Assembly: GCF_019697375.1 (NCBI RefSeq)
Contig: NZ_JAHCDI010000004.1
Span: forward strand, 4,451,324-4,515,323
Origin: Micromonospora tarapacensis
GTDB taxonomy: Bacteria > Actinomycetota > Actinomycetes > Mycobacteriales > Micromonosporaceae
Length of the DNA: 64,000 nucleotides
Reading direction: 5' to 3'
Under the pieces are notes generated by a model. It was not told where the DNA came from and did not search any database. It saw nothing but the letters and a program-made list of their open reading frames with translations. Shown here in pieces: positions 1-64,000 of the stretch. A program made the position numbers and the translations under genes. Position 1 is the first letter of the stretch; each line of letters opens with the position of its first letter.

Positions 1-869
<869 letters not shown>

Positions 870-875
870 GGCCGG

Positions 876-932
876 GGGCCGCCGCGGTCGCGGTCGGACC
901 GGTGCCGGATCCGACCGCGACCGCGGCGGCCC
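876..932. terminator. Bidirectional terminator between guaB1 and the thrS-like gene
   Basis: A perfect 23-bp inverted repeat (876-898 and 910-932) with an 11-nt loop sits between two convergent stop codons (869 and 940). There is no T-run on either side, as is common for GC-rich actinobacterial terminators. It can serve both genes. Confidence 0.8.
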
Positions 933-939
933 GTCGGCC

Positions 940-2159
940 TCAGCGGGCCGGCAGCAGGTCGCCGGAGCGGGCGGCCACCACCGCGCCGATCAGCCCGATC
1001 GCCTCGGCCGCCGGCTGCGGCTCCAGCGATCGCCCGTCGCGCAGCCGCAACGCCACCCGGCCGTCGGCCGCCTCCCGGGCACCCACCACCGCGGCGTACG
1101 GGATGCGGCGGCGTACCGCGTCGCGGACCCGGGCACCGAGCGACCCGCTGTGGTCGACCTCCGCCCGCAGTCCCGCCTCGATGGCCCGTCGGGCCACGTC
1201 GGCCGCGGCATCGGCCTGGCCGTCGCCGACCGGCAGGACGATCAGTTGCACCGGGGCGTACCAGGGCGGGAAGGCGCCCCCGTGTACCTCGATCAGGTAC
1301 GCGAAGAGCCGCTCCATGCTGCCCGCCAGGCTGCGGTGCACCATCACCGGACGCCGTCGTTCGCCGTCGGCGTCGGTGTACGACAGATCGAACCGCTCCG
1401 GCTTGTCGAAGTCGAGCTGGACGGTGGAGAGGGTGTACTCGCGCTCGGCCGCGTCCCGCACCTGAATGTCGATCTTCGGGCCGTAGAAGGCGGCCTCGCC
1501 CGGCGCCTCGGTGTACGGCACCCCGTCGAGGGCGGCGCGGAGCAGGTCCTCGGCGCGCGCCCACTGCGCGTCGTCGCCGACGTACTTCTCCCCGGCCCGC
1601 GCAGCGACAGCCGTACGCCCGCCGGCCGCACGCCCAGCGCGGCGTGCGCGGCCCGGATCAGCCGCAGGATGTCCGACACCTCCTGGCCGACCTGCTCCAG
1701 GGTGCAGAAGTTGTGCGCGTCGTTCAGGGTTATGGCGCGGACCCGGGACAGCCCGCCGAGCACCCCCGAGCGTTCCGCCCGGTACATGCCACCGATCTCG
1801 GCGACCCGCAGCGGCAGATCCCGGTAGGAACGCCCGCGCGCCCGGTAGACCAGCGCATGGTGCGGGCAGAGCGCCGGTCGGAGCATCAACTCGTCGTCGG
1901 TCTCTCCCAGCCGCATCGGTGGGAACATCTCGCCGGCGAAGTAGCCGAGATGCCCGGAGACCTCGAACAGCTCCCGCCGACCCAACGGCGGGGTGTAGAC
2001 CTGCTGGTAGCCGGCGCGGCGTTCCAGCCCACGCAGGTACTCCTCGACGGCGTGCCGGGCGGCGGCGCCGGCCGGCAGCCAGATCGGCAGGCCGGTGCCG
2101 GCGAGCGGGTCGGTGGTGAACAGGTCAAGCTCCCGGCCGAGCCGGCGGTGGTCGATCAT
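940..2159 (-). CDS. Short-form threonyl-tRNA synthetase, frame broken by an apparent one-base deletion near 1590
   Basis: Class II aminoacyl-tRNA synthetase with the ThrRS catalytic core and anticodon-binding domain but without the N-terminal TGS and editing domains, about 406 aa after frame correction. ATG 2159 opens with MIDHRRLGRELDLF, the usual start of the ThrRS core, and has AAGGAG six bases upstream. Visible motifs are LMLRPALCPHH, GGMYRAERSGVLGGLSRVR (motif 2) and HNFCTLEQV. After the shift come EAAFYGPKIDIQV, STVQLDF, PVMVHRSLAGSMER (motif 3) and the anticodon domain. Frame is lost at LSLRGPG: one extra G in the run at 1590-1593 joins it to EKYVGDDAQW. I read this as a base-calling loss. 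The leader carries a Thr-codon peptide and a hairpin, so expression is probably tuned to Thr-tRNA charging. It may be a second or back-up ThrRS. Confidence 0.8.
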
Positions 2160-2194
2160 GTCGCGCTCCTTGGGCTGGTACGGCCCGACGCGAC
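2160..2194 (-). promoter_or_regulatory. Hairpin that places the thrS Shine-Dalgarno in an internal loop
   Basis: On the minus strand GTCGCG (2194-2189) can pair with CGCGAC (2165-2160) directly before the ATG, and an inner GGGC pairs with GCCC. The AAGGAG ribosome site (2171-2166) is left in the internal loop. This could lower initiation. The pairing is visible; its role is inference. Confidence 0.35.
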
Positions 2195-2214
2195 CAGTCA
2201 CCCGAGGAAAGCAC

Positions 2215-2243
2215 CAGGCCCCGGGCGGATCGCCCGGGGCCTG
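2215..2243 (-). terminator. Attenuator hairpin in the thrS leader
   Basis: Perfect 13-bp inverted repeat (2215-2227 and 2231-2243) with a 3-nt loop, lying 15 bases after the stop of the Thr-codon leader peptide. On the minus strand it is followed by TGCTTTCCT. Its 5' arm can alternatively pair with 2273-2287, which lies just after the three Thr codons: GCCTG with CAGGC plus most of CGCCGGGG. That is the layout expected of an antiterminator. Confidence 0.6.
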
Positions 2244-2258
2244 GGTCGACGAGAAACG

Positions 2259-2312
2259 TCAGTGCGGCACGCCAGGCTTCCCCGGCGTCGTCGTCAGCAG
2301 CGCACCAAACAT
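2259..2312 (-). CDS. Threonine-rich attenuator leader peptide, 17 aa
   Basis: Minus-strand ATG 2312 reads MFGALLTTTPGKPGVPH and stops with TGA at 2259. Codons 7 to 9 (2294-2286) are ACG ACG ACG. The reading frame ends just before a perfect terminator-like hairpin, and 100 bases further begins the threonyl-tRNA synthetase gene. Three consecutive Thr codons in an 18-codon frame placed exactly here is the classical leader-peptide attenuation layout: ribosome stalling for lack of Thr-tRNA would favour read-through. A -10-like TACGGT (2324-2319) ends six bases before the ATG, so the leader may be translated from a leaderless transcript. A GAGGTGAGGG stretch further upstream could also act as a ribosome site. 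No homologue was checked. Confidence 0.6.
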   Translation of the reverse strand: MFGALLTTTPGKPGVPH

Positions 2313-2318
2313 GCCGCG

Positions 2319-2324
2319 ACCGTA
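2319..2324 (-). promoter_or_regulatory. Candidate -10 box for the thrS leader transcript
   Basis: TACGGT on the minus strand fits TAnnnT and lies six bases before the leader-peptide ATG, the spacing seen for leaderless actinobacterial transcripts. No good -35 is visible. Confidence 0.35.
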
Positions 2325-2769
2325 CCCTCACCTCGCGCGCCACCGCATTCCAATAACCGTGGTGGGCCACGGGCCGACCCCCGCCATCGAAGGCCACGCT
2401 CGATCGGTACGACCAACCGCCGGACTGACGACCGACGCAGCCCTGGGGGGGCCGGGCCGCTGGCACGGGACCTGCCAGCGGCCCGGCGGCGGCCCGGGCA
2501 TCAGGAACGGGGGACCCGACGCGCACCGGGCCGCGCGCCGACAACGGTACGCCGCCGGAAGACGATTCGGCGACCGCGCCAGCCGTTAACCTTCTTCGAT
2601 ATGCCGTGGTCAGCGGACCCGTACCGGTGACCGCGGGCCTACCGAGGCGAGGTGTCGCTGGTCATGGCGGGCCAGGGGAATGCCCGACTGCCGGTAGGGG
2701 TGGTCCCTGGGACGGATTTCGGTGTTCGTCCCGGATCCGCCTGGGGTGCCACCGGCGACAGGCTGAGGC
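2325..2769. other. Intergenic stretch without a recognised gene, containing a 15-bp perfect hairpin
   Basis: No open frame here has family resemblance. A perfect 15-bp inverted repeat with a 7-nt loop lies at 2451-2487, upstream of the thrS leader on the minus strand. It could end an unrecognised short transcript or insulate the attenuator. The remainder up to 2769 shows no clear motif. Confidence 0.4.
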
Positions 2770-2892
2770 ATGCCTGGAACCCGGAGCAGCGGCGTACTGG
2801 CCCTCGGCGGGATCGCCCTCGCGGCGCTGCTCGCCGTCATCGGTCACACGGGCGTCAACGACCTGGCCCCCCCACCCCCCACCCCGGTCTGA
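2770..2892 (+). CDS. Possible 40-aa single-pass membrane peptide
   Basis: ATG 2770 opens a 40-codon frame with a basic start (MPGTRSSG), one hydrophobic segment (VLALGGIALAALLAVIG) and a short proline-rich tail ending at TGA 2892. A weak purine stretch, GGCTGAGG, precedes the start. The positive-inside layout and the inverted repeat that begins one base after the stop (2893) make translation plausible. No family is recognised, and the hydrophobic run could be chance in such GC-rich DNA. Confidence 0.35.
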   Translation: MPGTRSSGVLALGGIALAALLAVIGHTGVNDLAPPPPTPV

Positions 2893-3003
2893 CGATCATG
2901 CAGTTGTGGCTCCTCACAAAGGCCGCGAACCGACACCAATCGGCTGCCACAACTCCATGATCGGCGAGGGGTGGGTGGGGTGGGTGGGGTGGGTGGGTGG
3001 GGT
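2893..3003. repeat. Intergenic inverted repeat followed by a G-quadruplex-like GGGT tract, copy 1
   Basis: Two 18-base arms (2893-2910 and 2946-2963) are complementary except for one central mismatch. They are followed at 2968-3003 by repeated GGGTGGGTGGGG, which abuts the lpdA stop codon. The same order (imperfect inverted repeat, then GGGTGGG tract) recurs at 22472-22574, suggesting a dispersed intergenic element. It may terminate the lpdA-like gene or the small plus-strand frame. Confidence 0.55.
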
Positions 3004-4406
3004 CATTCCAGTTCGTGGAGCATCAGTTGGCGGGCGGCCTCGCTGATCGAGCCGGAGAGGCTCGGGTAGATGGTGATGGTCTGGGCCAGCTCGTTGACGG
3101 TGAGGTTGTTCTCCACCGCCATGGTGATCGGCAGGATCAGCTCGCTGGCCTTGGGGGCGACCACCACGCCGCCGATCACCTGGCCGCTGGCCGGGCGGCA
3201 GAACAGCTTGACGAAACCGTCGGCGATCTCGTCCATCTTCGCCCGGGCGTTGCCGCCCAGCGGCAGCATCACCTGTCGCGCCGGCACCCTGCCGGCGTCC
3301 ACCTCGTCCTGCGAGACACCGACGGTGGCCAGTTCCGGGTCGGTGAAGACGTTCGCGGAGACGGTACGCAGCCGCAGCGGCCGGACCGCCTCGCCGAGCG
3401 CGTGCCACATGGCGATCCGGCCCTGCATCGCGGCGACACTGGCCAGCGGCAGCACCCCCGTGCAGTCGCCGGCCGCGTAGATGCCGGGCACGTTGGTCCG
3501 GGAGACGCGGTCCACCGTCACGTACCCGCCCCGGGCCAGTTCGACGCCGTACTCGGCGAGGCCCAACTCGGCGGTGTTGGGGATCGAGCCGACCGCGATC
3601 AGCGCGTGCGAGCCGTACACCTTGCGGCCGTCGGAGAGCTCGACCTCGACGCCGCTGTCGGTGCGGCGGACGCCCTCGGCGCGGGCGTTGTTCAGGATGC
3701 TCATGCCCCGGGTGCGGAAGACCCGCTCGATCGCCTGCGCGGCGTCGGCGTCCTCGTGTGGCATCACCCGGTCCCGGCTGGAGACCAGGGTCACCTCGAC
3801 CCCCATCGCCAGGTACGCGCTGGCGAACTCGGCGCCGGTCACGCCGGAGCCGACCACGATCAGGTGTGGCGGCAGCTCGGGCAGGTCGTACACCTGCCGC
3901 CAGGTCAGGATGCGCTCGCCGTCGGGCAGGGCGGTGGGCAGTTGGCGGGGCGTGGCACCGGTGGCGATCAGGACCGTCGCCGCGTCGATCGCGTAGGCGG
4001 CCTCCTCGCCGTCCGGCGAGACGATCACGCGGTGGGTGTGACCGAGCGTGTCCTCGCCGAGCCGGGCCCGCCCGGAGACGAAGGTGACCCCGGCCTTGAG
4101 CAGCTTGGTGTGGATGTCGGCGGACTGCGCCAGGGCGAGCCGTTTGACCCGCTCGTTGACCGTCCCGGCGTCGACGGTGACCGCCTCCAGCCCGTCGGAG
4201 TGGACCCCGAACACCTCGGTGTCGCGGTACCCGGTCACCACCTCGGAGCTGGCGATGAAGGTCTTCGACGGCACGCAGTCGGACAGTACGCAGGCGCCGC
4301 CGGCACCGTCGGCCTCCACCACGGTGACGTCGGCGTCCAGCTGGGCGGCCACCAGTGCGGCCTCGTAGCCGGCCGGCCCCCCGCCGATGATCACGATCCG
4401 GCTCAC
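3003..4406 (-). CDS. lpdA: NAD(P)H-quinone reductase / flavoprotein disulfide reductase, LpdA type
   Basis: About 467 aa, pyridine nucleotide-disulfide oxidoreductase family. GTG 4406 (or 4409) gives VSRIVIIGGGPAGYEAALVAA, so the FAD-binding Rossmann motif starts at residue 3; the open frame continues upstream but those residues resemble nothing. The redox pair appears as GGACVLSDCVPSKT (C-x4-C). The NAD(P) motif VVGSGVTGAEFAS and the second FAD motif GIYAAGDCTGVLPLAS follow. The C-terminal HxHPT motif needed by dihydrolipoamide dehydrogenases is replaced by ITIYPSLSGS, so the catalytic His is missing. That fits the mycobacterial LpdA quinone reductases and argues against a role in 2-oxoacid dehydrogenase complexes. 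Its stop codon sits inside the G-rich repeat. Confidence 0.85.
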   Translation of the reverse strand: MSRIVIIGGGPAGYEAALVAAQLDADVTVVEADGAGGACVLSDCVPSKTFIASSEVVTGYRDTEVFGVHSDGLEAVTVDAGTVNERVKRLALAQSADIHTKLLKAGVTFVSGRARLGEDTLGHTHRVIVSPDGEEAAYAIDAATVLIATGATPRQLPTALPDGERILTWRQVYDLPELPPHLIVVGSGVTGAEFASAYLAMGVEVTLVSSRDRVMPHEDADAAQAIERVFRTRGMSILNNARAEGVRRTDSGVEVELSDGRKVYGSHALIAVGSIPNTAELGLAEYGVELARGGYVTVDRVSRTNVPGIYAAGDCTGVLPLASVAAMQGRIAMWHALGEAVRPLRLRTVSANVFTDPELATVGVSQDEVDAGRVPARQVMLPLGGNARAKMDEIADGFVKLFCRPASGQVIGGVVVAPKASELILPITMAVENNLTVNELAQTITIYPSLSGSISEAARQLMLHELE

Positions 4407-4499
4407 CACGACCGCCCTTCGTCGATGCTCACAGTGACTTTCTTCCCCCCGGCGCGTCCGACACGCACCGTCGTATTCTCTCCCACGCACCGGTGGGGC

Positions 4500-4505
4500 T
4501 ATCGT
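4500..4505 (+). promoter_or_regulatory. -10 box for a leaderless gamma-glutamylcyclotransferase transcript
   Basis: TATCGT ends seven bases before the GTG start at 4513 and no Shine-Dalgarno is present, which suggests transcription starts at the initiation codon. Confidence 0.4.
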
Positions 4506-4512
4506 CATCGCC

Positions 4513-4968
4513 GTGCGTCACTACGCCGCCTACGGCTCGAACCTGGACCCCGCCCGAATGCGCGCCTACTGCCCGCACTCTCCGATGGTGGGCATCGGCT
4601 GGCTGGAGGGCTGGCGGCTCACCTTCGCCGGTGAGGACGTCATCGGCTGGGAGGGCGCGGTCAGCACGGTGGTCGAGTCGCCGGGCGACCGGGTCTTCGT
4701 CGCGCTCTACGACATCCACCAGTACGACGCGGCGCAGCTGGACGAGATCGAGGGCGTCACCTCCGGCACGTACCGGAAGCTGACCGTCCGCGTCTCGACG
4801 CTGGACGGCGACGTCACCGCCTGGGTCTACGTCTTCGACGGCTACGAGGGCGGCCTGCCCACCTCGTGGTACGTGTCGGAGATCGCGAACGCCGCCGAGA
4901 AGGCGGGTGCGCCCGACGACTACGTCACCGAGCTGCGGTCCCGGCCCACCGGCACCGCGTCGGCGTAG
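4513..4968 (+). CDS. Gamma-glutamylcyclotransferase family protein
   Basis: 151 aa from GTG 4513. The N-terminal YAAYGSNLDPARM is the AIG2/GGCT substrate-binding loop (YGSN). The acidic residue in LDEIEGVTSGTY lies where the catalytic Glu of this fold is expected, followed by the family's YRKLTV strand. Such enzymes release 5-oxoproline from gamma-glutamyl amino acids or related adducts; the actual substrate is not evident. It is divergently transcribed from lpdA and convergent with the SCO6745-like gene. Probably cytosolic. Confidence 0.8.
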   Translation: MRHYAAYGSNLDPARMRAYCPHSPMVGIGWLEGWRLTFAGEDVIGWEGAVSTVVESPGDRVFVALYDIHQYDAAQLDEIEGVTSGTYRKLTVRVSTLDGDVTAWVYVFDGYEGGLPTSWYVSEIANAAEKAGAPDDYVTELRSRPTGTASA

Positions 4969-5062
4969 CGCGTCTCCCACGCCACCAGTCTGCTACCGGC
5001 CGCCTTCGCACCGGTCGCCGCCCCCTGTGGGCCCGGGATCCGGCCACCGCCGGGGCCGGTGC

Positions 5063-5799
5063 TCAGTCCTGCCGGTGTTCCCGCGCGGCGGCCAGCAGCT
5101 CGACCAGTTCGGCACCGTCGGCCGGGCCGAGCGCCGCGAACGCGGGCGCGACGAGCCGGTCGGTCATCGCCTCGGCCCACAGCCGCCGCCGCACGAGCGG
5201 CCCGACCGGCGGGTACGGCGGCGGCCAGCCGCAGGCCATCGCGCCGCTCTCCCCCTCCGGGCCGGCCAGCACCGCCTCCAGCGGCGTCATCCCACCGGCG
5301 CGTACGGCGACCAGGTGGGCGCCGGTGAAGTGTTCCCGCAGCAGGCGCAGCCCGGCGGCGACCCGGGCACCCGGGTGCCGGCGAGCGACGGCATCGCCCG
5401 CCACGCCGCGAAGAGCGGCATCCCGCTGGCGTCGGCCGCCGTGACGGTCCGGTCCACCAGCACCGCGAGCCGGTCGACGCGGGGCAGGTCGCCCAGGTGC
5501 TCCTCGCCCCACCGGCAGCACTCGGCCAGGCTGGCCGCGGCCACCTCGGAGGGCCGGACGGTGCGGGCGGCGGCGTCCCATCCGTCGGCCACGGCCTCGG
5601 GCGCGACGAAACCCAGCGCGGCCGCGACCGTCTCGGCCCGCACGTCACCCAGCGCGCCGGCCCGCCCCGTGATGTAGAAGGCCCAGCCGGAGATGCCGAG
5701 CAGCCGCGCTCGGCGCAGCGTGGTGGGGCACCGGTTGTACGCCTCCCCGAGCGCCAGCACCGCCGGCTTGCTGGCCGCGGCGACCTGTTCCGGGGTCAT
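5063..5799 (-). CDS. SCO6745-family protein, frame broken by an apparent one-base deletion near 5373
   Basis: About 245 aa after correction. The first part (from ATG 5799) has the family segments YITGRAGALGDV, AAALGFVAPEAV, DGWDAA and GMPLFAAWRAMPSLAG. In another frame it continues with HPGARVAAGLRLLREHF, GAHLVAVRAGGMTPLEAVL, GWPPPYP and EAMTDRL. One extra base in GCCGG-CACCCGG near 5371-5375 joins the two. The function of SCO6745-like proteins is not established. It lies six bases after the stop of the coiled-coil gene and is probably co-transcribed with it. As sequenced the product would be truncated. Confidence 0.75.
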
Positions 5800-5805
5800 G
5801 GAGGA

Positions 5806-6744
5806 TCAGTCTGCCGGTCCACCGCCCGGATCGGCATCCCCCTCCTCGGCGGCCAACGCCTCCACCGCGGCCTCGACCTCGCCGGCCCGGCGGCGCGCGG
5901 TGCTGGCGGCCCGCTCGGCGGCCCGGCGGGCCAGCCGGGATCGGCTGAGTTCCTGCTCGGCCACGGCCCGGCGGCGTTCGAGTTCGGCCAGTTCCGCCTC
6001 GACGGCGTCCAGGGCCGCCGCCCGGTCGTGTTCGGCCGTCACCGCGCCGGCCAGGTCCGACTCGGCCCGCTCCTGGTCGGTACGCGCCCGCGCCAGTTCC
6101 TTCTCCAGTGCCGTGCGGCGGCGCACCCGGTCGGCGCGGGCGGCCCGCTGGGCCTGTTCGGCGCGGAGCGTGCCCCGGTCGGGCGGCCGTTCCCGGTGGG
6201 CCGGCGCGGCGGTTGGCGGCTCGTCCCCGCCGGTCACCAGGCGCAGTTGCGGCCGGGGCACCTCGCCGAACCCGGCGTAGTGGGCCGACCGCAGCAGCCG
6301 CCCGGAGCGCACCTGCTCGGCGACCCCGACGTCGGAGAGGGCGGCGTTGAGGGTCGCCTCGACCTCGGCCAGCGGCAGCTTCCCGGCCGACGGGGCGCCG
6401 TCGACGTCGCCGGCGAGCCGGCGCACCTCGGCGATGAGCGCGCCGACCACGGCCCGCCGCTGCGCGGACAACTCCCGCAGGCGCGGGCCGCGCAACTCGC
6501 GCTGGGCCTCGCGCAGGGCCTCGGCGAGCTGCGCCAGGTCGGCCACCAGTTCCGGCCGTTCGATGGCGAGCAGGTTGACCAGCCAGGCGGCCACGGTCGG
6601 CCGGCGCAGCCGGGCGATCTCGCGGGCGGCCCGCGGGTCGCCGGCGCGCCGGGCCTGCGCGGCGGCGGCGTCCCGGGCGGTGACGAACCGGTCCGGCGGC
6701 GTGCGGTAGAGCCGCTCGACGAGGTCGGACGGTGGGTCGGGCAT
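5806..6744 (-). CDS. Hypothetical coiled-coil protein, Arg/Ala/Glu-rich
   Basis: 312 aa from ATG 6744, four bases after the stop of the MBL-fold gene; the frame is open further upstream inside that gene but ATG 6744 fits the operon. The N-terminus DLVERLYRTPPDRFVTARDAAAAQAR and the following PTVAAWLVNLLAIERPEL form a compact helical region. From roughly residue 190 to 300 the protein is a long Arg/Glu/Ala heptad-like coiled coil. No catalytic motif or membrane segment is seen. Similar proteins are common and uncharacterised in actinobacteria. Function unknown. Confidence 0.7.
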   Translation of the reverse strand: MPDPPSDLVERLYRTPPDRFVTARDAAAAQARRAGDPRAAREIARLRRPTVAAWLVNLLAIERPELVADLAQLAEALREAQRELRGPRLRELSAQRRAVVGALIAEVRRLAGDVDGAPSAGKLPLAEVEATLNAALSDVGVAEQVRSGRLLRSAHYAGFGEVPRPQLRLVTGGDEPPTAAPAHRERPPDRGTLRAEQAQRAARADRVRRRTALEKELARARTDQERAESDLAGAVTAEHDRAAALDAVEAELAELERRRAVAEQELSRSRLARRAAERAASTARRRAGEVEAAVEALAAEEGDADPGGGPAD

Positions 6745-6748
6745 CGGT

Positions 6749-7381
6749 TCAGCCGTCGATCCGGCTGCCCGGCTCCAGCCGCTGGTAGTGGCTGCCGGAC
6801 AGGGCCGTGTACTGCCGGTCGAGCACCGCGTAGCCGTTGTCGTTGAGCAGGGCGTCGTGCAGCGCGAAGACCCGGCGCGGGGCCACCGCCCGGATGAAGT
6901 CCACCACCTCGGAGAACTTCGACCAGGGCGCGTGTATCGGGGCGAACAGGGTGTCCACCTGGATGTCGTCGGGGACGAACAGGGCATCGCCCGGGTGGTA
7001 CACGACGTCGTTGAGGACGTAGCCGAGGTTGTCGATCACCGGGATGTCGGGGTGGATCACCGCATGTCGACCGCCGTGGGCGCGGACCGGTATGCCGGCG
7101 GCGGTGAACGACTCACCGGCGGTGACCGGGCGCAGCACCTCGGCCGCGTCGCCGAGCGTGGCGGCCAGTGCGGCGGGGCCGTGGATGACCAGCGGGCACC
7201 GCTCCAGTTGCCGGTTGACCGCCTCGACGTCGAGATGGTCGGGGTGCTCGTGGGTGACCAGCACCGCGTCGGCCCCGTCCAGCGCCACCGCCGGCTCGCT
7301 GAACATCCCGGGATCGACGACCAGCACTCCCCCGTCGTGCTCGACCCGCAGGCACGAGTGGGCGTACTTGGTGAGCCGCAT
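6749..7381 (-). CDS. MBL-fold metal-dependent hydrolase
   Basis: 210 aa. ATG 7381 is chosen because GGAGG lies seven bases upstream; an in-frame ATG at 7396 lacks this. The beta-lactamase-fold metal motif reads THEHPDHLD, with further ligands likely at GGRHAVI, YHPGDALFV and FALHDALL. This resembles the UlaG-like/L-ascorbate-6-phosphate-lactonase-type branch (small, MRLTKYAHSCLRVE start), whose members hydrolyse diverse phosphorylated or lactone substrates. Substrate not predictable. First gene of a three-gene minus-strand run. Confidence 0.8.
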   Translation of the reverse strand: MRLTKYAHSCLRVEHDGGVLVVDPGMFSEPAVALDGADAVLVTHEHPDHLDVEAVNRQLERCPLVIHGPAALAATLGDAAEVLRPVTAGESFTAAGIPVRAHGGRHAVIHPDIPVIDNLGYVLNDVVYHPGDALFVPDDIQVDTLFAPIHAPWSKFSEVVDFIRAVAPRRVFALHDALLNDNGYAVLDRQYTALSGSHYQRLEPGSRIDG

Positions 7382-7496
7382 CGTGATGCCTCCCATATCG
7401 AATCGTGACGTCCTGAGCGCAGTCTGCCGGAACCCGCGGGCTGGCGCGTGACGTCCGAGCTATCGCCCGGCCGGGTACGAGGAAAGGGGAACGGGG

Positions 7497-8468
7497 ATGC
7501 GGATCGGAAGAACTCGCCGTCACGGGACCGCGGCGGTGGCGGCGCTGGTGGCACTGCTGGTGCTCGCCGGCTGCGGAAGTGGCCGCGGCGGCGACGAGTC
7601 GACAGCGGCGGGCACGACGGCCGATGCCGCCGCGCCGGCCCAGGAGGGTGGCGCCGGCGCGCCGGGCGAGTCCCGGGACGGCGCCGGCGTGGCAACGGAC
7701 ACCCGGGTCGACCAGCGGGCCATCATCTACACCGGATCGATCCGGGTGAAGGTGGACGATGTGGATGCCGCCGCGCGGACCGCCACCGCCGCGGCCACCC
7801 GGGCCGGCGGCTTCGTCGGCGGGGACCAGCGCCGCAGCTCCGACGCCGATGCCGTGGCGGAGCTGGAACTACGGGTGCCGGCGGACCGGTTCTACGCGGT
7901 CGTGGAGGAGCTGGCGGGCCTCGGTAGCCAGGAGCGTCGGGAGATCGGCACCCAGGACGTCACCGAGGAGACCATCGACCTCGACGCCCGGATCACCAGC
8001 CAGCGGGCCCGGGTGGAGAGCGCCCGCCGGCTGCTCGCCCAGGCCACCTCGATCGGTGACCTGGTGGCGGTGGAGAACGAGCTGGCCCGCCGCGAGGCCG
8101 ACCTCGCCTCGCTGGAGGCGAAGAAACGCCGGTTGGACGACCTGACCGCACTGTCCACGATCACCGTCACCCTGGTCGGGCCGGACGCCACGGTCGCCGA
8201 GGAGGAGAGCCAGATCGGCTTCCTGGTCGGGCTCAACGGCGGCTGGAAGGTCTTCCTGACCTCGATGACCGTCCTGGTCACCGTGCTCGGAGCGATCCTG
8301 CCGTGGCTGCTGGTGCTGGGCGTGCCGGCGGGGGCGTTGTGGTGGTTGAGCCGCCGGCGACGCCGGCACCAGCCGGTGGAGCCGGCTCTGGTGGCACCGG
8401 CCGGCACGCCGGCACCGCCGGGAGTCAGCGCAACTCCACCAGTGCCTGGAGCGCGGTCTGCACCATGA
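7497..8468 (+). CDS. DUF4349 lipoprotein with C-terminal membrane anchor
   Basis: 323 aa from ATG 7497, preceded by GGAAAGGGG. The N-terminus has a basic start, a hydrophobic core and the lipobox VLAGC, so the mature protein should be lipidated on the outer face of the membrane. Residues ~80-230 form the DUF4349 region: IIYTGSIRVKVDDVDAAA, then a coiled coil around TIDLDARITSQRARVESARRLLAQA and LTALSTITVTLVG. One strong transmembrane helix (VTVLGAILPWLLVLGVPAGALWW) is followed by a basic cytoplasmic tail. Function unknown. Its 3' end overlaps the convergent amidohydrolase gene by 44 bases. Confidence 0.85.
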   Translation: MRIGRTRRHGTAAVAALVALLVLAGCGSGRGGDESTAAGTTADAAAPAQEGGAGAPGESRDGAGVATDTRVDQRAIIYTGSIRVKVDDVDAAARTATAAATRAGGFVGGDQRRSSDADAVAELELRVPADRFYAVVEELAGLGSQERREIGTQDVTEETIDLDARITSQRARVESARRLLAQATSIGDLVAVENELARREADLASLEAKKRRLDDLTALSTITVTLVGPDATVAEEESQIGFLVGLNGGWKVFLTSMTVLVTVLGAILPWLLVLGVPAGALWWLSRRRRRHQPVEPALVAPAGTPAPPGVSATPPVPGARSAP

Positions 8469-9684
8469 GCCGTACGCCTGCCGGGATGGCGCGTTCGTCC
8501 ACGTCGAACGACGCCCGGTGCAGGTCCACGTTCGGCCCGGAGCGGCCGACCCCGAGCCGGGCCAGGGCACCGGGGACGTACTCCAGGTACCAGGAGAAGT
8601 CCTCGCCGCCCATGCTCTGCGGGGTCTCCGCGACGCCCTCCGGGCCGAGCGCGGCAGCGGTGGCCGCGGTCAGCACCCCGATGGCCCGCGCGTCGTTGCA
8701 GACGGGCGGCCGGCCGCGAAGATATTCCAGGTCGACCGTGGCCCCGGTCGGTGCGATGACGTCGCGGACCACCTGAGCAACGATCTTCGGGGCCGACTCC
8801 CAGGCGTCGCGGTCCATCACCCGCAGCGTGCCGGAGGCGGACGCCTCGGACGGGATGACGTTGTACCGGGTGCCGGCGGAGGCGTGGCCGAAGACCAACA
8901 GCAGCCCGCTGTTCGCCGGCACCCGGCGGCTGACCAGGGCGGGCACCTCGGTGATCAGCCGGCCGAGCGCGTCGACCAGGTCGACGGTCAGGTGCGGGCG
9001 GGCGGTGTGGCCGCCCGGTCCGCCGAGCCGGACGGTGACGTTGTCGGCGGCGGCGGTGATCGGCCCGGTCCGCAGGCCCACCTGGCCGACGGGCAGGCTG
9101 GGGTCGCAGTGCAGCGCGAAGATCTGCACCACGTCGTCGAGACCGCCGGCCTCGATCACCTCCAGGGAACCGCAGGGCAGGATCTCCTCGGCGGGCTGGA
9201 AGATCAGCCGCACCCGGCCGGGCAGTTCGCCCAGGTCGGCGAGCTGCGCGAGCAGCATGCCGACGCCGAGCATGATGGTGGTGTGCACATCGTGGCCGCA
9301 GGCGTGGCAGACCCCGTCGACCGTGGAGCGGTACGGCACGTCCTTGACATCGGTCAGCGGCAGCGCGTCGATGTCGGCGCGCAGCGCGATCACCGGCCCG
9401 TCCGGGCGGCCGTCGATGTCGCAGATGACCCCGTTGCCCTTGGGTAGCAGTCGCGGGCGGAGCCCGGCGAGGGAGAGTTCCCGGGCCACCAGGGCTGCGG
9501 TCTCGAACTCCGCGCCGGACAGTTCCGGATGCGAGTGGATGTGACGGCGCGTGGCGATCAGGCCCGGTACCCGGAGGGCGAGCAGGTGGTCCAGCTCGAA
9601 GGGCAGGGGCAGGCCACCGGACGGCACCGCCGGCCAGGACGGCGCCAGCTGCTCGCCCGTGGGCATCGTCAACGCACTCGTCAC
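8425..9684 (-). CDS. M20-family amidohydrolase / carboxypeptidase (HipO/AbgB-like)
   Basis: 419 aa from GTG 9684, with a GAAGAG stretch upstream; ATG 9666 is an alternative. Family motifs in order: RRHIHSHPELSGAEFETA, IALRADIDALPL, HACGHDVHTTIMLG (metal ligands), RLIFQPAEE with the catalytic Glu, the dimerisation-domain GGPGGHTARPH, TLRVMDR, and C-terminal GGEDFSWYLEYVPGA. This is the dinuclear-metal amidohydrolase subgroup that cleaves N-acyl amino acids, indole-acetyl or p-aminobenzoyl amides. Substrate unknown. It follows a 475-bp spacer after the mutase gene and overlaps the DUF4349 gene tail to tail. Confidence 0.88.
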   Translation of the reverse strand: MTSALTMPTGEQLAPSWPAVPSGGLPLPFELDHLLALRVPGLIATRRHIHSHPELSGAEFETAALVARELSLAGLRPRLLPKGNGVICDIDGRPDGPVIALRADIDALPLTDVKDVPYRSTVDGVCHACGHDVHTTIMLGVGMLLAQLADLGELPGRVRLIFQPAEEILPCGSLEVIEAGGLDDVVQIFALHCDPSLPVGQVGLRTGPITAAADNVTVRLGGPGGHTARPHLTVDLVDALGRLITEVPALVSRRVPANSGLLLVFGHASAGTRYNVIPSEASASGTLRVMDRDAWESAPKIVAQVVRDVIAPTGATVDLEYLRGRPPVCNDARAIGVLTAATAAALGPEGVAETPQSMGGEDFSWYLEYVPGALARLGVGRSGPNVDLHRASFDVDERAIPAGVRLMVQTALQALVELR

Positions 9685-10159
9685 GTCGAATTCTCTTCGA
9701 TCACTAGAAATGGATGGATCATCGGGAACCGCTGATAGCGTAGCCCCCCGACGGTGACTCTGCGCAACCTCGTTCCGGTGATGATCGGACCGCACAGCGT
9801 CACGTATGCCCTGCTTAGAGCGCCCGTAGGTGAGAGGGACAGCAGGTAGATCGTGTTCGAACGCCGCCATCCGCCCTTCACCTCCTACAACGCGTAATCG
9901 TGTCCCCTGGTCGAGAATCTCCTCGAAACCGGTTGCCGTCGTTCCGAATTGTCGCATTGGTCACGCCAATGGAACTGACGGTACGACAACTATCCGACCA
10001 CTCTCGGCGACAGACACCCGTGGACGTTCACACGCTCGAACGACACCCGACCGCACAACGTGTGCGTCCAGGTGATCACGGAAAGCGGAATACCCGGGGA
10101 CGGGCCGGTCGACACGCTGCGCCACCGGCGAGCCCCGACGGGCAGGGGTGACGCCGAGG
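9685..10159. other. 475-bp spacer, probably the promoter region of the M20 gene
   Basis: No convincing gene on either strand, and composition is less GC-rich than the flanking genes. On the minus strand TTGCGC and TACGCT stand 19 bases apart about 60 bases before the GTG start and may be a weak promoter. A small inverted repeat GCACA-acg-TGTGC lies at 10053-10065. Confidence 0.4.
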
Positions 10160-11743
<1,584 letters not shown>

Positions 11744-11947
11744 GACCGGATGGTAGGACGACCGGACCAAATGCGGGTGAGGGGTAGCGCACACCGCGTC
11801 GCCGGCCGGCGACGACAGGTGAGTGCCCGCACACGTACCGTTGAGTAAGGGAAACGCCCGCCGCGCCGGCTTTCGCATCGGGCGTCTGAACCAGCAAGAT
11901 AGGGGGGTTGTGTCCCAGCCCTCTCGACTTCCCCCGGTGGCTTTTCT

Positions 11948-13933
11948 GTGACTCAGATCCCGACGTGGAGCGGCGGACCAGTCAGCATCCCCACCAACCG
12001 ACGCGCGACACCCGGCACCGTCATCGGTGACCGGTACTCGCTGCGCTCCGCGGTGGGCAACGGTGGCATGGGTACGGTCTGGCGGGCCACAGACACACTT
12101 CTGCGCCGAGACGTGGCGGTCAAGGAGGTCATCCTCCCGCCGGGCCTGGCCCCGAGCGACCGCGACGCGATGTACGAACGCACCCTGCGCGAGGCCCGTG
12201 CCGCCGCCGCCATCGCCCACCCGGCGGTGGTCCAGGTGTACGACGTGGTCACCGAGGCCGGCCGGCCGTGGATCGTGATGGAGCTGCTCGACGCCCGCAG
12301 CCTGGCCGACATGGTGATCGAGGACGGGCCGATCGCCCAGCGGGTCGTCGCCAAGATCGGGATCGCGCTGCTCGGCGCGCTGGAGGTGGCGCACGCGATC
12401 GGGGTCCTGCACCGCGACGTCAAGCCCGCCAACGTGCTGATCTGCTCGGACGGGCGCTGCGTACTGACCGACTTCGGTGTGGCCCGGATGCCCACCGACG
12501 TGCAGCTCACCACGCCGGGCATGGTGCTCGGCTCACCGCATTTCATCTCGCCCGAGCGGGCGATGGGGCAGGAGTTCGGCCCGCCCAGCGACCTGTTCTC
12601 CCTCGGCGTGACCCTCTACACGGCGGTCGAGGGCCGGCCGCCCTTCGACCGGGGCGACCCGATCGAGACGATGCACGCCGTGGTCGAGGACCCGCCGGCT
12701 CCGCCGCAGCGCAGCGGCCCGCTCACCCGGGTGCTGATGGGCCTGCTGGAGAAGGATCCGGCCCGCCGGCTGGACGTGCACACCGCCCGCGCCATGCTGC
12801 GCGAGCTGCTGGCCGGCCCGTTGAGCAGCAACGCCGTCGCGGTCAACTCGATGACCGATCCGTACTCGGTGATGCAGGTGCCACAGCCCGCGCCGATCAG
12901 CGCACCGGCGGCGCCGACGAAGCCCGTGCCGTCCGGGCAGATCGGCGGGCGGGCGATGCTCGGCCCCGGCGAGTCGCTGACCGACCGGCTCGCCGCGCTG
13001 CGCCGGGGTGAGCGCCCCGGCCAGGCCACCAGGGCCGACACCAGCGCGATGGAGGACACCAGCGCGGACGCCCTCGCCCCGCGCCCGGGTGCCGCGATGT
13101 CCCCGCCCTTTGGCCGCACCTACGGCGGCGGTGCCGACGCCACCCAGCGGGTCGGTGCCGGGACGTACGGCTTCGGCGGCCAGCCGGAGGCTACCCAGCA
13201 GCTCGGCGCCTACGGCGCCGCCCAGTGGCCGGCCGCGCCCAGCCAGCCGTACGGCGAGCCGGCACCCGAGCCCGGCGGCGGCAACCCGCTCGACCGGGCG
13301 AAGGCCGGTGGCACCCGGCTGGTGCACACCATGCGGGGCTGGCCGCGCAAGATGCGGCTGGCTGCGGCCGGTGGCCTCGCGGTGCTCCTGGTCGTCGGCA
13401 TCGTGGCGTTCTCCGGCGGCGACGAGGCGCCGCCCGCCACCCCGGTCGCCGACCCGTCCAGCTCCGCCGACGCGGGCCCCGACATCGAGATGCAGGAGCA
13501 CTCGGCGCGCGGAGTGCAGATGCTGGTCCCCAAGGGCTGGAAGCGGGCCGCACCGTCCGGCGGCGTCTACATCGACTACACCGACCCGGAGGACGACGGC
13601 CGTCGGGTGCGCATCCTGAACGAGAAGTGGAGCGGCACCTCGACCCGCTGGGCGCAGGTCGCCGAGAACGGTCTGAAGACCCGGTCGTCCTCCTGCGCCA
13701 AGCCGTACACCCAGGTCTCCATGGCGGAGAAGGAGCTGGCCGGCAAGCCGTCGGCCGAGTTCGAATACACCTGCGGCGAGGGCGACGCCATGCGGCACGG
13801 GGTGTGGCACGGGGTGGCCCACGACGGCCGGCTCTACTCCTTCTACCTCACCTCGAACGACGCCCGGTTCGAGGAGAGCAAGCCGATCTACGACGAGATG
13901 TTGAAGTCGTTCCAGCTCACCGCCGACGGCTGA
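11948..13933 (+). CDS. Membrane-anchored Ser/Thr protein kinase (Hanks type)
   Basis: 661 aa from GTG 11948. Kinase domain at residues ~28-290: Gly-rich loop [10 protein letters not shown] (36-45), VAVKEV with catalytic Lys59, [10 protein letters not shown] (Asp157), DFGVAR (Asp175), activation segment ending [15 protein letters not shown]. Residues ~300-465 form a Pro/Ala/Gly-rich, probably disordered juxtamembrane linker with ATQRVG and ATQQLG patches that could be phosphosites. One transmembrane helix follows (about 468-490). The extracellular domain of ~170 residues has no PASTA repeats; it has [10 protein letters not shown] and a KSFQ end and holds two Cys ([16 protein letters not shown]) that could pair. 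Ligand unknown. Confidence 0.9.
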
Positions 13934-13981
13934 GCCGGGGGACGCGTCCGCGCTGATCAGCCGCCGTGCTATCAAGAGGCA

Positions 13982-15658
13982 ATGGCGGCGCAGAGCACTG
14001 ACCTCGACACCATCCGCGAGCGGGCGCAACGCTGGCTCGCAGACGACCCCGACCCGGCCAGCCGGGCGGAGCTGCGGGCGGTGCTCGACCGACTGCCGGC
14101 CAGTGCGCCCGAGCTGACCGACCGGTTCGCCGGGCCGCTGACCTTCGGCACGGCCGGGCTGCGCGGGCCGCTGCGGGCCGGTCCCAACGGGATGAATCTC
14201 GCGGTGGTCACCCAGGCCGCCGCCGGGCTTGTCGCCTGGCTCGCGGCCCAGGGCGGCACCGGTCCCCTGGTGATCGGGTACGACGCCCGACGCGGCTCCC
14301 GCGAGTTCGCCGAGCAGACCGCCCGGGTGGCCACCGGGGCGGAACGCCCGGCGCTGCTGCTCCCCTGCCCGCTGCCCACCCCGGTGCTCGCGTACGCGGT
14401 ACGGCGCCTGGGCGCGGTCGCCGGCGTGATGGTGACCGCCAGCCACAACCCGCCGCAGGACAACGGCTACAAGGTGTACCTCGGCGCCGATCTGGGTGGC
14501 GAGCTGGGCGCCGGGGCGCAGATCGTGCCGCCGGCCGACACCGGCATCGAGGCGGCCATCCGCGCGGTCGGCCCGCTGGCCCAGGTGCCGCTCGGCCCCG
14601 CCGGCCAGGTGCTCGGCGCCGACCTGACCGCCGGGTACGTCGCGCGGGCGGTCGAGGTCCTGCCACGGGGCGGGCACCGGGAGCTGACCGTGGCGTACAC
14701 CCCGCTGCACGGTGTCGGCGCGGCGGTGTTCACCGCGGCCTTCACGAGCGCCGGCTTCCCGGTGCCCGGTGTGGTGCCGGACCAGGCCGAGCCGGATCCG
14801 GACTTCCCCACCGTCAGCTTTCCCAATCCCGAGGAGCCGGGCGCGGTGGACCGGCTGGTCGCCCTCGCCGACCGCACCGGCGCCGATCTGGCCATCGCCA
14901 ACGACCCCGACGCCGACCGCTGCGCCGTCGCGGTCCGGGCCGGGGCGGGCGGGCGGCCGGGCTGGCGGATGCTGCGCGGGGACGAGGTGGGCGTGCTGCT
15001 CGCCGACCACCTGATGCGGCGCGGGGTAACCGGTCTCTACGCCACCACCATCGTCTCGTCGTCGCTGCTGCGGGCGATGTGCGCCGCCCGGGGACTGCCC
15101 TACGGCGAGACGCTGACCGGGTTCAAGTGGATCGTCCGGGCCGGTGACGGCACCGATCCGCTGGTCTTCGGCTACGAGGAGGCGCTCGGCTACTGCGTCG
15201 CCCCCGACCACGTCCGGGACAAGGACGGCATCACCGCCGCGCTGACCGTCGCCGAACTGGCCGCCGGTCTCAAGGCGCAGGGCCGCACGCTCCTCGACCG
15301 GCTGGACGAGCTGGCCGCCGAGTTCGGTGTGCACCACACCGACCAGCTCTCCGTCCGCGTCGACGACCTGCGGCTGATCGCCGATGCGATGGCCCGGATC
15401 CGGGCGAACGCCCCGACCACGCTGCTCGGACAGCCGGTCACCGAGACACAGGACCTGCTCCCGGAGGCCGACGTGGTGATCCTGCGTACCGCGGCGGCCC
15501 GCGTGGTGATCCGCCCCTCCGGCACCGAACCGAAGCTCAAGGCGTACCTCGAGGTGGTGGAACCGGTCGCCGACGGCGACGTCGCGGCGGCCCGGGCCCG
15601 CGCGGCGACGGCCGTCACCACCATGCGCACCGAGATCGCGACCGCCCTGGGTGTCTGA
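13982..15658 (+). CDS. Phospho-sugar mutase (phosphoglucomutase/phosphomannomutase family)
   Basis: 558 aa from ATG 13982, which has GAGG very close upstream. Alpha-D-phosphohexomutase family with all four signature sites: FGTAGLRGPLRAGPNGMN, the phosphoserine loop VTASHNPPQDNGYK, the metal site IANDPDADRCAV, the sugar loop GYEEALGYCV, and the phosphate-binding RPSGTEPKLKAYLE near the C-terminus. Length and the long N-terminal lead resemble the actinobacterial PmmB/PGM2-like group. It converts hexose- or pentose-1-phosphate to the 6- or 5-phosphate; a deoxyribomutase activity would fit the nucleoside salvage genes nearby but is only inference. It starts 48 bases after the kinase. Confidence 0.9.
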   Translation: MAAQSTDLDTIRERAQRWLADDPDPASRAELRAVLDRLPASAPELTDRFAGPLTFGTAGLRGPLRAGPNGMNLAVVTQAAAGLVAWLAAQGGTGPLVIGYDARRGSREFAEQTARVATGAERPALLLPCPLPTPVLAYAVRRLGAVAGVMVTASHNPPQDNGYKVYLGADLGGELGAGAQIVPPADTGIEAAIRAVGPLAQVPLGPAGQVLGADLTAGYVARAVEVLPRGGHRELTVAYTPLHGVGAAVFTAAFTSAGFPVPGVVPDQAEPDPDFPTVSFPNPEEPGAVDRLVALADRTGADLAIANDPDADRCAVAVRAGAGGRPGWRMLRGDEVGVLLADHLMRRGVTGLYATTIVSSSLLRAMCAARGLPYGETLTGFKWIVRAGDGTDPLVFGYEEALGYCVAPDHVRDKDGITAALTVAELAAGLKAQGRTLLDRLDELAAEFGVHHTDQLSVRVDDLRLIADAMARIRANAPTTLLGQPVTETQDLLPEADVVILRTAAARVVIRPSGTEPKLKAYLEVVEPVADGDVAAARARAATAVTTMRTEIATALGV

Positions 15659-15817
15659 GGCACTTTACCGAGCGCCATTGCTTGCTCACCGTCCGCCTCC
15701 GGAAATAGCATCACCCCATCAACCGACGGCATTTCCCGCATTCAGGCGGGCGATTCCGGATGACGTTTCTTCTCCGATGCGTACTGGTTGCATTTTGGAA
15801 CAGAGGGGTGTTGCACG

Positions 15818-16702
15818 GTGCATGCAACGAACGGCTCAACCGTGCCGCGACGGCAACTCGGCAGACTGCTCACCCAGCTCCGGGTGGACGCGCAGGTCAG
15901 CATCGAGGCGGCGGCCGAGGAACTGGACTGCTCGCGGCAGAAGATCTGGCGGATCGAACGGGGCCTGACCCCGGCGAGAGGGCGGGACGTGCGGCTGCTC
16001 TGCGAGCTGTACCGGGCCACGCCCGACCAGGCGAGCGTGCTGCTCGGGCTGACCGAGGTCAGCAGGGCTGACGGGTGGTGGCACGCGTACGGCCGGTCGA
16101 TCCCGGCCTGGTTCTCGCTCTACGTCGGGCTGGAGAACGTCGCCAGCAGCGTGCGGTACTACAACGCCGAACTGGTGCCGGGCATTTTGCAGACCCCCGA
16201 GTACGCCACCGCGCTCTTCCTGCACAACCGGCCGGAGCTGGGCGAGGAGGAGCGGAAGAAGGTGGTGAACTTCCGGATCCAGCGGCAGGGGCTGCTGGCC
16301 CGGCGGCTACCGCCCGCACCGGAGCTGACCGTGGTGCTCAGCGAGGCGGTGCTGCGCCGGCCGGTGCCGGGCCGGCCGGTGATGGCCGACCAACTGCGGC
16401 ACCTGCTGACCGCCGGCCAGCGGCACAACATCTCGATCCGGCTGCTGCCGCTGGCCGCCGGGCCGCCGCTCGCCGCCGAGGCCGGCACCTTCGTCCTGCT
16501 CGACTTCCCGGCCGCGCCGCTCGGCGGCCCCTCCGAGCCGCCGACGGTCTACGTGGAAGGGCTCACCGGCGCGCTCTACCTCGACCAGCCGAGCGAGATC
16601 GCCGCCTACGAACGGGTGTGGAAGGGGCTGGAAACCGCCGCCCTCGGCGAGCGACAATCGATGGAGTTCATCGATGCCATCCTGGGAGAGTGCTATGAAT
16701 GA
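15818..16702 (+). CDS. XRE-family regulator with DUF5753 ligand domain
   Basis: 294 aa from GTG 15818, chosen because AGGGGTG lies eight bases upstream; an in-frame ATG at 15788 lacks this. The N-terminal helix-turn-helix (about residues 10-65) reads LGRLLTQLRVDAQVSIEAAAEELDCSRQKIWRIERG in outline. The rest is the DUF5753 domain typical of actinobacterial WhiJ-like regulators: YNAELVPGILQTPEYA, then VVLSEAVLRRPV, ISIRLLPLAAG and VYVEGLTGALYL. Such proteins act with a small DUF397 partner, which is encoded next and overlaps the stop by eight bases. Likely a developmental or antibiotic-linked switch. Confidence 0.85.
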   Translation: MHATNGSTVPRRQLGRLLTQLRVDAQVSIEAAAEELDCSRQKIWRIERGLTPARGRDVRLLCELYRATPDQASVLLGLTEVSRADGWWHAYGRSIPAWFSLYVGLENVASSVRYYNAELVPGILQTPEYATALFLHNRPELGEEERKKVVNFRIQRQGLLARRLPPAPELTVVLSEAVLRRPVPGRPVMADQLRHLLTAGQRHNISIRLLPLAAGPPLAAEAGTFVLLDFPAAPLGGPSEPPTVYVEGLTGALYLDQPSEIAAYERVWKGLETAALGERQSMEFIDAILGECYE

Positions 16703-16898
16703 CCTGACCGGCGCTCGGTGGCGCACCAGCACCCGCAGCGGCACCAACGGCGGCGAGTGCGTCGAGGTCGCCGACAACCTGCCCGGCGTCGTCGGCATCC
16801 GCGACAGCAAGGACCCGACCGGCCCGGCCCTCACCGTCGCGCCCGCCGCCTGGTCCGCCTTCGTCACCGCCGTCCGGGCCGACCACCTGACCCACTGA
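16695..16898 (+). CDS. DUF397 small partner protein
   Basis: 67 aa from ATG 16695, overlapping the 3' end of the XRE regulator by eight bases, so translation is probably coupled; GGGAGAG lies just upstream. Sequence marks of DUF397 are WRTSTRSGTNGGECVEVAD, GIRDSKDPTGPAL and a terminal AWSAFVTAVR. These proteins are small, cytosolic and paired with XRE/DUF5753 regulators across actinobacteria, where they are thought to modulate the regulator. The pair has been compared to toxin-antitoxin units, but toxicity is not evident from sequence. Confidence 0.85.
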   Translation: MNDLTGARWRTSTRSGTNGGECVEVADNLPGVVGIRDSKDPTGPALTVAPAAWSAFVTAVRADHLTH

Positions 16899-17072
16899 CA
16901 CCCGCTCCACCGCCCGCCACGGGCCACCCGCGCGACCCCACACCCGTGGCGTGATCGACGCACCACACGTAGAGCGGGCTTGACCCTCACTGCGAGAGTG
17001 GACGGTCAGAGCGAATTGGCGCAAGCTCCGGTGACCACATCAATTTGCGCCGCCCAGGAGGCTCCCGCATCA

Positions 17073-17627
17073 ATGGATGTCATGATTTCCCTCATCATCG
17101 GGATCCCGATCGGAGTTTTTCAGTCGATTCTCATGCTCTGGATAGTGTTTCGGGTGCTCACCCCACGACTTGTCTGGTCCGCGCCGATGGCCGTGACAGC
17201 GGGGGCAGGTAAGGGCGCACCGGATCTCGTCGCCACGGTGTCCAACGTCGGACGTCGCGATGCAGTCGACGTGGCATTTCACGCCGACCTCCGAGTCGAC
17301 CACGACAGGACGGCCGACGGACTGACGCGCAGCCTGGTCAAGCTACCGCTGAACTCGTCGTGGATGCCCCGGCTTCGCCGAGGCGGCTGGAGACGCATTC
17401 GAATCGAGGACTTCCGCATTCCCGCCAGCGAGTGGAAGCGCCTCGAATCCCGCACGGGAATTGTGGCCGACACGCTCGCGGATATGCTACAGGGACACCC
17501 GAACGCGCACGTCCGGCTGTACGGTCTGGCGTCCGATCCGTTCAGCGGATCTCGTCAGGTGTTCGTGTCAGTTGATCTCTACGCCGGTGACTTCGAGCCG
17601 GCCGAACCCCCGCTCGACGCCTCGTAG
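17073..17627 (+). CDS. Hypothetical protein with one N-terminal membrane helix
   Basis: 184 aa from ATG 17073, with AGGAGG at 17057-17062; the frame is open from 16980 but the upstream residues look non-coding. MDVMISLIIGIPIGVFQSILMLWIVFRVL is a membrane helix. The remainder is a soluble domain with VSNVGRRDAVDVAFHADL, suggesting a small beta-rich fold, and ends VFVSVDLYAG. Codon use is noticeably less GC-biased than in neighbouring genes, which suggests recent acquisition or an orphan gene. No family recognised. Confidence 0.55.
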   Translation: MDVMISLIIGIPIGVFQSILMLWIVFRVLTPRLVWSAPMAVTAGAGKGAPDLVATVSNVGRRDAVDVAFHADLRVDHDRTADGLTRSLVKLPLNSSWMPRLRRGGWRRIRIEDFRIPASEWKRLESRTGIVADTLADMLQGHPNAHVRLYGLASDPFSGSRQVFVSVDLYAGDFEPAEPPLDAS

Positions 17628-17653
17628 CGCTTCGCGGCGGGACCGGGTGCGGA

Positions 17654-18328
17654 TCAGCGGCGAGGGCCGAGGGCGTGCTCGACGGCGTGGCCGAGGGCGG
17701 CCACCACCAGGCCGACCGAGGGGCGGACCACCGAGCCTTCCAGGCTGACCTCGCCGGAGAAGCCGGCCCCGGTGGCGATCGCTTCCAACCGGCGGCGGGC
17801 GTCGGCGGCGGCCTCGCCGGTCACCCCGAGCGCGGATTCCATCCGGAGCACGGCGACCAGGGTCGCGAGTGCGGCGGTCCGCTCGTCCGGTGCGACCCCC
17901 GTCAGCGCCTCAGCGAGCCGCTGCCGCGTCTCCGCCTCCACCGACCGGTCCACCACCGGATACCGGTGCACGTGGATGAAGCCCAGCTCCGTCTCGTCCA
18001 CGTCCCGGACGACGCCCTGGTCACAGAGGTCGCCGAGGATCCGGTCGCGGAGACCGTGACGGAGCCGCTGCACCCAGGACGCGGGGCTGTGCGGCGTGTC
18101 GGCCGCGATCTTGGCCAGCACGGCGTCGGTGACCGGTTCGCCCGTGGGCGTCGGGTCCACCGCGGTCAACGTCCCGTCGGCGTATGCGAGCCGCCCGGCC
18201 AGGGCCAGCTCGATCAGGACGGCGGCGGCCATCCCCAGGTCGAGGCTGATCCGCGGCAGGGTCGCCTTGCCGGTCTCGTCGTCGTACGCGAGGAGGAGCA
18301 GTTCCTCGGCGAGCGGCACACCAGTCAT
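17654..18328 (-). CDS. GPP34 (GOLPH3-like) family protein
   Basis: 224 aa from ATG 18328. The start LAEELLLLAYDDETGKA, then LDLGMAAAVLIELALAGRLAY, LRDRILGDLCDQGVVR and the final helix pattern fit the GPP34 fold, first known from the eukaryotic Golgi phosphoprotein GOLPH3, which binds phosphatidylinositol-4-phosphate. Actinobacteria often carry several copies of unknown role; lipid or membrane binding is inferred from the fold only. Convergent with the small membrane protein gene. Confidence 0.85.
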   Translation of the reverse strand: MTGVPLAEELLLLAYDDETGKATLPRISLDLGMAAAVLIELALAGRLAYADGTLTAVDPTPTGEPVTDAVLAKIAADTPHSPASWVQRLRHGLRDRILGDLCDQGVVRDVDETELGFIHVHRYPVVDRSVEAETRQRLAEALTGVAPDERTAALATLVAVLRMESALGVTGEAAADARRRLEAIATGAGFSGEVSLEGSVVRPSVGLVVAALGHAVEHALGPRR

Positions 18329-18388
18329 GGCCCGAGAGGCTAGCCGCTGGACGCCACAGACCGCAGGACAAACCCGCCGCGGCGCGGG

Positions 18389-19021
18389 TCAGAACCGGGG
18401 CATGCCGCCGAACTGCCGGTCACCGGCGTCACCGAGGCCCGGCACGATGAACATGCTGTCGTTGAGCCTGTCGTCGATGGCCGCGGTGACCAGGCGCAGC
18501 GGCAGGCCGGAACGCTCCAGGCGCGCGATGCCCGCCGGGGCGGCGAGCACGCAGAGCACGGTGATGTCGGTGCAGCCGCGCTCGGCCAGCAGCCGGCAGC
18601 AGTGCTCCAGCGAGCCGCCGGTGGCGAGCATCGGGTCGAGGACCAGCACCGGCAGGCCGGCGAGGTCCCGGGGCAGGGATTCCAGGTAGGCGCGCGGCTC
18701 GAACGTCTCCTCGTCCCGGGCCAGCCCGACGAAGCCCATTGAGGACTCCGGCAGCAGCCCCAGTGCGGCGTCGGCCATGCCGAGGCCGGCCCGCAGCACC
18801 GGCACCAGCAGCGGCGGGTTGGCCAGCCGGGTGCCCTCGGTGGCGGTCACCGGGGTCCGCACCGGGTACCTCTCCACCGGGAAGGGACGCGCCGCCTCGT
18901 ACACCAGCATGGTGGTGAGTTCGTGCAGCGCCGCCCGGAACGACGAGGAGTCGGTGCGCTCGTCCCGCATGGCGGTCAGCCGGGACTGGGCGAGCGGGTG
19001 GTCAATGACGAGTACGTCCAC
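18389..19021 (-). CDS. upp: Uracil phosphoribosyltransferase
   Basis: 210 aa from ATG 19021. It converts uracil plus PRPP to UMP in pyrimidine salvage. The PRPP-binding motif is [17 protein letters not shown], and the uracil-binding C-terminus [12 protein letters not shown] is intact. [20 protein letters not shown] and the N-terminal [16 protein letters not shown] also match the family; length is normal. Divergently transcribed from deoC with a 134-bp spacer. It belongs with the nucleoside catabolism genes in this window: free uracil released by a pyrimidine nucleoside phosphorylase would be recaptured here. Confidence 0.95.
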
Positions 19022-19142
19022 GATCGCTCAACCTACCCGTCCCGACCGCCGGGGCGCGGGCCCCGGCCCGGACCAGCGAGGTCGCTCACCCACCAGCCCC
19101 CCGGCGGCGACCGTGACCAAGATCACTCATGGTTCTGCTGCG

Positions 19143-19148
19143 TAGACT
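19143..19148 (+). promoter_or_regulatory. -10 box for leaderless deoC mRNA
   Basis: TAGACT ends seven bases before the ATG at 19156 and no Shine-Dalgarno is present; this supports the chosen start. Confidence 0.45.
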
Positions 19149-19155
19149 TCGGGTC

Positions 19156-20115
19156 ATGACGGCGACAGCGACGTCGGCCCGGTCGGACCTCTCCGAGCTG
19201 GGACGATCCGAGACCGCTCTGCGGACCTTCCTGCACGGCCTACCGGGCGTGGACCAGGTCGGCGCGGAGCAGCGGGCAGCCCAACTCGGCACCCGATCCA
19301 TCAAGACCACCGCCAAGGCCCAGGCGATCGACCTGGCGATCCGGATGGTCGACCTGACGACGCTGGAGGGCGCGGACACCCCCGGCAAGGTGCGGGCGCT
19401 CGCCGCCAAGGCGCTGCGGCCGGACCCGGCCGACCCGGCCTGCCCGCACGTCGGGGCGGTCTGCGTCTACCCGGCGATGGTGCCGTACGTGGCCGAGGTG
19501 CTGCGCGGCAGTGGCGTGCACCTGGCCAGCGTGGCGACCGCGTTCCCGTCGGGCCAGGCGCCGCTGGAGGTCAAGCTCGCCGACACCCGGGCGGCCGTCG
19601 AGGCCGGCGCCGACGAGATCGACATGGTGATCAACCGGGGTGCCTTCCTGGCCGGGCGCTACTCCGAGGTGTACGACGAGATCGTCGCCACCAAGGAGGC
19701 CTCCGGGGACGCCCACCTGAAGGTGATCCTGGAGACCGGCGAGCTGGCCACCTACGACAACGTGCGCCGCGCCTCCTGGCTGGCGATGCTGGCCGGCGGC
19801 GACTTCATCAAGACCTCCACCGGCAAGGTCCCGGTCGCCGCCACCCTGCCGGTGACCCTGGTGATGCTGGAGGCGGTCCGCGACTTCCGGGCCGCCACCG
19901 GGCGCCAGGTGGGCGTGAAGCCGGCCGGCGGCATCAAGACCACCAAGGACGCGATCAAGTACCTGGTCATGGTCAACGAGACCGTCGGGCCGGACTGGCT
20001 GGACCCGGACTGGTTCCGCTTCGGCGCCTCCAGCCTGCTGAACGACCTGCTGATGCAGCGCACCAAGCTGAAGACCGGTGTCTACGCCGGCCCCGACTAC
20101 TTCACCCTGGACTGA
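19156..20115 (+). CDS. deoC: Deoxyribose-phosphate aldolase
   Basis: 319 aa from ATG 19156. It splits 2-deoxyribose 5-phosphate into acetaldehyde and glyceraldehyde 3-phosphate. Class I aldolase barrel with Schiff-base Lys219 in GDFIKTSTGKV. VCVYPAMVPYVAEVL, ATAFPSGQAPLEVKLADT, GADEIDMVINRGAF and KPAGGIKTTKDAIKYL are also diagnostic. It is longer at the N-terminus than E. coli DeoC, as usual for actinobacteria. An aldehyde dehydrogenase gene follows six bases later, so the acetaldehyde formed could be oxidised by the next enzyme. Confidence 0.95.
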   Translation: MTATATSARSDLSELGRSETALRTFLHGLPGVDQVGAEQRAAQLGTRSIKTTAKAQAIDLAIRMVDLTTLEGADTPGKVRALAAKALRPDPADPACPHVGAVCVYPAMVPYVAEVLRGSGVHLASVATAFPSGQAPLEVKLADTRAAVEAGADEIDMVINRGAFLAGRYSEVYDEIVATKEASGDAHLKVILETGELATYDNVRRASWLAMLAGGDFIKTSTGKVPVAATLPVTLVMLEAVRDFRAATGRQVGVKPAGGIKTTKDAIKYLVMVNETVGPDWLDPDWFRFGASSLLNDLLMQRTKLKTGVYAGPDYFTLD

Positions 20116-20120
20116 ACGCG

Positions 20121-21551
20121 ATGTTCGAATACGCACCCGCACCCGAGTCGCGCTCGGTGGTGGACCTCAAGCCCTCGTACGGGCTCTTCGTCGACGGGGA
20201 GTTCGTCGACCCGGCCGACGGCGGCAGCTTCAAGTCGATCAACCCGGCCTCCGAGGAGGTCCTGGCCGAGATCGCCGAGGGCGGCCCGCAGGACGTCGAC
20301 CGGGCCGTCCGGGCCGCGCGTAAGGCGTACGACAAGGTCTGGGGTCCGATGCCGGGCCGGGACCGGGCCAAGTACCTGTTCCGGATCGCCCGGATCATCC
20401 AGGAACGCTCGCGCGAGCTGGCCGTGCTGGAGTCGCTGGACAACGGCAAACCGATCCGGGAGTCCCGCGACGTCGACCTGCCGCTGGTCGCCGCGCACTT
20501 CTTCTACTACGCCGGCTGGGCGGACAAGCTGCCGCACGCCGGCTTCGGCGCGAACCCGCGGCCGTTGGGCGTGGCCGCGCAGGTCATCCCGTGGAACTTC
20601 CCGCTGCTGATGCTGGCCTGGAAGATCGCCCCGGCCCTGGCGGCCGGCAACACGGTGGTGTTGAAGCCGGCCGAGACGACCCCGCTGACCGCGCTGCTCT
20701 TCGCCGAGATCTGCCAGCAGGCCGAGCTGCCGGCCGGTGTCGTCAACATCGTCACCGGCGCGGGCGAGACCGGCCGGGCGCTGGTCGAGCACGACGGCGT
20801 CGACAAGGTCGCCTTCACCGGCTCCACCGACGTCGGCCGGGCCATCGCCCGCGCGGTGGCCGGCAGCCGCAAGAGGCTCACCCTGGAGCTGGGCGGCAAG
20901 GCCGCCAACATCGTCTTCGACGACGCCCCGGTCGACCAGGCGATCGAGGGCATCGTCAACGGCATCTTCTTCAACCAGGGGCACGTCTGCTGCGCCGGTT
21001 CCCGGCTGCTGGTCCAGGAGTCCGTCGCCGATCAGGTGCTCGAATCACTCAAGCGCCGGATGGCCCAGCTGCGGCTCGGCGACCCGCTGGACAAGAACAC
21101 CGACATCGGGGCGATCAACTCGGCCGCCCAGCTCGCCCGGATCCGGGAGCTGTCCGACGCCGGGGCCGCCGAGGGGGCGGAGCGCTGGTCGCCGCCGTGC
21201 GAGCTGCCCGAGCAGGGCTTCTGGTTCGCGCCGACCATCTTCACCGGCGTCACCCAGGCACACCGGATCGCCCGCGAGGAGATCTTCGGACCGGTGCTGT
21301 CCGTGCTGACCTTCCGCACCCCGGCCGAGGCCGTGGAGAAGGCAAACAACACGCCGTACGGGCTGTCCGCCGGGATCTGGACCGACAAGGGTTCCCGGAT
21401 CCTGTGGATGGCCGACCGGCTGCGCGCCGGGGTGGTCTGGGCCAACACGTTCAACAAGTTCGACCCCACCTCGCCGTTCGGCGGCTACAAGGAGTCGGGC
21501 TACGGTCGCGAGGGCGGCCGGCACGGGCTGGAGGGGTACCTCAATGTCTGA
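20121..21551 (+). CDS. Aldehyde dehydrogenase, probably coupled to deoC
   Basis: 476 aa from ATG 20121, five bases after the deoC stop. NAD(P)-dependent aldehyde dehydrogenase superfamily: IPWNFPLLMLAWKIAPALAA, FTGSTDVGRAIA (cofactor fold), LELGGKAANIVF with the general-base Glu, and the catalytic Cys290 in FFNQGHVCCAGSR, where the usual GQ is GH. The C-terminal EEIFGPVLSV and SPFGGYKESGYGREGG complete the fold. Acetaldehyde is the likely substrate from the operon position; not shown by sequence alone. Its last eight bases overlap the next gene, implying translational coupling. Confidence 0.9.
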   Translation: MFEYAPAPESRSVVDLKPSYGLFVDGEFVDPADGGSFKSINPASEEVLAEIAEGGPQDVDRAVRAARKAYDKVWGPMPGRDRAKYLFRIARIIQERSRELAVLESLDNGKPIRESRDVDLPLVAAHFFYYAGWADKLPHAGFGANPRPLGVAAQVIPWNFPLLMLAWKIAPALAAGNTVVLKPAETTPLTALLFAEICQQAELPAGVVNIVTGAGETGRALVEHDGVDKVAFTGSTDVGRAIARAVAGSRKRLTLELGGKAANIVFDDAPVDQAIEGIVNGIFFNQGHVCCAGSRLLVQESVADQVLESLKRRMAQLRLGDPLDKNTDIGAINSAAQLARIRELSDAGAAEGAERWSPPCELPEQGFWFAPTIFTGVTQAHRIAREEIFGPVLSVLTFRTPAEAVEKANNTPYGLSAGIWTDKGSRILWMADRLRAGVVWANTFNKFDPTSPFGGYKESGYGREGGRHGLEGYLNV

Positions 21552-22368
21552 GCGGGTCGCGGTACGCAAGACGTACAAGCTCTTCATCGGCGGGAAGTTC
21601 CCGCGCAGCGAGTCGGGACGGTCGTATCTCGTGCAGGACTCCAACGTGTCGCTGGCCTCCCGCAAGGACGCGCGGGACGCCGTGGTGGCCGCCCGCGCGG
21701 CCGTCAAGGGCTGGGCCGGCGCGACCGCGTACAACCGGGGTCAGATCCTCTACCGGGTCGCCGAGATGCTGGAGGGCCGCCGCGAGCAGTTCGTCGCCCT
21801 CGGCGTGTCGGGCGACGAGGTGGACGCCGCGACCGACCGCTGGGTCTGGTACGCGGGCTGGTCCGACAAGTTGCCGCAGGTGTACGGCGGCGCGAACCCG
21901 GTGGCCGGGCCGTACTTCAACCTGTCGGCGCCCGAGCCCACCGGCGTGGTGGCCGTGGTGGCCCCCGAGGCACCGGCCCTGCTCGGCCTGGTCAGCGTGA
22001 TCGCCCCGGCGATCGTCACCGGCAACACGGTCGTGGTGGCCGCCTCGCCGGCAGCACCGCTGGCCGCCGTGACCCTGGCCGAGGTGTTGGCCACCTCCGA
22101 CCTGCCGGGCGGTGTGGTCAACATCCTCACCGGCCGCTGGTCGGAGACGGTGCCGACACTCGCCGCGCACATGGACGTCAACGCCATCGACCTGACCGGG
22201 GTGACCGATCCGGAGTTCGCGACCGAGCTGGAGGTCAAGGCCGCGGAGAACCTCAAGCGGGTGCTCCGGCCGGTGCCGGCGGCCCACGACTGGTCGGCGG
22301 ATCCGGGGCTTGGCCGGATGACTGCGCTGCTGGAGACGAAGACCGTGTGGCATCCCAAGGGGATGTGA
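21544..22368 (+). CDS. Short aldehyde dehydrogenase paralogue lacking the catalytic domain
   Basis: 274 aa from ATG 21544, overlapping the upstream ALDH by eight bases. It starts like an ALDH (KTYKLFIGGKFPRSESGRSY) and keeps the N-terminal cofactor-binding half: VWYAGWSDKLPQVYGGANPV, PTGVVAVVAPEAPALLGLVSVIAPAI, GGVVNILTGRWSE. It stops about where the catalytic Cys segment should begin, so it has no nucleophile and no general-base motif. The frame is clean and codon bias normal, so this is probably a maintained partner protein, not a decayed gene. A structural or regulatory subunit of the preceding enzyme is inferred. Confidence 0.8.
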   Translation: MSERVAVRKTYKLFIGGKFPRSESGRSYLVQDSNVSLASRKDARDAVVAARAAVKGWAGATAYNRGQILYRVAEMLEGRREQFVALGVSGDEVDAATDRWVWYAGWSDKLPQVYGGANPVAGPYFNLSAPEPTGVVAVVAPEAPALLGLVSVIAPAIVTGNTVVVAASPAAPLAAVTLAEVLATSDLPGGVVNILTGRWSETVPTLAAHMDVNAIDLTGVTDPEFATELEVKAAENLKRVLRPVPAAHDWSADPGLGRMTALLETKTVWHPKGM

Positions 22369-22471
22369 TTCCGGCCTGTGCTGGCGGGTTCGGTCTGTCG
22401 TCTTCCCCCTCGACCCCTCCCCCTTCCGCCCCCTGTTGCTTGTCGCCCTGGGTGCTCGATCAAGATCCGGA

Positions 22472-22574
22472 CAACTTCCCGGAAACTGCTGGGTCGAGTG
22501 GGTGACGAAGCAGCACTATCCCCGAAGTTGCTGCGGCGTGGGTGGGTGGGATGGGTGGGTGGGATGGGTGGGTC
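22472..22574. repeat. Intergenic inverted repeat plus GGGTGGG tract, copy 2
   Basis: Imperfect 20-base arms at 22472-22491 and 22511-22530 (16 of 20 paired) are followed by a GGGTGGGTGGGATGGGT tract at 22536-22573. Architecture matches 2893-3003. The tract lies directly upstream of the blaI promoter and has enough G-runs for a quadruplex. Confidence 0.55.
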
Positions 22575-22576
22575 TA

Positions 22577-22590
22577 CTACGGGGGTAGGA
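22577..22590 (+). promoter_or_regulatory. blaI -10 box and overlapping dyad
   Basis: TAGGAT at 22585-22590 ends seven bases before the GTG start of blaI, consistent with a leaderless mRNA. It overlaps CTAC-ggggg-TAG, a TAC-N4-GTA dyad like those bound by BlaI/MecI repressors, so autorepression is plausible. Confidence 0.4.
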
Positions 22591-22597
22591 TTGCGGG

Positions 22598-23116
22598 GTG
22601 ACTCGGCTGGGGGATCTTGAGCGTGCGGTGATGGACGTGCTGTGGGACACGGTTCCCGCCACGTCGGACGGCGTCACGGTGCGCGAGGTGGCCGACACCC
22701 TGGACGGGCGGGAGCTGGCCTACACCACCGTGATGACGGTGCTGGACCGGCTCGCGGGCAAGGGCATGGTGCAGCGCGAGCGGGAGGGTCGGGCGTGGCG
22801 GTACCGCGCCGCGGCCAGCCGTGAGGCGTACATCGCCCAGCTCATGCTCGACGCGCTCGACCTGGGCGGTAGCCGGGACGCGGCGCTGGTCCGGTTCGCC
22901 CGCTCGGTCACCGGCACCGAGGCGGACGTGCTGCGCGCCGCGCTCGCGGCGCAGGCCGGGCCGCCAGTCGATTCGACCGGGCCCGCCCGAACGGCGGGCG
23001 ACGTGCCAGGCGACGCCGGGGACGGCCCGGGTCGCGGGCTGATCGACCGGGTCGAGGCGCCACAGGCCGACCGGGCGTCGCACTCCGGCCTGGCCGACGA
23101 GGCCGCGGAGCGGTAG
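22598..23116 (+). CDS. blaI: BlaI/MecI/CopY-family transcriptional repressor
   Basis: 172 aa from GTG 22598. Winged-helix N-terminus LGDLERAVMDVLWD, then VREVADTLDGRELAYTTVMTVLDRLAGKGMVQREREGRAWRYRA is the characteristic DNA-binding domain; the dimerisation helices follow (YIAQLMLDAL, DAALVRFARSV). The tail after residue ~120 is long, Pro/Gly/Asp-rich and likely disordered. A membrane M56 peptidase is encoded ten bases after the stop, the usual BlaR1/MecR1-type partner that would inactivate this repressor. The pair sits upstream of cydABDC, which it may control. Confidence 0.88.
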   Translation: MTRLGDLERAVMDVLWDTVPATSDGVTVREVADTLDGRELAYTTVMTVLDRLAGKGMVQREREGRAWRYRAAASREAYIAQLMLDALDLGGSRDAALVRFARSVTGTEADVLRAALAAQAGPPVDSTGPARTAGDVPGDAGDGPGRGLIDRVEAPQADRASHSGLADEAAER

Positions 23117-23126
23117 GGGCGACGCC

Positions 23127-24032
23127 ATGGCGCACACCCTGCACTTCGCCGCCTCGATGCTGGCGTGCTGGCTGATCGCGCAGGTGCTGGCCCGCTCCAC
23201 CTGGACGTGGCGCAGCCCCCGGGTGGCGATCGTCTGCTGGCAGGCGGTCGGCCTGGGGGTGGGCCTCTCCGCGATGGGCCTGCCGATCGCGCTGGGGCTC
23301 GCGCCGTACCACCGGGGCACCGGCAGCGCCCTGCTCGCGCTCGCCGACGACCTGCGACACGGCGCCCTGCCCGCCGGCCTCGGCGCCGTGCACCTGGGGC
23401 TGGTCGGCGTCGGTCTCGGCATCGGTGCGGTGCTGCTGACCACGACGGTACGCAGCACCCACGGCGCGGTCCGCGCCCAGCGCCGCCATCGGGACCTGCT
23501 CACGCTGGTGGCCCGGCAGGATCCCACCCTGCCCGGGGCGCTGGTGCTCGACCACCCGAGCGCGGCCGCCTACTGCCTGCCGGGGGTGCGGCCCCGGGTG
23601 GTGGTCAGCGTCGGCACGCTCAGCCTGCTCGACCGGGCCGAGTTGGAGGCGGTGCTCAGCCACGAGCGGGCACACGCCCAGGAACGGCACGACCTGGTGC
23701 TGCTGCCGTTCACCGCGCTGTGCCGGGCACTGCCCTGGTTCCGTTGGGTCCGCGAGGCACATGAGCGGGTTTCCCTGCTGGTCGAGATGCGCGCCGACGA
23801 CAAGGCCCGCGAGCTGCACGCCGAGGCCCCGCTGGCCGGTGCGCTGCGCCGGTTCGCCGCCGCCGGCAACCGGATCACCCCGGCCGGCACGCTCGGCCTG
23901 GGCGACCGGGACCTGGACGTACGGGTGCAGCGACTGCTGGTCGCCGGACGCCCGCCCCGGCTGCTCGGTGCCGTCGCGCTCGCGGTGACCACCACCGCCG
24001 CCGCCCTTCCCGTCTCCCTGTTCCTCAGCTGA
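23127..24032 (+). CDS. M56-family membrane metallopeptidase (BlaR1-like, no sensor domain)
   Basis: 301 aa from ATG 23127. Three predicted membrane helices in the first ~115 residues, then the zinc protease site LSHERAHAQERHD (HExxH, His179-Glu180-His183) and the downstream acidic EMRADDKAREL that supplies the third ligand. A last membrane helix (LLGAVALAVTTTAAALPVSLFL) ends the protein. There is no extracellular penicillin-binding sensor domain, unlike staphylococcal BlaR1, so the signal is unknown. Co-transcribed with blaI; expected to cleave the repressor. Confidence 0.88.
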   Translation: MAHTLHFAASMLACWLIAQVLARSTWTWRSPRVAIVCWQAVGLGVGLSAMGLPIALGLAPYHRGTGSALLALADDLRHGALPAGLGAVHLGLVGVGLGIGAVLLTTTVRSTHGAVRAQRRHRDLLTLVARQDPTLPGALVLDHPSAAAYCLPGVRPRVVVSVGTLSLLDRAELEAVLSHERAHAQERHDLVLLPFTALCRALPWFRWVREAHERVSLLVEMRADDKARELHAEAPLAGALRRFAAAGNRITPAGTLGLGDRDLDVRVQRLLVAGRPPRLLGAVALAVTTTAAALPVSLFLS

Positions 24033-24080
24033 CCACCCTGAACTGACCCTGATCATGCCGGCGTCATCCTCGTGGACCCC

Positions 24081-24114
24081 GATAGGTAGGCACTCTACGT
24101 GTAGGCTCCCTATC
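24081..24114. promoter_or_regulatory. Candidate operator upstream of cydA
   Basis: Within the 113-bp spacer, GATAGGTAGG and GCTCCCTATC form an imperfect inverted repeat (8 of 10 paired) enclosing CTAC-gt-GTAG. TAC/GTA half-sites also occur at the blaI promoter, so BlaI is a candidate binder. No Rex-type TTGTGA palindrome is seen. TAGGCT (24102-24107) could be a -10 box. Confidence 0.35.
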
Positions 24115-24145
24115 TGCATCGACCCCCGTCCCAGGAGAGTCGGCC

Positions 24146-25402
24146 ATGGACACCCTGCTCCTCGCCCGCCTGCAGTTCGCCGCCACCGCCTCGGTCCACT
24201 TCCTCTTCGTGGCCGTCACCCTCGGCCTGGTCACCCTGCTCGTCGGGCTGCAGACCGCCTGGGTGATCACCGGAAATCCCCGCTGGGAGCGGCTGACCCG
24301 GTTCTGGGGCCAGCTTTACGTGATCAACTACGTGCTCGGCATCGCCACCGGGCTAGTGATGGAGTTCCAGTTCGGGCTGAACTGGAGCGGGCTGTCGCGC
24401 TACGTCGGCAACGTCTTCGGCGCCCCGCTGGCGATCGAGACGCTGGTCGCCTTCTTCCTGGAGTCGACATTCCTCGGCATGTGGATCTTCGGGTGGCACC
24501 GGCTGCGCCGCGGCGTACACCTCGCGCTGCTCTACGGCGTCGCCCTCACCGCGTACGGGTCGGCGTTCTGGATCATGGTGGCCAACGCCTGGTTGCAGAA
24601 CCCGGTCGGCTACCAGGTACGCGACGGCGTCGCCCACCTGACCGACTTCTCCGCGCTGCTGACCAACCCGGCCCTGTCGATGGCGCTCGGGCACGTGGTG
24701 TCGGCATCGCTGCTCACCGGCGGCCTGCTGATGGCCGCGATCAGCGCCTGGCACCTCAACCGACGCACCACCGACCACGCGCTCTTCCGTACCTCGCTGC
24801 GGATCGGGCTGGTCACCGCCGCGCTGGCGATCACCCTCGTGCAGGGGTTCGGCTTCGCCCAGTTCGGCCCGGTGGGCGCCGTGCAGCCAACCAAGTTCGG
24901 CGGCAACCCGGAGGAGGCCGACGCCCTGGTCGCCGACTGGACGGCACGGTTCGGCCCCGGCGACTACCTGCCACCGGCGCTGTCCGACGTCGGGCTCGGC
25001 TTCATGATCCTCATCGGCTTCGGTCTCGGCCTGCTCTGGCTGCTGGTCCCGCTGCTCTGGCGGGACTGGATCATCCGGCTCCGGTTCCCGCTCTGGCTGG
25101 TCATGCTCGCCCTGCCGCTGCCGTTCGTGGCGCTGATCCTCGGCTGGATCGCCCGCGAGGTGGGTCGTCACCCCTGGGTGGCCTACGGGCTGCTGCCGGT
25201 GGAGCAGGCGGTCTCGCCGATCAGCCCCTGGATGATGGCGACCTCGCTGGCCGGCTTCACCCTGCTGCTCGGGGCGCTCGCCGTCACCAACTGGGTGCTG
25301 CTGGCCCGGCACGCCGCCCGGGGCGCCGCCGATCCCGCCCTCGGCCGGCCACCGGCACAGCCGCCGGCCGAGGAACCCCACCCCGAGCCCACCTTCGCCT
25401 GA
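24146..25402 (+). CDS. cydA: Cytochrome bd quinol oxidase subunit I
   Basis: 418 aa from ATG 24146, preceded by AGGAGAG. Heme-bearing subunit of the bd oxidase, an integral membrane quinol:O2 oxidoreductase. LQFAATASVHFLFVAVTLGL places the b595 ligand His at residue 18. QLYVINYVLGIATGLVMEFQFGLNW, the helix FFLESTFLGMWIFGWHRL, and the second heme ligand region MALGHVVSASLLTGG are diagnostic. The Q-loop is short, as usual outside proteobacteria. First gene of cydABDC; used at low oxygen or when the cytochrome bcc-aa3 branch is impaired. Confidence 0.95.
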   Translation: MDTLLLARLQFAATASVHFLFVAVTLGLVTLLVGLQTAWVITGNPRWERLTRFWGQLYVINYVLGIATGLVMEFQFGLNWSGLSRYVGNVFGAPLAIETLVAFFLESTFLGMWIFGWHRLRRGVHLALLYGVALTAYGSAFWIMVANAWLQNPVGYQVRDGVAHLTDFSALLTNPALSMALGHVVSASLLTGGLLMAAISAWHLNRRTTDHALFRTSLRIGLVTAALAITLVQGFGFAQFGPVGAVQPTKFGGNPEEADALVADWTARFGPGDYLPPALSDVGLGFMILIGFGLGLLWLLVPLLWRDWIIRLRFPLWLVMLALPLPFVALILGWIAREVGRHPWVAYGLLPVEQAVSPISPWMMATSLAGFTLLLGALAVTNWVLLARHAARGAADPALGRPPAQPPAEEPHPEPTFA

Positions 25403-25411
25403 GGAGCCCCG

Positions 25412-26419
25412 ATGGAACTCGCCTGGTACGCCCTGCTCGGCCTCTTCTTCGCCGGCTACCTGGTGCTCGGCGGCTACGACTACGGCGTGGGCCTGCTGCT
25501 CGCCCGTGGCGCCGACGCGCCGCGCCGACGCGCCGCCCTGAACGCGGTCGGGCCGTTCTTCCTCGGCAACGAGGTCTGGCTGGTGGCCGCCGTCGGGATC
25601 CTGTTCGGCGCGTTCCCGGTGCTGGAGGGCGAGTTGCTCGCCGGCAGCTACCCGGCCGTGGCCACCGCACTGACCGGGGTGATCCTGGTGACCGCCGGGG
25701 TGCAGCTGCGCAGCCGCCCCGGCGGTGGACGGGCCCGGGCCGGCTGGGATCGGGTGATCGTGGTCGGCAGCCTGCTCGCCGCGCTCGGCTGGGGTGTCGT
25801 GCTCGCCGGGCTGCTCCAGGGCGTACCGCTGCGCGCGGACGGGCACGTCGCCGGGGTGACGCACCTGTTCACCCCGTTCGCCGCCGCCACCGGGCTGGCC
25901 CTGGTCGCGCTGGTCGCCGCGCACGGTGCGACCTTCCTCACGCTGCGGCTACCGGCCGCCGAGGGCGACCGGCTCCGCCCGCTGGCCGGCCGGCTGCTCG
26001 GCACCGCGCTCGTCGCGGTCACCGCGGCCACCGTCTTGGGCCTGCTCTCCGACCGGGTACGCGCCGCCGCGCAGCGCCCCCTGGCCGGCGTACTCCTGGT
26101 GATCCTGCTGGTCGGGGCCCTGCTCGCGGCACGGACGGCGCTGCTGCGGCGGCGCACCGGGGTGGCCTTCACCGCCACCGCCGCGGCGCTGGCACTGCCG
26201 GTGCTGCTGGTCGGGACGACCCTCTGGCCCTACGTGCTGGTGTCGACTGTCGAGCCAGGGGCGTCACTGACGGTGACCGACGCGGCGGCCAGCGCACCGA
26301 CCCTGCGTCTGCTGGGCTGGCTGGCGGTGCCGCTCCTGCCGGCCCTACTAGGCTTCCAGGCGATGTGCTGGTGGATTTTCCGGGGACGGACCGACGGCAG
26401 GGCACCGGTGTACTGGTGA
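25412..26419 (+). CDS. cydB: Cytochrome bd quinol oxidase subunit II
   Basis: 335 aa from ATG 25412, nine bases after the cydA stop, with GAGGAG upstream. Polytopic membrane protein with the family start LAWYALLGLFFAGYLVLGGYDYGVGLLL, then GNEVWLVAAVGILFGAFPVLE and the C-terminal FQAMCWWIFRGR. It packs against CydA and carries no heme of its own. Its stop overlaps the cydD start (GTGA at 26416-26419). Confidence 0.95.
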   Translation: MELAWYALLGLFFAGYLVLGGYDYGVGLLLARGADAPRRRAALNAVGPFFLGNEVWLVAAVGILFGAFPVLEGELLAGSYPAVATALTGVILVTAGVQLRSRPGGGRARAGWDRVIVVGSLLAALGWGVVLAGLLQGVPLRADGHVAGVTHLFTPFAAATGLALVALVAAHGATFLTLRLPAAEGDRLRPLAGRLLGTALVAVTAATVLGLLSDRVRAAAQRPLAGVLLVILLVGALLAARTALLRRRTGVAFTATAAALALPVLLVGTTLWPYVLVSTVEPGASLTVTDAAASAPTLRLLGWLAVPLLPALLGFQAMCWWIFRGRTDGRAPVYW

Positions 26420-28085
26420 ACCGCCGCCCCTTCGACCCGCGGCTGCTGCGTCGGGTCCCTGCGGCCCGACGCGACCTCGCCCTGCTCGCGCTGCTCGGTG
26501 TGCTCGCCGCCGGCCTGGTCGTGGCGCAGGCCACCGCCCTGGCCGTGCTGCTGGCCACGGCGTTCACCGGCGGCCTCGACCGGGCCGCGCTGGCCGGTTT
26601 CGTGGCCGCCGTCGCCGCCCGCGCGCTGGTGGTCTGGGCGCAGGGCGCGGTGTCGGCGCGGGTGGCCGCCACGGTCAAGGCGGCCATGCGGGCCGAGTTG
26701 CTCGGCGCGGTGGCCCGGCAGGGACCCGGTTGGGTCGCCGGACAGCGGGCCGGGCAGTTGGCCACTCTCGCCGGTCGCGGGCTGGACGCCCTGGACGCCT
26801 ACTTCACCGGATATCTGCCGCAGCTCGTGCTGAGCGTCACCGTGCCGGTCGCGGTGCTGGGTCGGGTCTTCCTCGCCGACTGGAGTTCGGCGGTGATCAT
26901 CGCGCTGACCCTGCCGCTCATCCCGATCTTCGGGGCGCTGCTCGGCTGGCAGGCCCAGGCCGCCACCGAGCGACAGTGGCGGCGGCTGAGCCTGCTCGGC
27001 GGGCACTTCCTGGACATGGTGGCCGGGCTGCCCACGCTGCGCGCGTTCGGCCGGGCCCGGGCGCAGACCGACACGGTCCGCCGGATGGCCGACGGTCACC
27101 GGATCGCCACCATGAAGACGCTGCGCATCGCCTTTCTCTCCGCGCTGGTGCTGGAACTGGTCGCCACCCTGTCGGTGGCGCTGGTCGCCGTCCCGGTCGG
27201 CATCCGACTGCTCGGCGGCGGGCTGGCCCTACAGACCGCGCTGCTGGTGCTGTTGCTCACCCCGGAGGCGTACCTGCCGCTGCGGGCGGCCGGCAGCCGG
27301 TTCCACGCCAGCATGGAGGGGCTCACCGCGCTGGACGAGGCGTTGACCCTCGCCGACTCCGCGCCGGCACCGACGGCTCCGGCGGGAACGGCGCCGGACG
27401 GCCGGGGCGAAATCAGGTTCGAGTCGGTGACCGTCGCCTACCAGCGCACCACGGCGCTGCGGGACGTGACGCTGACCGTCCGGCCCGGCGAACGGATCGC
27501 GATCATCGGACCGAGCGGTGCCGGCAAGAGCACCCTGCTGGGCCTGCTGCTCGGCTTCGTGACGCCGACCGCCGGGCGGGTCACCGTCGGCGGGCTCGAC
27601 CTGGCCGGTGCCGACCTCGACGGCTGGCGCCGGCAGGTGGCCTGGGTACCGCAGCGGGCCCACCTGTTCGCCGCGTCACTGGCCGACAACATCCGGCTCG
27701 GCACCCTGACGCCGCGCCGGCCACGGTCGCCGCCGCCGTCCGCGCCGCCGCCCTCGGCGACGTGGTCGCCGCGCTGCCCGACGGGCTGGACACCGTCCTC
27801 GGCGAACGCGGGCACGGCCTGTCCAGCGGGCAGCGGCAGCGGGTGGCACTGGCTCGGGCGTTCCTGCGGGACTCCCCTGTGGTCCTGCTCGACGAACCGA
27901 CCGCCCGGCTCGACGCCGCCGCCGAGGCGGCGGTGCTGTCGGCCACCCGGAGGCTGGTCGCCGGCCGCACCGCGCTGCTGGTCGCCCACCGGCCCGCGTT
28001 GCTGACCGACGTCGACCGCATCCTGCGGGTCTCCGACGGCCGGGTCACCGAGCTGACACCGGCACCGGCGGGGGAACTCCGATGA
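26416..28085 (+). CDS. cydD: ABC exporter subunit CydD, frame broken by an apparent one-base deletion near 27704
   Basis: GTG 26416 overlaps the cydB stop. About 556 aa after correction: six-helix exporter domain, then a nucleotide-binding domain with Walker A IGPSGAGKSTLLGLL in the first frame, and signature LSSGQRQRVALARAF, Walker B VVLLDEPTARLD and the His switch (LLVAHRP) in a second frame. Frame is lost after NIRLGT; one extra C in the CCC run at 27703-27705 gives PDAAPATVAAAVRAAALGDVV and restores the protein to the stop at 28085. CydDC is needed for assembly of cytochrome bd; its cargo has been described as thiols or heme. As the operon is otherwise intact, a sequencing loss is the likely cause. 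Confidence 0.88.
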
Positions 28086-29930
28086 GCAGCGGACGCGAGG
28101 CCGGCACCGCCGGACACCCGTTCCACGACGGCGGACGGCGGGCGGCCGAGGCGCCGACGGCCGGACGGCGACGGCCACCCGAGCTGACCGTGCTGCGGCT
28201 GGCCCGGCCGTACCTGAGGCGCCTGGCCGGTGCCGGCCTGCTCGCCGCGGCCACCGAGTTCGCCGGGCTGGCCCTGATGGCCACCGCGACCTGGCTGCTG
28301 ATGACCGCCGCCGGTCAGCCCCCGCTGGACCGACTCACCGTGGCGATCGTCGCGGTGCGGGCCCTCGCGGTCGGCCGGGGCGTGCTGCGTTACACCGAGC
28401 GGCTCGCCGGGCACGACGCGGTGCTGCGCCTGGTCACCGATGTCCGGGCGCGGGTCTTCGGCACCCTGGCCGCCGGGCGCGGTGCCCCGCCGCGCAGCGG
28501 GGACGCGCTGAGCCGGCTGGTCTCCGACGTGGAGGCGGTGCAGGACCTGCTGCTGCGCGTGGTCGTCCCGGCCGGCGCGGCCGGGCTGGTGGGTGTGCTC
28601 GCGGTCGGTCTGACCGCGCTCGTCTCGCCGCCGGCCGCGCTCGCGCTCGCCGCCGGCCTCCTGGTGGCCGGCGTGGCCCTGCCGGCACTGGCCACCGCGC
28701 TGACCCGACGGGCCGGCGCCGAGGTGGCGCCGCTGCGGGGCGCGCTCGCCAGCGACGCGGTCGATCTCACCCACGGCGCCGCCGACCTGGCCGCCTTCGG
28801 TGCCACTGCGGACGCACTCGCCGCGGCCGGGGCCGGGCCCGGCGGCTGGCCCGGCTGGAGCGACGGCTCGCCGCACTCGGCTTCGCCGTCGACGCCGCAG
28901 GGTGCTCGTCGCCGGGCTCACCGCCGGCGCGGTGGTGCTCGTGGCGCTCCGCGCCGGGGTGGCCGGGGTGCTGGTCGGTGTCCTGGCGGTCGGCGCGCTG
29001 GCCGCCGTCGAGATCGCCCTCGCGCTGGTCGGCGCCGCCCGGCAGTGGGCCGGGCTGCGTTCCGGTCTGGCGCGGGTCGCCCAACTCCTGGAGACCGCCC
29101 CGGACCCGGGGGCCGACGCCCGACCGGGAGCCGAGCACGGCGCACCGGCCGGGCACCGGGCCGACACCGGGCCCGCCGTCCGGTTCGCGGGAGTGACCGT
29201 CCGATACCGGCCCGGTACGCCCGCCGCACTCGACGGGTTCGACCTCGCCGTGCCGGCCGGCCGCCGGGTCGCGGTCGTCGGCCCGAGCGGCGCGGGCAAG
29301 AGCACGCTGGCCGCCGTCCTGACCGGCGCGGTGCGTCCCGACGCCGGCCGGGTCACCCTGGACGGGCGGGACGTGTCGGCGTACCCGCCCGACGAACTGC
29401 CCCGGCTGGTCGGCGGGCTGCTCGCCGAGGCGTACGTCTTCCACGCCACGGTCCGGGACAACGTGCTGCTCGGCCGCCCGGATGCCGACGAGGGCGCGCT
29501 GGCCGGCGCCACCACCGCCGCCGGCCTGGCGGACTGGATCGGTGCCCAGCCGGACGGCTGGGACACGGTGGTCGGTGAGGAGGGTGGGCAGCTCTCCGGC
29601 GGGCAGCGGCAGCGGGTCGCGTTGGCCCGCGCCCTGCTCGCCGCGCCCGGCGTGCTGGTGCTCGACGAGCCGACCGAGGGCCTGGACCCGGTCGCCGCCG
29701 ACGAGGTGCTCGCCTCGACGCTGGCCGCGACCCCCGCCGGGCACTCGGTGCTGCTGATCACCCACCGGCTCAGCGGGCTCGCCGGCTTCGACGAGGTCGT
29801 GGTGCTGGATGCCGGCCGGGTGGTCCAGCGCGGCCGGCACGCGGAGCTGATGGCGGTGCCCGGTTGGTACCGCGACCAGTGGGCGTTGCAGCAGGCGGCC
29901 GAGCACGGCTACCTCGCGCTGCCGGGCTGA
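28082..29930 (+). CDS. cydC: ABC exporter subunit CydC, frame broken twice by apparent one-base deletions (near 28836 and 28901)
   Basis: ATG 28082 overlaps the cydD stop. About 616 aa after correction. Exporter domain in frame one to FGATADALAAAGAG; a middle segment ARRLARLERRLAALGFAVDAA is readable only in a second frame; the rest, from VLVAGLTAGAVVLVALRAG, is in a third. Extra G residues at 28835-28837 and 28900-28902 restore one continuous frame. The nucleotide-binding domain has Walker A VGPSGAGKSTLAAVL, signature LSGGQRQRVALARAL and Walker B VLVLDEPTEGLD. It forms the CydDC heterodimer required for active bd oxidase. Confidence 0.87.
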
Positions 29931-29997
29931 CCCCTGCGGGGCCGGCTCCGGGATGTCCCGGACGTCACCGACCCGCCTCGCATGGCAGGGTGGGGCC

Positions 29998-30669
29998 ATG
30001 CCGGTCGGGGATGACGTGTCGGTCGAGGAGCATCTGCGGCAACTCGCGGATCGGCTCCGCGGGCCGCGCCGGCTGCGGACCGACCTGATGACCGAGGCGC
30101 GGCACGGCCTGCTGGACACCGTCGAGGCGTACCGGGACAGCGGCCTGACCGAACGCGAGGCGTCGCGGCGGGCGGTCGCCGAGTTCGGTACCCCGGACCA
30201 GCTCGCCCCGGCATACCAGGCCGAGCTGGCGGTGGCGGCGCTGCGCGGGCTGTCGCTGCGGGTGGTCGCCTTCGCCGCGACCGCCGCGATCGCCGGCGAC
30301 CTGACCTGGCGCGGGTCGAGCTGGAGTTCCGGTCCCCGACCGCCGGCCGGCTACCTGCTGTTGTCGCAGTCGGTGGAGTGGATCTGGGTGGGCGCGCTCC
30401 TGCTCGGCCTGACCGGCCTGACGCTGGTGACGGCCACCGCACGCTCGGCCCGCCCGGGGCTCACCAGCCTGGCCCGCTCGGTGGGCGTCGCGCTGACCGG
30501 AGCCGCCGCCCTGGGCGCGCTGACCGGCGCGGGCCTGTTCGGCTGGTCGATCCTGCTGTGGGACGCGGCTCTCACCTGGCCGCCGATGATCATCGGACTG
30601 CTCGCCGCCGGTGCGGCCCACGTCTGGTTGGGCCGGGCCGCGCGCACCTGGCTGCTGGCGGCCCGCTGA
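29998..30669 (+). CDS. Permease-prefix-domain membrane protein
   Basis: 223 aa from ATG 29998. Residues 1-75 (VEEHLRQLADRLRGPRRLRTDLMTEARHGLLDTVEAYRDSGLTEREASRRAVAEFGTP in outline) match the HAAS/permease-prefix domain found in front of bacterial permeases and usually encoded with a PadR regulator. Four membrane helices follow. A PadR gene is indeed adjacent but convergent (stop at 30690), not upstream in an operon as is common. Function unknown; probably membrane-stress or lipid related by association. Confidence 0.75.
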   Translation: MPVGDDVSVEEHLRQLADRLRGPRRLRTDLMTEARHGLLDTVEAYRDSGLTEREASRRAVAEFGTPDQLAPAYQAELAVAALRGLSLRVVAFAATAAIAGDLTWRGSSWSSGPRPPAGYLLLSQSVEWIWVGALLLGLTGLTLVTATARSARPGLTSLARSVGVALTGAAALGALTGAGLFGWSILLWDAALTWPPMIIGLLAAGAAHVWLGRAARTWLLAAR

Positions 30670-30689
30670 GGCTACGCCGGAACCGGTGC

Positions 30690-31031
30690 TCAGCCCGCCG
30701 TCGTGGCGGTGGCACCCGGGTCCAGGAAGCGCCCGACCGTCGCGCTGAACTCACGCCACCCCGACCGCTGGTCGGCCAGCGTGCGCCGACCGGCGTCGGT
30801 GAGCTCGTACGTCCGCCGCTCCCGACCGTTGACGGTGCTCCAGGCGCTGACCACGTGCCCGGCCCGCTCCAGCCGGCGCAGCGCCGGGTAGACCGAGCCG
30901 GTCGGCAGATCGAGCCGGCCGTCACTGCGCGCCCGCAGGGCGTCGATGATCGCGTAGCCGTGCAGCGCGCCCCGCTCCAGCACCGCCAGCAGCAGGGCGT
31001 CGAGGTGTCCGTGCAACGCCTGGGCGTTCAT
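30690..31031 (-). CDS. PadR-family transcriptional regulator
   Basis: 113 aa from ATG 31031. Winged-helix domain with HGHLDALLLAVLERGALHGYAIIDALRARSDGRLDLPTGSVYPALRRLERAGHV, the typical PadR pattern, then the wing RRTYELTDAGRRTLADQRSGW. Its C-terminal helix is short (PadR subfamily 2). TAGCGT ends seven bases before the ATG, pointing to a leaderless transcript. Confidence 0.9.
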   Translation of the reverse strand: MNAQALHGHLDALLLAVLERGALHGYAIIDALRARSDGRLDLPTGSVYPALRRLERAGHVVSAWSTVNGRERRTYELTDAGRRTLADQRSGWREFSATVGRFLDPGATATTAG

Positions 31032-31050
31032 ACGTAGACACGCTACTTGT
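31032..31050 (-). promoter_or_regulatory. padR -10 box and overlapping dyad
   Basis: Minus-strand TAGCGT (31044-31039) ends seven bases before the start codon and overlaps GTAG-cgtgt-CTAC, a perfect 4-bp dyad that could be an autoregulatory operator. Confidence 0.35.
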
Positions 31051-31178
31051 TGGCCGGGTGATGGCGCCACCGGGGTGCGGCCACCGGTTACCCAACGCAG
31101 CCAACTAGGGTATGTGCCCAGAGTCACTCACCGGCACCAGCGCCGATGGGTGGTAGCCCGACGCACACGGAGGTCACC

Positions 31179-32102
31179 GTGGCCCGCCAGTCGCCCCAAC
31201 GGCCGGAAGCCGACGAACCCGAGCTCGATGACACGACCGGCACCGCCGAGCCGGATGCCACCGAGCCGGCCGACGCCGCCCCGGTCGATGTGGACCGCGC
31301 GCTCTGGGACGAGTTGCGGATCGAACCGGTGGAGATCGCCCTGCCCGCCGGCACCGGCTTCACCCTGCGGGCCTACCGGCCGGCCAGCGAGCTGACGCCG
31401 ACCGACGTGGCCGAGCGCGATGCCGACGACCCGTTCCTCGCCCGCCGGCAGGTCGCGGAGACCGAGGAGGACGAGGACGAGGGCGATGTCGTCATCCTCG
31501 ACGAGGACGTCGCCCGGGATTTCGCCGAGGACGAGGACGAGGAGAAGCGGGGCAAGGTCGACGACACCACCGCCGGCGACGAGAAGGACGACGCCGACGA
31601 GGCGGCGGCCGACGACGGCGAGGTGCCGGTCTTCCTGAGCCATCGAGGTCGGCTCCTGCTGTTCAAGACGCCCGAATCCCTGGTCAGTTTCGTGCGATCG
31701 GGCGCACCCAACGATCTGTCCCAGCTGGACAGTTGGAATGAACTGTCCGAACGGGTGGAACCCGCCGACATCGCACCGCTCGACGAGGACGTCTACGAGC
31801 TGGACCTCGTCGTGGAGAACCTCCGCGGCGGACACGACACCTGGGACCCGACGCTGCTCATCGAGGCCGGCGAGGTCGCCCGCGACCTGGCGTACGCCCT
31901 GCGTCTGCCCGCGGTGCTCGACATGCTCTCCAGCGGCTCCAGCCTCGACGACCTGGACGAGGCGCTGCGGGCCTCGGTCAACGGCGGGCTCGGCGGCTTC
32001 ATGGGGCGGCGTAGGCTGAAGAAGATCGGGGCACAGACCGCAAGTCTCGGTTGGCGGACCATTGTCGGAAAGATCTCTGCGATCGTGGACTGGCGCGACT
32101 GA
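31179..32102 (+). CDS. Highly acidic conserved hypothetical protein, first gene of the conservon-facing trio
   Basis: 307 aa from GTG 31179, chosen because GGAGG stands five bases upstream; the frame is open from 31146. Residues ~90-160 are an Asp/Glu-rich disordered stretch (ETEEDEDEGDVVILDEDVARDF). The flanks look folded: PVEIALPAGTGFTLRAYRP, then PVFLSHRGRLLLFKTPESLVSFVRSG, LDLVVENLRGGHDTWDPTLLIEAGEVARDLAYAL and a basic end GGLGGFMGRRRLKKIG. Such proteins are sometimes labelled DNA primase in databases, but I see no primase motif. Followed 64 bases later by the IS110-like gene. Confidence 0.6.
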   Translation: MARQSPQRPEADEPELDDTTGTAEPDATEPADAAPVDVDRALWDELRIEPVEIALPAGTGFTLRAYRPASELTPTDVAERDADDPFLARRQVAETEEDEDEGDVVILDEDVARDFAEDEDEEKRGKVDDTTAGDEKDDADEAAADDGEVPVFLSHRGRLLLFKTPESLVSFVRSGAPNDLSQLDSWNELSERVEPADIAPLDEDVYELDLVVENLRGGHDTWDPTLLIEAGEVARDLAYALRLPAVLDMLSSGSSLDDLDEALRASVNGGLGGFMGRRRLKKIGAQTASLGWRTIVGKISAIVDWRD

Positions 32103-32166
32103 CCCACACCAGGGAGCATCAGTCTCTGGCAGAGAAAGCCTCGTGTCCCGGGAGGAGGACGACGCC

Positions 32167-33804
32167 GTGGCGCTCGTGCGCGTGTACTGCGGTCTGGCCT
32201 CGGCGGACCTGGTCGACCGGCCGGTCTCGGCCGGGTCGGCGCTGACGTCCGCGGTGGTCGACGACGCAGGCCGCCTGCTGCATGTCTGCGAGATCGGCGA
32301 CGACCCGGCGGGTTACGCCCGACTGGTCACGCTGCTCGTGGAACGCTCAGGCGGGCCGAGCGGTGCGGCGATTGCCGCCGACAGCGACGACCACACCGTC
32401 ACCTCGCTGCTCAGCGCCGCAGGTCGCCCGTTGGCGATCGCCGACGACGACTCGGTCGACGACTTCGCCGAACGGTTCGCCGACGACGACTCGCTGGAGG
32501 AGATGCAGTCACCGCCGGCTGTCCGGCGCGCCATCGGCCTCGCCCGGGCCCTACAGGCAGGCGCCCTGTCGGCCGTGACCCTGCCGGCCCCCCGGGAGCT
32601 CGCCGGCTACAAGCAGGTGCTCGCCGCGCACGCCGCGCTGGCAAGTGGACGCCACTCTGCCGCGGTCGCCCTGCGTGAGGTGCTGCGCGAGCTGTACCCG
32701 GCCGCGCTGCGGGCCTACCCCGACCCGGCCGAGTCGATCCCACTGGCCGTGCTGGACGCGTTGCCCGAGCCGGGCATGCTCACCGACGCGGCCGGCCGCG
32801 GGCGCGATGCCGCCGTCACCGCCGACGCCGTCACCGCCCAACTCGCGGCGGACGGGGCGGGCGACGCCGAGGCGATCGACGAGGCCGTCACCGCGCTGCG
32901 GGTCGCCATCTCCGAGACTCCGCGCCGGTCCACGGTCAACCGGGCTCTCACCGCCGCCGCCGCGGAGACCATCCGGCAGGCGGTCGCCTCCGTACGGGCC
33001 TGCGACGCCGGCTGCGAGGCGTTGGTCGGTGCGCTGCACGCCCGTACCGCCGGGCCGGCACAGGTGTCCGGCCGGCGGGCCGCGGCACGACGCGGCGAAC
33101 CGGTCGGCGAGCTGTCGACCGCCGGCACCGGAGCCGGCCTGCGGGCGGTGCGCCCCACCGGGCCCGAGCCGGCCGGCGGACGCCGCAGCCGGCCGGAACC
33201 GGCCCCGGCAGCGTTCCACCGCCGTCACCGCGGCCCCTCGGGCCACCGCCGGTGGCTCCTCCCCGGTCGCCCCGCCCCCGTCGCACCCGCGCCGGTGGCG
33301 CCGGCCGCCGCCGGCCCACCCGCCTCGGCGTTGCCGTCGCGTGGCGACGCCCTTCCGTCCCGGATCGACGGGCCGACCAACCGGCCGATCTCGTCGCCAC
33401 CCCCGCCGCCGCCCGGGATCACCCCGATCGCGCCGGCGCAACGTGGCTCCGTTCCACCCGCCGAGGCGGGCGAACCGTTCCGGCCGACGCTCACCACCGC
33501 GGCGATCAACCACGCGCGGGCCGAGCGCCAGCGCACCATCATCCCGCCCCGGCCGAAGACCAACAGCGAGCCGCCGGCGCCGACGGGTGGCTTCAGCGTC
33601 ACCGACCTCAGTGTTCCGGTGCCGGCGCCCCGACCCGAGCAGGAGACGGCCACTCCCGGCTCCCGCGCGAACTGGCCGCTGGTCAACAACCCGGAGAACC
33701 CAGCCGACACCCCGGCCCGCAACCTCGCCACCGGCCCGTACGACGACCGGGGCGGGCGCCGGCCCGCCGAGCCCCCACCGACCCCGGCCTGGACCGTCGG
33801 GTGA
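32167..33804 (+). CDS. IS110-transposase-like protein with degenerate catalytic domain and proline-rich tail (possibly domesticated)
   Basis: 545 aa from GTG 32167; GGGAGGAGG stands eight bases upstream. Residues 1-270 follow the plan of IS110/DEDD transposases: strand-loop SAVVDDAGRLLHVCEIGDDPAGYARLVTLL, then SLLSAAGRPLAIADDDSVDDF, and the helical region ELAGYKQVLAAHAALASGRHSAAVALREVLRELYPAALRAYPDP with LAVLDALPEPG. The acidic residues expected at strand 1 and strand 4 appear replaced (RVYCGLASAD; AAIAADSDDH), and the C-terminal serine-bearing transposase domain is absent, replaced by ~250 Pro/Ala-rich residues. No terminal repeats are seen. Around 33200-33290 another frame looks more natural, so two compensating base errors are possible. 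Overlaps the next gene by four bases. Confidence 0.55.
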   Translation: MALVRVYCGLASADLVDRPVSAGSALTSAVVDDAGRLLHVCEIGDDPAGYARLVTLLVERSGGPSGAAIAADSDDHTVTSLLSAAGRPLAIADDDSVDDFAERFADDDSLEEMQSPPAVRRAIGLARALQAGALSAVTLPAPRELAGYKQVLAAHAALASGRHSAAVALREVLRELYPAALRAYPDPAESIPLAVLDALPEPGMLTDAAGRGRDAAVTADAVTAQLAADGAGDAEAIDEAVTALRVAISETPRRSTVNRALTAAAAETIRQAVASVRACDAGCEALVGALHARTAGPAQVSGRRAAARRGEPVGELSTAGTGAGLRAVRPTGPEPAGGRRSRPEPAPAAFHRRHRGPSGHRRWLLPGRPAPVAPAPVAPAAAGPPASALPSRGDALPSRIDGPTNRPISSPPPPPPGITPIAPAQRGSVPPAEAGEPFRPTLTTAAINHARAERQRTIIPPRPKTNSEPPAPTGGFSVTDLSVPVPAPRPEQETATPGSRANWPLVNNPENPADTPARNLATGPYDDRGGRRPAEPPPTPAWTVG

Positions 33805-34478
33805 CCCCGCCGTGGCTCGCCGACGACCTGCCGCCGGAGCCACCCGTGCTCCGGTTGGTGGAGCCGCCACCGCTGGCCGACCGGGCGCTGCGCGGCGGTG
33901 CCGAGCCGCAGCCGGAGACCCCGCCGCTGCGGCTCGTCGACCAGGACGCTGCGGAGCGTGGCAGGCGGATGGCCGAACGCCTGGATCTCCCGCCCACGCG
34001 CCGACCGGAGCCGGCGGCAGAGCACCGGCCGCCGCCGATCCCCGACGAGGGCGACGGCGACCTGCTGATCTTCGCCCAGGCCCGGTCGGCCTGGTTCGTC
34101 GGGCACGGCGAGGAAGCCGACCTGGAGTGGGCGACCACGGCCGACACCGGCTGGCAGGCCGCCGAGCAGGCGGCGCGACCGGCGGTGGGTGCCGAGACGA
34201 CGGCCGGTCTGCCCAAGCGCGTACCGCAGGCAAACCTCGTGCCCGGCTCGCCGCTGCGTGAGGAGCGTCCACTGCGGATCGTGCGGGACGCTGCCAGTCT
34301 GGCGGAGAACACCACCGGCTACTTCCGCGGTTGGCGCCGGGGACAGGAAATCGGCGGGTTCGCGGTCGGCGGTCGGCCAGGGCGGGAGGCCGCCGGAGGC
34401 TGGGACTTCAGCCGGGACACCGGCGACCGCGACGACGACCGGGAGTACGAGTACCGCTCCGCCGGCTACCGCTCCTGA
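33801..34478 (+). CDS. Hypothetical protein carrying the conservon-kinase C-terminal motif GLPKRxPxAxLVPG
   Basis: 225 aa from GTG 33801, whose GTGA overlaps the preceding stop. Largely low-complexity Pro/Arg/Glu, but residues ~70-110 (GDLLIFAQARSAWFVGHGEEADLEWATTADTGWQAAEQAA) look folded. The segment at ~134-147, GLPKRVPQANLVPG, followed by NTTGYFRGWRRGQEIGG, mirrors the C-terminus of the conservon sensor kinase encoded on the opposite strand ([14 protein letters not shown] ... [10 protein letters not shown]). No kinase or ATPase domain is present. The shared tail suggests both proteins bind a common partner. Function unknown. Confidence 0.6.
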   Translation: MTPPWLADDLPPEPPVLRLVEPPPLADRALRGGAEPQPETPPLRLVDQDAAERGRRMAERLDLPPTRRPEPAAEHRPPPIPDEGDGDLLIFAQARSAWFVGHGEEADLEWATTADTGWQAAEQAARPAVGAETTAGLPKRVPQANLVPGSPLREERPLRIVRDAASLAENTTGYFRGWRRGQEIGGFAVGGRPGREAAGGWDFSRDTGDRDDDREYEYRSAGYRS

Positions 34479-34495
34479 CGCCCTCACCTCCGACG

Positions 34496-34519
34496 CCGGT
34501 TCGGCAGCCGCCGAACCGG
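34496..34519 (+). terminator. Terminator of the plus-strand trio
   Basis: Perfect 10-bp stem (34496-34505 with 34510-34519) and 4-nt loop, 18 bases after the last stop of the trio. Confidence 0.7.
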
Positions 34520-34692
34520 CCGTCGCGGCCCCCGGCCACCCGACGCGCCTACCGCGACCTCGTCGCGGCGAACCTCCGCCGGGCGCCTACTCGGTCCAGT
34601 TGACGGCGGCGCGCCCGCACCGCCGCAGCCCGTCCGCGCCGCGAACCCGTCCACTCGGCGGGTCGCAGCGATCGAACTCGTGCGGGCAGCAA

Positions 34693-34732
34693 CCAGCGCC
34701 CGGTGTCGACGGAGGCCGTCACCGGGCGCTGG
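34693..34732 (-). terminator. Terminator of the conservon operon
   Basis: Perfect 13-bp stem (34693-34705 with 34720-34732) and 14-nt loop, ten bases beyond the cvnD stop on the minus strand. Confidence 0.75.
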
Positions 34733-34742
34733 AACGCGATCG

Positions 34743-35357
34743 TCAGGCCGGGGCGACGGCGCGCGTGCGACGCATGGTCAGCACGTACTCGACCAGCGAG
34801 ATCAGCACGTGCTTCGTCGACTCCCGGTTACGGGCGTCACAGGCCACCACCGGCACGTGCGAGGAGATCGCGAGAGCGTCGCGAACGTCCTGCGGGTCGT
34901 GGTACTGCATCCCGTCGAAGCAGTTGATGGCCACCAGGTACGGCAGCCGCCGGTGCTCGAAGAAATCGATCGCCGCGAAGCAGTCGGCCAACCGGCGGGT
35001 GTCCACCAGCACGACCGCGCCGATCGCGCCCCGGACCAGTTCATCCCACATGAACCAGAAGCGGGTCTGACCCGGCGTACCGAAGAGGTACAGGATCAGA
35101 TCACGATCGATCGAGATACGACCGAAGTCCATGGCCACCGTGGTCGTCGTCTTACCCGGCACCTGCCGGGTGTCATCGACGCCGACCCCGGCGGAAGTCA
35201 TGATCGCCTCGGTGGTCAGCGGCGTGATCTCCGAGACCGAGCCGACCAGCGTCGTTTTACCGACGCCGAATCCACCGGCGATAACAATCTTCGCCGACGT
35301 CACGCGCCCGCTCGGGGTCGGCGGGCGGTGCGACATGTCAGAGCCTGCGAAGTCCAC
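34743..35357 (-). CDS. cvnD: Conservon small GTPase-like ATP/GTP-binding protein
   Basis: 204 aa from GTG 35357, chosen because GAGAGGG lies six bases upstream and the start VDFAGSD resembles other CvnD proteins; it overlaps the DUF742 gene by 20 bases. Walker A AGGFGVGKTT (27-36), then the switch-like DFGRISIDRDLILYLFGTPGQTRFWFMWDEL and base-recognition region LVAINCFD. Ras-like GTPases of conservons hydrolyse GTP and are thought to relay sensor signals at the membrane. Last gene of the cvnABCD operon. Confidence 0.92.
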   Translation of the reverse strand: MDFAGSDMSHRPPTPSGRVTSAKIVIAGGFGVGKTTLVGSVSEITPLTTEAIMTSAGVGVDDTRQVPGKTTTTVAMDFGRISIDRDLILYLFGTPGQTRFWFMWDELVRGAIGAVVLVDTRRLADCFAAIDFFEHRRLPYLVAINCFDGMQYHDPQDVRDALAISSHVPVVACDARNRESTKHVLISLVEYVLTMRRTRAVAPA

Positions 35358-35715
35358 TCAGCACCCTCTCCAGCAATTCAGTGCCCACCGCGTCGTCCGA
35401 GTCGTCCAGGATGGTCGGCTCGTGGACCGCGACCAGGCCGTCCGTCGCCATGTCGGCGATGAGCACCCGGGCCACGCCGAGCGGAAGCTGCATTCTCGCC
35501 GCGATCTCGGCGAGCGACTGCACGCGTCCGTCACACAGCGCGGCAATGTACTGGTGCTCACGGCCTTGGCCACCATTGCCAGTGGCAGCGGCCCGACCGC
35601 GCACCGTCGTCTCGACAAGCGCCTCCAGGGCGATGTCGAGGCGGGGACGGGTACGACCACGGGTTACGGCGTATGGACGAACCAACGCGCCGGTCGGCTC
35701 GTCACGATCGGTCAT
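35338..35715 (-). CDS. cvnC: DUF742 conservon protein
   Basis: 125 aa from ATG 35715, with GGGAGG 11 bases upstream. The DUF742 fold is recognisable from LVRPYAVTRGRTRP, YIAALCDGRVQSLAEIAARMQLPLGVARVLIADMATDGLVAVHEP and the terminal ERVLSGLRRL. The middle is a winged-helix-like segment. In conservons this protein lies between the roadblock protein and the GTPase and binds the complex; no DNA target is known. A 102-bp gap separates it from cvnB, with a 7-bp hairpin (GCACCGG/CCGGTGC). Confidence 0.92.
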   Translation of the reverse strand: MTDRDEPTGALVRPYAVTRGRTRPRLDIALEALVETTVRGRAAATGNGGQGREHQYIAALCDGRVQSLAEIAARMQLPLGVARVLIADMATDGLVAVHEPTILDDSDDAVGTELLERVLSGLRRL

Positions 35716-35817
35716 CTCGCCGCTCACCTCCCTCGTACCCGGCACCGGCTCGCACCGGTGCTACCCGTCGTATGCAGTGTTGTTGTCGCCCCGCCTGCCT
35801 ACCGGCCGGCGCGACGA

Positions 35818-36222
35818 TCAGCCCATCATCCCGACAGCCGTGCGCGTCTGCGGAGTCAGGGCGTCGCCCACCCGGTCGACGAGCAGGGCCATTTCGTAGC
35901 CGACCTGTCCCACGTCGCAACTACGCGCGGCGAGCACCGCGAACGACGAGCCGTCGGATATCGACATCAGGAACAGGAAGCCGTTGTCCATCTCGACCAC
36001 GGTCTGTAGCACCGCGCCTCCCTCGAAGCAGCGGGCCGCGCCCTGGGTCAGGCTGACCAGGCCGGAGGCGATCGCCGCCAACTGGTCTGCCCGGTCCCGT
36101 GGAAGGTCTCGTGACGACGCCAGGAGCAGGCCGTCCGCGGAGACGGCAACCGCATGTGCGACACCGGGCACCCGATCGGCGAAGTTGGCCAGCAGCCAAC
36201 CGAGATCCTGCGTAGTAGTCAT
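35818..36222 (-). CDS. cvnB: Roadblock/LC7-domain conservon protein
   Basis: 134 aa from ATG 36222, whose ATGA overlaps the cvnA stop. Roadblock fold: [49 protein letters not shown], then [32 protein letters not shown]. Roadblock proteins serve as regulators of small GTPases, here presumably CvnD, and dimerise. Length is standard. Confidence 0.93.
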
Positions 36223-39200
36223 CCTTCTTGCTCCTTCTGCCTGCTCCCGGCCACCGGGCCTGAGCCAGACTGCGAGGATTGCTGCCCGTCCGAAGTTTCC
36301 TCCGAGCCGGTCGGGTTGCTGTCCGAGGGGTGGCTACGTCCCCGCTGGACACCGCGGTGGTAGGCGGAGAGCAGACCGCGCACCGACTCCGGGTTGCGGC
36401 GCTGCACCGAGGTGGTCGGCTTCTCCACCGCACCCGGTACGAGCTGTGCCATCGGCGTGCGCTTCGGCAGCCCGGTCTGGGTGGTGCCGCTGGGCGGCGC
36501 CTGACTGGCGGCGGAAGCCGCCCGCCAACCGTCGTCGGCGGCGGTCTGCCAGACACTGTCCTGCGACGCCGTACGGTGCGACGGCCTGCTCTCGGCAGCC
36601 CCGGGACGGGGTCCACCGCTCGCCGCCGCGCCCTTCCCGCCGGGCGCTCCTGCGGCCGTCGGAGTCTCTGCCATCGGTGCGTTACCTGTCGTCCCGGTTG
36701 GGGTCTGCTGAACGGTTCGACCCGCGACGTCGACCGCCGAGAACTGCTGGGTCGCCGCGCCGGCCGTCGCCGGCTGCCGGGCTCCCGCCGACTCTTCCGG
36801 ACCCGGACGGCGGGTCCGGAACCAGGCCGACTCCAGCTCCCGGAAGATCGGCAGCTCCATCGTCTCGTCCGCGTACCGTTGCCGGTTCTGGGACTGCGGC
36901 GCGGGCGTGGTCGGCTGGTTCTGCGCCGGGGCGGGCCTCCCGACCGGAGCCGACGCCGGGCGCTGCACCCGGGGCAGCTCGGTGGTCATGTCCAGCGCGG
37001 CGGCCAGCCGCTCGGGCACGGGCGGGGCGGCAGGCTCCCCGGCCACCGGCGGCCAGGCCGGCGGCGCCGGAGTTCCACCGGCGTGGGGCGTCGCCGAGGC
37101 GGGCCGCTGCGGCAGCAGACCGCCGGGCGGCGTCGATACCGGCGACGCCGAAACCGGGGCGGACGACACCGGCGGGGCGGAGTACGGCATGCCCGACACC
37201 GGCGGCGACGAGACCGGCGGCACCGGAGGAGCCGACACCGCGGGCGGGGCGTACGGCCCGGCCTCGGGGCTGCTCGACAGCTGGCGCGGGATGGTCGGCT
37301 GCTGGCCGGGGGCCGGGTCGTCGGTGGAGCGGCGCTGCGGCAGCGGATCGACCGAGTGGCCGTTCGACGAGCGCCGGGCGAAGTTGTCGCCGCCGCTGGT
37401 GCCGCTGGCGCCGGTCAGGTCCGACCAGGCGGGCAGGTTGCCCGCACCCGCCGTGGTGACCGGCGTGCCGGAGCCGTTTCGGCTGGCCGGGTCGAAGGGC
37501 CGACCGCCCAGGGTCACCTGGTTGCCCGAGCCACCGGGCGGACGCGTGGCCGGCACGGACGCACCGTTGCCGAGCGCGGGCGGCGCACCGAACGCCGAGG
37601 TCGGCCCGGTCGAGGGCCGGCCGAGGCGGGTAGCGCGGCGGGCTGCTGGCCCCGACCGGACAGTGCCCGGGGCACCAGCACCGTCGAGGGCAGCGTGACC
37701 TCGGCGACGGTGCCCCGGTCACTGCCGGGACGCAGCTCGACCTTCACGGTGTGCCGGGCCGCCAGACGGGCGACCACAACCAGACCCATCATCCGGGAAA
37801 CCGCTACGTCCACCTGCGGTGGCGTGGCCAGCCGCTCGTTGAGGTCGGCCAACTGCTCACCGCTGATGCCGATGCCGCGGTCCTCCACGTACAGCGAGGC
37901 GCGGTCGCCGACCCGCCGGGCCTCCACCAACACCTGCGAGTCCGGTGGGGAGAACGCGGTGGCGTTGTCGAACAGCTCGGCGACGAGGTGGACCAGGTCG
38001 TTGACGGCGTGCGAAGCCACCTCGATGTCCCGGTCGATCACCCCGAACTCGATCCGGGTGTAGTGCTCGACCTCGGACTGGCCGGCCCGCAGCACGTCGA
38101 TCAGGGCGGCCGGTTCCCGCTGCACCCGCGTCGAGTCGGCGCCAGCGAGGACGAGCAGGTTCTCGTCGTTGCGGCGCATCCGGGTGGCGAGGTGGTCCAG
38201 CTGGAACAGCTCCGCCAGGCGGTCCGGGTCCTCCTCGCCGCGCTCCAGCCGGTCGAGGTGGCCGATCAGCCGGTCGACCAGGATCTGGGACCGGCGGGCC
38301 AGGTTGACGAACATGGTCGCGACGGACGCCCGCAGCGCGGCCTGCTCGGCGGCGGTGCGGACCGCCTCCAGGTGGACCGCGTTGAACGCCTCGGTCACCT
38401 GCCCGAACTCGTCCTTGCTGCGCACCGGCAGTGGCTCGGCGATCTGGTTGGCCAGTTGCACCGGGGAGAGCTGCCCGGTGACCTGCGGGTCGCGCAGCCG
38501 GGCCACCGCCTGGGGCAGGCCGTACTGGGCGATGGAGAGCGCACCCTGGCGAAGCTCACGCAGCGAGCGGGCCATCGAGCGGGCCACCAGGTACGCCAGG
38601 AAGATGGCCAGCAACAGCATCGTGAGTAGCAGGCCGGTCTCCAGGAACACCTGACGCTGCACGTCGGAGCGGAGTTCACCGGCCTGTGCCACCACGTCGC
38701 TGTCGAACTTCGACTCGACCGAGCGGATCAGCTTGCCGTTGGCGACCAGCGCGGCGTCCCACTGCTCGGGCGTGAAGGAGATGCCGGCCAGGTCCCGGGA
38801 GGTGTCGGCGTTGACCTGGCTGATGTAGATCGTGGCCTGCCGGCGGTCGCCGCCGCCGATGGTCTGGGCGTGGAACTCCGCCTGCGCCTCGGTGGCGACC
38901 GCGTTGAAGCTCTGCTGCGCCTGCTGCTGGCCGGTCTCGCTGGAGATGTAGTCCGTCCGCAGGGTCGAACTCATGCCGTCCAGGATCAGGGCCCGGTGCA
39001 CGACCACCCGGCGGACGGAGAGCCACTCCTTCTCACGGGCCACCGCGGCGGCGGCCCGCATCCGGTCGCTCAGCTCGTTGTCACCGGCCAGCTGGCTGGC
39101 CGAGTCCCGGACGGTGAGCAGCTGGTTGATCAACTCGTCGTAGGACTGTAGCGCGTCGGTGATCTTGAACTTGCCGTTGAGCACCTGGCTGCGGGTGCCG

Positions 39201-39667
39201 GGTAGGTCACCGAGGCCCTCGTCGATCTGGAGGAGCAGGCCCTGCAGGTTCTCGGGCAGGTCGGTGAGATCGGACCGCTGCTGCGAGTAGGGGCCCTTGA
39301 CCTCGTCCACCCGGGACGCGACGTCGCTGTAGACGGCGGTGTTCTTCTTCTTCGCCTCCGACTCGCCCTGACCCGACTGCGGTGGCGGCACGCCGAGCAG
39401 CAGCACGGCGGCCGTCCGCTCGTCCTGTAGGCCGTCCACCAGCTCACCGGAATAGCCGATCAGCTCGGCGAGGTCGCCGGTCCGATTGGCGTCGTTCAAG
39501 GCATCCAGGTGGTCGACCAGACCACTGGTGCCCACGACGACCGTGGCGATGGTCGGCACGATCATGATGAGACCGAGCTTGGACCAGATCGGCATGTCGC
39601 GGAGCCGACCTGCCGGCCGGCGCAGACGCGACAGGAAGGAACCTGCCGTCTTCGGCCGTTTGCTCAC
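36219..39667 (-). CDS. cvnA: Conservon sensor histidine kinase with nitrate/nitrite-type sensor domain, frame broken near 37615
   Basis: About 1149 aa after correction, from GTG 39667. Membrane helix ~32-52, extracellular NIT-like four-helix sensor (~55-335) rich in Asp/Gln, second helix [23 protein letters not shown] segment, coiled region with [20 protein letters not shown], then HATPase_c with [16 protein letters not shown] and VEDRGIGI. The stretch after ~655 is a long Pro/Ala/Ser-rich tail ending in [14 protein letters not shown] and [10 protein letters not shown]. Frame is lost at LPASAGP: one extra base in the GGG run at 37614-37616 joins it to [17 protein letters not shown]. Without it the tail and translational coupling to cvnB would be lost. 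Confidence 0.88.
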
Positions 39668-39721
39668 GTCACCGCCCTCGTGATTGCAGCATCCGCGTTG
39701 CCCCCGGACAACGCCCAGCAG

Positions 39722-39738
39722 CCGACCCGGCGGGTCGG
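39722..39738. promoter_or_regulatory. Dyad upstream of the conservon
   Basis: CCGACCC-ggc-GGGTCGG, a perfect 7-bp dyad 55 bases upstream of cvnA, could be an operator or a small hairpin. No clear -10 was identified. Confidence 0.3.
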
Positions 39739-39860
39739 ACCATCCGAGATTCCATCACGCCGCCCGGGAAAGAGAAAGCCCAGGTTGGCGCCAGCCGGAG
39801 GTGTGATGAGATGTTGATGCAATTTGATCGCGGTCCGTCTGTCCGGAGTTACCGAAGGTA

Positions 39861-40373
39861 ATGGGAATCCCGCGCCGAGGCGTCCTGTTTGCCGGCCCTT
39901 TGGGCTCCGGAAAGCCGTACATAGCACGACAGATTGGCCTGCCTGTGCTCTGTTTGGACGACTTTTACGAGAATGGCGATGACCCAACGTCACCGCGACG
40001 GGACGGTCAGATCGATTGGGAGTCGCCCGGTTCGTGGGACGCCGTAGCCGGCGTCGAAGTCATCGACCAACTGGCTCGCCGTGGCCGGGCGGACGTACCG
40101 GTCCATCCGATCGATGAGGATCGCCGGGTAGCCGTTCGGCGCTTCTCGTTGGCCAGTACGCCACTTTTCGTAGCCGAAGGGATCTTCGCTGCGGAGATCG
40201 TCCGCGAGTGCCGGCGACGCGGTCTGCTCGCCGGGGCCGGCGCCGCTCAGACCAACAACTTCGCGTACGCCGGCTTGATCACCTCGTCGATGATCCGCAG
40301 CCGCTGGTCGAACGGGATGAAGGCGCTCTTCATCGCGTTGATCGTGAGCCACTGTAGTTCCCGCCAGCCGTAG
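39861..40373 (+). pseudogene. Truncated uridine-kinase-like remnant
   Basis: ATG 39861, with GAAGGT upstream. Residues 1-125 clearly resemble actinobacterial uridine kinase-like P-loop proteins: GVLFAGPLGSGKPYIARQIGLPVLCLDDFYENGDDP, then DWESPGSWDAVAGVEVIDQLARRGRADVPVHPIDEDRR and PLFVAEGIFAAEIVRECRRRGLL. The P-loop has GKP instead of GK(S/T), removing the Mg-binding hydroxyl. After ~125 residues homology stops, because the frame runs antisense into the 3' end of add (from 40247); the family's C-terminal lid and helices are missing. Codon use is less GC-rich than that of its neighbours. Both defects together point to a decayed gene. Confidence 0.65.
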
Positions 40374-41329
40374 CCGAACGCGTCCACCAGCAGGGCCATC
40401 TCCCGGGACATCGAGGTGCCGCTCATCAACCGGTTGTCGGTGTTGACCGTGACGCGGAACCGCAGGTCCCGCAGGAGACCGATGGGGTGCTCGGCGATCG
40501 ACGCGGCGGCACCGGTCTGCACGTTGGACGACGGGCACAGCTCCAGCGGGATCCGCTTGTCCCGCACGTACGCGGCCAGTCGGCCGAGCCTCGGCTCGGG
40601 GCCGGGCGTGATGTCGTCGACGATGCGCACGCCGTGGCCGAGACGATCGGCTCCGCACCACTGGATCGCCTGCCAGATGGAGGGCAGCCCGAAGGCCTCC
40701 CCGGCATGGATGGTGAAGTGGAAGTTCTCCCGCTGGAGATACTCGAAGGCGTCCAGGTGACGGGTGGGCGGGAAGCCCGCCTCCGCACCGGCGATGTCGA
40801 AACCCACCACGCCGTGGTCGCGGTGCCGCACGGCAAGCTCGGCGATCTCCTGCGATCGGGCCGCGTGCCGCATCGCGGTGAGCAGCGTGCCCACCCGGAT
40901 CGGCGTACCGGCCTCGGCGGCGAGCGCACTGCCCTCGACGAAGCCGGCCAGCACCGCCTCCACCACCTCGTCGAGGGTCAGGTCCTTTTCCAGGTGCTGC
41001 TCCGGGGCGAACCGCACCTCGGCGTAGACCACGCCGTCGGCGGCCAGGTCGAGGGCGCACTCGCGGGCCACCCGGCGCAACGCGGCGGCGGTCTGCATCA
41101 CGGCGACCGTGTGCGCGAACGTCTCCAGGTAACGCTCCAACGAACCCGAGTCGGCCGCCGCCGCGAACCACCGGCCCAACTCGGCCGCATCGGTGGTGGG
41201 CAGTTCATGACCGACCTCGGCGGCCAGGTCGACGATCGTCCCGGGGCGCAGGCCGCCGTCCAGGTGATCGTGCAGCAGCGCCTTCGGTGCCCGGACGATG
41301 TCCTCGTAGCGGATGTTCGTACTGAGCAT
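40247..41329 (-). CDS. add: Adenosine deaminase
   Basis: 360 aa from ATG 41329. Zinc hydrolase converting adenosine or deoxyadenosine to inosine or deoxyinosine. Metal and catalytic motifs are in order: [43 protein letters not shown] and [14 protein letters not shown] with the final Asp ligand. TAGGGT ends six bases before the ATG, so a leaderless transcript is likely. Part of the purine/pyrimidine nucleoside salvage set with upp, deoC, deoA and cdd. Its 3' end overlaps the uridine-kinase remnant on the other strand. Confidence 0.95.
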
Positions 41330-41415
41330 GCTCCGACCCTAGTCCGCGCCGGTCGGTGACCTGCCGTGGACCCGCTCGCCCGTAGACTCGCAGCCGTGAG
41401 GGAACGGCAGCCGTG

Positions 41416-42411
41416 ATGGACCCCTGCGTCGTCGCCCGGCTGCGCTGCCCGGTCTGCCGCGACCCGCTGGCCGAGGTCATCACCGGTGACTCCCGGGCGT
41501 TGCGGTGCCCCCGCCGGCACAGCTTCGACATCGCCCGGCAGGGCTACGTCAACCTGCTCACCGGCCGCGCCCCGCACAGCGGCGACACCGCCGAGATGGT
41601 CGCCGCCCGGGCGGACTTCCTGGCTGCCGGTCACTACGACGTCATCTCCGCCGCCCTCGCGGACGCCGTCCGCCACCCGACTGTCCTGCCCGCCCTCTGC
41701 TCTGCTTCGACATCCGCAACGGAAACCGGCCGAAGATGTTGCGCCGAGGCAAACAGCGCAACGGCGACGCAGCCGAACACGCCCGGCGCCCAGCCGGCCG
41801 GACGGGCGGACCCGCTGGTGGTGGAGGCGGGCGCGGGCACCGGACGGCACCTCACGGCGGTGCTGGCGGCCGTGCCCGCAGCCGTCGGTCTCGCGCTGGA
41901 CATCTCCAAACCCGCGCTACGTCGGGCCGCCCGCGCCCACCCGCGGGTCACCGCCGCGGTGGCCGACACCTGGCAGCGACTACCGCTGGCGGATGGCGCG
42001 GCGGCGGTGTTGCTGAACGTCTTCGCGCCCCGTAACGGCGCCGAGTTCCGCCGGGTGCTCGACCCGCACGGGCGGCTGCTGGTGGTGACCCCGGCCGCCG
42101 ACCACCTCGCCGAACTGGTCGACGCGCTCGGCCTGCTGCGGGTCGACCCGGCCAAGGAGGAACGGGTCGCGGCCAGCCTCGACGGGCGCTTCACCGAGGA
42201 GGTGTCCGCCGTGCACCGGCGGGAGCTGACGTTGACCGGCCCGGAGGTGAGCACCCTGGTCGGCATGGGGCCGAGCGCCTGGCACACCGATCGAGCGGGG
42301 CTGGCTGCCCGGATCGCCACCCTGGGCGCGCCGGTCCGGGTGACCGTGGCGGTCCGGCTCGGGATATATCGCCACGCCGGCGACAGCCATCGTTCAACAC
42401 CAGTCACCTAG
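41416..42411 (+). CDS. RlmA-type 23S rRNA (guanine-N1-)-methyltransferase with an internal insertion
   Basis: 331 aa from ATG 41416 (GTG 41413 also possible; AGGGAA upstream). N-terminal zinc finger RCPVCRDPL...LRCPRRHSFD (C-x2-C, C-x3-H), then ARQGYVNLLTGRAPHSGDT, the SAM site VVEAGAGTGRHL, DISKPALRRAARAHP, and LNVFAPRNGAEFRRVLDPHG. This matches RlmA/TlrB enzymes that methylate G745 or G748 in helix 35; TlrB-type enzymes give tylosin resistance, so the exact base is open. Family length is near 275; the excess comes from an insertion at residues ~93-135 (ALCSASTSATETGRRCCAEA...), rich in Ser/Thr/Asn. Its stop TAG shares a CTAG palindrome with the next, convergent gene. Confidence 0.82.
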   Translation: MDPCVVARLRCPVCRDPLAEVITGDSRALRCPRRHSFDIARQGYVNLLTGRAPHSGDTAEMVAARADFLAAGHYDVISAALADAVRHPTVLPALCSASTSATETGRRCCAEANSATATQPNTPGAQPAGRADPLVVEAGAGTGRHLTAVLAAVPAAVGLALDISKPALRRAARAHPRVTAAVADTWQRLPLADGAAAVLLNVFAPRNGAEFRRVLDPHGRLLVVTPAADHLAELVDALGLLRVDPAKEERVAASLDGRFTEEVSAVHRRELTLTGPEVSTLVGMGPSAWHTDRAGLAARIATLGAPVRVTVAVRLGIYRHAGDSHRSTPVT

Positions 42412-43088
42412 GTGGAGAGGTCGACCTCTTCCCAGCCCGGCGGCTCGTCATGGTACGGCCCGCGCAGGATCACCGCCCACTCCAGCGCCCACCGCCGCTG
42501 CCCGATCGCGTTGCCGTCCACCATGCCCGGCAACGACCGACCGGCCCGACTCACCTCCAGATACGCCCAGTCCAGGCAGTAGTGCAGGTCGAGCAGGGCC
42601 GCCGCGTCCGCCGGGTGCTGCGGCGCGGCCAGGATCCGGGAACGCCACTGCCGGAAGGTCTCCCCCTCCGCGATGGTCGGCAGCCGCTCCACCAGCCGGT
42701 CGTCGGCCGGCATGGTCGGGTCGAGTTGCTTGGTCAGGCCGAGCACCCAGGCCAACGAGAACAGCGCGTCGTGATGCAGCACGAAGGAGCGGTGATCGCC
42801 CTTGGCGCCGGTGACGAACTGGAACTCCGGTGGGGTGACCATCTCCACCAGATGCGAGGCGAGCAGCCAGCTCATCGCGGCCTGGGGCGGCATGCCGAAA
42901 CAGCGGGCCAGGATCAGGTGCAGCACCGCGATGCGCGCCTCGATCTCCACCGTCGGCCGCAGCTCGATCTCGTCGCCTGGCTCCCAGACCAGCGGGAACT
43001 GCGGCGGCGGCAGCGGCAGCCGCAGTCGGGACAGCTCGTCCAGGCTCGCCTCACGCACCTCGCGGGGGTCCGGGGCAGGCACGATCAC
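42408..43088 (-). CDS. DUF4272 protein
   Basis: 226 aa from ATG 43088. FPLVWEPGDEIELRPTVEIEARIAVLHLILARCFG and the later FQWRSRILAAPQHPADAAALLDLHYCLDWAYLE fit DUF4272, a helical family of unknown function that is often encoded near toxin-immunity genes in other phyla. No signal peptide or membrane segment. Convergent with the methyltransferase; the two stops overlap in CTAG. Nothing in the context suggests a role. Confidence 0.75.
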   Translation of the reverse strand: MIVPAPDPREVREASLDELSRLRLPLPPPQFPLVWEPGDEIELRPTVEIEARIAVLHLILARCFGMPPQAAMSWLLASHLVEMVTPPEFQFVTGAKGDHRSFVLHHDALFSLAWVLGLTKQLDPTMPADDRLVERLPTIAEGETFRQWRSRILAAPQHPADAAALLDLHYCLDWAYLEVSRAGRSLPGMVDGNAIGQRRWALEWAVILRGPYHDEPPGWEEVDLST

Positions 43089-43196
43089 GGCAACATCCCT
43101 TGTCTGCTCACGACGTCTTGGCGCCGACTGTCCCCCCTGGCCTGCGAGAATAGCGGCCCCGCCGGTCCGGCACCATGGGGTCGGGCCAGGGTTTCG

Positions 43197-44477
43197 TCAC
43201 TCGACGCGTTCGATCACCAGCGGCGTCGGGGCCGGCGGCCGGCCGGCGACGGTGACCGCCCGGGCGGCCTCCGCCAGCGCTGGCGGGATCCGCTCCGCCT
43301 GCTCGGCCCGCAACTCGTAGAGGGGCTCTCCGGCCCGCACCAGGTCACCGGGACGCTTGTGCAGCAGCACCCCCGCCGGCACGCTGACCGGGTCCTCCTT
43401 GCGGGCCCGGCCCGCACCGAGCCGCCAGCCGGCCACCCCCATGGCGTACGCGTCGACCGCCGCGACGTAACCATCCGAGTCGGCGCGCACCACCTCGACC
43501 TCGGCCGCCTCGGGCATCGGCGCGTCCGGGTCACCGCCCTGGGCCCGGATCATCGACCGCCAGACGTCCATCGCCCGCCCGTCGCGCAGCGCGGCGGCGG
43601 GGTCGGCGTCGGGCAGGCCGGCCGCGTCGAGCATCTCCCGGGCCAACGCCAGGGTCAGCTCCACCACGTCGGCGGGACCGCCCCCGGCGAGCACCTCCAC
43701 GGACTCGGTGACCTCGATCCCGTTGCCGATGGCCCGCCCGAGCGGCGTGGCCATGTCGGTGAGCAGCGCGACGGTCCGCACGCCGTGCGCCCCGCCCAGC
43801 TCCACCATCGTCCGGGCCAGGGCCCGGGCGTCGTCGACCGACTTCATGAACGCACCGGAGCCGACCTTCACGTCCAGCACCAGGGCGCCGGTCCCCTCGG
43901 CGATCTTCTTGCTCATGATGGAACTGGCGATCAGCGGGATCGCCTCGACGGTGCCGGTGACGTCGCGCAGCGCGTACAGCTTGCGGTCGGCCGGAGCCAG
44001 CCCGGATCCGGCGGCGCAGATCACCGCGCCGATGTCGCGCAGTTGGGCGGTGAACTCCTCGTTGCTCAGCGCGGCCCGCCAGCCCGGGATCGACTCCAGC
44101 TTGTCCAGCGTGCCCCCGGTGTGCCCGAGCCCGCGCCCGGACAGCTGCGGCACCGCCGCGCCACAGGCCGCCACCAGCGGGGTGAGCGGAAGGGTGATCT
44201 TGTCTCCGACCCCGCCGGTCGAGTGCTTGTCGACGGTCGGCCGGGCCACCGACGACAGGTCGAGCCGCTCACCGCTGGCGATCATCGCGGCCGTCCAGCG
44301 GGCGATCTCCGGACCGGTCATCCCGTTCAGCAGGATCGCCATGGCCAGTGCCGACATCTGCTCGTCGGCCACCACTCCACGGGTGTACGCGTCCACCACC
44401 CAGTCGATCTGCCCGTCCGACAACACCCCCCCGTCCCGCTTGACCCGAATAACATCAACCGCCGCAAAACCACTCAT
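43197..44477 (-). CDS. deoA: Thymidine (pyrimidine nucleoside) phosphorylase
   Basis: 426 aa from ATG 44477. It phosphorolyses thymidine or uridine to the base and (deoxy)ribose 1-phosphate. Motifs: KHSTGGVGDKITLPL, the family signature SGRGLGHTGGTLDKLESIPG, KLYALRDVTGTVEAIPLIASSIMSKKIAEG (phosphate and pyrimidine contacts) and LDVKVGSGAFMK. C-terminal VLLHKRPGDLVRAGEPLYEL is the barrel-sandwich domain. It lies downstream of cdd and the nucleoside importer on the same strand. The product feeds deoC after isomerisation. Confidence 0.95.
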   Translation of the reverse strand: MSGFAAVDVIRVKRDGGVLSDGQIDWVVDAYTRGVVADEQMSALAMAILLNGMTGPEIARWTAAMIASGERLDLSSVARPTVDKHSTGGVGDKITLPLTPLVAACGAAVPQLSGRGLGHTGGTLDKLESIPGWRAALSNEEFTAQLRDIGAVICAAGSGLAPADRKLYALRDVTGTVEAIPLIASSIMSKKIAEGTGALVLDVKVGSGAFMKSVDDARALARTMVELGGAHGVRTVALLTDMATPLGRAIGNGIEVTESVEVLAGGGPADVVELTLALAREMLDAAGLPDADPAAALRDGRAMDVWRSMIRAQGGDPDAPMPEAAEVEVVRADSDGYVAAVDAYAMGVAGWRLGAGRARKEDPVSVPAGVLLHKRPGDLVRAGEPLYELRAEQAERIPPALAEAARAVTVAGRPPAPTPLVIERVE

Positions 44478-44572
44478 CAGATAGATCTTTTCTCGTCGTT
44501 TGGCGATACCGGCCCGCGCACCGTGCCCACCGAGGGGATGGGCCGACCGTGCCCGGCGGAGGGATCAAGCCT

Positions 44573-44596
44573 GACCGCCCGGAGCCGGGTACGGTC
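44573..44596 (-). terminator. Hairpin between cdd and deoA
   Basis: GACCG-CCCGG and CCGGG-ta-CGGTC form a 10-bp stem with one 2-nt bulge, 17 bases after the cdd stop on the minus strand. It may end the importer/cdd transcript or reduce flow into deoA. Confidence 0.5.
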
Positions 44597-44612
44597 GGTC
44601 CATCCCCCAAGC

Positions 44613-45317
44613 TCAGCCACCCCAGCGCACCGGGATCTCCGACGGCGGCTCGCCCTCACCCGCCCAGAAGATCGTGCCGGACGCGTCGACCACCACCACC
44701 CGGGGCGTACGCGCCAGCCCCCAGGCGATCGCCTCGGCCGGGTCGTCCCAGCTCGGCCCCTCCTCCAGCACCCCGGTCTCGGCGCCCGCGTCGTCTCCGG
44801 CCGAGCGCTCCCAGTAGGCCGTCCAGACCTGCTGTCCGGCCGACAGGTCGGGATGCACGAAGACGGTGCCCCGCCCGCGCCAGGCGGCCAGCCGGTCGGG
44901 AACCACCGGCACCGGCCGTTCGCCGGTGACCGCCTCGATGTCGGCCACGTCGAAGGCGTGCGGCAGCAGCTCCGCCATCCGCAACGGCCCGCCCTTCGCC
45001 TCGACCAGGCACTCCGGCCCGCCCTGCTCCCAGAGCAGCTGGCGGCAGCGCCCGCACGGCATCAGCGGCTCGCCGGTGGCGTCGACGCAGGACAACGCCA
45101 CGATCCGACCGCCGCCGGTGGCGTGCAGCGAGGAGACCACCCCGCACTCGGCGCAGAGCACCACGCCGTACGCGGCGTTCTCCACGTTGCAGCCGACCAC
45201 GACCCGGCCGTCGTCGACAAGTGCCGCCGCCCCCACCGGGAACTTCGAGTACGGCACGTACGCGTGCCGCATCACCTCGGTTGCGGCGGCCCGCAGCCGG
45301 TCCCAGTCGATCTCCAT
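44613..45317 (-). CDS. cdd: Cytidine deaminase with a C-terminal extension
   Basis: 234 aa from ATG 45317, 15 bases after the permease gene ends. Residues 1-130 are a standard homotetrameric cytidine deaminase: YVPYSKFPVGAA, GCNVENAAYG, zinc sites CAEC and MPCGRCRQLL. Typical Cdd proteins stop near residue 130; here another ~100 residues follow (AWRGRGTVFVHPDLSAGQQVWTAYWER in outline, then WDDPAEAIAWGLARTPRVVVVDASGTIFWAGEG). The tail looks folded, with a terminal beta hairpin, and has no recognised family. Converts (deoxy)cytidine to (deoxy)uridine, which deoA can then split. Confidence 0.9.
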   Translation of the reverse strand: MEIDWDRLRAAATEVMRHAYVPYSKFPVGAAALVDDGRVVVGCNVENAAYGVVLCAECGVVSSLHATGGGRIVALSCVDATGEPLMPCGRCRQLLWEQGGPECLVEAKGGPLRMAELLPHAFDVADIEAVTGERPVPVVPDRLAAWRGRGTVFVHPDLSAGQQVWTAYWERSAGDDAGAETGVLEEGPSWDDPAEAIAWGLARTPRVVVVDASGTIFWAGEGEPPSEIPVRWGG

Positions 45318-45332
45318 CGTCCGCTCCCTGGA

Positions 45333-46613
45333 TCAGCCCTTGATGTACGGCTTGCCGTCGGCGGCCGGCGCCCGGACCCGGCCGACCAGCCCGGCCACGG
45401 CCAGGATCGTCGCCAGGTAGGGCAGCATGGCCAGGAACTGGCCGGGGATCACACTGTTGATCGCGCCCAGGTAGGTGGCCAACTGGTCGGCGAAGCCGAA
45501 GAAGAGTGCGGCGAGCAGCGCCCCGGTCGGGCTCCACCGGCCGAAGATCAGTGCGGCCAGGGCGATGAAGCCCTTGCCGCCGATCATGTTCTTGGTGAAC
45601 GAGTAGAGCGCCAGCGTGTACGAGGCACCACCGATGCCGGCGACCGCACCCGCCAGCAGCACGTTGCGGTAGCGCAGCCCCAGCACCTTGACGCCCAGCG
45701 TGTCCGCCGCCGTCGGGTGCTCACCGACCGAGCGGGTCCGCAGGCCCCACCGGGTGCGGAACAGCGCGATGTGGATCACGAGCACCAGCAGCAGGGCCAG
45801 GTAGAGGAAGATGTTGCCCCGGAACAGCGCCGGTCCGAGCACCGGGATGTCCGACAACAGGGGGATCTCCCAGTTGCTGAAGCGCGGGGCGCTGTTGTAG
45901 CGGGCGGCGTCGGTCTGCATCAGCCGCTCGTAGAGGAAGCCGGTGATGCCGAGTGCCAGCAGGTTGAGCACGATGCCCATGACCACCTGGTCGACCAGGT
46001 AGCGGATGCTGAACACGGCCAGCAGCAGCGAGATGAACGAGCCGCCGAGCGCGGCGGCGACCAGACCGACCCAGACGCTGCCGGAGATGCTGCCGAAGAG
46101 CGCACCGCTGAAGGCGCCCATCAGCAACTGTCCCTCGATGGCGACGTTGACCACGCCGGATCGCTCGCAGAGCACGCCCGCCAGCGACCCGAAGATGAGC
46201 GGCAGGGCGAGCAGGAATGTGCCCCGCACGATGTTGACAAGCGGCATGAAATTCTGCCCGGTCGGCGCGGCGGAGACCTGCCAGCAGAGGAACGACAGCA
46301 CGAAGGCGACCAGGCCGACGGCGAGCACCGGGACGAACCAGCGCTTCGGCACCGCGGCGAGCATCGCCGCCCCGGCGGCCAGGGTCACCAGGCCGAAGAT
46401 GACCGCGCCGATGGTGCCGTGGATCTCCAGCGCGGCCCCGGCGGCGTCCTCGCTGAGCGTGAAGCGGGCCTGGTCGCCGGTGGCGAGCGCCCCGAACAGC
46501 ACCGTGGCCAGCAGGCCGAGCGCCAGCAGCACCAGAGCCACCTTGCGGGTGCGGGTCCAGAAGCCCTCGTCGACCGGTGCGACCGCGACGTCGGGAACAG
46601 CCGTGGTGGACAT
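45333..46613 (-). CDS. Nucleoside ABC importer, second permease subunit
   Basis: 426 aa from ATG 46613, three bases after the other permease stops. BPD_transp_2-type permease with about ten membrane helices. The first two helices and a ~60-residue loop precede the core FGSLAGVLCERSGVVNVAIEGQLLMGAFSGALFG, the hallmark of the YufQ/NupQ-like group. IRYLVDQVVMGIVLNLLALGITGFLYERL and RSVGEHPTAADTLGVKVLGLRYRNVL complete it. The substrate is inferred to be nucleosides from the BMP partner and from the adjacent cdd and deoA. Confidence 0.88.
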   Translation of the reverse strand: MSTTAVPDVAVAPVDEGFWTRTRKVALVLLALGLLATVLFGALATGDQARFTLSEDAAGAALEIHGTIGAVIFGLVTLAAGAAMLAAVPKRWFVPVLAVGLVAFVLSFLCWQVSAAPTGQNFMPLVNIVRGTFLLALPLIFGSLAGVLCERSGVVNVAIEGQLLMGAFSGALFGSISGSVWVGLVAAALGGSFISLLLAVFSIRYLVDQVVMGIVLNLLALGITGFLYERLMQTDAARYNSAPRFSNWEIPLLSDIPVLGPALFRGNIFLYLALLLVLVIHIALFRTRWGLRTRSVGEHPTAADTLGVKVLGLRYRNVLLAGAVAGIGGASYTLALYSFTKNMIGGKGFIALAALIFGRWSPTGALLAALFFGFADQLATYLGAINSVIPGQFLAMLPYLATILAVAGLVGRVRAPAADGKPYIKG

Positions 46614-46616
46614 GCC

Positions 46617-47944
<1,328 letters not shown>

Positions 47945-47948
<4 letters not shown>

Positions 47949-49501
47949 GCCTTCTCGTCCTCGCTACCTGGACCCTCGGGGGCCGCAGCCACGCCGTCGG
48001 CGGTGATCCCCGCCATCAGCAGGCCGATCTGCTCGCGGGGTGTCTCCGGGCCGACGACGCCGATGATCCGCCCGCGGTACATCACCGCGATCCGGTCGGC
48101 CAGCCCGATCACCTCGTCGAGTTCGCTGGAGACCACCAGCACGGCGGTGCCGGCGTCGCGCTCGTGGACGACCCGGCTGTGGATGAACTCGATCGAGCCG
48201 ACGTCCACGCCCCGGGTGGGTTGGGCGGCGATGAGAAGCTTCAGCGACCGGGACAGCTCCCGTGCCACGATCACCTTCTGCTGGTTGCCGCCGGAGAGGG
48301 TGCCGACCGGTGCCTGCGCCGACGACGTGCGCACGTCGAACTGCTCGATCCGCTCCTGCGCCGATCTGGCGATCTCGTCCGGCCGCAGCGACAGGCCCCG
48401 GCCGAACGGCGGCCGGTCGTACACGTCCAGCACCAGGTTCTCCGCGACGGTGAACTCCTTGACCAGGCCGTCGACGCTGCGGTCCTCCGGCACGTAGCCG
48501 ACGCCGGCCCGGAGCACCTTCTTGGTCGACCAGCCGTCGACCCGCTGCCCGTCGAGGGTGACCGTGCCGGCGAGCACCGGGCGCAACCCCATGATCGCTT
48601 CGATCAGTTCGGTCTGGCCGTTGCCCTGCACGCCGGCCACGCCGAGCACCTCGCCCGCGCGTACGGTCAGGTCGACGCCGTTCACCGCGCGGACCTGCCG
48701 GTCGTCGTCGACGACCAGGCCGGAGACCTCCAGGACCGGCCCGCCCGGGGTGGCCGGAGCCTTGTCCACGGTCAGCCGGACGGTACGGCCGACCATCAGC
48801 GCGGCCAACTCGTCGCGGCTGGCCTCGGGCGACGCGGTGCCCACGGTCCGGCCGCGCCGGATCACGGTGATCCGGTCTGCGATCGCCTTGACCTCGCCAA
48901 GCTTGTGGGTGATGAAGACGATCGACTTGCCGGCGGCCTTGAGCGACCGCATCACGGTGAGCAGTTCCTCGGTCTCCTGCGGGGTGAGCACCGCCGTGGG
49001 CTCGTCCAGGATCAGCAGGTCGACGTCGCGGGTGAGCGCCTTGACGATCTCCACCCGCTGCTGGACGCCGACCGGCAGGTCCTCGATCACCGCGTCCGGG
49101 TCGACCCGCAGGTTGTAGCGCTGGGAGACCTCGGCGACCTCGCGTCGGGCCCGGCGCCGGTCCAGGAATCCGGCGATGCCGCCGCGCACCTGCTCGGCAC
49201 CGAGCATGATGTTCTCGGTGACGGTGAAGACCGGCACGAGCATGAAGTGCTGGTGCACCATGCCGATGCCCGCCGCGATGGCGTCGGAGGGGCCACGCAG
49301 CTTCAGGGGTCTCCCGTCGACCAGGATCGCGCCCTCGTCGGGCTGGTAGAGCCCGTACAGCACGTTCATCAGGGTCGACTTGCCCGCGCCGTTCTCGCCG
49401 AGCAGGGCGTGGATCTCTCCAGGCTCCACCGTCAGGTCGATGTGATCGTTGGCGACCAGATCACCGAACCGCTTGGTGATGCCGCGCAGTTCGAGTCTCA
49501 G
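47945..49501 (-). CDS. Nucleoside ABC importer ATPase (two nucleotide-binding domains), apparent CTG start
   Basis: 518 aa if translation starts at CTG 49501, giving [30 protein letters not shown] perfect AGGAGG stands five bases upstream, and no ATG, GTG or TTG in that frame preserves the first strand of the ATPase; later GTG codons would delete it. Two ABC domains: Walker [17 protein letters not shown] and signature [13 protein letters not shown] in the first; [13 protein letters not shown], with degenerate Walker A, and [32 protein letters not shown] in the second, as in RbsA/NupO-type ATPases. [13 protein letters not shown] and [20 protein letters not shown] are diagnostic. Confidence 0.9.
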
Positions 49502-49648
49502 CGCAACCTCCTGGAGTGCGAAGCGATGGTGCAGCGTAGCTGCCGGCGAGCGGAACGCGGCCCCGGCCGGACCGGTGGCGCGGACCGGCCGCCGCGGCGC
49601 GGTGGGTCTCCCCGCGCCGAAGCGGCCGGATCATTCGTGGCATGACTC

Positions 49649-49689
49649 GCCCGCCGCCCCCGGTGATCGTCTCACCGGGGACGGCGGGC
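49649..49689 (-). terminator. Strong hairpin between the BMP lipoprotein gene and the ATPase gene
   Basis: GCCCGCCG (49649-49656), one mismatch, then CCCCGGTGA (49658-49666) pair with TCACCGGGG (49672-49680) and CGGCGGGC (49682-49689): an 18-position stem with a 5-nt loop, six bases after the bmp stop. Likely a partial terminator that makes more lipoprotein than transporter. Confidence 0.75.
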
Positions 49690-49695
49690 GACGGT

Positions 49696-50778
49696 TCACT
49701 TCGGCTGGGCGGCCGACTCGACCTTGACGGTGCCGGCGGCGATGTCTGCCTTCAGCTTGTCCACCTCGGCCTTCAGTTCGGCCGGAACCTTGCTGTCGAA
49801 CTCGTGGTACGGGGCGATCGAGACGCCGTCGTTGGCCAGGGTGCCGACGAAGCCGGGGTCGGCCGCGAGCTGCTCGCCACCGGCGGCCTTGAGGACGGCC
49901 TCCTTGACCGCGCCCGGGATGTTCTTCACCACGGTCGTGATGATCGCCGGGCAGTTCGGGGTGCTCTCGCAGCCGTCGACGTCCACCCAGATGGTGTCGT
50001 ACTTACCGCCGGAGGCCTGGGCCGCACCGGTGGTGCCGAGGCCGGCGCCACCGGCGACCGGCATGATGATGTCCGCGCCCTGGGCGACCAGCGCGTCGCT
50101 CACCTTCTTGCCCTCGTCCTGCTTGACGAAGTCGTTGGTGAAGGAGCCGTTCTGGGTCTCCTTGTTCCAACCGAGAACCTGGACGTCCTTGCCCTTGGCC
50201 TCGTTGTAGTAGGCGACACCGTCGGCGTAGCCGTCCATGAAGATGGTCACCGGCGGGATCTTCAGGCCGCCGTAGGTGCCCACCTTGCCGCTCTCGCTCA
50301 TGCCGGCGGCGACGTAGCCGGCGAGGAAGGCGGCCTGGGCGGTGTCGAACTGCATCGGGTAGACGTTGGCCACGGCCGGGTCGGCGTCGACGATGCCGAA
50401 CTGCTGGTCCGGGTTCGCCTCAGCGATCTTCTTGGTCGCGTCGCCCATCAGGCCGCCGACGGCCAGGATGAAGTCGCAGTCCTGGTTGACGTACTGGGTG
50501 AGGTTCGGCTCGTAGTCCGCCTCGGCCTTGGACGCGACGTACTTGATGTCGATGTTGCTGTTCTCCGCCTTGGCGTCCTCCAGGCCCTTCCAGGCCGAGG
50601 CGTTGAACGACTTGTCGTCGATGCCCCCGACGTCGGTGACCATGCAGGCGCTGTACTTCTCGCCGCCGGAACCGGCGTTGTTGTCCTCATCCGGAGCCTC
50701 GCCACAGGCGGCGGCGCTCAGCACGAGCCCACCCGCCGCAATGATCGAGGCGATCCGCATCCCACGCACCGAGCGCAA
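49696..50778 (-). CDS. BMP-family nucleoside-binding lipoprotein
   Basis: 360 aa from TTG 50778, chosen because AAGGAG is five bases upstream; ATG 50760 is an alternative. Signal peptide of ~20 residues with a lipobox-like LSAAAC, so the protein is anchored outside the membrane. The PnrA/BMP fold shows ACMVTDVGGIDDKSFNASAWKGLEDAK, DFILAVGGLMGDATKKIAEANPDQQFGIVDAD, MSESGKVGTYGGLKIPPVTIFMDGYADGVAYYN and IIMPVAGGAGLGTTGAAQ. Members bind purine or pyrimidine nucleosides, in keeping with cdd and deoA in the same cluster. First gene of the importer operon. Confidence 0.93.
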   Translation of the reverse strand: MRSVRGMRIASIIAAGGLVLSAAACGEAPDEDNNAGSGGEKYSACMVTDVGGIDDKSFNASAWKGLEDAKAENSNIDIKYVASKAEADYEPNLTQYVNQDCDFILAVGGLMGDATKKIAEANPDQQFGIVDADPAVANVYPMQFDTAQAAFLAGYVAAGMSESGKVGTYGGLKIPPVTIFMDGYADGVAYYNEAKGKDVQVLGWNKETQNGSFTNDFVKQDEGKKVSDALVAQGADIIMPVAGGAGLGTTGAAQASGGKYDTIWVDVDGCESTPNCPAIITTVVKNIPGAVKEAVLKAAGGEQLAADPGFVGTLANDGVSIAPYHEFDSKVPAELKAEVDKLKADIAAGTVKVESAAQPK

Positions 50779-51036
50779 GACGTCTCCTTCCCATTGCACA
50801 CCGCGGGGTACGCGGTGGCAGCCCTTGAGCCGGCCTGCGCTGCGCCGCCGGCGTCCCACGTTACGGGAGCAGAGCGTACGCCCCCGCCCACCTGCCGACC
50901 GACAATCGTGCTGGACTGTTGGAGGCCTGTTACCCGTACGTAATGCTTGGGTGGGGCGTACCACTCAGGATGCCGGCAGATGGGCGGCCGGGCGGGCGGA
51001 ACGTCTTTTTTCAGCGGCTGCCGGGCGGTCCGACGA

Positions 51037-51387
51037 TCACCGCCAGAAGACCGCCACGGCCGCGGTGACCAGGGTCAATCCCGCGATGGCGAGGAAGTGC
51101 CCCCGGTTGACGTCGGCCCGCTTGCGGGAGAAGAAGACCATGACGAAGATCAGCAGTGCGAGCACCAGCTTCGTCACAAGCTTCGCCGGTGCCGGCTCGT
51201 CGCCGTCGCGCAGCGGGGCGGCCAGGCCGATGCCGCTCAGCAGCTGGATCACCGAGCCCCAGAGCATGGCGGCGTTGATCCGGAGCTTGCCGGTGAGGTA
51301 TTGGGCGATCGTGCCGCCGAGCAGCAGCGCGAACCCGATCAGGTGGACGTAGAGGAGGATGAGTCGAAGTGCTTCCACCCGACCCAT
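51037..51387 (-). CDS. Small four-helix membrane protein
   Basis: 116 aa from ATG 51387. Four predicted helices: ALRLILLYVHLIGFALLLGGTIAQYL, MLWGSVIQLLSGIGLAAPL, KLVTKLVLALLIFVMVFFSR and FLAIAGLTLVTAAVAVFW. A conserved His in the first helix resembles small DUF2269-like or cytochrome-b-like membrane proteins, but no family is certain. It lies between malG and the nucleoside importer; 258 bp separate it from the bmp start, so it is probably a separate transcription unit. Confidence 0.65.
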   Translation of the reverse strand: MGRVEALRLILLYVHLIGFALLLGGTIAQYLTGKLRINAAMLWGSVIQLLSGIGLAAPLRDGDEPAPAKLVTKLVLALLIFVMVFFSRKRADVNRGHFLAIAGLTLVTAAVAVFWR

Positions 51388-51427
51388 CCTGCCCTATCAA
51401 CGACGGTTTGTAGTAGAGGCACCGTGG

Positions 51428-52276
51428 TCAGCCCTTCGTGCCGCCCGCGGTCAGGCCGGAGACCAGGTGCTTCTGCGCGAAGAAGAAGACCAGGCCGGCC
51501 GGGACGGTGACCAGGACGGCCGCCGCCGTCAGGTACTCCCACTGCGGGTTGAACTGCGGCACGAACTGCTGGAGCCCGTAGGCGAGGGTGAACTTGTCGT
51601 CGGTCTGGATGAAGGCCGATGCGTACGCCACCTCCCCCCAGGCGGTGAGAAAGGTGTAGAAGGCGGTGACCGCCACGGCCGGACGGGCCAGCGGCAGCAC
51701 CACCCGCCAGAAGGTGGCGAACGGACCGCATCCGTCCAGCGCCGCCGCCTCGTCCAGCGAGGTCGGGATGGAGTCGAAGTAGCCCTTCAACATCCAGGCG
51801 CAGAACGGCACCGCGATGGTCAGGTACGCGATGATCAGCGCGGGCATGGTGTTGATCAGCCCCAATCGGGCCATGATCGTGTAGATCGGCACGATCAGGA
51901 TGGCCACCGGGAACATCTGGGTGACCAGGAAGACCATCATCAGCGGCCGGCGGCCGGGAAAGTTGAACCGGGACACCGCGTACCCGGTGGTGGCCGACAG
52001 GAAGATGCCGATGGTCATGGTGAAGGCCGCGACGATCACCGAGTTGAGGAACCACCTCGGGAAGTTCGTCTCGGTCAGCACGTAGCCGTAGTTGGCCAGG
52101 GTGGTGTCCCGGAACAGGGTCAGCTCGCTGCTCTGGATCGCGTACCCGGGCTTCAGCGACGACAGCAGCACCCAGACGATCGGGCCGATCGCGATCAGCG
52201 ATGCCAGGATCAACGTGCCGTGCAGCAGGGCCGACCTCGCCGGACCACGGCGACTGCGACCGGGTGCCCGCGCCAT
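51428..52276 (-). CDS. malG: Maltose/alpha-glucoside ABC permease, MalG type
   Basis: 282 aa from ATG 52276, whose ATGA overlaps the malF stop. Six-helix permease with the EAA loop YFDSIPTSLDEAAALDGCGPFATFWRVVLPLARPAVAVTAFYTFL that contacts the ATPase. The start ALLHGTLILASLIAIGPIVWVLLSSLKPG and the end TVPAGLVFFFAQKHLVSGLTAGGTKG are typical of MalG. No ATPase gene is in the operon, so a shared MsiK-type ATPase elsewhere is expected. Confidence 0.92.
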   Translation of the reverse strand: MARAPGRSRRGPARSALLHGTLILASLIAIGPIVWVLLSSLKPGYAIQSSELTLFRDTTLANYGYVLTETNFPRWFLNSVIVAAFTMTIGIFLSATTGYAVSRFNFPGRRPLMMVFLVTQMFPVAILIVPIYTIMARLGLINTMPALIIAYLTIAVPFCAWMLKGYFDSIPTSLDEAAALDGCGPFATFWRVVLPLARPAVAVTAFYTFLTAWGEVAYASAFIQTDDKFTLAYGLQQFVPQFNPQWEYLTAAAVLVTVPAGLVFFFAQKHLVSGLTAGGTKG

Positions 52277-53292
52277 CACCACACCTCGCCTTGCTTACGC
52301 AGGGCCCGTCGGTAGAACACCGAGAACACCAGCAGGATCGACAGGATCAGTACGCCGTACGTCGAGGCCAACGAGTAGTTGCGGATGCCCTCGAACGCCG
52401 CCCGGTAGGCGCCGGTCACCAGGATCTCGCTCTGCCCGGCCGGCTGTCCCTCGGTCACCAGGAAGATGATCGGGAACATGTTGAACGTCCAGATGGTGCC
52501 GAGCAGCACCACGGTCATGCTGACCGGACGCAGGCCGGGCAGGGTGATGTTCGTGAACCGCTGCCAGGCCGAGGCCCCGTCGATCTCGGCCGCCTCGTAC
52601 AGCTCGGACGGGATGGTCTGCATGCCGCCGAGCAGCGCCACCATCATGAACGGCACACCGAGCCAGATGTTGGTGACGATGGCGGTGAGCAGCGAGGTCC
52701 ACCGGTCGGCGAACCAGGAGACCGGATCGATGCCGACGGCGGAGAGCAGGGCGTTGGCCAGGCCGAAGCGCTCGTTGAAGATGAACTTCCAGGCGAACGC
52801 GCTGACGAAGGCGGGCACCGCCCAGGGCAGGATCAACAGCACGCGGTACAGGCCGCGCAGGCGCATCGGGCGGTTGAGCATGGTGGCCAGGCCGAGCCCC
52901 AGGCCGAAGTGGCAGGCCACGCAGACCAACGTCCAGATCAGCGTGGTGCCGGTCCACTGCCAGAACTCCCCGACCTCGCCGGTGAGCACCCGCACGTAGT
53001 TGTCGAGGCCGACGAACTCCCACTTGTTGGGGTTGTCGTTGCAGACCTCGCTGCCGGTGATCGACCTGATGCAGATCTCGGCGGCCTGGTTGGCCTCGGT
53101 GAGGTTGGTGAAGGAGAGCCAGATCCCGCGGAACAGCGGGTAGAAGATCAGAACTGCCAGGACGATCACGACGGGCAGCACCATCGCCCAGGCGTACCAG
53201 TGCTTCTCCCAGCTGCGACGCAGCCGGGACGGACGAGCGGATCGGCCGGGCGGCGTCGACGGCGGCGCCGGATCGGCTGTCACGGTGGTCAT
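52276..53292 (-). CDS. malF: Maltose/alpha-glucoside ABC permease, MalF type
   Basis: 338 aa from ATG 53292. N-terminal cytoplasmic Pro/Arg-rich lead, then HWYAWAMVLPVVIVLAVLIFYPLFRGIWLSFTN and a periplasmic-side loop with two Cys (AEICIRSITGSEVCNDN). The EAA loop QTIPSELYEAAEIDGASAWQRFTNITLPGLRPV marks an ABC permease of the MalF group. Preceded by a strong hairpin after malE. Pairs with MalG. Confidence 0.92.
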   Translation of the reverse strand: MTTVTADPAPPSTPPGRSARPSRLRRSWEKHWYAWAMVLPVVIVLAVLIFYPLFRGIWLSFTNLTEANQAAEICIRSITGSEVCNDNPNKWEFVGLDNYVRVLTGEVGEFWQWTGTTLIWTLVCVACHFGLGLGLATMLNRPMRLRGLYRVLLILPWAVPAFVSAFAWKFIFNERFGLANALLSAVGIDPVSWFADRWTSLLTAIVTNIWLGVPFMMVALLGGMQTIPSELYEAAEIDGASAWQRFTNITLPGLRPVSMTVVLLGTIWTFNMFPIIFLVTEGQPAGQSEILVTGAYRAAFEGIRNYSLASTYGVLILSILLVFSVFYRRALRKQGEVW

Positions 53293-53316
53293 CAGCTGCG
53301 CTCCATGAGGGGAGAT

Positions 53317-53360
53317 CCGGCAGGGCCCCGCGACCGGGGACGGTCACGCGACCCTGCCGG
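53317..53360 (-). terminator. Hairpin between malE and malF
   Basis: CCGGCAGGG (53317-53325) pairs perfectly with CCCTGCCGG (53352-53360), enclosing CCCCG/CGGGG. A second perfect palindrome TCACCGGCCGGTGA lies at 53372-53385. They follow the malE stop by 13-40 bases and probably cut transcription so that binding protein exceeds permease. Confidence 0.65.
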
Positions 53361-53398
53361 GTGCCGAGAGGTCACCGGCCGGTGAGCCGGCGGTGAGA

Positions 53399-54700
53399 TC
53401 AGTTCTCGTAGGAGGGGACGACCTCGGCCTGGTACTTCTGTGCGACGGTGTCCAGCGCGGCCTGCGGGTCCTTGTCCTGGATCAGGATCTCGGTGGCCAT
53501 CTGGTCGAGCGGGCCGAAGAACTGGCCGGCCTCGGGGATCCACGGGCGACCCACACCGGCCTCCACGACCGGCTGGAACGCGGCGACCACGGCGTTGTTC
53601 TTGACCGCGTCGAGGTCGTACGCCGAGGTGCGGGTGGGCAGCAGGCCGAGCTTCTCCGACAGGAATGCCTGCGATTCGGCGGAGCTCATGAACTTGACGA
53701 ACGCGACAGCGGCGTCGACCTTCTCCTGCGGCATGCCGGACCAGATCACGTAGTTGTGGCCACCGACCGGGCCACCGGCCCGGGCCGAGCCGGCCGGCAC
53801 CGGTGCGACGCCCAGGTTCTCCAGGCCACCGAAGCCTGGTGCCTGCTGGACGTTGTTGACCTCCCACGGACCGTTGATGATCATGGCGACCTTCTTCTCC
53901 TTGAAGAGGGTCATCATGGTGCCGTAGGAGTCGTTGGCGGAGGGCTTCACGGCCGCGCCGCTGTCGATCAGGTCCTTGGCGATCGCCAGCCCGGCCGCGT
54001 TCTGCGCCGAGTTGACCACGATCTTCTTGTCGGCGGTGTCGACCAGGTCACCGCCCTCGCCGTACATGAAGGGCAGCAGGAAGTAGCCGGCCGGGTTGAG
54101 GTAGACACCCTCGGCGTCGGTCTTCTCCTTGATGGTCTGCGAGACGGTCTTCAGCTCGGCCCAGGTCTTCGGAGCCGCACTGATGCCGGCCTGGCTCAGC
54201 AGTTCCTTGTTGTACATCAGCGCGAGGCTGTCGGTGACCTGCGGGACGCCGTAGGTCTTGCCGTCGTACTTGTTGGAGGCGAGCGGGGTCTCCAGGAAGT
54301 CGGCGGAGTCGGCGAGCAGCTCGGAGCCGTCGAGCGTGTAGAGGTAGCCCAGCGAGGCGAACTCGGGCACCCAGGCGACCTCGGCCCGCAGGATGTCCGG
54401 AGCGCCGGTCCCGGCCTGCGCGGCGGTCTTGAACTTGTTCTGCGCCTCACCGAACGGGACCGACTGATAGTTGATCTTCACGTTCGGGTACGTCTGGTTG
54501 AACTTCGCGATCAGCTCCTGGAACGCCGGACCCTCGTTCTTCGGGTCCGAGGTGTCCCACCAGGTCAGTTCTGCGGTGAGAGAGGCGGGGTCGACCGCGG
54601 GCTGCTGCTCGGCCGCCTCGTCGTCCCCGCCGCATGCGGCGACGGAGAGGGCGAGTGTGGCGGCGGCGAGTACGGCGGTCCCCCTGGCGGTGCGGCGCAT
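53399..54700 (-). CDS. malE: Maltose/alpha-glucoside-binding lipoprotein
   Basis: 433 aa from ATG 54700 with AGGAG five bases upstream. Signal peptide with lipobox SVAAC. Family 1 extracellular solute-binding protein: LTWWDTSDPKNEGPAFQELIAKFNQTYPNVKINYQSV, PDILRAEVAWVPEFASLGYL, YGVPQVTDSLALMYNKELL, VAMIINGPWEVNNV and IWSGMPQEKVDAAVAFVKFMSSAESQAFLSEKLGLLPTR. The substrate is inferred from the linked LacI regulator and GH13 alpha-glucosidase. Promoter region has LacI-type operators. Confidence 0.92.
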   Translation of the reverse strand: MRRTARGTAVLAAATLALSVAACGGDDEAAEQQPAVDPASLTAELTWWDTSDPKNEGPAFQELIAKFNQTYPNVKINYQSVPFGEAQNKFKTAAQAGTGAPDILRAEVAWVPEFASLGYLYTLDGSELLADSADFLETPLASNKYDGKTYGVPQVTDSLALMYNKELLSQAGISAAPKTWAELKTVSQTIKEKTDAEGVYLNPAGYFLLPFMYGEGGDLVDTADKKIVVNSAQNAAGLAIAKDLIDSGAAVKPSANDSYGTMMTLFKEKKVAMIINGPWEVNNVQQAPGFGGLENLGVAPVPAGSARAGGPVGGHNYVIWSGMPQEKVDAAVAFVKFMSSAESQAFLSEKLGLLPTRTSAYDLDAVKNNAVVAAFQPVVEAGVGRPWIPEAGQFFGPLDQMATEILIQDKDPQAALDTVAQKYQAEVVPSYEN

Positions 54701-55018
54701 GTTCGCTCCTAAGTTGCCTGCCGGGTAACGGCGGGACAGTAGCAAGAAGTTTCGTAACTCGAAACCCTTTGCGAATGCCCTTGCAACAACCGTGCCTCAT
54801 CCGCAACTTCGATGATCGACAACTGTGTCCTTATGCGTACCTTGTCCCCGATGCGGGTGACCGAACTCCCATCTCCACCGCCCACCGGGCCACCCGTGGC
54901 CACGATGAAGCCCAGCCCAGGCGCGGTTTGGTGGGCACGCTCCCAACGTCCGCTGCTCGATTCTGCAACTTCTTGCTGACGAATGCGCAAAAACCCGGCG
55001 GTGAGCTACAGTGCCGCC
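54701..55018. promoter_or_regulatory. Divergent malE/lacI control region with operators
   Basis: On the malE side TACTGT (54740-54735) is a -10 candidate with TTTCGA 17 bases upstream. The -35 lies inside the perfect dyad GTTTCG-agtta-CGAAAC (54749-54765). GCAAG (54742-54746) and CTTGCAA (54780-54786) flank it, and TTGC/GCAA half-sites recur. On the lacI side TACAGT (55007-55012) ends six bases before the ATG at 55019 (leaderless), with CTTGCTG and GCGCAAA upstream. This supports repression of malE and autorepression of lacI. Confidence 0.55.
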
Positions 55019-56103
55019 ATGCGCGCTCGCCTGTCCGACATCGCCCAGCAGGCCGACGTCAGCGAGGCCACCGTGTCGCGGGTGCTCAACGACCGCCCCG
55101 GCGTGGCACCCGAGACCCGGCAGGCCGTCCTGACCGCACTCGACGTGCTCGGCTACGAGCGCCCCGCCCGGCTGCGCAAGCGCAGCGCCGGGCTGGTCGG
55201 TCTCGTGGTGCCGGAACTGGACAACCCGATCTTCCCCGCCTTCGCCCAGATCATCGAGTCGGCCCTGGCCCCGACCGGGTTCACCCCGGTGCTGTGCACC
55301 CAGACCCCCGGCGGCGTCCGCGAGGACGAGTACGTCGAGATGCTGCTCGACCGGCAGGTCTCCGGGATCGTCTTCGTCTCCGGCCTGCACGCCGACACCG
55401 CCGCCGACCACGACCGGTACCGGACGCTGCTCGCCCGCCCGCTGCCGGTCGTCATGATCAACGGGTACGCGCCCGGCGTCTCGGCGCCCTTCGTCTCCTG
55501 CGACGACCGGGAGGCGGCGGAGCTGGCCGTGGCCCATCTGGTGGCCCTGGGTCACCGGCGGATCGGGTTGATCACCGGCCCGGACCGGTTCGTGCCGGTG
55601 CAGCGCAAGGTCGGTGGCTACAAGGCGGCGATGCGACGCCTCGCCGGGGTCGACGACGACGAGATGGCCGAGCTGACCGAACTCTCGCTGTTCGGCGTGG
55701 AGGGCGGGGAGGCGGCGGCCGGTCGACTGATCGAGCGTGGCGCCACCGGTGTCGTCTGCGGCTCCGATCTGATGGCACTCGGCGCGGTCCGGGCGGCCCG
55801 GCAGCGCGGCCTGTCCGTGCCGGAGGATCTCTCGGTGGTCGGCTACGACGACTCCCCGCTGATGGCCTTCACCGACCCACCGCTGACGACCATTCGCCAG
55901 CCGGTCGCCGCGATGGCGGTCGCCGCGGTCCGGGCCCTGGTCGACGAGATCAACGGCCATGGCGCCCCGCACTCCGAGTACCTCTTCCGGCCGGAACTGG
56001 TGGTACGCGGGTCGACCGCGGGGGCGCGCCAGGACGGCACGGCGGCCCAGGGGGTCCAGGGCGGCAGCGGCCGGCACCACCCGCGCTCCCGGTCCCGGCG
56101 TGA
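55019..56103 (+). CDS. malR: LacI-family regulator of the maltose operon; stop codon apparently lost by a one-base deletion
   Basis: From ATG 55019: helix-turn-helix ARLSDIAQQADVSEATVSRVLNDRPGVAPETRQAVLTAL, hinge, then the periplasmic-binding-like core GLVGLVVPELDNPIFPAFAQIIESAL, CTQTPGGVREDEYVEMLL, VISCDDREAAELAVAHLVALGHRRIGLITG-like strand, and SVVGYDDSPLMAFTDPPLTTIRQP. It should end near residue 350. As sequenced the frame has no stop and continues through the operator into the alpha-glucosidase. Adding one G to the G-run at 56020-56024 gives a stop at 56103 and a natural Pro-rich tail, so 56103 is my preferred end. Represses malEFG and the glucosidase, relieved by maltodextrin; inferred. 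Confidence 0.85.
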
Positions 56104-56136
56104 CGGCGGCCTCACCCGGAGCCCTCGCCGACCGTT

Positions 56137-56165
56137 CTTGCGCAAGGAATGCTTGACTCTTGCAG
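56137..56165 (+). promoter_or_regulatory. CTTGC-type operator upstream of the alpha-glucosidase
   Basis: A perfect palindrome CTTGCGCAAG (56137-56146) is followed by GCTTGAC and CTTGCAG (56159-56165). Direct and inverted CTTGCAG-like repeats are known targets of Reg1/MalR-type LacI regulators at Streptomyces alpha-amylase promoters. Confidence 0.6.
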
Positions 56166-56254
56166 CGGCGGGGCGGCATTCTTCTCAGACGCCCGCGCAC
56201 CCACCTCGCCTACGCGGGCGCCGCCGTACCGCGCCACAGAACGGGGAAGACCCG

Positions 56255-57886
56255 ATGACCGTCAGCACCCCCTCGTCGCTGACCTCCGACGTCGACTGGT
56301 GGCGATCAGCCGTCGTCTACCAGGTCTACGTCCGCAGCTTCGCCGACTCCGACGGCGACGGCATCGGTGACCTGCGGGGCATCCGCGAACGCCTGCCCTA
56401 CCTGCGAGACCTGGGGGTGGACGCGCTCTGGCTGACCCCCTTCTACACCTCGCCGATGGTCGACGGCGGCTACGACGTCGCCGACTACCGGGACGTGGAC
56501 CCGATGTTCGGCACCCTCGCCGACTTCGAAGCGATGATCACCGACGCCCACGCGCTCGGCCTGCGGATCATCGTCGACATCGTGCCGAACCACACCTCCG
56601 ACCGGCACCCCTGGTTCGCCGCAGCGCTGGCCGCCGCCCCCGGCTCACCCGAGCGGGCGCGCTACCTCTTCGCCGACGGCCGGGGTGCGCACGGTGAGCA
56701 GCCCCCCAACGACTGGGAGAGCATCTTCGGCGGCCCGGCCTGGACCCGGGTTCCCGACGGCCAGTGGTACCTGCACCTGTTCGACCCGGCCCAGCCCGAC
56801 CTGAACTGGCGCCACCGGGAGGTGCGCGCCGAGTTCGAGGACGTGCTGCGCTTCTGGCTGGACCGCGGCGTCGACGGTTTCCGGATCGACGTGGCCCACG
56901 GCATGATCAAGGCCGACGGGCTGCCGGATGTCGGCTTCAGCTCGATGACCAACGGCCGGCGCCAGTCCGAGCTGCTCGGCAAGGGCCGGCTGCCCTACTT
57001 CGACCAGGACGAGGTGCACGACATCTACCGCGCCTGGCGACCCATCCTGGACAGCTACCCCGGCGGTCGGATGGCGGTGGCCGAGGCGTGGGCCGAGACG
57101 CCGCAGCGGCTGGCCCGCTACATCGGGCCGGACGAGCTGCACCAGGCGTTCAGCTTCGACTTCCTCGACGCCACCTGGTCGGCGGATTCGTTCCGCAAGG
57201 TGATCGACACCGCGCTGGCCGAGTCGACGATCGTCGGCGCCCCGACCACCTGGGTGCTCTCCAACCACGACCGGCAACGGCACGTCACCCGCTACGGTGA
57301 CGGCGAGGTCGGGCTGCGCCGGGCCCGCGCCGCCGCGCTGCTGATGCTTGCCCTGCCCGGCTGCGCCTACCTCTACCAGGGTGAGGAGCTGGGCCTGCCC
57401 GAGGTGCTCGACCTGCCCGACGAGTTGCGCCAGGACCCGGCCTTCCTGCGCACCGGCGAAAGCCGGGACGGTTGCCGGGTACCCGTCCCGTGGAGCGGCG
57501 AGCTGGCCCCGTACGGCTTCGGACCCGCCGGCAGCGAGCTGAGCTGGCTGCCCGCCCCGGCGACCTGGCGTGCCCTGTCGGTGGCCGCACAGACCGGCGT
57601 GCCCGGCTCCACCCTCGAGCTGTACCGTGCGGCGCTGCGGATCCGCCACACGCACCCGGCGCTGGCCGGCACCGGCGGCATCACCTGGTTGGAAACCGAC
57701 CCCGGGGTGCTCGCCTTCCACCGCGAAGCCGGCGGCACCGTGCTGACCTGCGTGGTCAACACCGGCGACGCGCCGGTCCTGATCGACGGGTACGGCGCAC
57801 CGATCGTCGCCAGCGAGACGCTCACCGGGCAGGACGGCGGACACCTGCTCCCGGTCGACGCGGCCGTCTGGTTCGAACGGCGCTGA
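56255..57886 (+). CDS. aglA: GH13 alpha-glucosidase (alpha-amylase family)
   Basis: 543 aa from ATG 56255 with GGGGAAG upstream. The barrel has WRSAVVYQVYVRSFADSDGDGIGDLRGI, VDIVPNHTSD, GFRIDVAHG (nucleophile Asp212), AVAEAW (acid/base Glu277) and LSNHDRQR (Asp339). GCAYLYQGEELGLPEV and a short C-terminal beta domain follow. No signal peptide, so it should act in the cytoplasm on imported maltose or maltodextrin. The open frame runs in from the LacI gene without a stop, but the ATG, ribosome site and operator favour separate translation. Confidence 0.92.
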   Translation: MTVSTPSSLTSDVDWWRSAVVYQVYVRSFADSDGDGIGDLRGIRERLPYLRDLGVDALWLTPFYTSPMVDGGYDVADYRDVDPMFGTLADFEAMITDAHALGLRIIVDIVPNHTSDRHPWFAAALAAAPGSPERARYLFADGRGAHGEQPPNDWESIFGGPAWTRVPDGQWYLHLFDPAQPDLNWRHREVRAEFEDVLRFWLDRGVDGFRIDVAHGMIKADGLPDVGFSSMTNGRRQSELLGKGRLPYFDQDEVHDIYRAWRPILDSYPGGRMAVAEAWAETPQRLARYIGPDELHQAFSFDFLDATWSADSFRKVIDTALAESTIVGAPTTWVLSNHDRQRHVTRYGDGEVGLRRARAAALLMLALPGCAYLYQGEELGLPEVLDLPDELRQDPAFLRTGESRDGCRVPVPWSGELAPYGFGPAGSELSWLPAPATWRALSVAAQTGVPGSTLELYRAALRIRHTHPALAGTGGITWLETDPGVLAFHREAGGTVLTCVVNTGDAPVLIDGYGAPIVASETLTGQDGGHLLPVDAAVWFERR

Positions 57887-57971
57887 ACGGGTAAGCCCGT
57901 CATCGACCTGGCCGTCCGGCGTGCTCCGCGCCGCCGGGCGGCTGGGCTGGCAACCCCTTGTGGTGGGGGTG

Positions 57972-58018
57972 CGACGGTCACCGGCGCCCGGGGCGACCCC
58001 GGGCACCGGTGACCGTCG
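57972..58018. terminator. Terminator between the alpha-glucosidase and the convergent hypothetical gene
   Basis: A 13-bp perfect outer stem (57972-57984 with 58006-58018), one mismatch, and an 8-bp inner stem (57986-57993 with 57997-58004) around a 3-nt loop: 22 positions with one mispair. It overlaps no coding region and can serve both strands. Confidence 0.8.
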
Positions 58019-58022
58019 GTCG

Positions 58023-58460
58023 TCAACCGCCGGTGAGCCGGGCCGCGATCCGGGCGAAACCGGCACGCAGCTCGGCCACGTCCGGCGCCGGCAGCGGGCC
58101 GGCCTCGCGGTCGTGGTCGGCCGCCGCCATCTCCTCCTCGTCGACGGTGTCCTCGTAGTCGCCGTAGAGGTCCGCCTGGTCCGTCCGGACCACCTCGTCC
58201 TGCGCGGCGAGTTGCGCGGCGGCGATCTCACCGCGGATCTGCTCCACGGAGACCGCCGGCACCAGCGGCTCGACCACCGCCATCAGCTGTTCCTCGGCGA
58301 CCACCGCCTCGGCCAGGGCCAGCGCGTGCGACCGCTCGTACGGACCGCAGACCACCGGCTCCCACTCGTCGGCGTCGCCGAGCGGACCGAATGTGATGAT
58401 CCACGGCAGGTCGAGCAGCGGCGAGTCGCTCGGCAGGTCCAACGTCACGAGTGCCCCCAC
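58023..58460 (-). CDS. Hypothetical acidic protein
   Basis: About 145 aa if started at GTG 58460 (VGALVTLDLPSDSPLLDLPWIITFGPL); the frame is open to ATG 58511, so the start is uncertain. LGDADEWEPVVCGPYERSHALALAEAVVAEEQLMAVVEPLVP appears to be a compact alpha/beta domain. The C-terminal third is Asp/Glu-rich, then LRAGFARIAARLTGG. No known family or motif. Its stop lies five bases beyond the strong terminator. Confidence 0.6.
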   Translation of the reverse strand: MGALVTLDLPSDSPLLDLPWIITFGPLGDADEWEPVVCGPYERSHALALAEAVVAEEQLMAVVEPLVPAVSVEQIRGEIAAAQLAAQDEVVRTDQADLYGDYEDTVDEEEMAAADHDREAGPLPAPDVAELRAGFARIAARLTGG

Positions 58461-58525
58461 CGGCCCATCATCGTCGCTACCCGCCCAGGTCCGGGCGGGT
58501 TCGGCAAACAACGCGCGGCACCGCC

Positions 58526-58894
58526 TCAGCCGGGGCGGCCGGCTTCGAGGGCGGCCCGCACCAGGGCGAGCGCCGCCGCCGACGGCACGCCGAGCTGTGC
58601 CGCCCGGTCGGCGTACTCGGCGGCCAGCCGCTGCAACCGGTCCGTCGCGTCGTCCCGCCCCGGCGCCACGAAGGTGCCGTGCCGGCCCCGGGTCTCCAGC
58701 AACCCGGCCGCCTCCAGCTCCCGGTACGCCCGGGCGACCGTGTTCACGGCCAGGTCCAGCTCGGCGGCGAGTCGCCGCACGGTGGGCAGCCGGGCGCCGA
58801 CCGGCAGCCGTCCGTCACCCACCTGCTCGGCGAGCTGCGTGCGCACCTGCTCGTACGGCGGCACCGTCGAATCCGGATCGATAGAGATCAACAC
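58526..58894 (-). CDS. GntR-family regulator, short YtrA type
   Basis: 122 aa from GTG 58894 (GGAGG upstream; TTG 58891 is an alternative). ISIDPDSTVPPYEQVRTQLAEQVGDGRLPVGARLPTVRRLAAELDLAVNTVARAYRELEAAGLLETRGRHGTFV in outline is the GntR winged helix. Only ~45 residues follow, enough for the two dimerisation helices of the YtrA subgroup and no ligand domain. YtrA regulators usually control adjacent ABC transporters, but the neighbour here is a YihY membrane protein 17 bases upstream on the same strand. Confidence 0.88.
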   Translation of the reverse strand: MLISIDPDSTVPPYEQVRTQLAEQVGDGRLPVGARLPTVRRLAAELDLAVNTVARAYRELEAAGLLETRGRHGTFVAPGRDDATDRLQRLAAEYADRAAQLGVPSAAALALVRAALEAGRPG

Positions 58895-58911
58895 CGTCCC
58901 TCCGTCTCGGC

Positions 58912-59835
58912 TCAACCCGCGCCGCCCGGCGCGCCGGCATCGGTTTCCGCGTCGAGGTCGGCGGCTGGGCCTCCGCCCGTCAGGTCCACCACCCGACCAC
59001 GCCGGCTGGTCGCGGCCAGCGCCGCGCCGAAGAGCACCATCTGGTTGAGCAGGTAGAGATAGACCAGCAGGCCCACCGCGGTGGCCACCACCGTGTACGC
59101 CGGGTTGTGCTCGACCCGCCCCACCCAGAACCGGCCCACGGTGTTGAGCAGGGTGATGCCGACCGCGACGAACAGCACCACCGGCCGCAGCCGGGCCCGA
59201 CTCATCCGCAACCGGGGCACGGCGACCAGCAGCAGGGTGGCCAGCACCGCGTTGACCAGCACGCTGAGCAGGGCGCTGACCGCGGTCAGCCCGAACGAGC
59301 CGGTGCTGCGCAGCAGGAAGCGCAGCAGCGACTCCAGCGCGTCGACCGCGGCCACCGAGACGCCGAGGAGCACGAAGACCACGAGCAGCACGCCGAGGTC
59401 CACCAGCCGCCGGACGACCAGGTTGCCGGGATGCTGGTGGAGACCGTGGATCAGCCGCTGCGACGAGCGGATGGCCTCCACCCAGCCGATCCCGGTCAGC
59501 ACCAGGATGAGCAGGCCGGCCACGCCGGCGGTCCCGCTGCTGTCGGCGACCTGCGCCGGGTCGAGGAACGGCAGGTTCTCCCCGAGGAACTCCTCGGCCG
59601 CCGCGCGGACCTCGTCGTTGTCCTCCAGAATCGCGCCGAAGACCGCGTACGCGACCAGGGCCAGGGCGAAGACCGCGAAGAACCCGTAGTAGGCGATCGC
59701 CGCGGCCAGCCGACCGCCCTGCAGGTCGGTGTAGCGCACCCCGGCCCGCCACAGGTGGTCGATGGTCGCCCAGCGGCGGCGCGCGGCGGCCAGCCGGCGT
59801 CCGGCGGCTGCCTCAACCCGGCCCAGAAGGTTCAC
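58912..59835 (-). CDS. YihY/virulence factor BrkB family membrane protein
   Basis: 307 aa from ATG 59835. Six-helix protein with GGRLAAAIAYYGFFAVFALALVAYAVFGAIL, then LLILVLTGIGWVEAIRSSQRLIHGLHQHPGN, and VVATAVGLLVYLYLLNQMVLFGAALAATS, all typical of YihY. The C-terminal tail is Asp/Gly-rich and cytoplasmic. The family was once called RNase BN, which is incorrect; transport of lipids or small molecules is suspected. Followed by the GntR gene. Confidence 0.88.
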   Translation of the reverse strand: MNLLGRVEAAAGRRLAAARRRWATIDHLWRAGVRYTDLQGGRLAAAIAYYGFFAVFALALVAYAVFGAILEDNDEVRAAAEEFLGENLPFLDPAQVADSSGTAGVAGLLILVLTGIGWVEAIRSSQRLIHGLHQHPGNLVVRRLVDLGVLLVVFVLLGVSVAAVDALESLLRFLLRSTGSFGLTAVSALLSVLVNAVLATLLLVAVPRLRMSRARLRPVVLFVAVGITLLNTVGRFWVGRVEHNPAYTVVATAVGLLVYLYLLNQMVLFGAALAATSRRGRVVDLTGGGPAADLDAETDAGAPGGAG

Positions 59836-59895
59836 GTCGTCATCCTCGCCGATCCCTCGTCGCCGCGCCCCCGCACCCGCCGGGCCACCGGACCG

Positions 59896-60465
59896 TCAGC
59901 CGCCCAGCCGGAAGTCCCGACGCGGCTGCCACCGTGCCTGCCCGCTGTGCGAGAAGAGGGTGAAGCACTCCACCTCGAACATCGCGGAGAAGTCGGCCAG
60001 GTCCTCGTACGCCTTGTCGAGCGCCTCCGGCGCGACGTCCTGGGCCACCGTCACGTGTGGATGGTAGGGAAAGCGCATGTCCCGGCGCAGTTGGGGGGCG
60101 GCGTTGATCGCGGCGGCCAGCAGCTCGCACTCGCTGATCCCGGCGGCCACCGCGACGAAGACCACCTGGGTGACCGGCCGGAACGTGCCGGTGCCCCGCA
60201 GGTGCAGGGCGAACGGCAGGTGAGCGGCGGCGACCCGGGTGAGATGCCGCTCCACGGCGGGCAGCGCGGCCACCGGGATCTCGGTCGGCCCGAGCAGGGT
60301 GACGTGGGCCGGCACCGCGTTCGGGTCACCGGCCGCCAGCCTCCGTCGGGTCAGCACGCTGCCCCACGGCTCGGGGATGTCCACCGCGATGCCGATCTGG
60401 ACGGTGTCACCGGCAGTCGGCGCCGCGTTCGGCTGATCCACGCTCCACGCCACCCCTCCGGCCAT
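59896..60465 (-). CDS. 2'-5' RNA ligase / cyclic phosphodiesterase-like protein
   Basis: 189 aa from ATG 60465. The two HxT/S motifs of the 2H phosphoesterase superfamily are visible as AHVTLLGP and PYHPHVTVAQD. The fold spacing (QIGIAVDIPEPWG start, LRGTGTFRPVTQVVFVAV between motifs) agrees. Members hydrolyse cyclic phosphates or ligate RNA; the substrate is unknown. It lies 36 bases after the trpS stop on the same strand. Confidence 0.82.
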   Translation of the reverse strand: MAGGVAWSVDQPNAAPTAGDTVQIGIAVDIPEPWGSVLTRRRLAAGDPNAVPAHVTLLGPTEIPVAALPAVERHLTRVAAAHLPFALHLRGTGTFRPVTQVVFVAVAAGISECELLAAAINAAPQLRRDMRFPYHPHVTVAQDVAPEALDKAYEDLADFSAMFEVECFTLFSHSGQARWQPRRDFRLGG

Positions 60466-60501
60466 CGACTCCTGCCCGCACCGCCGCCCCCGCGCGCACA
60501 G

Positions 60502-61560
<1,059 letters not shown>

Positions 61561-62559
61561 TCATGACGGGCCGGCGGGTCGGACCCGGTCGACGGCGGTG
61601 ACAACCTCGCGCCGCTGTTCGGGCAGCCGGGCGACGGTGACCGCGAGCCGGGCCACCCGCCGTCCCTCCAGGGTCAACACCCGCAGCAGCCAGCCGCCGC
61701 CCGACGCCCGGGACGGGTCGGCGGGCACCGGGATCTCGTCGCCCGGCGCGGGCAGCCGCCCCAGCGCAGCCATCACGAACCCGCCCACCGTCTCGTACGG
61801 CCCGGCGGGCAGCGGCACGCCGGTGCGTTCGGCGAAGTCCGCGAGGTTGAGCCGGCCGTCCACCATCGCCGGGAGCCCGGCCAGCGTGGGCTCGGGCGTG
61901 TCCGCGTACTCGTCGTGGATCTCCCCGACCAGTTCCTCGATCAGGTCCTCGCAGGTGACGATGCCGGCGGTGCCGCCGTACTCGTCGATCACCACGGCCA
62001 GGTGATGCCCCTCCCGGCGCATCTCGGTCAACGCGGCGAGCACCCGCTTGCTGGCCGGCAGGCGCTTGACCTCGCGGGCCAGCTGGCCGACCGTGACGCG
62101 CGGATCCCGGTCCGGAGACAGCAGCAGGTCACGCAGGTGCACGACGCCGACCACGTCGTCGTGCGTGCCGTCGACCACCGGGTAGCGGGTGTGCGGGCCG
62201 GCCCGCACCAGGGCCTCCACCTCGGCGAGGGTCAGCGCGGCGGAGAGGAAGACCACCTCGGTGCGGGGCATCATCACCTCGCGGACCAGGCGCGCGCCGG
62301 CCACCAGCACCTCGTCGATGATGCGGCGGCCCACCGGATCGAGCACCGTGTTGGCGGCGACCAGGTCCCTCAGCTCCGCCTCGCTGATCCGTTCACGGCC
62401 GGCGGCCGGGCCGGCACCGAGCAGGTCGGTGACGAGCCGCAGGGCGCCGTCGGCGGCCCGGACCACCACCCGGGCGACCGCTCGGGCCAGCGGCCCCGGC
62501 TCGTGACGGGGCCCGTCCGACCCCTGCCGCCGGGGCCCGCGCCGACGCGCTGCCCGCAT
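61561..62559 (-). CDS. CBS-pair protein of the CorC/hemolysin C family
   Basis: 332 aa from ATG 62559; an in-frame ATG at 62589 is an alternative and neither has a ribosome site. Basic N-terminus, then ISEAELRDLVAANTVLDPVGRRIIDEVLVAGARLVREVMMPRTEVVFLSA, a CBS pair with HTRYPVVDGTHDDVVGVVHLRDLL and HLAVVIDEYGGTAGIVTCEDLIEELVGEIHDEYAD. The C-terminal CorC_HlyC domain (LNLADFAERTGVPLP, ETVGGFVMAALGRLP) is present. The membrane DUF21 domain is absent, so it is the soluble CorC-like form linked to divalent-cation efflux. Confidence 0.88.
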   Translation of the reverse strand: MRAARRRGPRRQGSDGPRHEPGPLARAVARVVVRAADGALRLVTDLLGAGPAAGRERISEAELRDLVAANTVLDPVGRRIIDEVLVAGARLVREVMMPRTEVVFLSAALTLAEVEALVRAGPHTRYPVVDGTHDDVVGVVHLRDLLLSPDRDPRVTVGQLAREVKRLPASKRVLAALTEMRREGHHLAVVIDEYGGTAGIVTCEDLIEELVGEIHDEYADTPEPTLAGLPAMVDGRLNLADFAERTGVPLPAGPYETVGGFVMAALGRLPAPGDEIPVPADPSRASGGGWLLRVLTLEGRRVARLAVTVARLPEQRREVVTAVDRVRPAGPS

Positions 62560-62563
62560 GGGA

Positions 62564-62592
62564 GTGATGGTAGTCAGTAGGGTGACCATCAC
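62564..62592. promoter_or_regulatory. Dyad in the divergent CBS-protein/galE control region
   Basis: GTGATGGT (62564-62571) and ACCATCAC (62585-62592) are perfect 8-bp arms 13 bases apart. Between them TAGGGT (62578-62583) could be the galE -10, so a bound regulator would block it. The regulator is unknown. Confidence 0.45.
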
Positions 62593-62629
62593 GAGGTCCA
62601 ATCCACGGGCCCGGTAGGAGGAACCCGAC

Positions 62630-63613
62630 GTGAAACTGCTCGTCACCGGCGGCGCCGGCTTCATCGGCAGCGTGGTGACCCGGATGCTGCTCGACGCCGG
62701 GCACGAGGTGGTCGTCCTGGACGACCTGCGCACCGGTCACCGGGGGGCGCTCGCCCCCGACGCCACCCACGTGGCCGCCGGCATCCACGACGCGGCCGAG
62801 GTGCTCACCGTGCGGGCCGGCTTCGACGGCGTGCTGCACCTGGCCGCGCTGATCGCCGCCGGCGAGTCGATGGTCGCCCCGGAGAAGTACTGGCACAACA
62901 ACACCGTCGGCTCGCTGGCGCTGCTCGACGCGGTGCGGGCCGCCGGTGTGCCGCGGCTGGTCTTCTCCTCCACCGCCGCCGTCTACGGCAACCCGACCGA
63001 ACTGCCCATCCCCGAGACGGCCGTCAAGGCGCCGACCAACACCTACGGGGCGACCAAGCTCGCCGTCGACATGGCGCTCACCTCCGAAGCGATCGGGCAC
63101 GGCCTCGCCGCCGTCTCGCTTCGCTACTTCAACGTCGCCGGCGCCCATCTCGACGGCGACGTCGCCCTCGGCGAGCGACACGACCCCGAGACCCATCTCA
63201 TCCCGATCGCACTGGAGGTGGCCGCCGAACGGCGGGAGAAGCTCCAACTCTTCGGCGACGACTACCCCACCGCCGACGGCACCTGCATCCGCGACTACAT
63301 CCACGTCGCCGACCTGGCCCGCGCCCACCTGCTCGCCCTCGACGCGGCAACCGCCGGCCAGCACCGCATCTACAACCTGGGCAACGGCAACGGCTTCACC
63401 AACCGGCAGGTGGTCGAGGTCGTCCGCGAGGTCACCGGGCACCCGGTGCCGGTCGAGGTGGCGCCGCGCCGCGAGGGCGACCCGGCCGAACTGGTCGCCT
63501 CATCCGCGCTGGCCCGCGCCGAGCTGGGCTGGCAGCCGCGCAAGCCGACCCTGCACGACATGGTCACCGACGCCTGGGACTTCTACCGCACGCAGGTCCT
63601 GGACCGCCGGTGA
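62630..63613 (+). CDS. galE: UDP-glucose 4-epimerase
   Basis: 327 aa from GTG 62630 with AGGAGG upstream. Extended short-chain dehydrogenase: LVTGGAGFIGSVVTRMLL (NAD site), HLAALIAAGES, FSSTAAVYGNP with the catalytic Ser/Thr, and YGATK with catalytic Tyr and Lys. SLRYFNVAGA and DYPTADGTCIRDYIHVADLARAHLLAL bind the UDP-sugar. Interconverts UDP-galactose and UDP-glucose. Its stop overlaps the galK start (GTGA), so the genes are translationally coupled. No galT is visible; it may lie beyond the window. Confidence 0.95.
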   Translation: MKLLVTGGAGFIGSVVTRMLLDAGHEVVVLDDLRTGHRGALAPDATHVAAGIHDAAEVLTVRAGFDGVLHLAALIAAGESMVAPEKYWHNNTVGSLALLDAVRAAGVPRLVFSSTAAVYGNPTELPIPETAVKAPTNTYGATKLAVDMALTSEAIGHGLAAVSLRYFNVAGAHLDGDVALGERHDPETHLIPIALEVAAERREKLQLFGDDYPTADGTCIRDYIHVADLARAHLLALDAATAGQHRIYNLGNGNGFTNRQVVEVVREVTGHPVPVEVAPRREGDPAELVASSALARAELGWQPRKPTLHDMVTDAWDFYRTQVLDRR

Positions 63614-64000
63614 CCGGCCACCACCCCGACGTCGCCCACCGCGCCAGCGCCGGCTTCCAGACGGCGTACGGCGAAGCACCCGCCGGCCGCTGGGCCGCCC
63701 CCGGGCGGGTCAACCTGATCGGCGAGCACACCGACTACAACGACGGCTTCGTGCTGCCGTTCGCGCTCCCGCTGCGCACCGTCGTCGCCGCCGCACCACA
63801 GCCGGCCGGCAACTGGACCGTGTGGTCCGAGCTGACCGGCGAGACGATCGGTTTCGGCGCCGACGAGGTGGCCACCCCCGGCCGGGTCACCGGCTGGGGC
63901 GCTTACGTGGCCGGGGTGGTGTGGGCGCTGCGCGAGGCAGGCCACCCGGTGCCCGGTGCCCGGCTGGCCATCGCCTCCGACGTGCCGCTCGGCGCCGGGC
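63610..64000 (+). CDS. galK: Galactokinase, 3'-truncated by the window edge
   Basis: 130 residues are visible from GTG 63610. GHMP kinase N-terminus with the galactokinase signature GRVNLIGEHTDYNDGFVLP, and then LAIASDVPLGAG, the start of the ATP-binding PxGxGLSSS motif, at the last base of the window. Phosphorylates galactose at C1. Coupled to galE by a 4-base overlap. Confidence 0.92.
   Translation, partial: MTGHHPDVAHRASAGFQTAYGEAPAGRWAAPGRVNLIGEHTDYNDGFVLPFALPLRTVVAAAPQPAGNWTVWSELTGETIGFGADEVATPGRVTGWGAYVAGVVWALREAGHPVPGARLAIASDVPLGAG

Follow-up and report, generated by a model that had tools for sequence, protein, structure and literature searches.

A leader on the minus strand of Micromonospora tarapacensis DNA, which stands ahead of a gene for a truncated second threonyl-tRNA synthetase (ThrRS), is probably a ribosome-mediated transcription attenuator that induces this backup enzyme when Thr-tRNA is scarce. 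It lies in a stretch of 64,000 nucleotides, the whole of which is called the window here. An initial annotation of this DNA had proposed a classical attenuation layout, and the proposal was supported by the conserved Thr run and hairpin, by covariation and by computed folds.

Leader frame, hairpin and gene order in the window

The elements follow each other on the minus strand in the order -10 element, leader frame, leader stem, 14-bp hairpin and short ThrRS gene. The leader peptide ORF (positions 2312-2259, minus strand), which is conserved among homologues, is the 18-codon frame of the initial annotation; it translates as MFGALLTTTPGKPGVPH* and holds three consecutive Thr codons, ACG ACG ACG (2294-2286, minus strand), as had been claimed, which are the putative sensor codons.

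Four segments were delimited on the minus strand by folding and alignment. Region 1, the 5' arm of the leader stem (ACGCCGGG, 2281..2288), begins at the third Thr codon. Region 2, the 3' arm of this stem (CCTGGCGT, 2269..2276), was placed by the folding of homologues and by a test of its duplex with region 3. Regions 3 and 4 are the 5' arm (CCAGGCCCCGGGCG, 2231..2244) and the 3' arm (CGCCCGGGGCCTGG, 2214..2227) of the putative terminator hairpin. This hairpin (2244-2214) was perfect, as annotated, with 14 bp, a 3-base loop and a distance of 14 bases from the leader stop codon, but its size and spacing had been given as 13 bp and 15 bases. The minimum free energy fold of 2330-2202 (-74.9 kcal/mol, z -4.2) included the hairpin, and none of 200 shuffles was equally stable. 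The 5' arm of the hairpin had also been said to pair alternatively with the segment just after the Thr codons, and this pairing can be read from the sequence as GCCUGG (2277-2272) with CCAGGC (2244-2239); the anti-terminator strand GCCTGG (2277-2272, minus strand) overlaps region 2.

Two other features were seen upstream. At about 2400-2560, before the leader promoter, a strong hairpin (GGCCGCTGGCAGGTCCCGTGCCAGCGGCC) and GTCGGGTCCCCCGTTCCTGA make up a block that was present again in many same-genus loci and, by eye, was not seen in loci L020 and L036. At 2894-3003, downstream of an NAD(P)H-quinone dehydrogenase ORF (3003-4508, minus strand), an imperfect inverted repeat (GATCATGCAGTTGTGGC ... 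GCCACAACTCCATGATC) adjoined a G-rich GGGTGGGGTGGG repeat.

The short ThrRS gene and the housekeeping ThrRS

The frame was correctly placed upstream of a ThrRS gene, with the Shine-Dalgarno (SD) sequence AAGGAG (2171-2166, minus strand) and the ATG (2159) of that gene downstream of it, and a frameshift in the gene had been missed. The gene (940..2159, minus strand), as identified by profile and sequence matches, encodes a catalytic core and an anticodon-binding domain without tRNA_SAD. The frameshift, near 1584-1593, divides it into two tblastn segments in frames -2 and -1, which were 91% and 85% identical to a Micromonospora phaseoli protein, and it is either a sequencing error or a recent loss. 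Both halves matched thrS best, and each alone scored under the TIGR00418 cut-off. The intact M. phaseoli short ThrRS reached 421.5 bits with the TIGR00418 thrS model, whose cut-off is 383.65, and by the score of this relative the gene behind the leader acts on the amino acid of the leader's codon run. Intact genes were found in relatives, with no internal stop within the match among the matches listed of the nearby-genome search. Among those listed of the family search, six had an internal stop (G126, G138, G178, G192, G251 and G257), which may lie before the real start codon.

A 668-aa ThrRS with an editing domain is encoded elsewhere in the window's genome. The editing domain tRNA_SAD (PF07973) was present in this enzyme and absent from the M. 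phaseoli short ThrRS, and the two proteins were 41% identical over 401 aa. One short ThrRS (L009:1516-2733) scored 349 bits against the ThrRS of PDB 1nyq, which we take to be that of Staphylococcus aureus, and about 260 bits against the E. coli ThrRS. There is a hint in the protein sequences that the short ThrRS has an ancestry separate from that of the housekeeping gene.

A resistance marker of the ObaO type, in which Gly463 of ThrRS is changed (PMC11252418, available portion), was considered for the short enzyme and rejected. The motif AAFYG, which in our reading of the alignment would correspond to Tyr462-Gly463, occurred 72 times in the 72 named loci of the short ThrRS (records of Micromonospora, Salinispora, Verrucosispora, Plantactinospora, Asanoa and Actinoplanes), and this published marker is therefore absent.

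Conservation of the leader

We analyzed 126 regions upstream of short ThrRS genes, comprising 46 loci from two genome searches and 80 more that were fetched; this set is a subset of all matches and includes the window and two genomes of other families (L119 and L120). A leader ORF was chosen in all 126 regions; three of these required a looser Thr pattern. The Thr run that had been noticed in one leader recurs in its homologues, with three consecutive Thr codons in 122 of the 126 and two in the remaining 4. A short ORF with Thr-Thr-Thr was present in the last 300 nt of 122 regions, whereas 20 rounds of dinucleotide shuffling gave 0.65 such regions on average and 3 at most. For the 300 nt upstream of the window gene, 0.5% of 2000 dinucleotide shuffles gave such an ORF. 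At housekeeping thrS, none of 20 stretches of 801 nt that span the start had a Thr-Thr-Thr leader.

The pattern of variation suggests that the leader is translated. Among 52 distinct 17-aa leaders, codon 7 was Thr in 50, with a variable third base (ACC in 28, ACG in 21, ACT in 1), the variation at Gly11 was mostly in the third base, and the mean entropy of the leader codons peaked at the third position (0.82 vs 0.55 and 0.58). The start codon was ATG in 122 of the 126 leaders and GTG in 4, in a search that preferred ATG. The sensor Thr codons were mainly ACG, a codon that accounts for 23% of the Thr codons in 32 long window ORFs; at the third Thr codon, ACG may be forced by the stem.

Alignment and covariation of the RNA stems

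Compensatory changes in the stems, which the initial annotation had named as a check, were found in a structure alignment of 58 non-redundant leaders, mostly in the terminator. The RNAalifold consensus consisted of two helices, which are the leader stem and the terminator; of its 14 pairs, 7 showed double changes, and the terminator accounted for 6 of the 7. Consensus pairing was seen in 95.4% of cells, compared with 86.4% in shuffled and at most 61% in slid alignments, and the covariation score was 0.278, compared with 0.131 and at most 0.117, respectively. The leader stem was almost invariant in these leaders (double change in 1 of 5 pairs, in one sequence), and nearly fixed codons could explain this conservation; the loop of stem 1 varied among homologues. 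In two more distant leaders the stem differed: that of L245 was rebuilt, with CGACGGGT..ACCCGTCG possible instead of CGCCGGG..CCCGGCG, and that of L244 was also different.

Computed folding states and ribosome geometry

Folds of the 126 leaders were computed for three states. With no ribosome, stem 1:2 (at least 4 bp) formed in 120 of the 126; with a ribosome stalled on the Thr codons, the anti-terminator 2:3 (at least 5 bp) formed in 113; with a ribosome at the stop codon, the terminator 3:4 (at least 6 bp) formed in 124, and the hairpin of the initial annotation is in this sense present in the homologous leaders as well. The outcome that the initial annotation had named as a refutation, homologues without the Thr run or the hairpin, was thus not what the comparison gave. 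By computation, the stems were mutually exclusive and the geometry was set by the ribosome. The 13 leaders with fewer than 5 bp between regions 2 and 3 were nine bulged hairpins called as only 6 bp and four misplaced calls. The stalled-state fold was little better than mononucleotide shuffles (median z -1.25).

Region 1 ended at t+13 in 110 of the 126 leaders and region 2 started at t+18 in 100, where t is the start of the Thr run; a ribosome whose A site is occupied by Thr codon 2 was assumed to reach about t+15. A ribosome at the stop codon was taken to reach about nine bases beyond it, so that in most leaders it covers region 2 and not the terminator, which lay 6-31 nt after the stop codon (11-14 nt in 59 of the 126).

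The duplex of regions 2 and 3 was compared in 67 leaders by a permutation that treats the leaders as if they were unrelated. The mean for own partners was -12.8, against -12.26 (sd 0.13) for permuted partners and -10.3 for scrambled region 3, and none of 2000 permutations was as strong. Leader by leader, only 43 of the 67 paired with their own partner at least as strongly as they did on average with partners from other species. Since the 2:3 pairing has about 6 bp and is weaker than the terminator, it must win kinetically.

Putative promoter and predicted leaderless start

A putative -10 element, TACGGT (2324-2319, minus strand), lies 6 nt before the leader ATG. In the columns of the 126 upstream regions, position -12 was T or A in 125, position -11 was A in 83 and position -7 was T in 86; a simple sigma-70 scan of the window gave no promoter at the leader. 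In actinobacteria, a -10 element six bases before a start codon implies a leaderless mRNA, and the six bases between this element and the ATG therefore imply a leaderless leader mRNA here. Transcription would thus start at or beside the leader ATG, as reported for the homologue of Streptomyces lividans, where a start downstream of the hairpin is argued against because thrL was described as leaderless (PMC8079986, available text).

Distribution of the leader and the short ThrRS

The short ThrRS was matched at E 6e-84 or better in 49 of 61 same-genus genomes, own genome included (counted by eye), in a search of 101 nearby genomes; among 250 genomes of the family, 174 had a match at E 1e-60 or better. 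A covariance model of the leader matched the own genome clearly at a single place (E 3.7e-18; the second-best match had 0.0018), and 26 matches passed E 0.001 in 396 genomes of the phylum. Among the matches that were read, the own copy and eight others (L214-L220 and L223) had a Thr leader before a short ThrRS, and four of these eight were outside the window's class; the other matches had no Thr leader before a ThrRS.

In a second search of 396 phylum genomes, nine contained a short ThrRS with an E value no higher than 1e-120; these exclude the own frameshifted copy and the gene behind L215. Seven of these nine were covariance model matches, and the other two (L244 and L245) had leaders with a Thr run. 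In genus g75, presumably Streptomyces to judge by the likeness of its leaders, the short ThrRS was present in 96 of 199 genomes. Thirty loci of this genus, mostly the best-scoring, were read; 29 had the leader, with three Thr in 28 and two in L290, while before the short ThrRS of L288 no Thr leader was found and the hairpin was kept. In many actinobacteria, the leader and its hairpins most likely turn on a spare ThrRS when charged Thr-tRNA is low.

One of the other model matches, a weak one, was the locus L228 (G394:C2:271945-272066), which had a valine leader, MQRHQHVVVPGLREGLVP*, and a hairpin before an alternative ValRS (alt_ValS). Matches to alt_ValS were found in 67 genomes; in 30 other loci of these, no Val-Val-Val frame occurred within 300 nt upstream. 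The valine leader looks isolated, and a general rule of such leaders at spare synthetases was rejected.

Termination and alternative explanations

A scan of the window for terminators with a U-tract found none. Near the hairpin end, none of 58 same-genus loci had a T-run longer than 3, and just 3 loci reached that length; over all 126 loci, T-runs of 4-6 followed the hairpin in 8. Examples of relatives with a T-run are L106 and L119. Termination in the window would depend on a U-less hairpin, on kinetic help or on Rho, a view that draws partly on the relatives with a U-tract.

The strong hairpin without a U-tract in the same-genus set would also fit translational control, in which the leader and the position of its ribosome govern a downstream hairpin that hides the SD, and the strong hairpin is a spacer or stabiliser. 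Such an SD-hiding hairpin is exemplified in the same-genus set by CCTCCgGGTCGtacCCGATCaaGGAG, and the accessibility of the SD, scored in 124 of the 126 loci, was lower there than in shuffles (mean unpaired 0.32 vs 0.45; lower in 88% of 58 loci). Outside this set, however, the effect was small (0.31 vs 0.36; lower in 62% of 66 loci), and in a 16-locus alignment the SD region was only partly conserved, whereas stem 1 and the terminator persist. The T-runs of 4-6 in 8 of the 126 loci are, moreover, as expected of an intrinsic terminator. We consider translational control alone unlikely; the SD hairpin may add a translational layer in the same-genus set, where its support is partial.

That neither the window nor the same-genus set has a U-tract would also suit Rho-dependent or polarity-type attenuation, a route suggested for mycobacterial cys leaders (PMC1262725, available text), with leader translation controlling the access of Rho and the hairpin stabilising the mRNA 3' end. 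However, the hairpin covaries and stands close behind the stop codon, at the distances given above, and T-runs follow it in some lineages. This account appears quite improbable.

ThrRS genes elsewhere use both T-box control and ThrRS-operator control, which makes a T-box, or a ThrRS-binding element like the E. coli thrS operator, with the peptide frame incidental, worth weighing. At gathering thresholds no Rfam model matched the window, and a T-box or other Rfam element was rejected on this ground; mimicry of the operator was rejected because the loop of stem 1 varies. In addition, the first Thr codon keeps Thr despite synonymous changes, and such an element is very improbable. A chance frame beside an ordinary hairpin, for which the many short frames and hairpins of GC-rich DNA could be cited, is refuted by the conservation (122 of 126 regions vs a shuffled maximum of 3, and presence across families and classes), and its probability is close to nil.

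Discussion

In the attenuation model, RNA polymerase would start at or beside the leader ATG and a ribosome would load on the leaderless end. With plentiful charged tRNA-Thr, the ribosome would reach the stop codon and cover region 2, so that the terminator 3:4 forms and stops transcription. Under threonine starvation or ThrRS inhibition, with Thr-tRNA in short supply, the ribosome would stall on the Thr run and cover region 1; region 2 would then be free to pair with region 3 as the anti-terminator, and the short ThrRS would be transcribed. Without a ribosome, stem 1:2 would form and the terminator would again be permitted. As the product is a truncated second ThrRS, the device would switch on a backup enzyme. 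A wider reading is offered tentatively: a phylum-wide, leaderless, Thr-sensing attenuator would silence a truncated, editing-free spare ThrRS until Thr-tRNA runs out, also where natural soil ThrRS inhibitors block the housekeeping ThrRS, and in Micromonospora it would terminate without a U-tract. Taken jointly, these parts are possible rather than likely.

In enteric bacteria, amino-acid attenuators control thrABC, his, trp and pheST. In actinobacteria, Seliverstov et al. (2005; PMC1262725) described attenuators at trp, trpS and leuS, whereas upstream of the threonine operons of the genomes they studied they reported no RNA structures that are conserved. Like all of these attenuators, the element described here has a leader peptide rich in the regulated amino acid. 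The element also shares with classical attenuators the mutually exclusive stems 1:2, 2:3 and 3:4 and the ribosome geometry. It differs from them in a probably leaderless start, in a genus without a U-tract at the hairpin and in a truncated second synthetase as the target. In Bacillus, thrZ is a second ThrRS gene under the control of a T-box, which senses uncharged tRNA directly. The function is alike, as in both a second ThrRS would stay off until Thr-tRNA runs short, but here, where the window has no T-box match, the translation of a leader peptide would sense Thr-tRNA.

The initial annotation knew of no attenuator of this kind at an actinobacterial thrS; this has to be amended, because a 2021 study of S. 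lividans had reported a thrL attenuator ahead of thrS, and the window element thus has a published sister in Streptomyces. In S. lividans TK24, thrL-thrS (SLIV_19412/SLIV_19410) was leaderless in an RNA-seq study, with the peptide MKRVRPFLETTPGFVPAR, and its one hairpin had no uridine-rich sequence, termination being called not clear (PMC8079986, available text). This peptide has the same pattern as the g75 leaders found here, for example MKRAAVTTTPESVPAR, but the exact peptide was not among the g75 loci fetched. The window leader resembles S. lividans thrL in its TT(T)P core, its leaderless start, which is predicted here from the -10 spacing, the thrS gene that comes next and one hairpin without a U-tract; S. 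lividans thrL differs in having two Thr, was described in one genome, and comes without an alternative pairing in the portion of the source that was available (PMC8079986). The likeness is at the level of the leader, and SLIV_19410 is taken here by its thrS name. Beyond S. lividans thrL, searches of the open-licence PMC literature listed no other description; in the literature covered we met neither the wide distribution nor the four-segment architecture nor a connection with a truncated second ThrRS.

These results turn the remark on the termination of S. lividans thrL into a concrete four-segment model that can be tested. The position and covariation of the hairpin are kept with or without a U-tract, which provides a natural comparison for termination by actinobacterial RNA polymerase. 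A widespread short ThrRS is tied to a likely sensor of charged tRNA-Thr.
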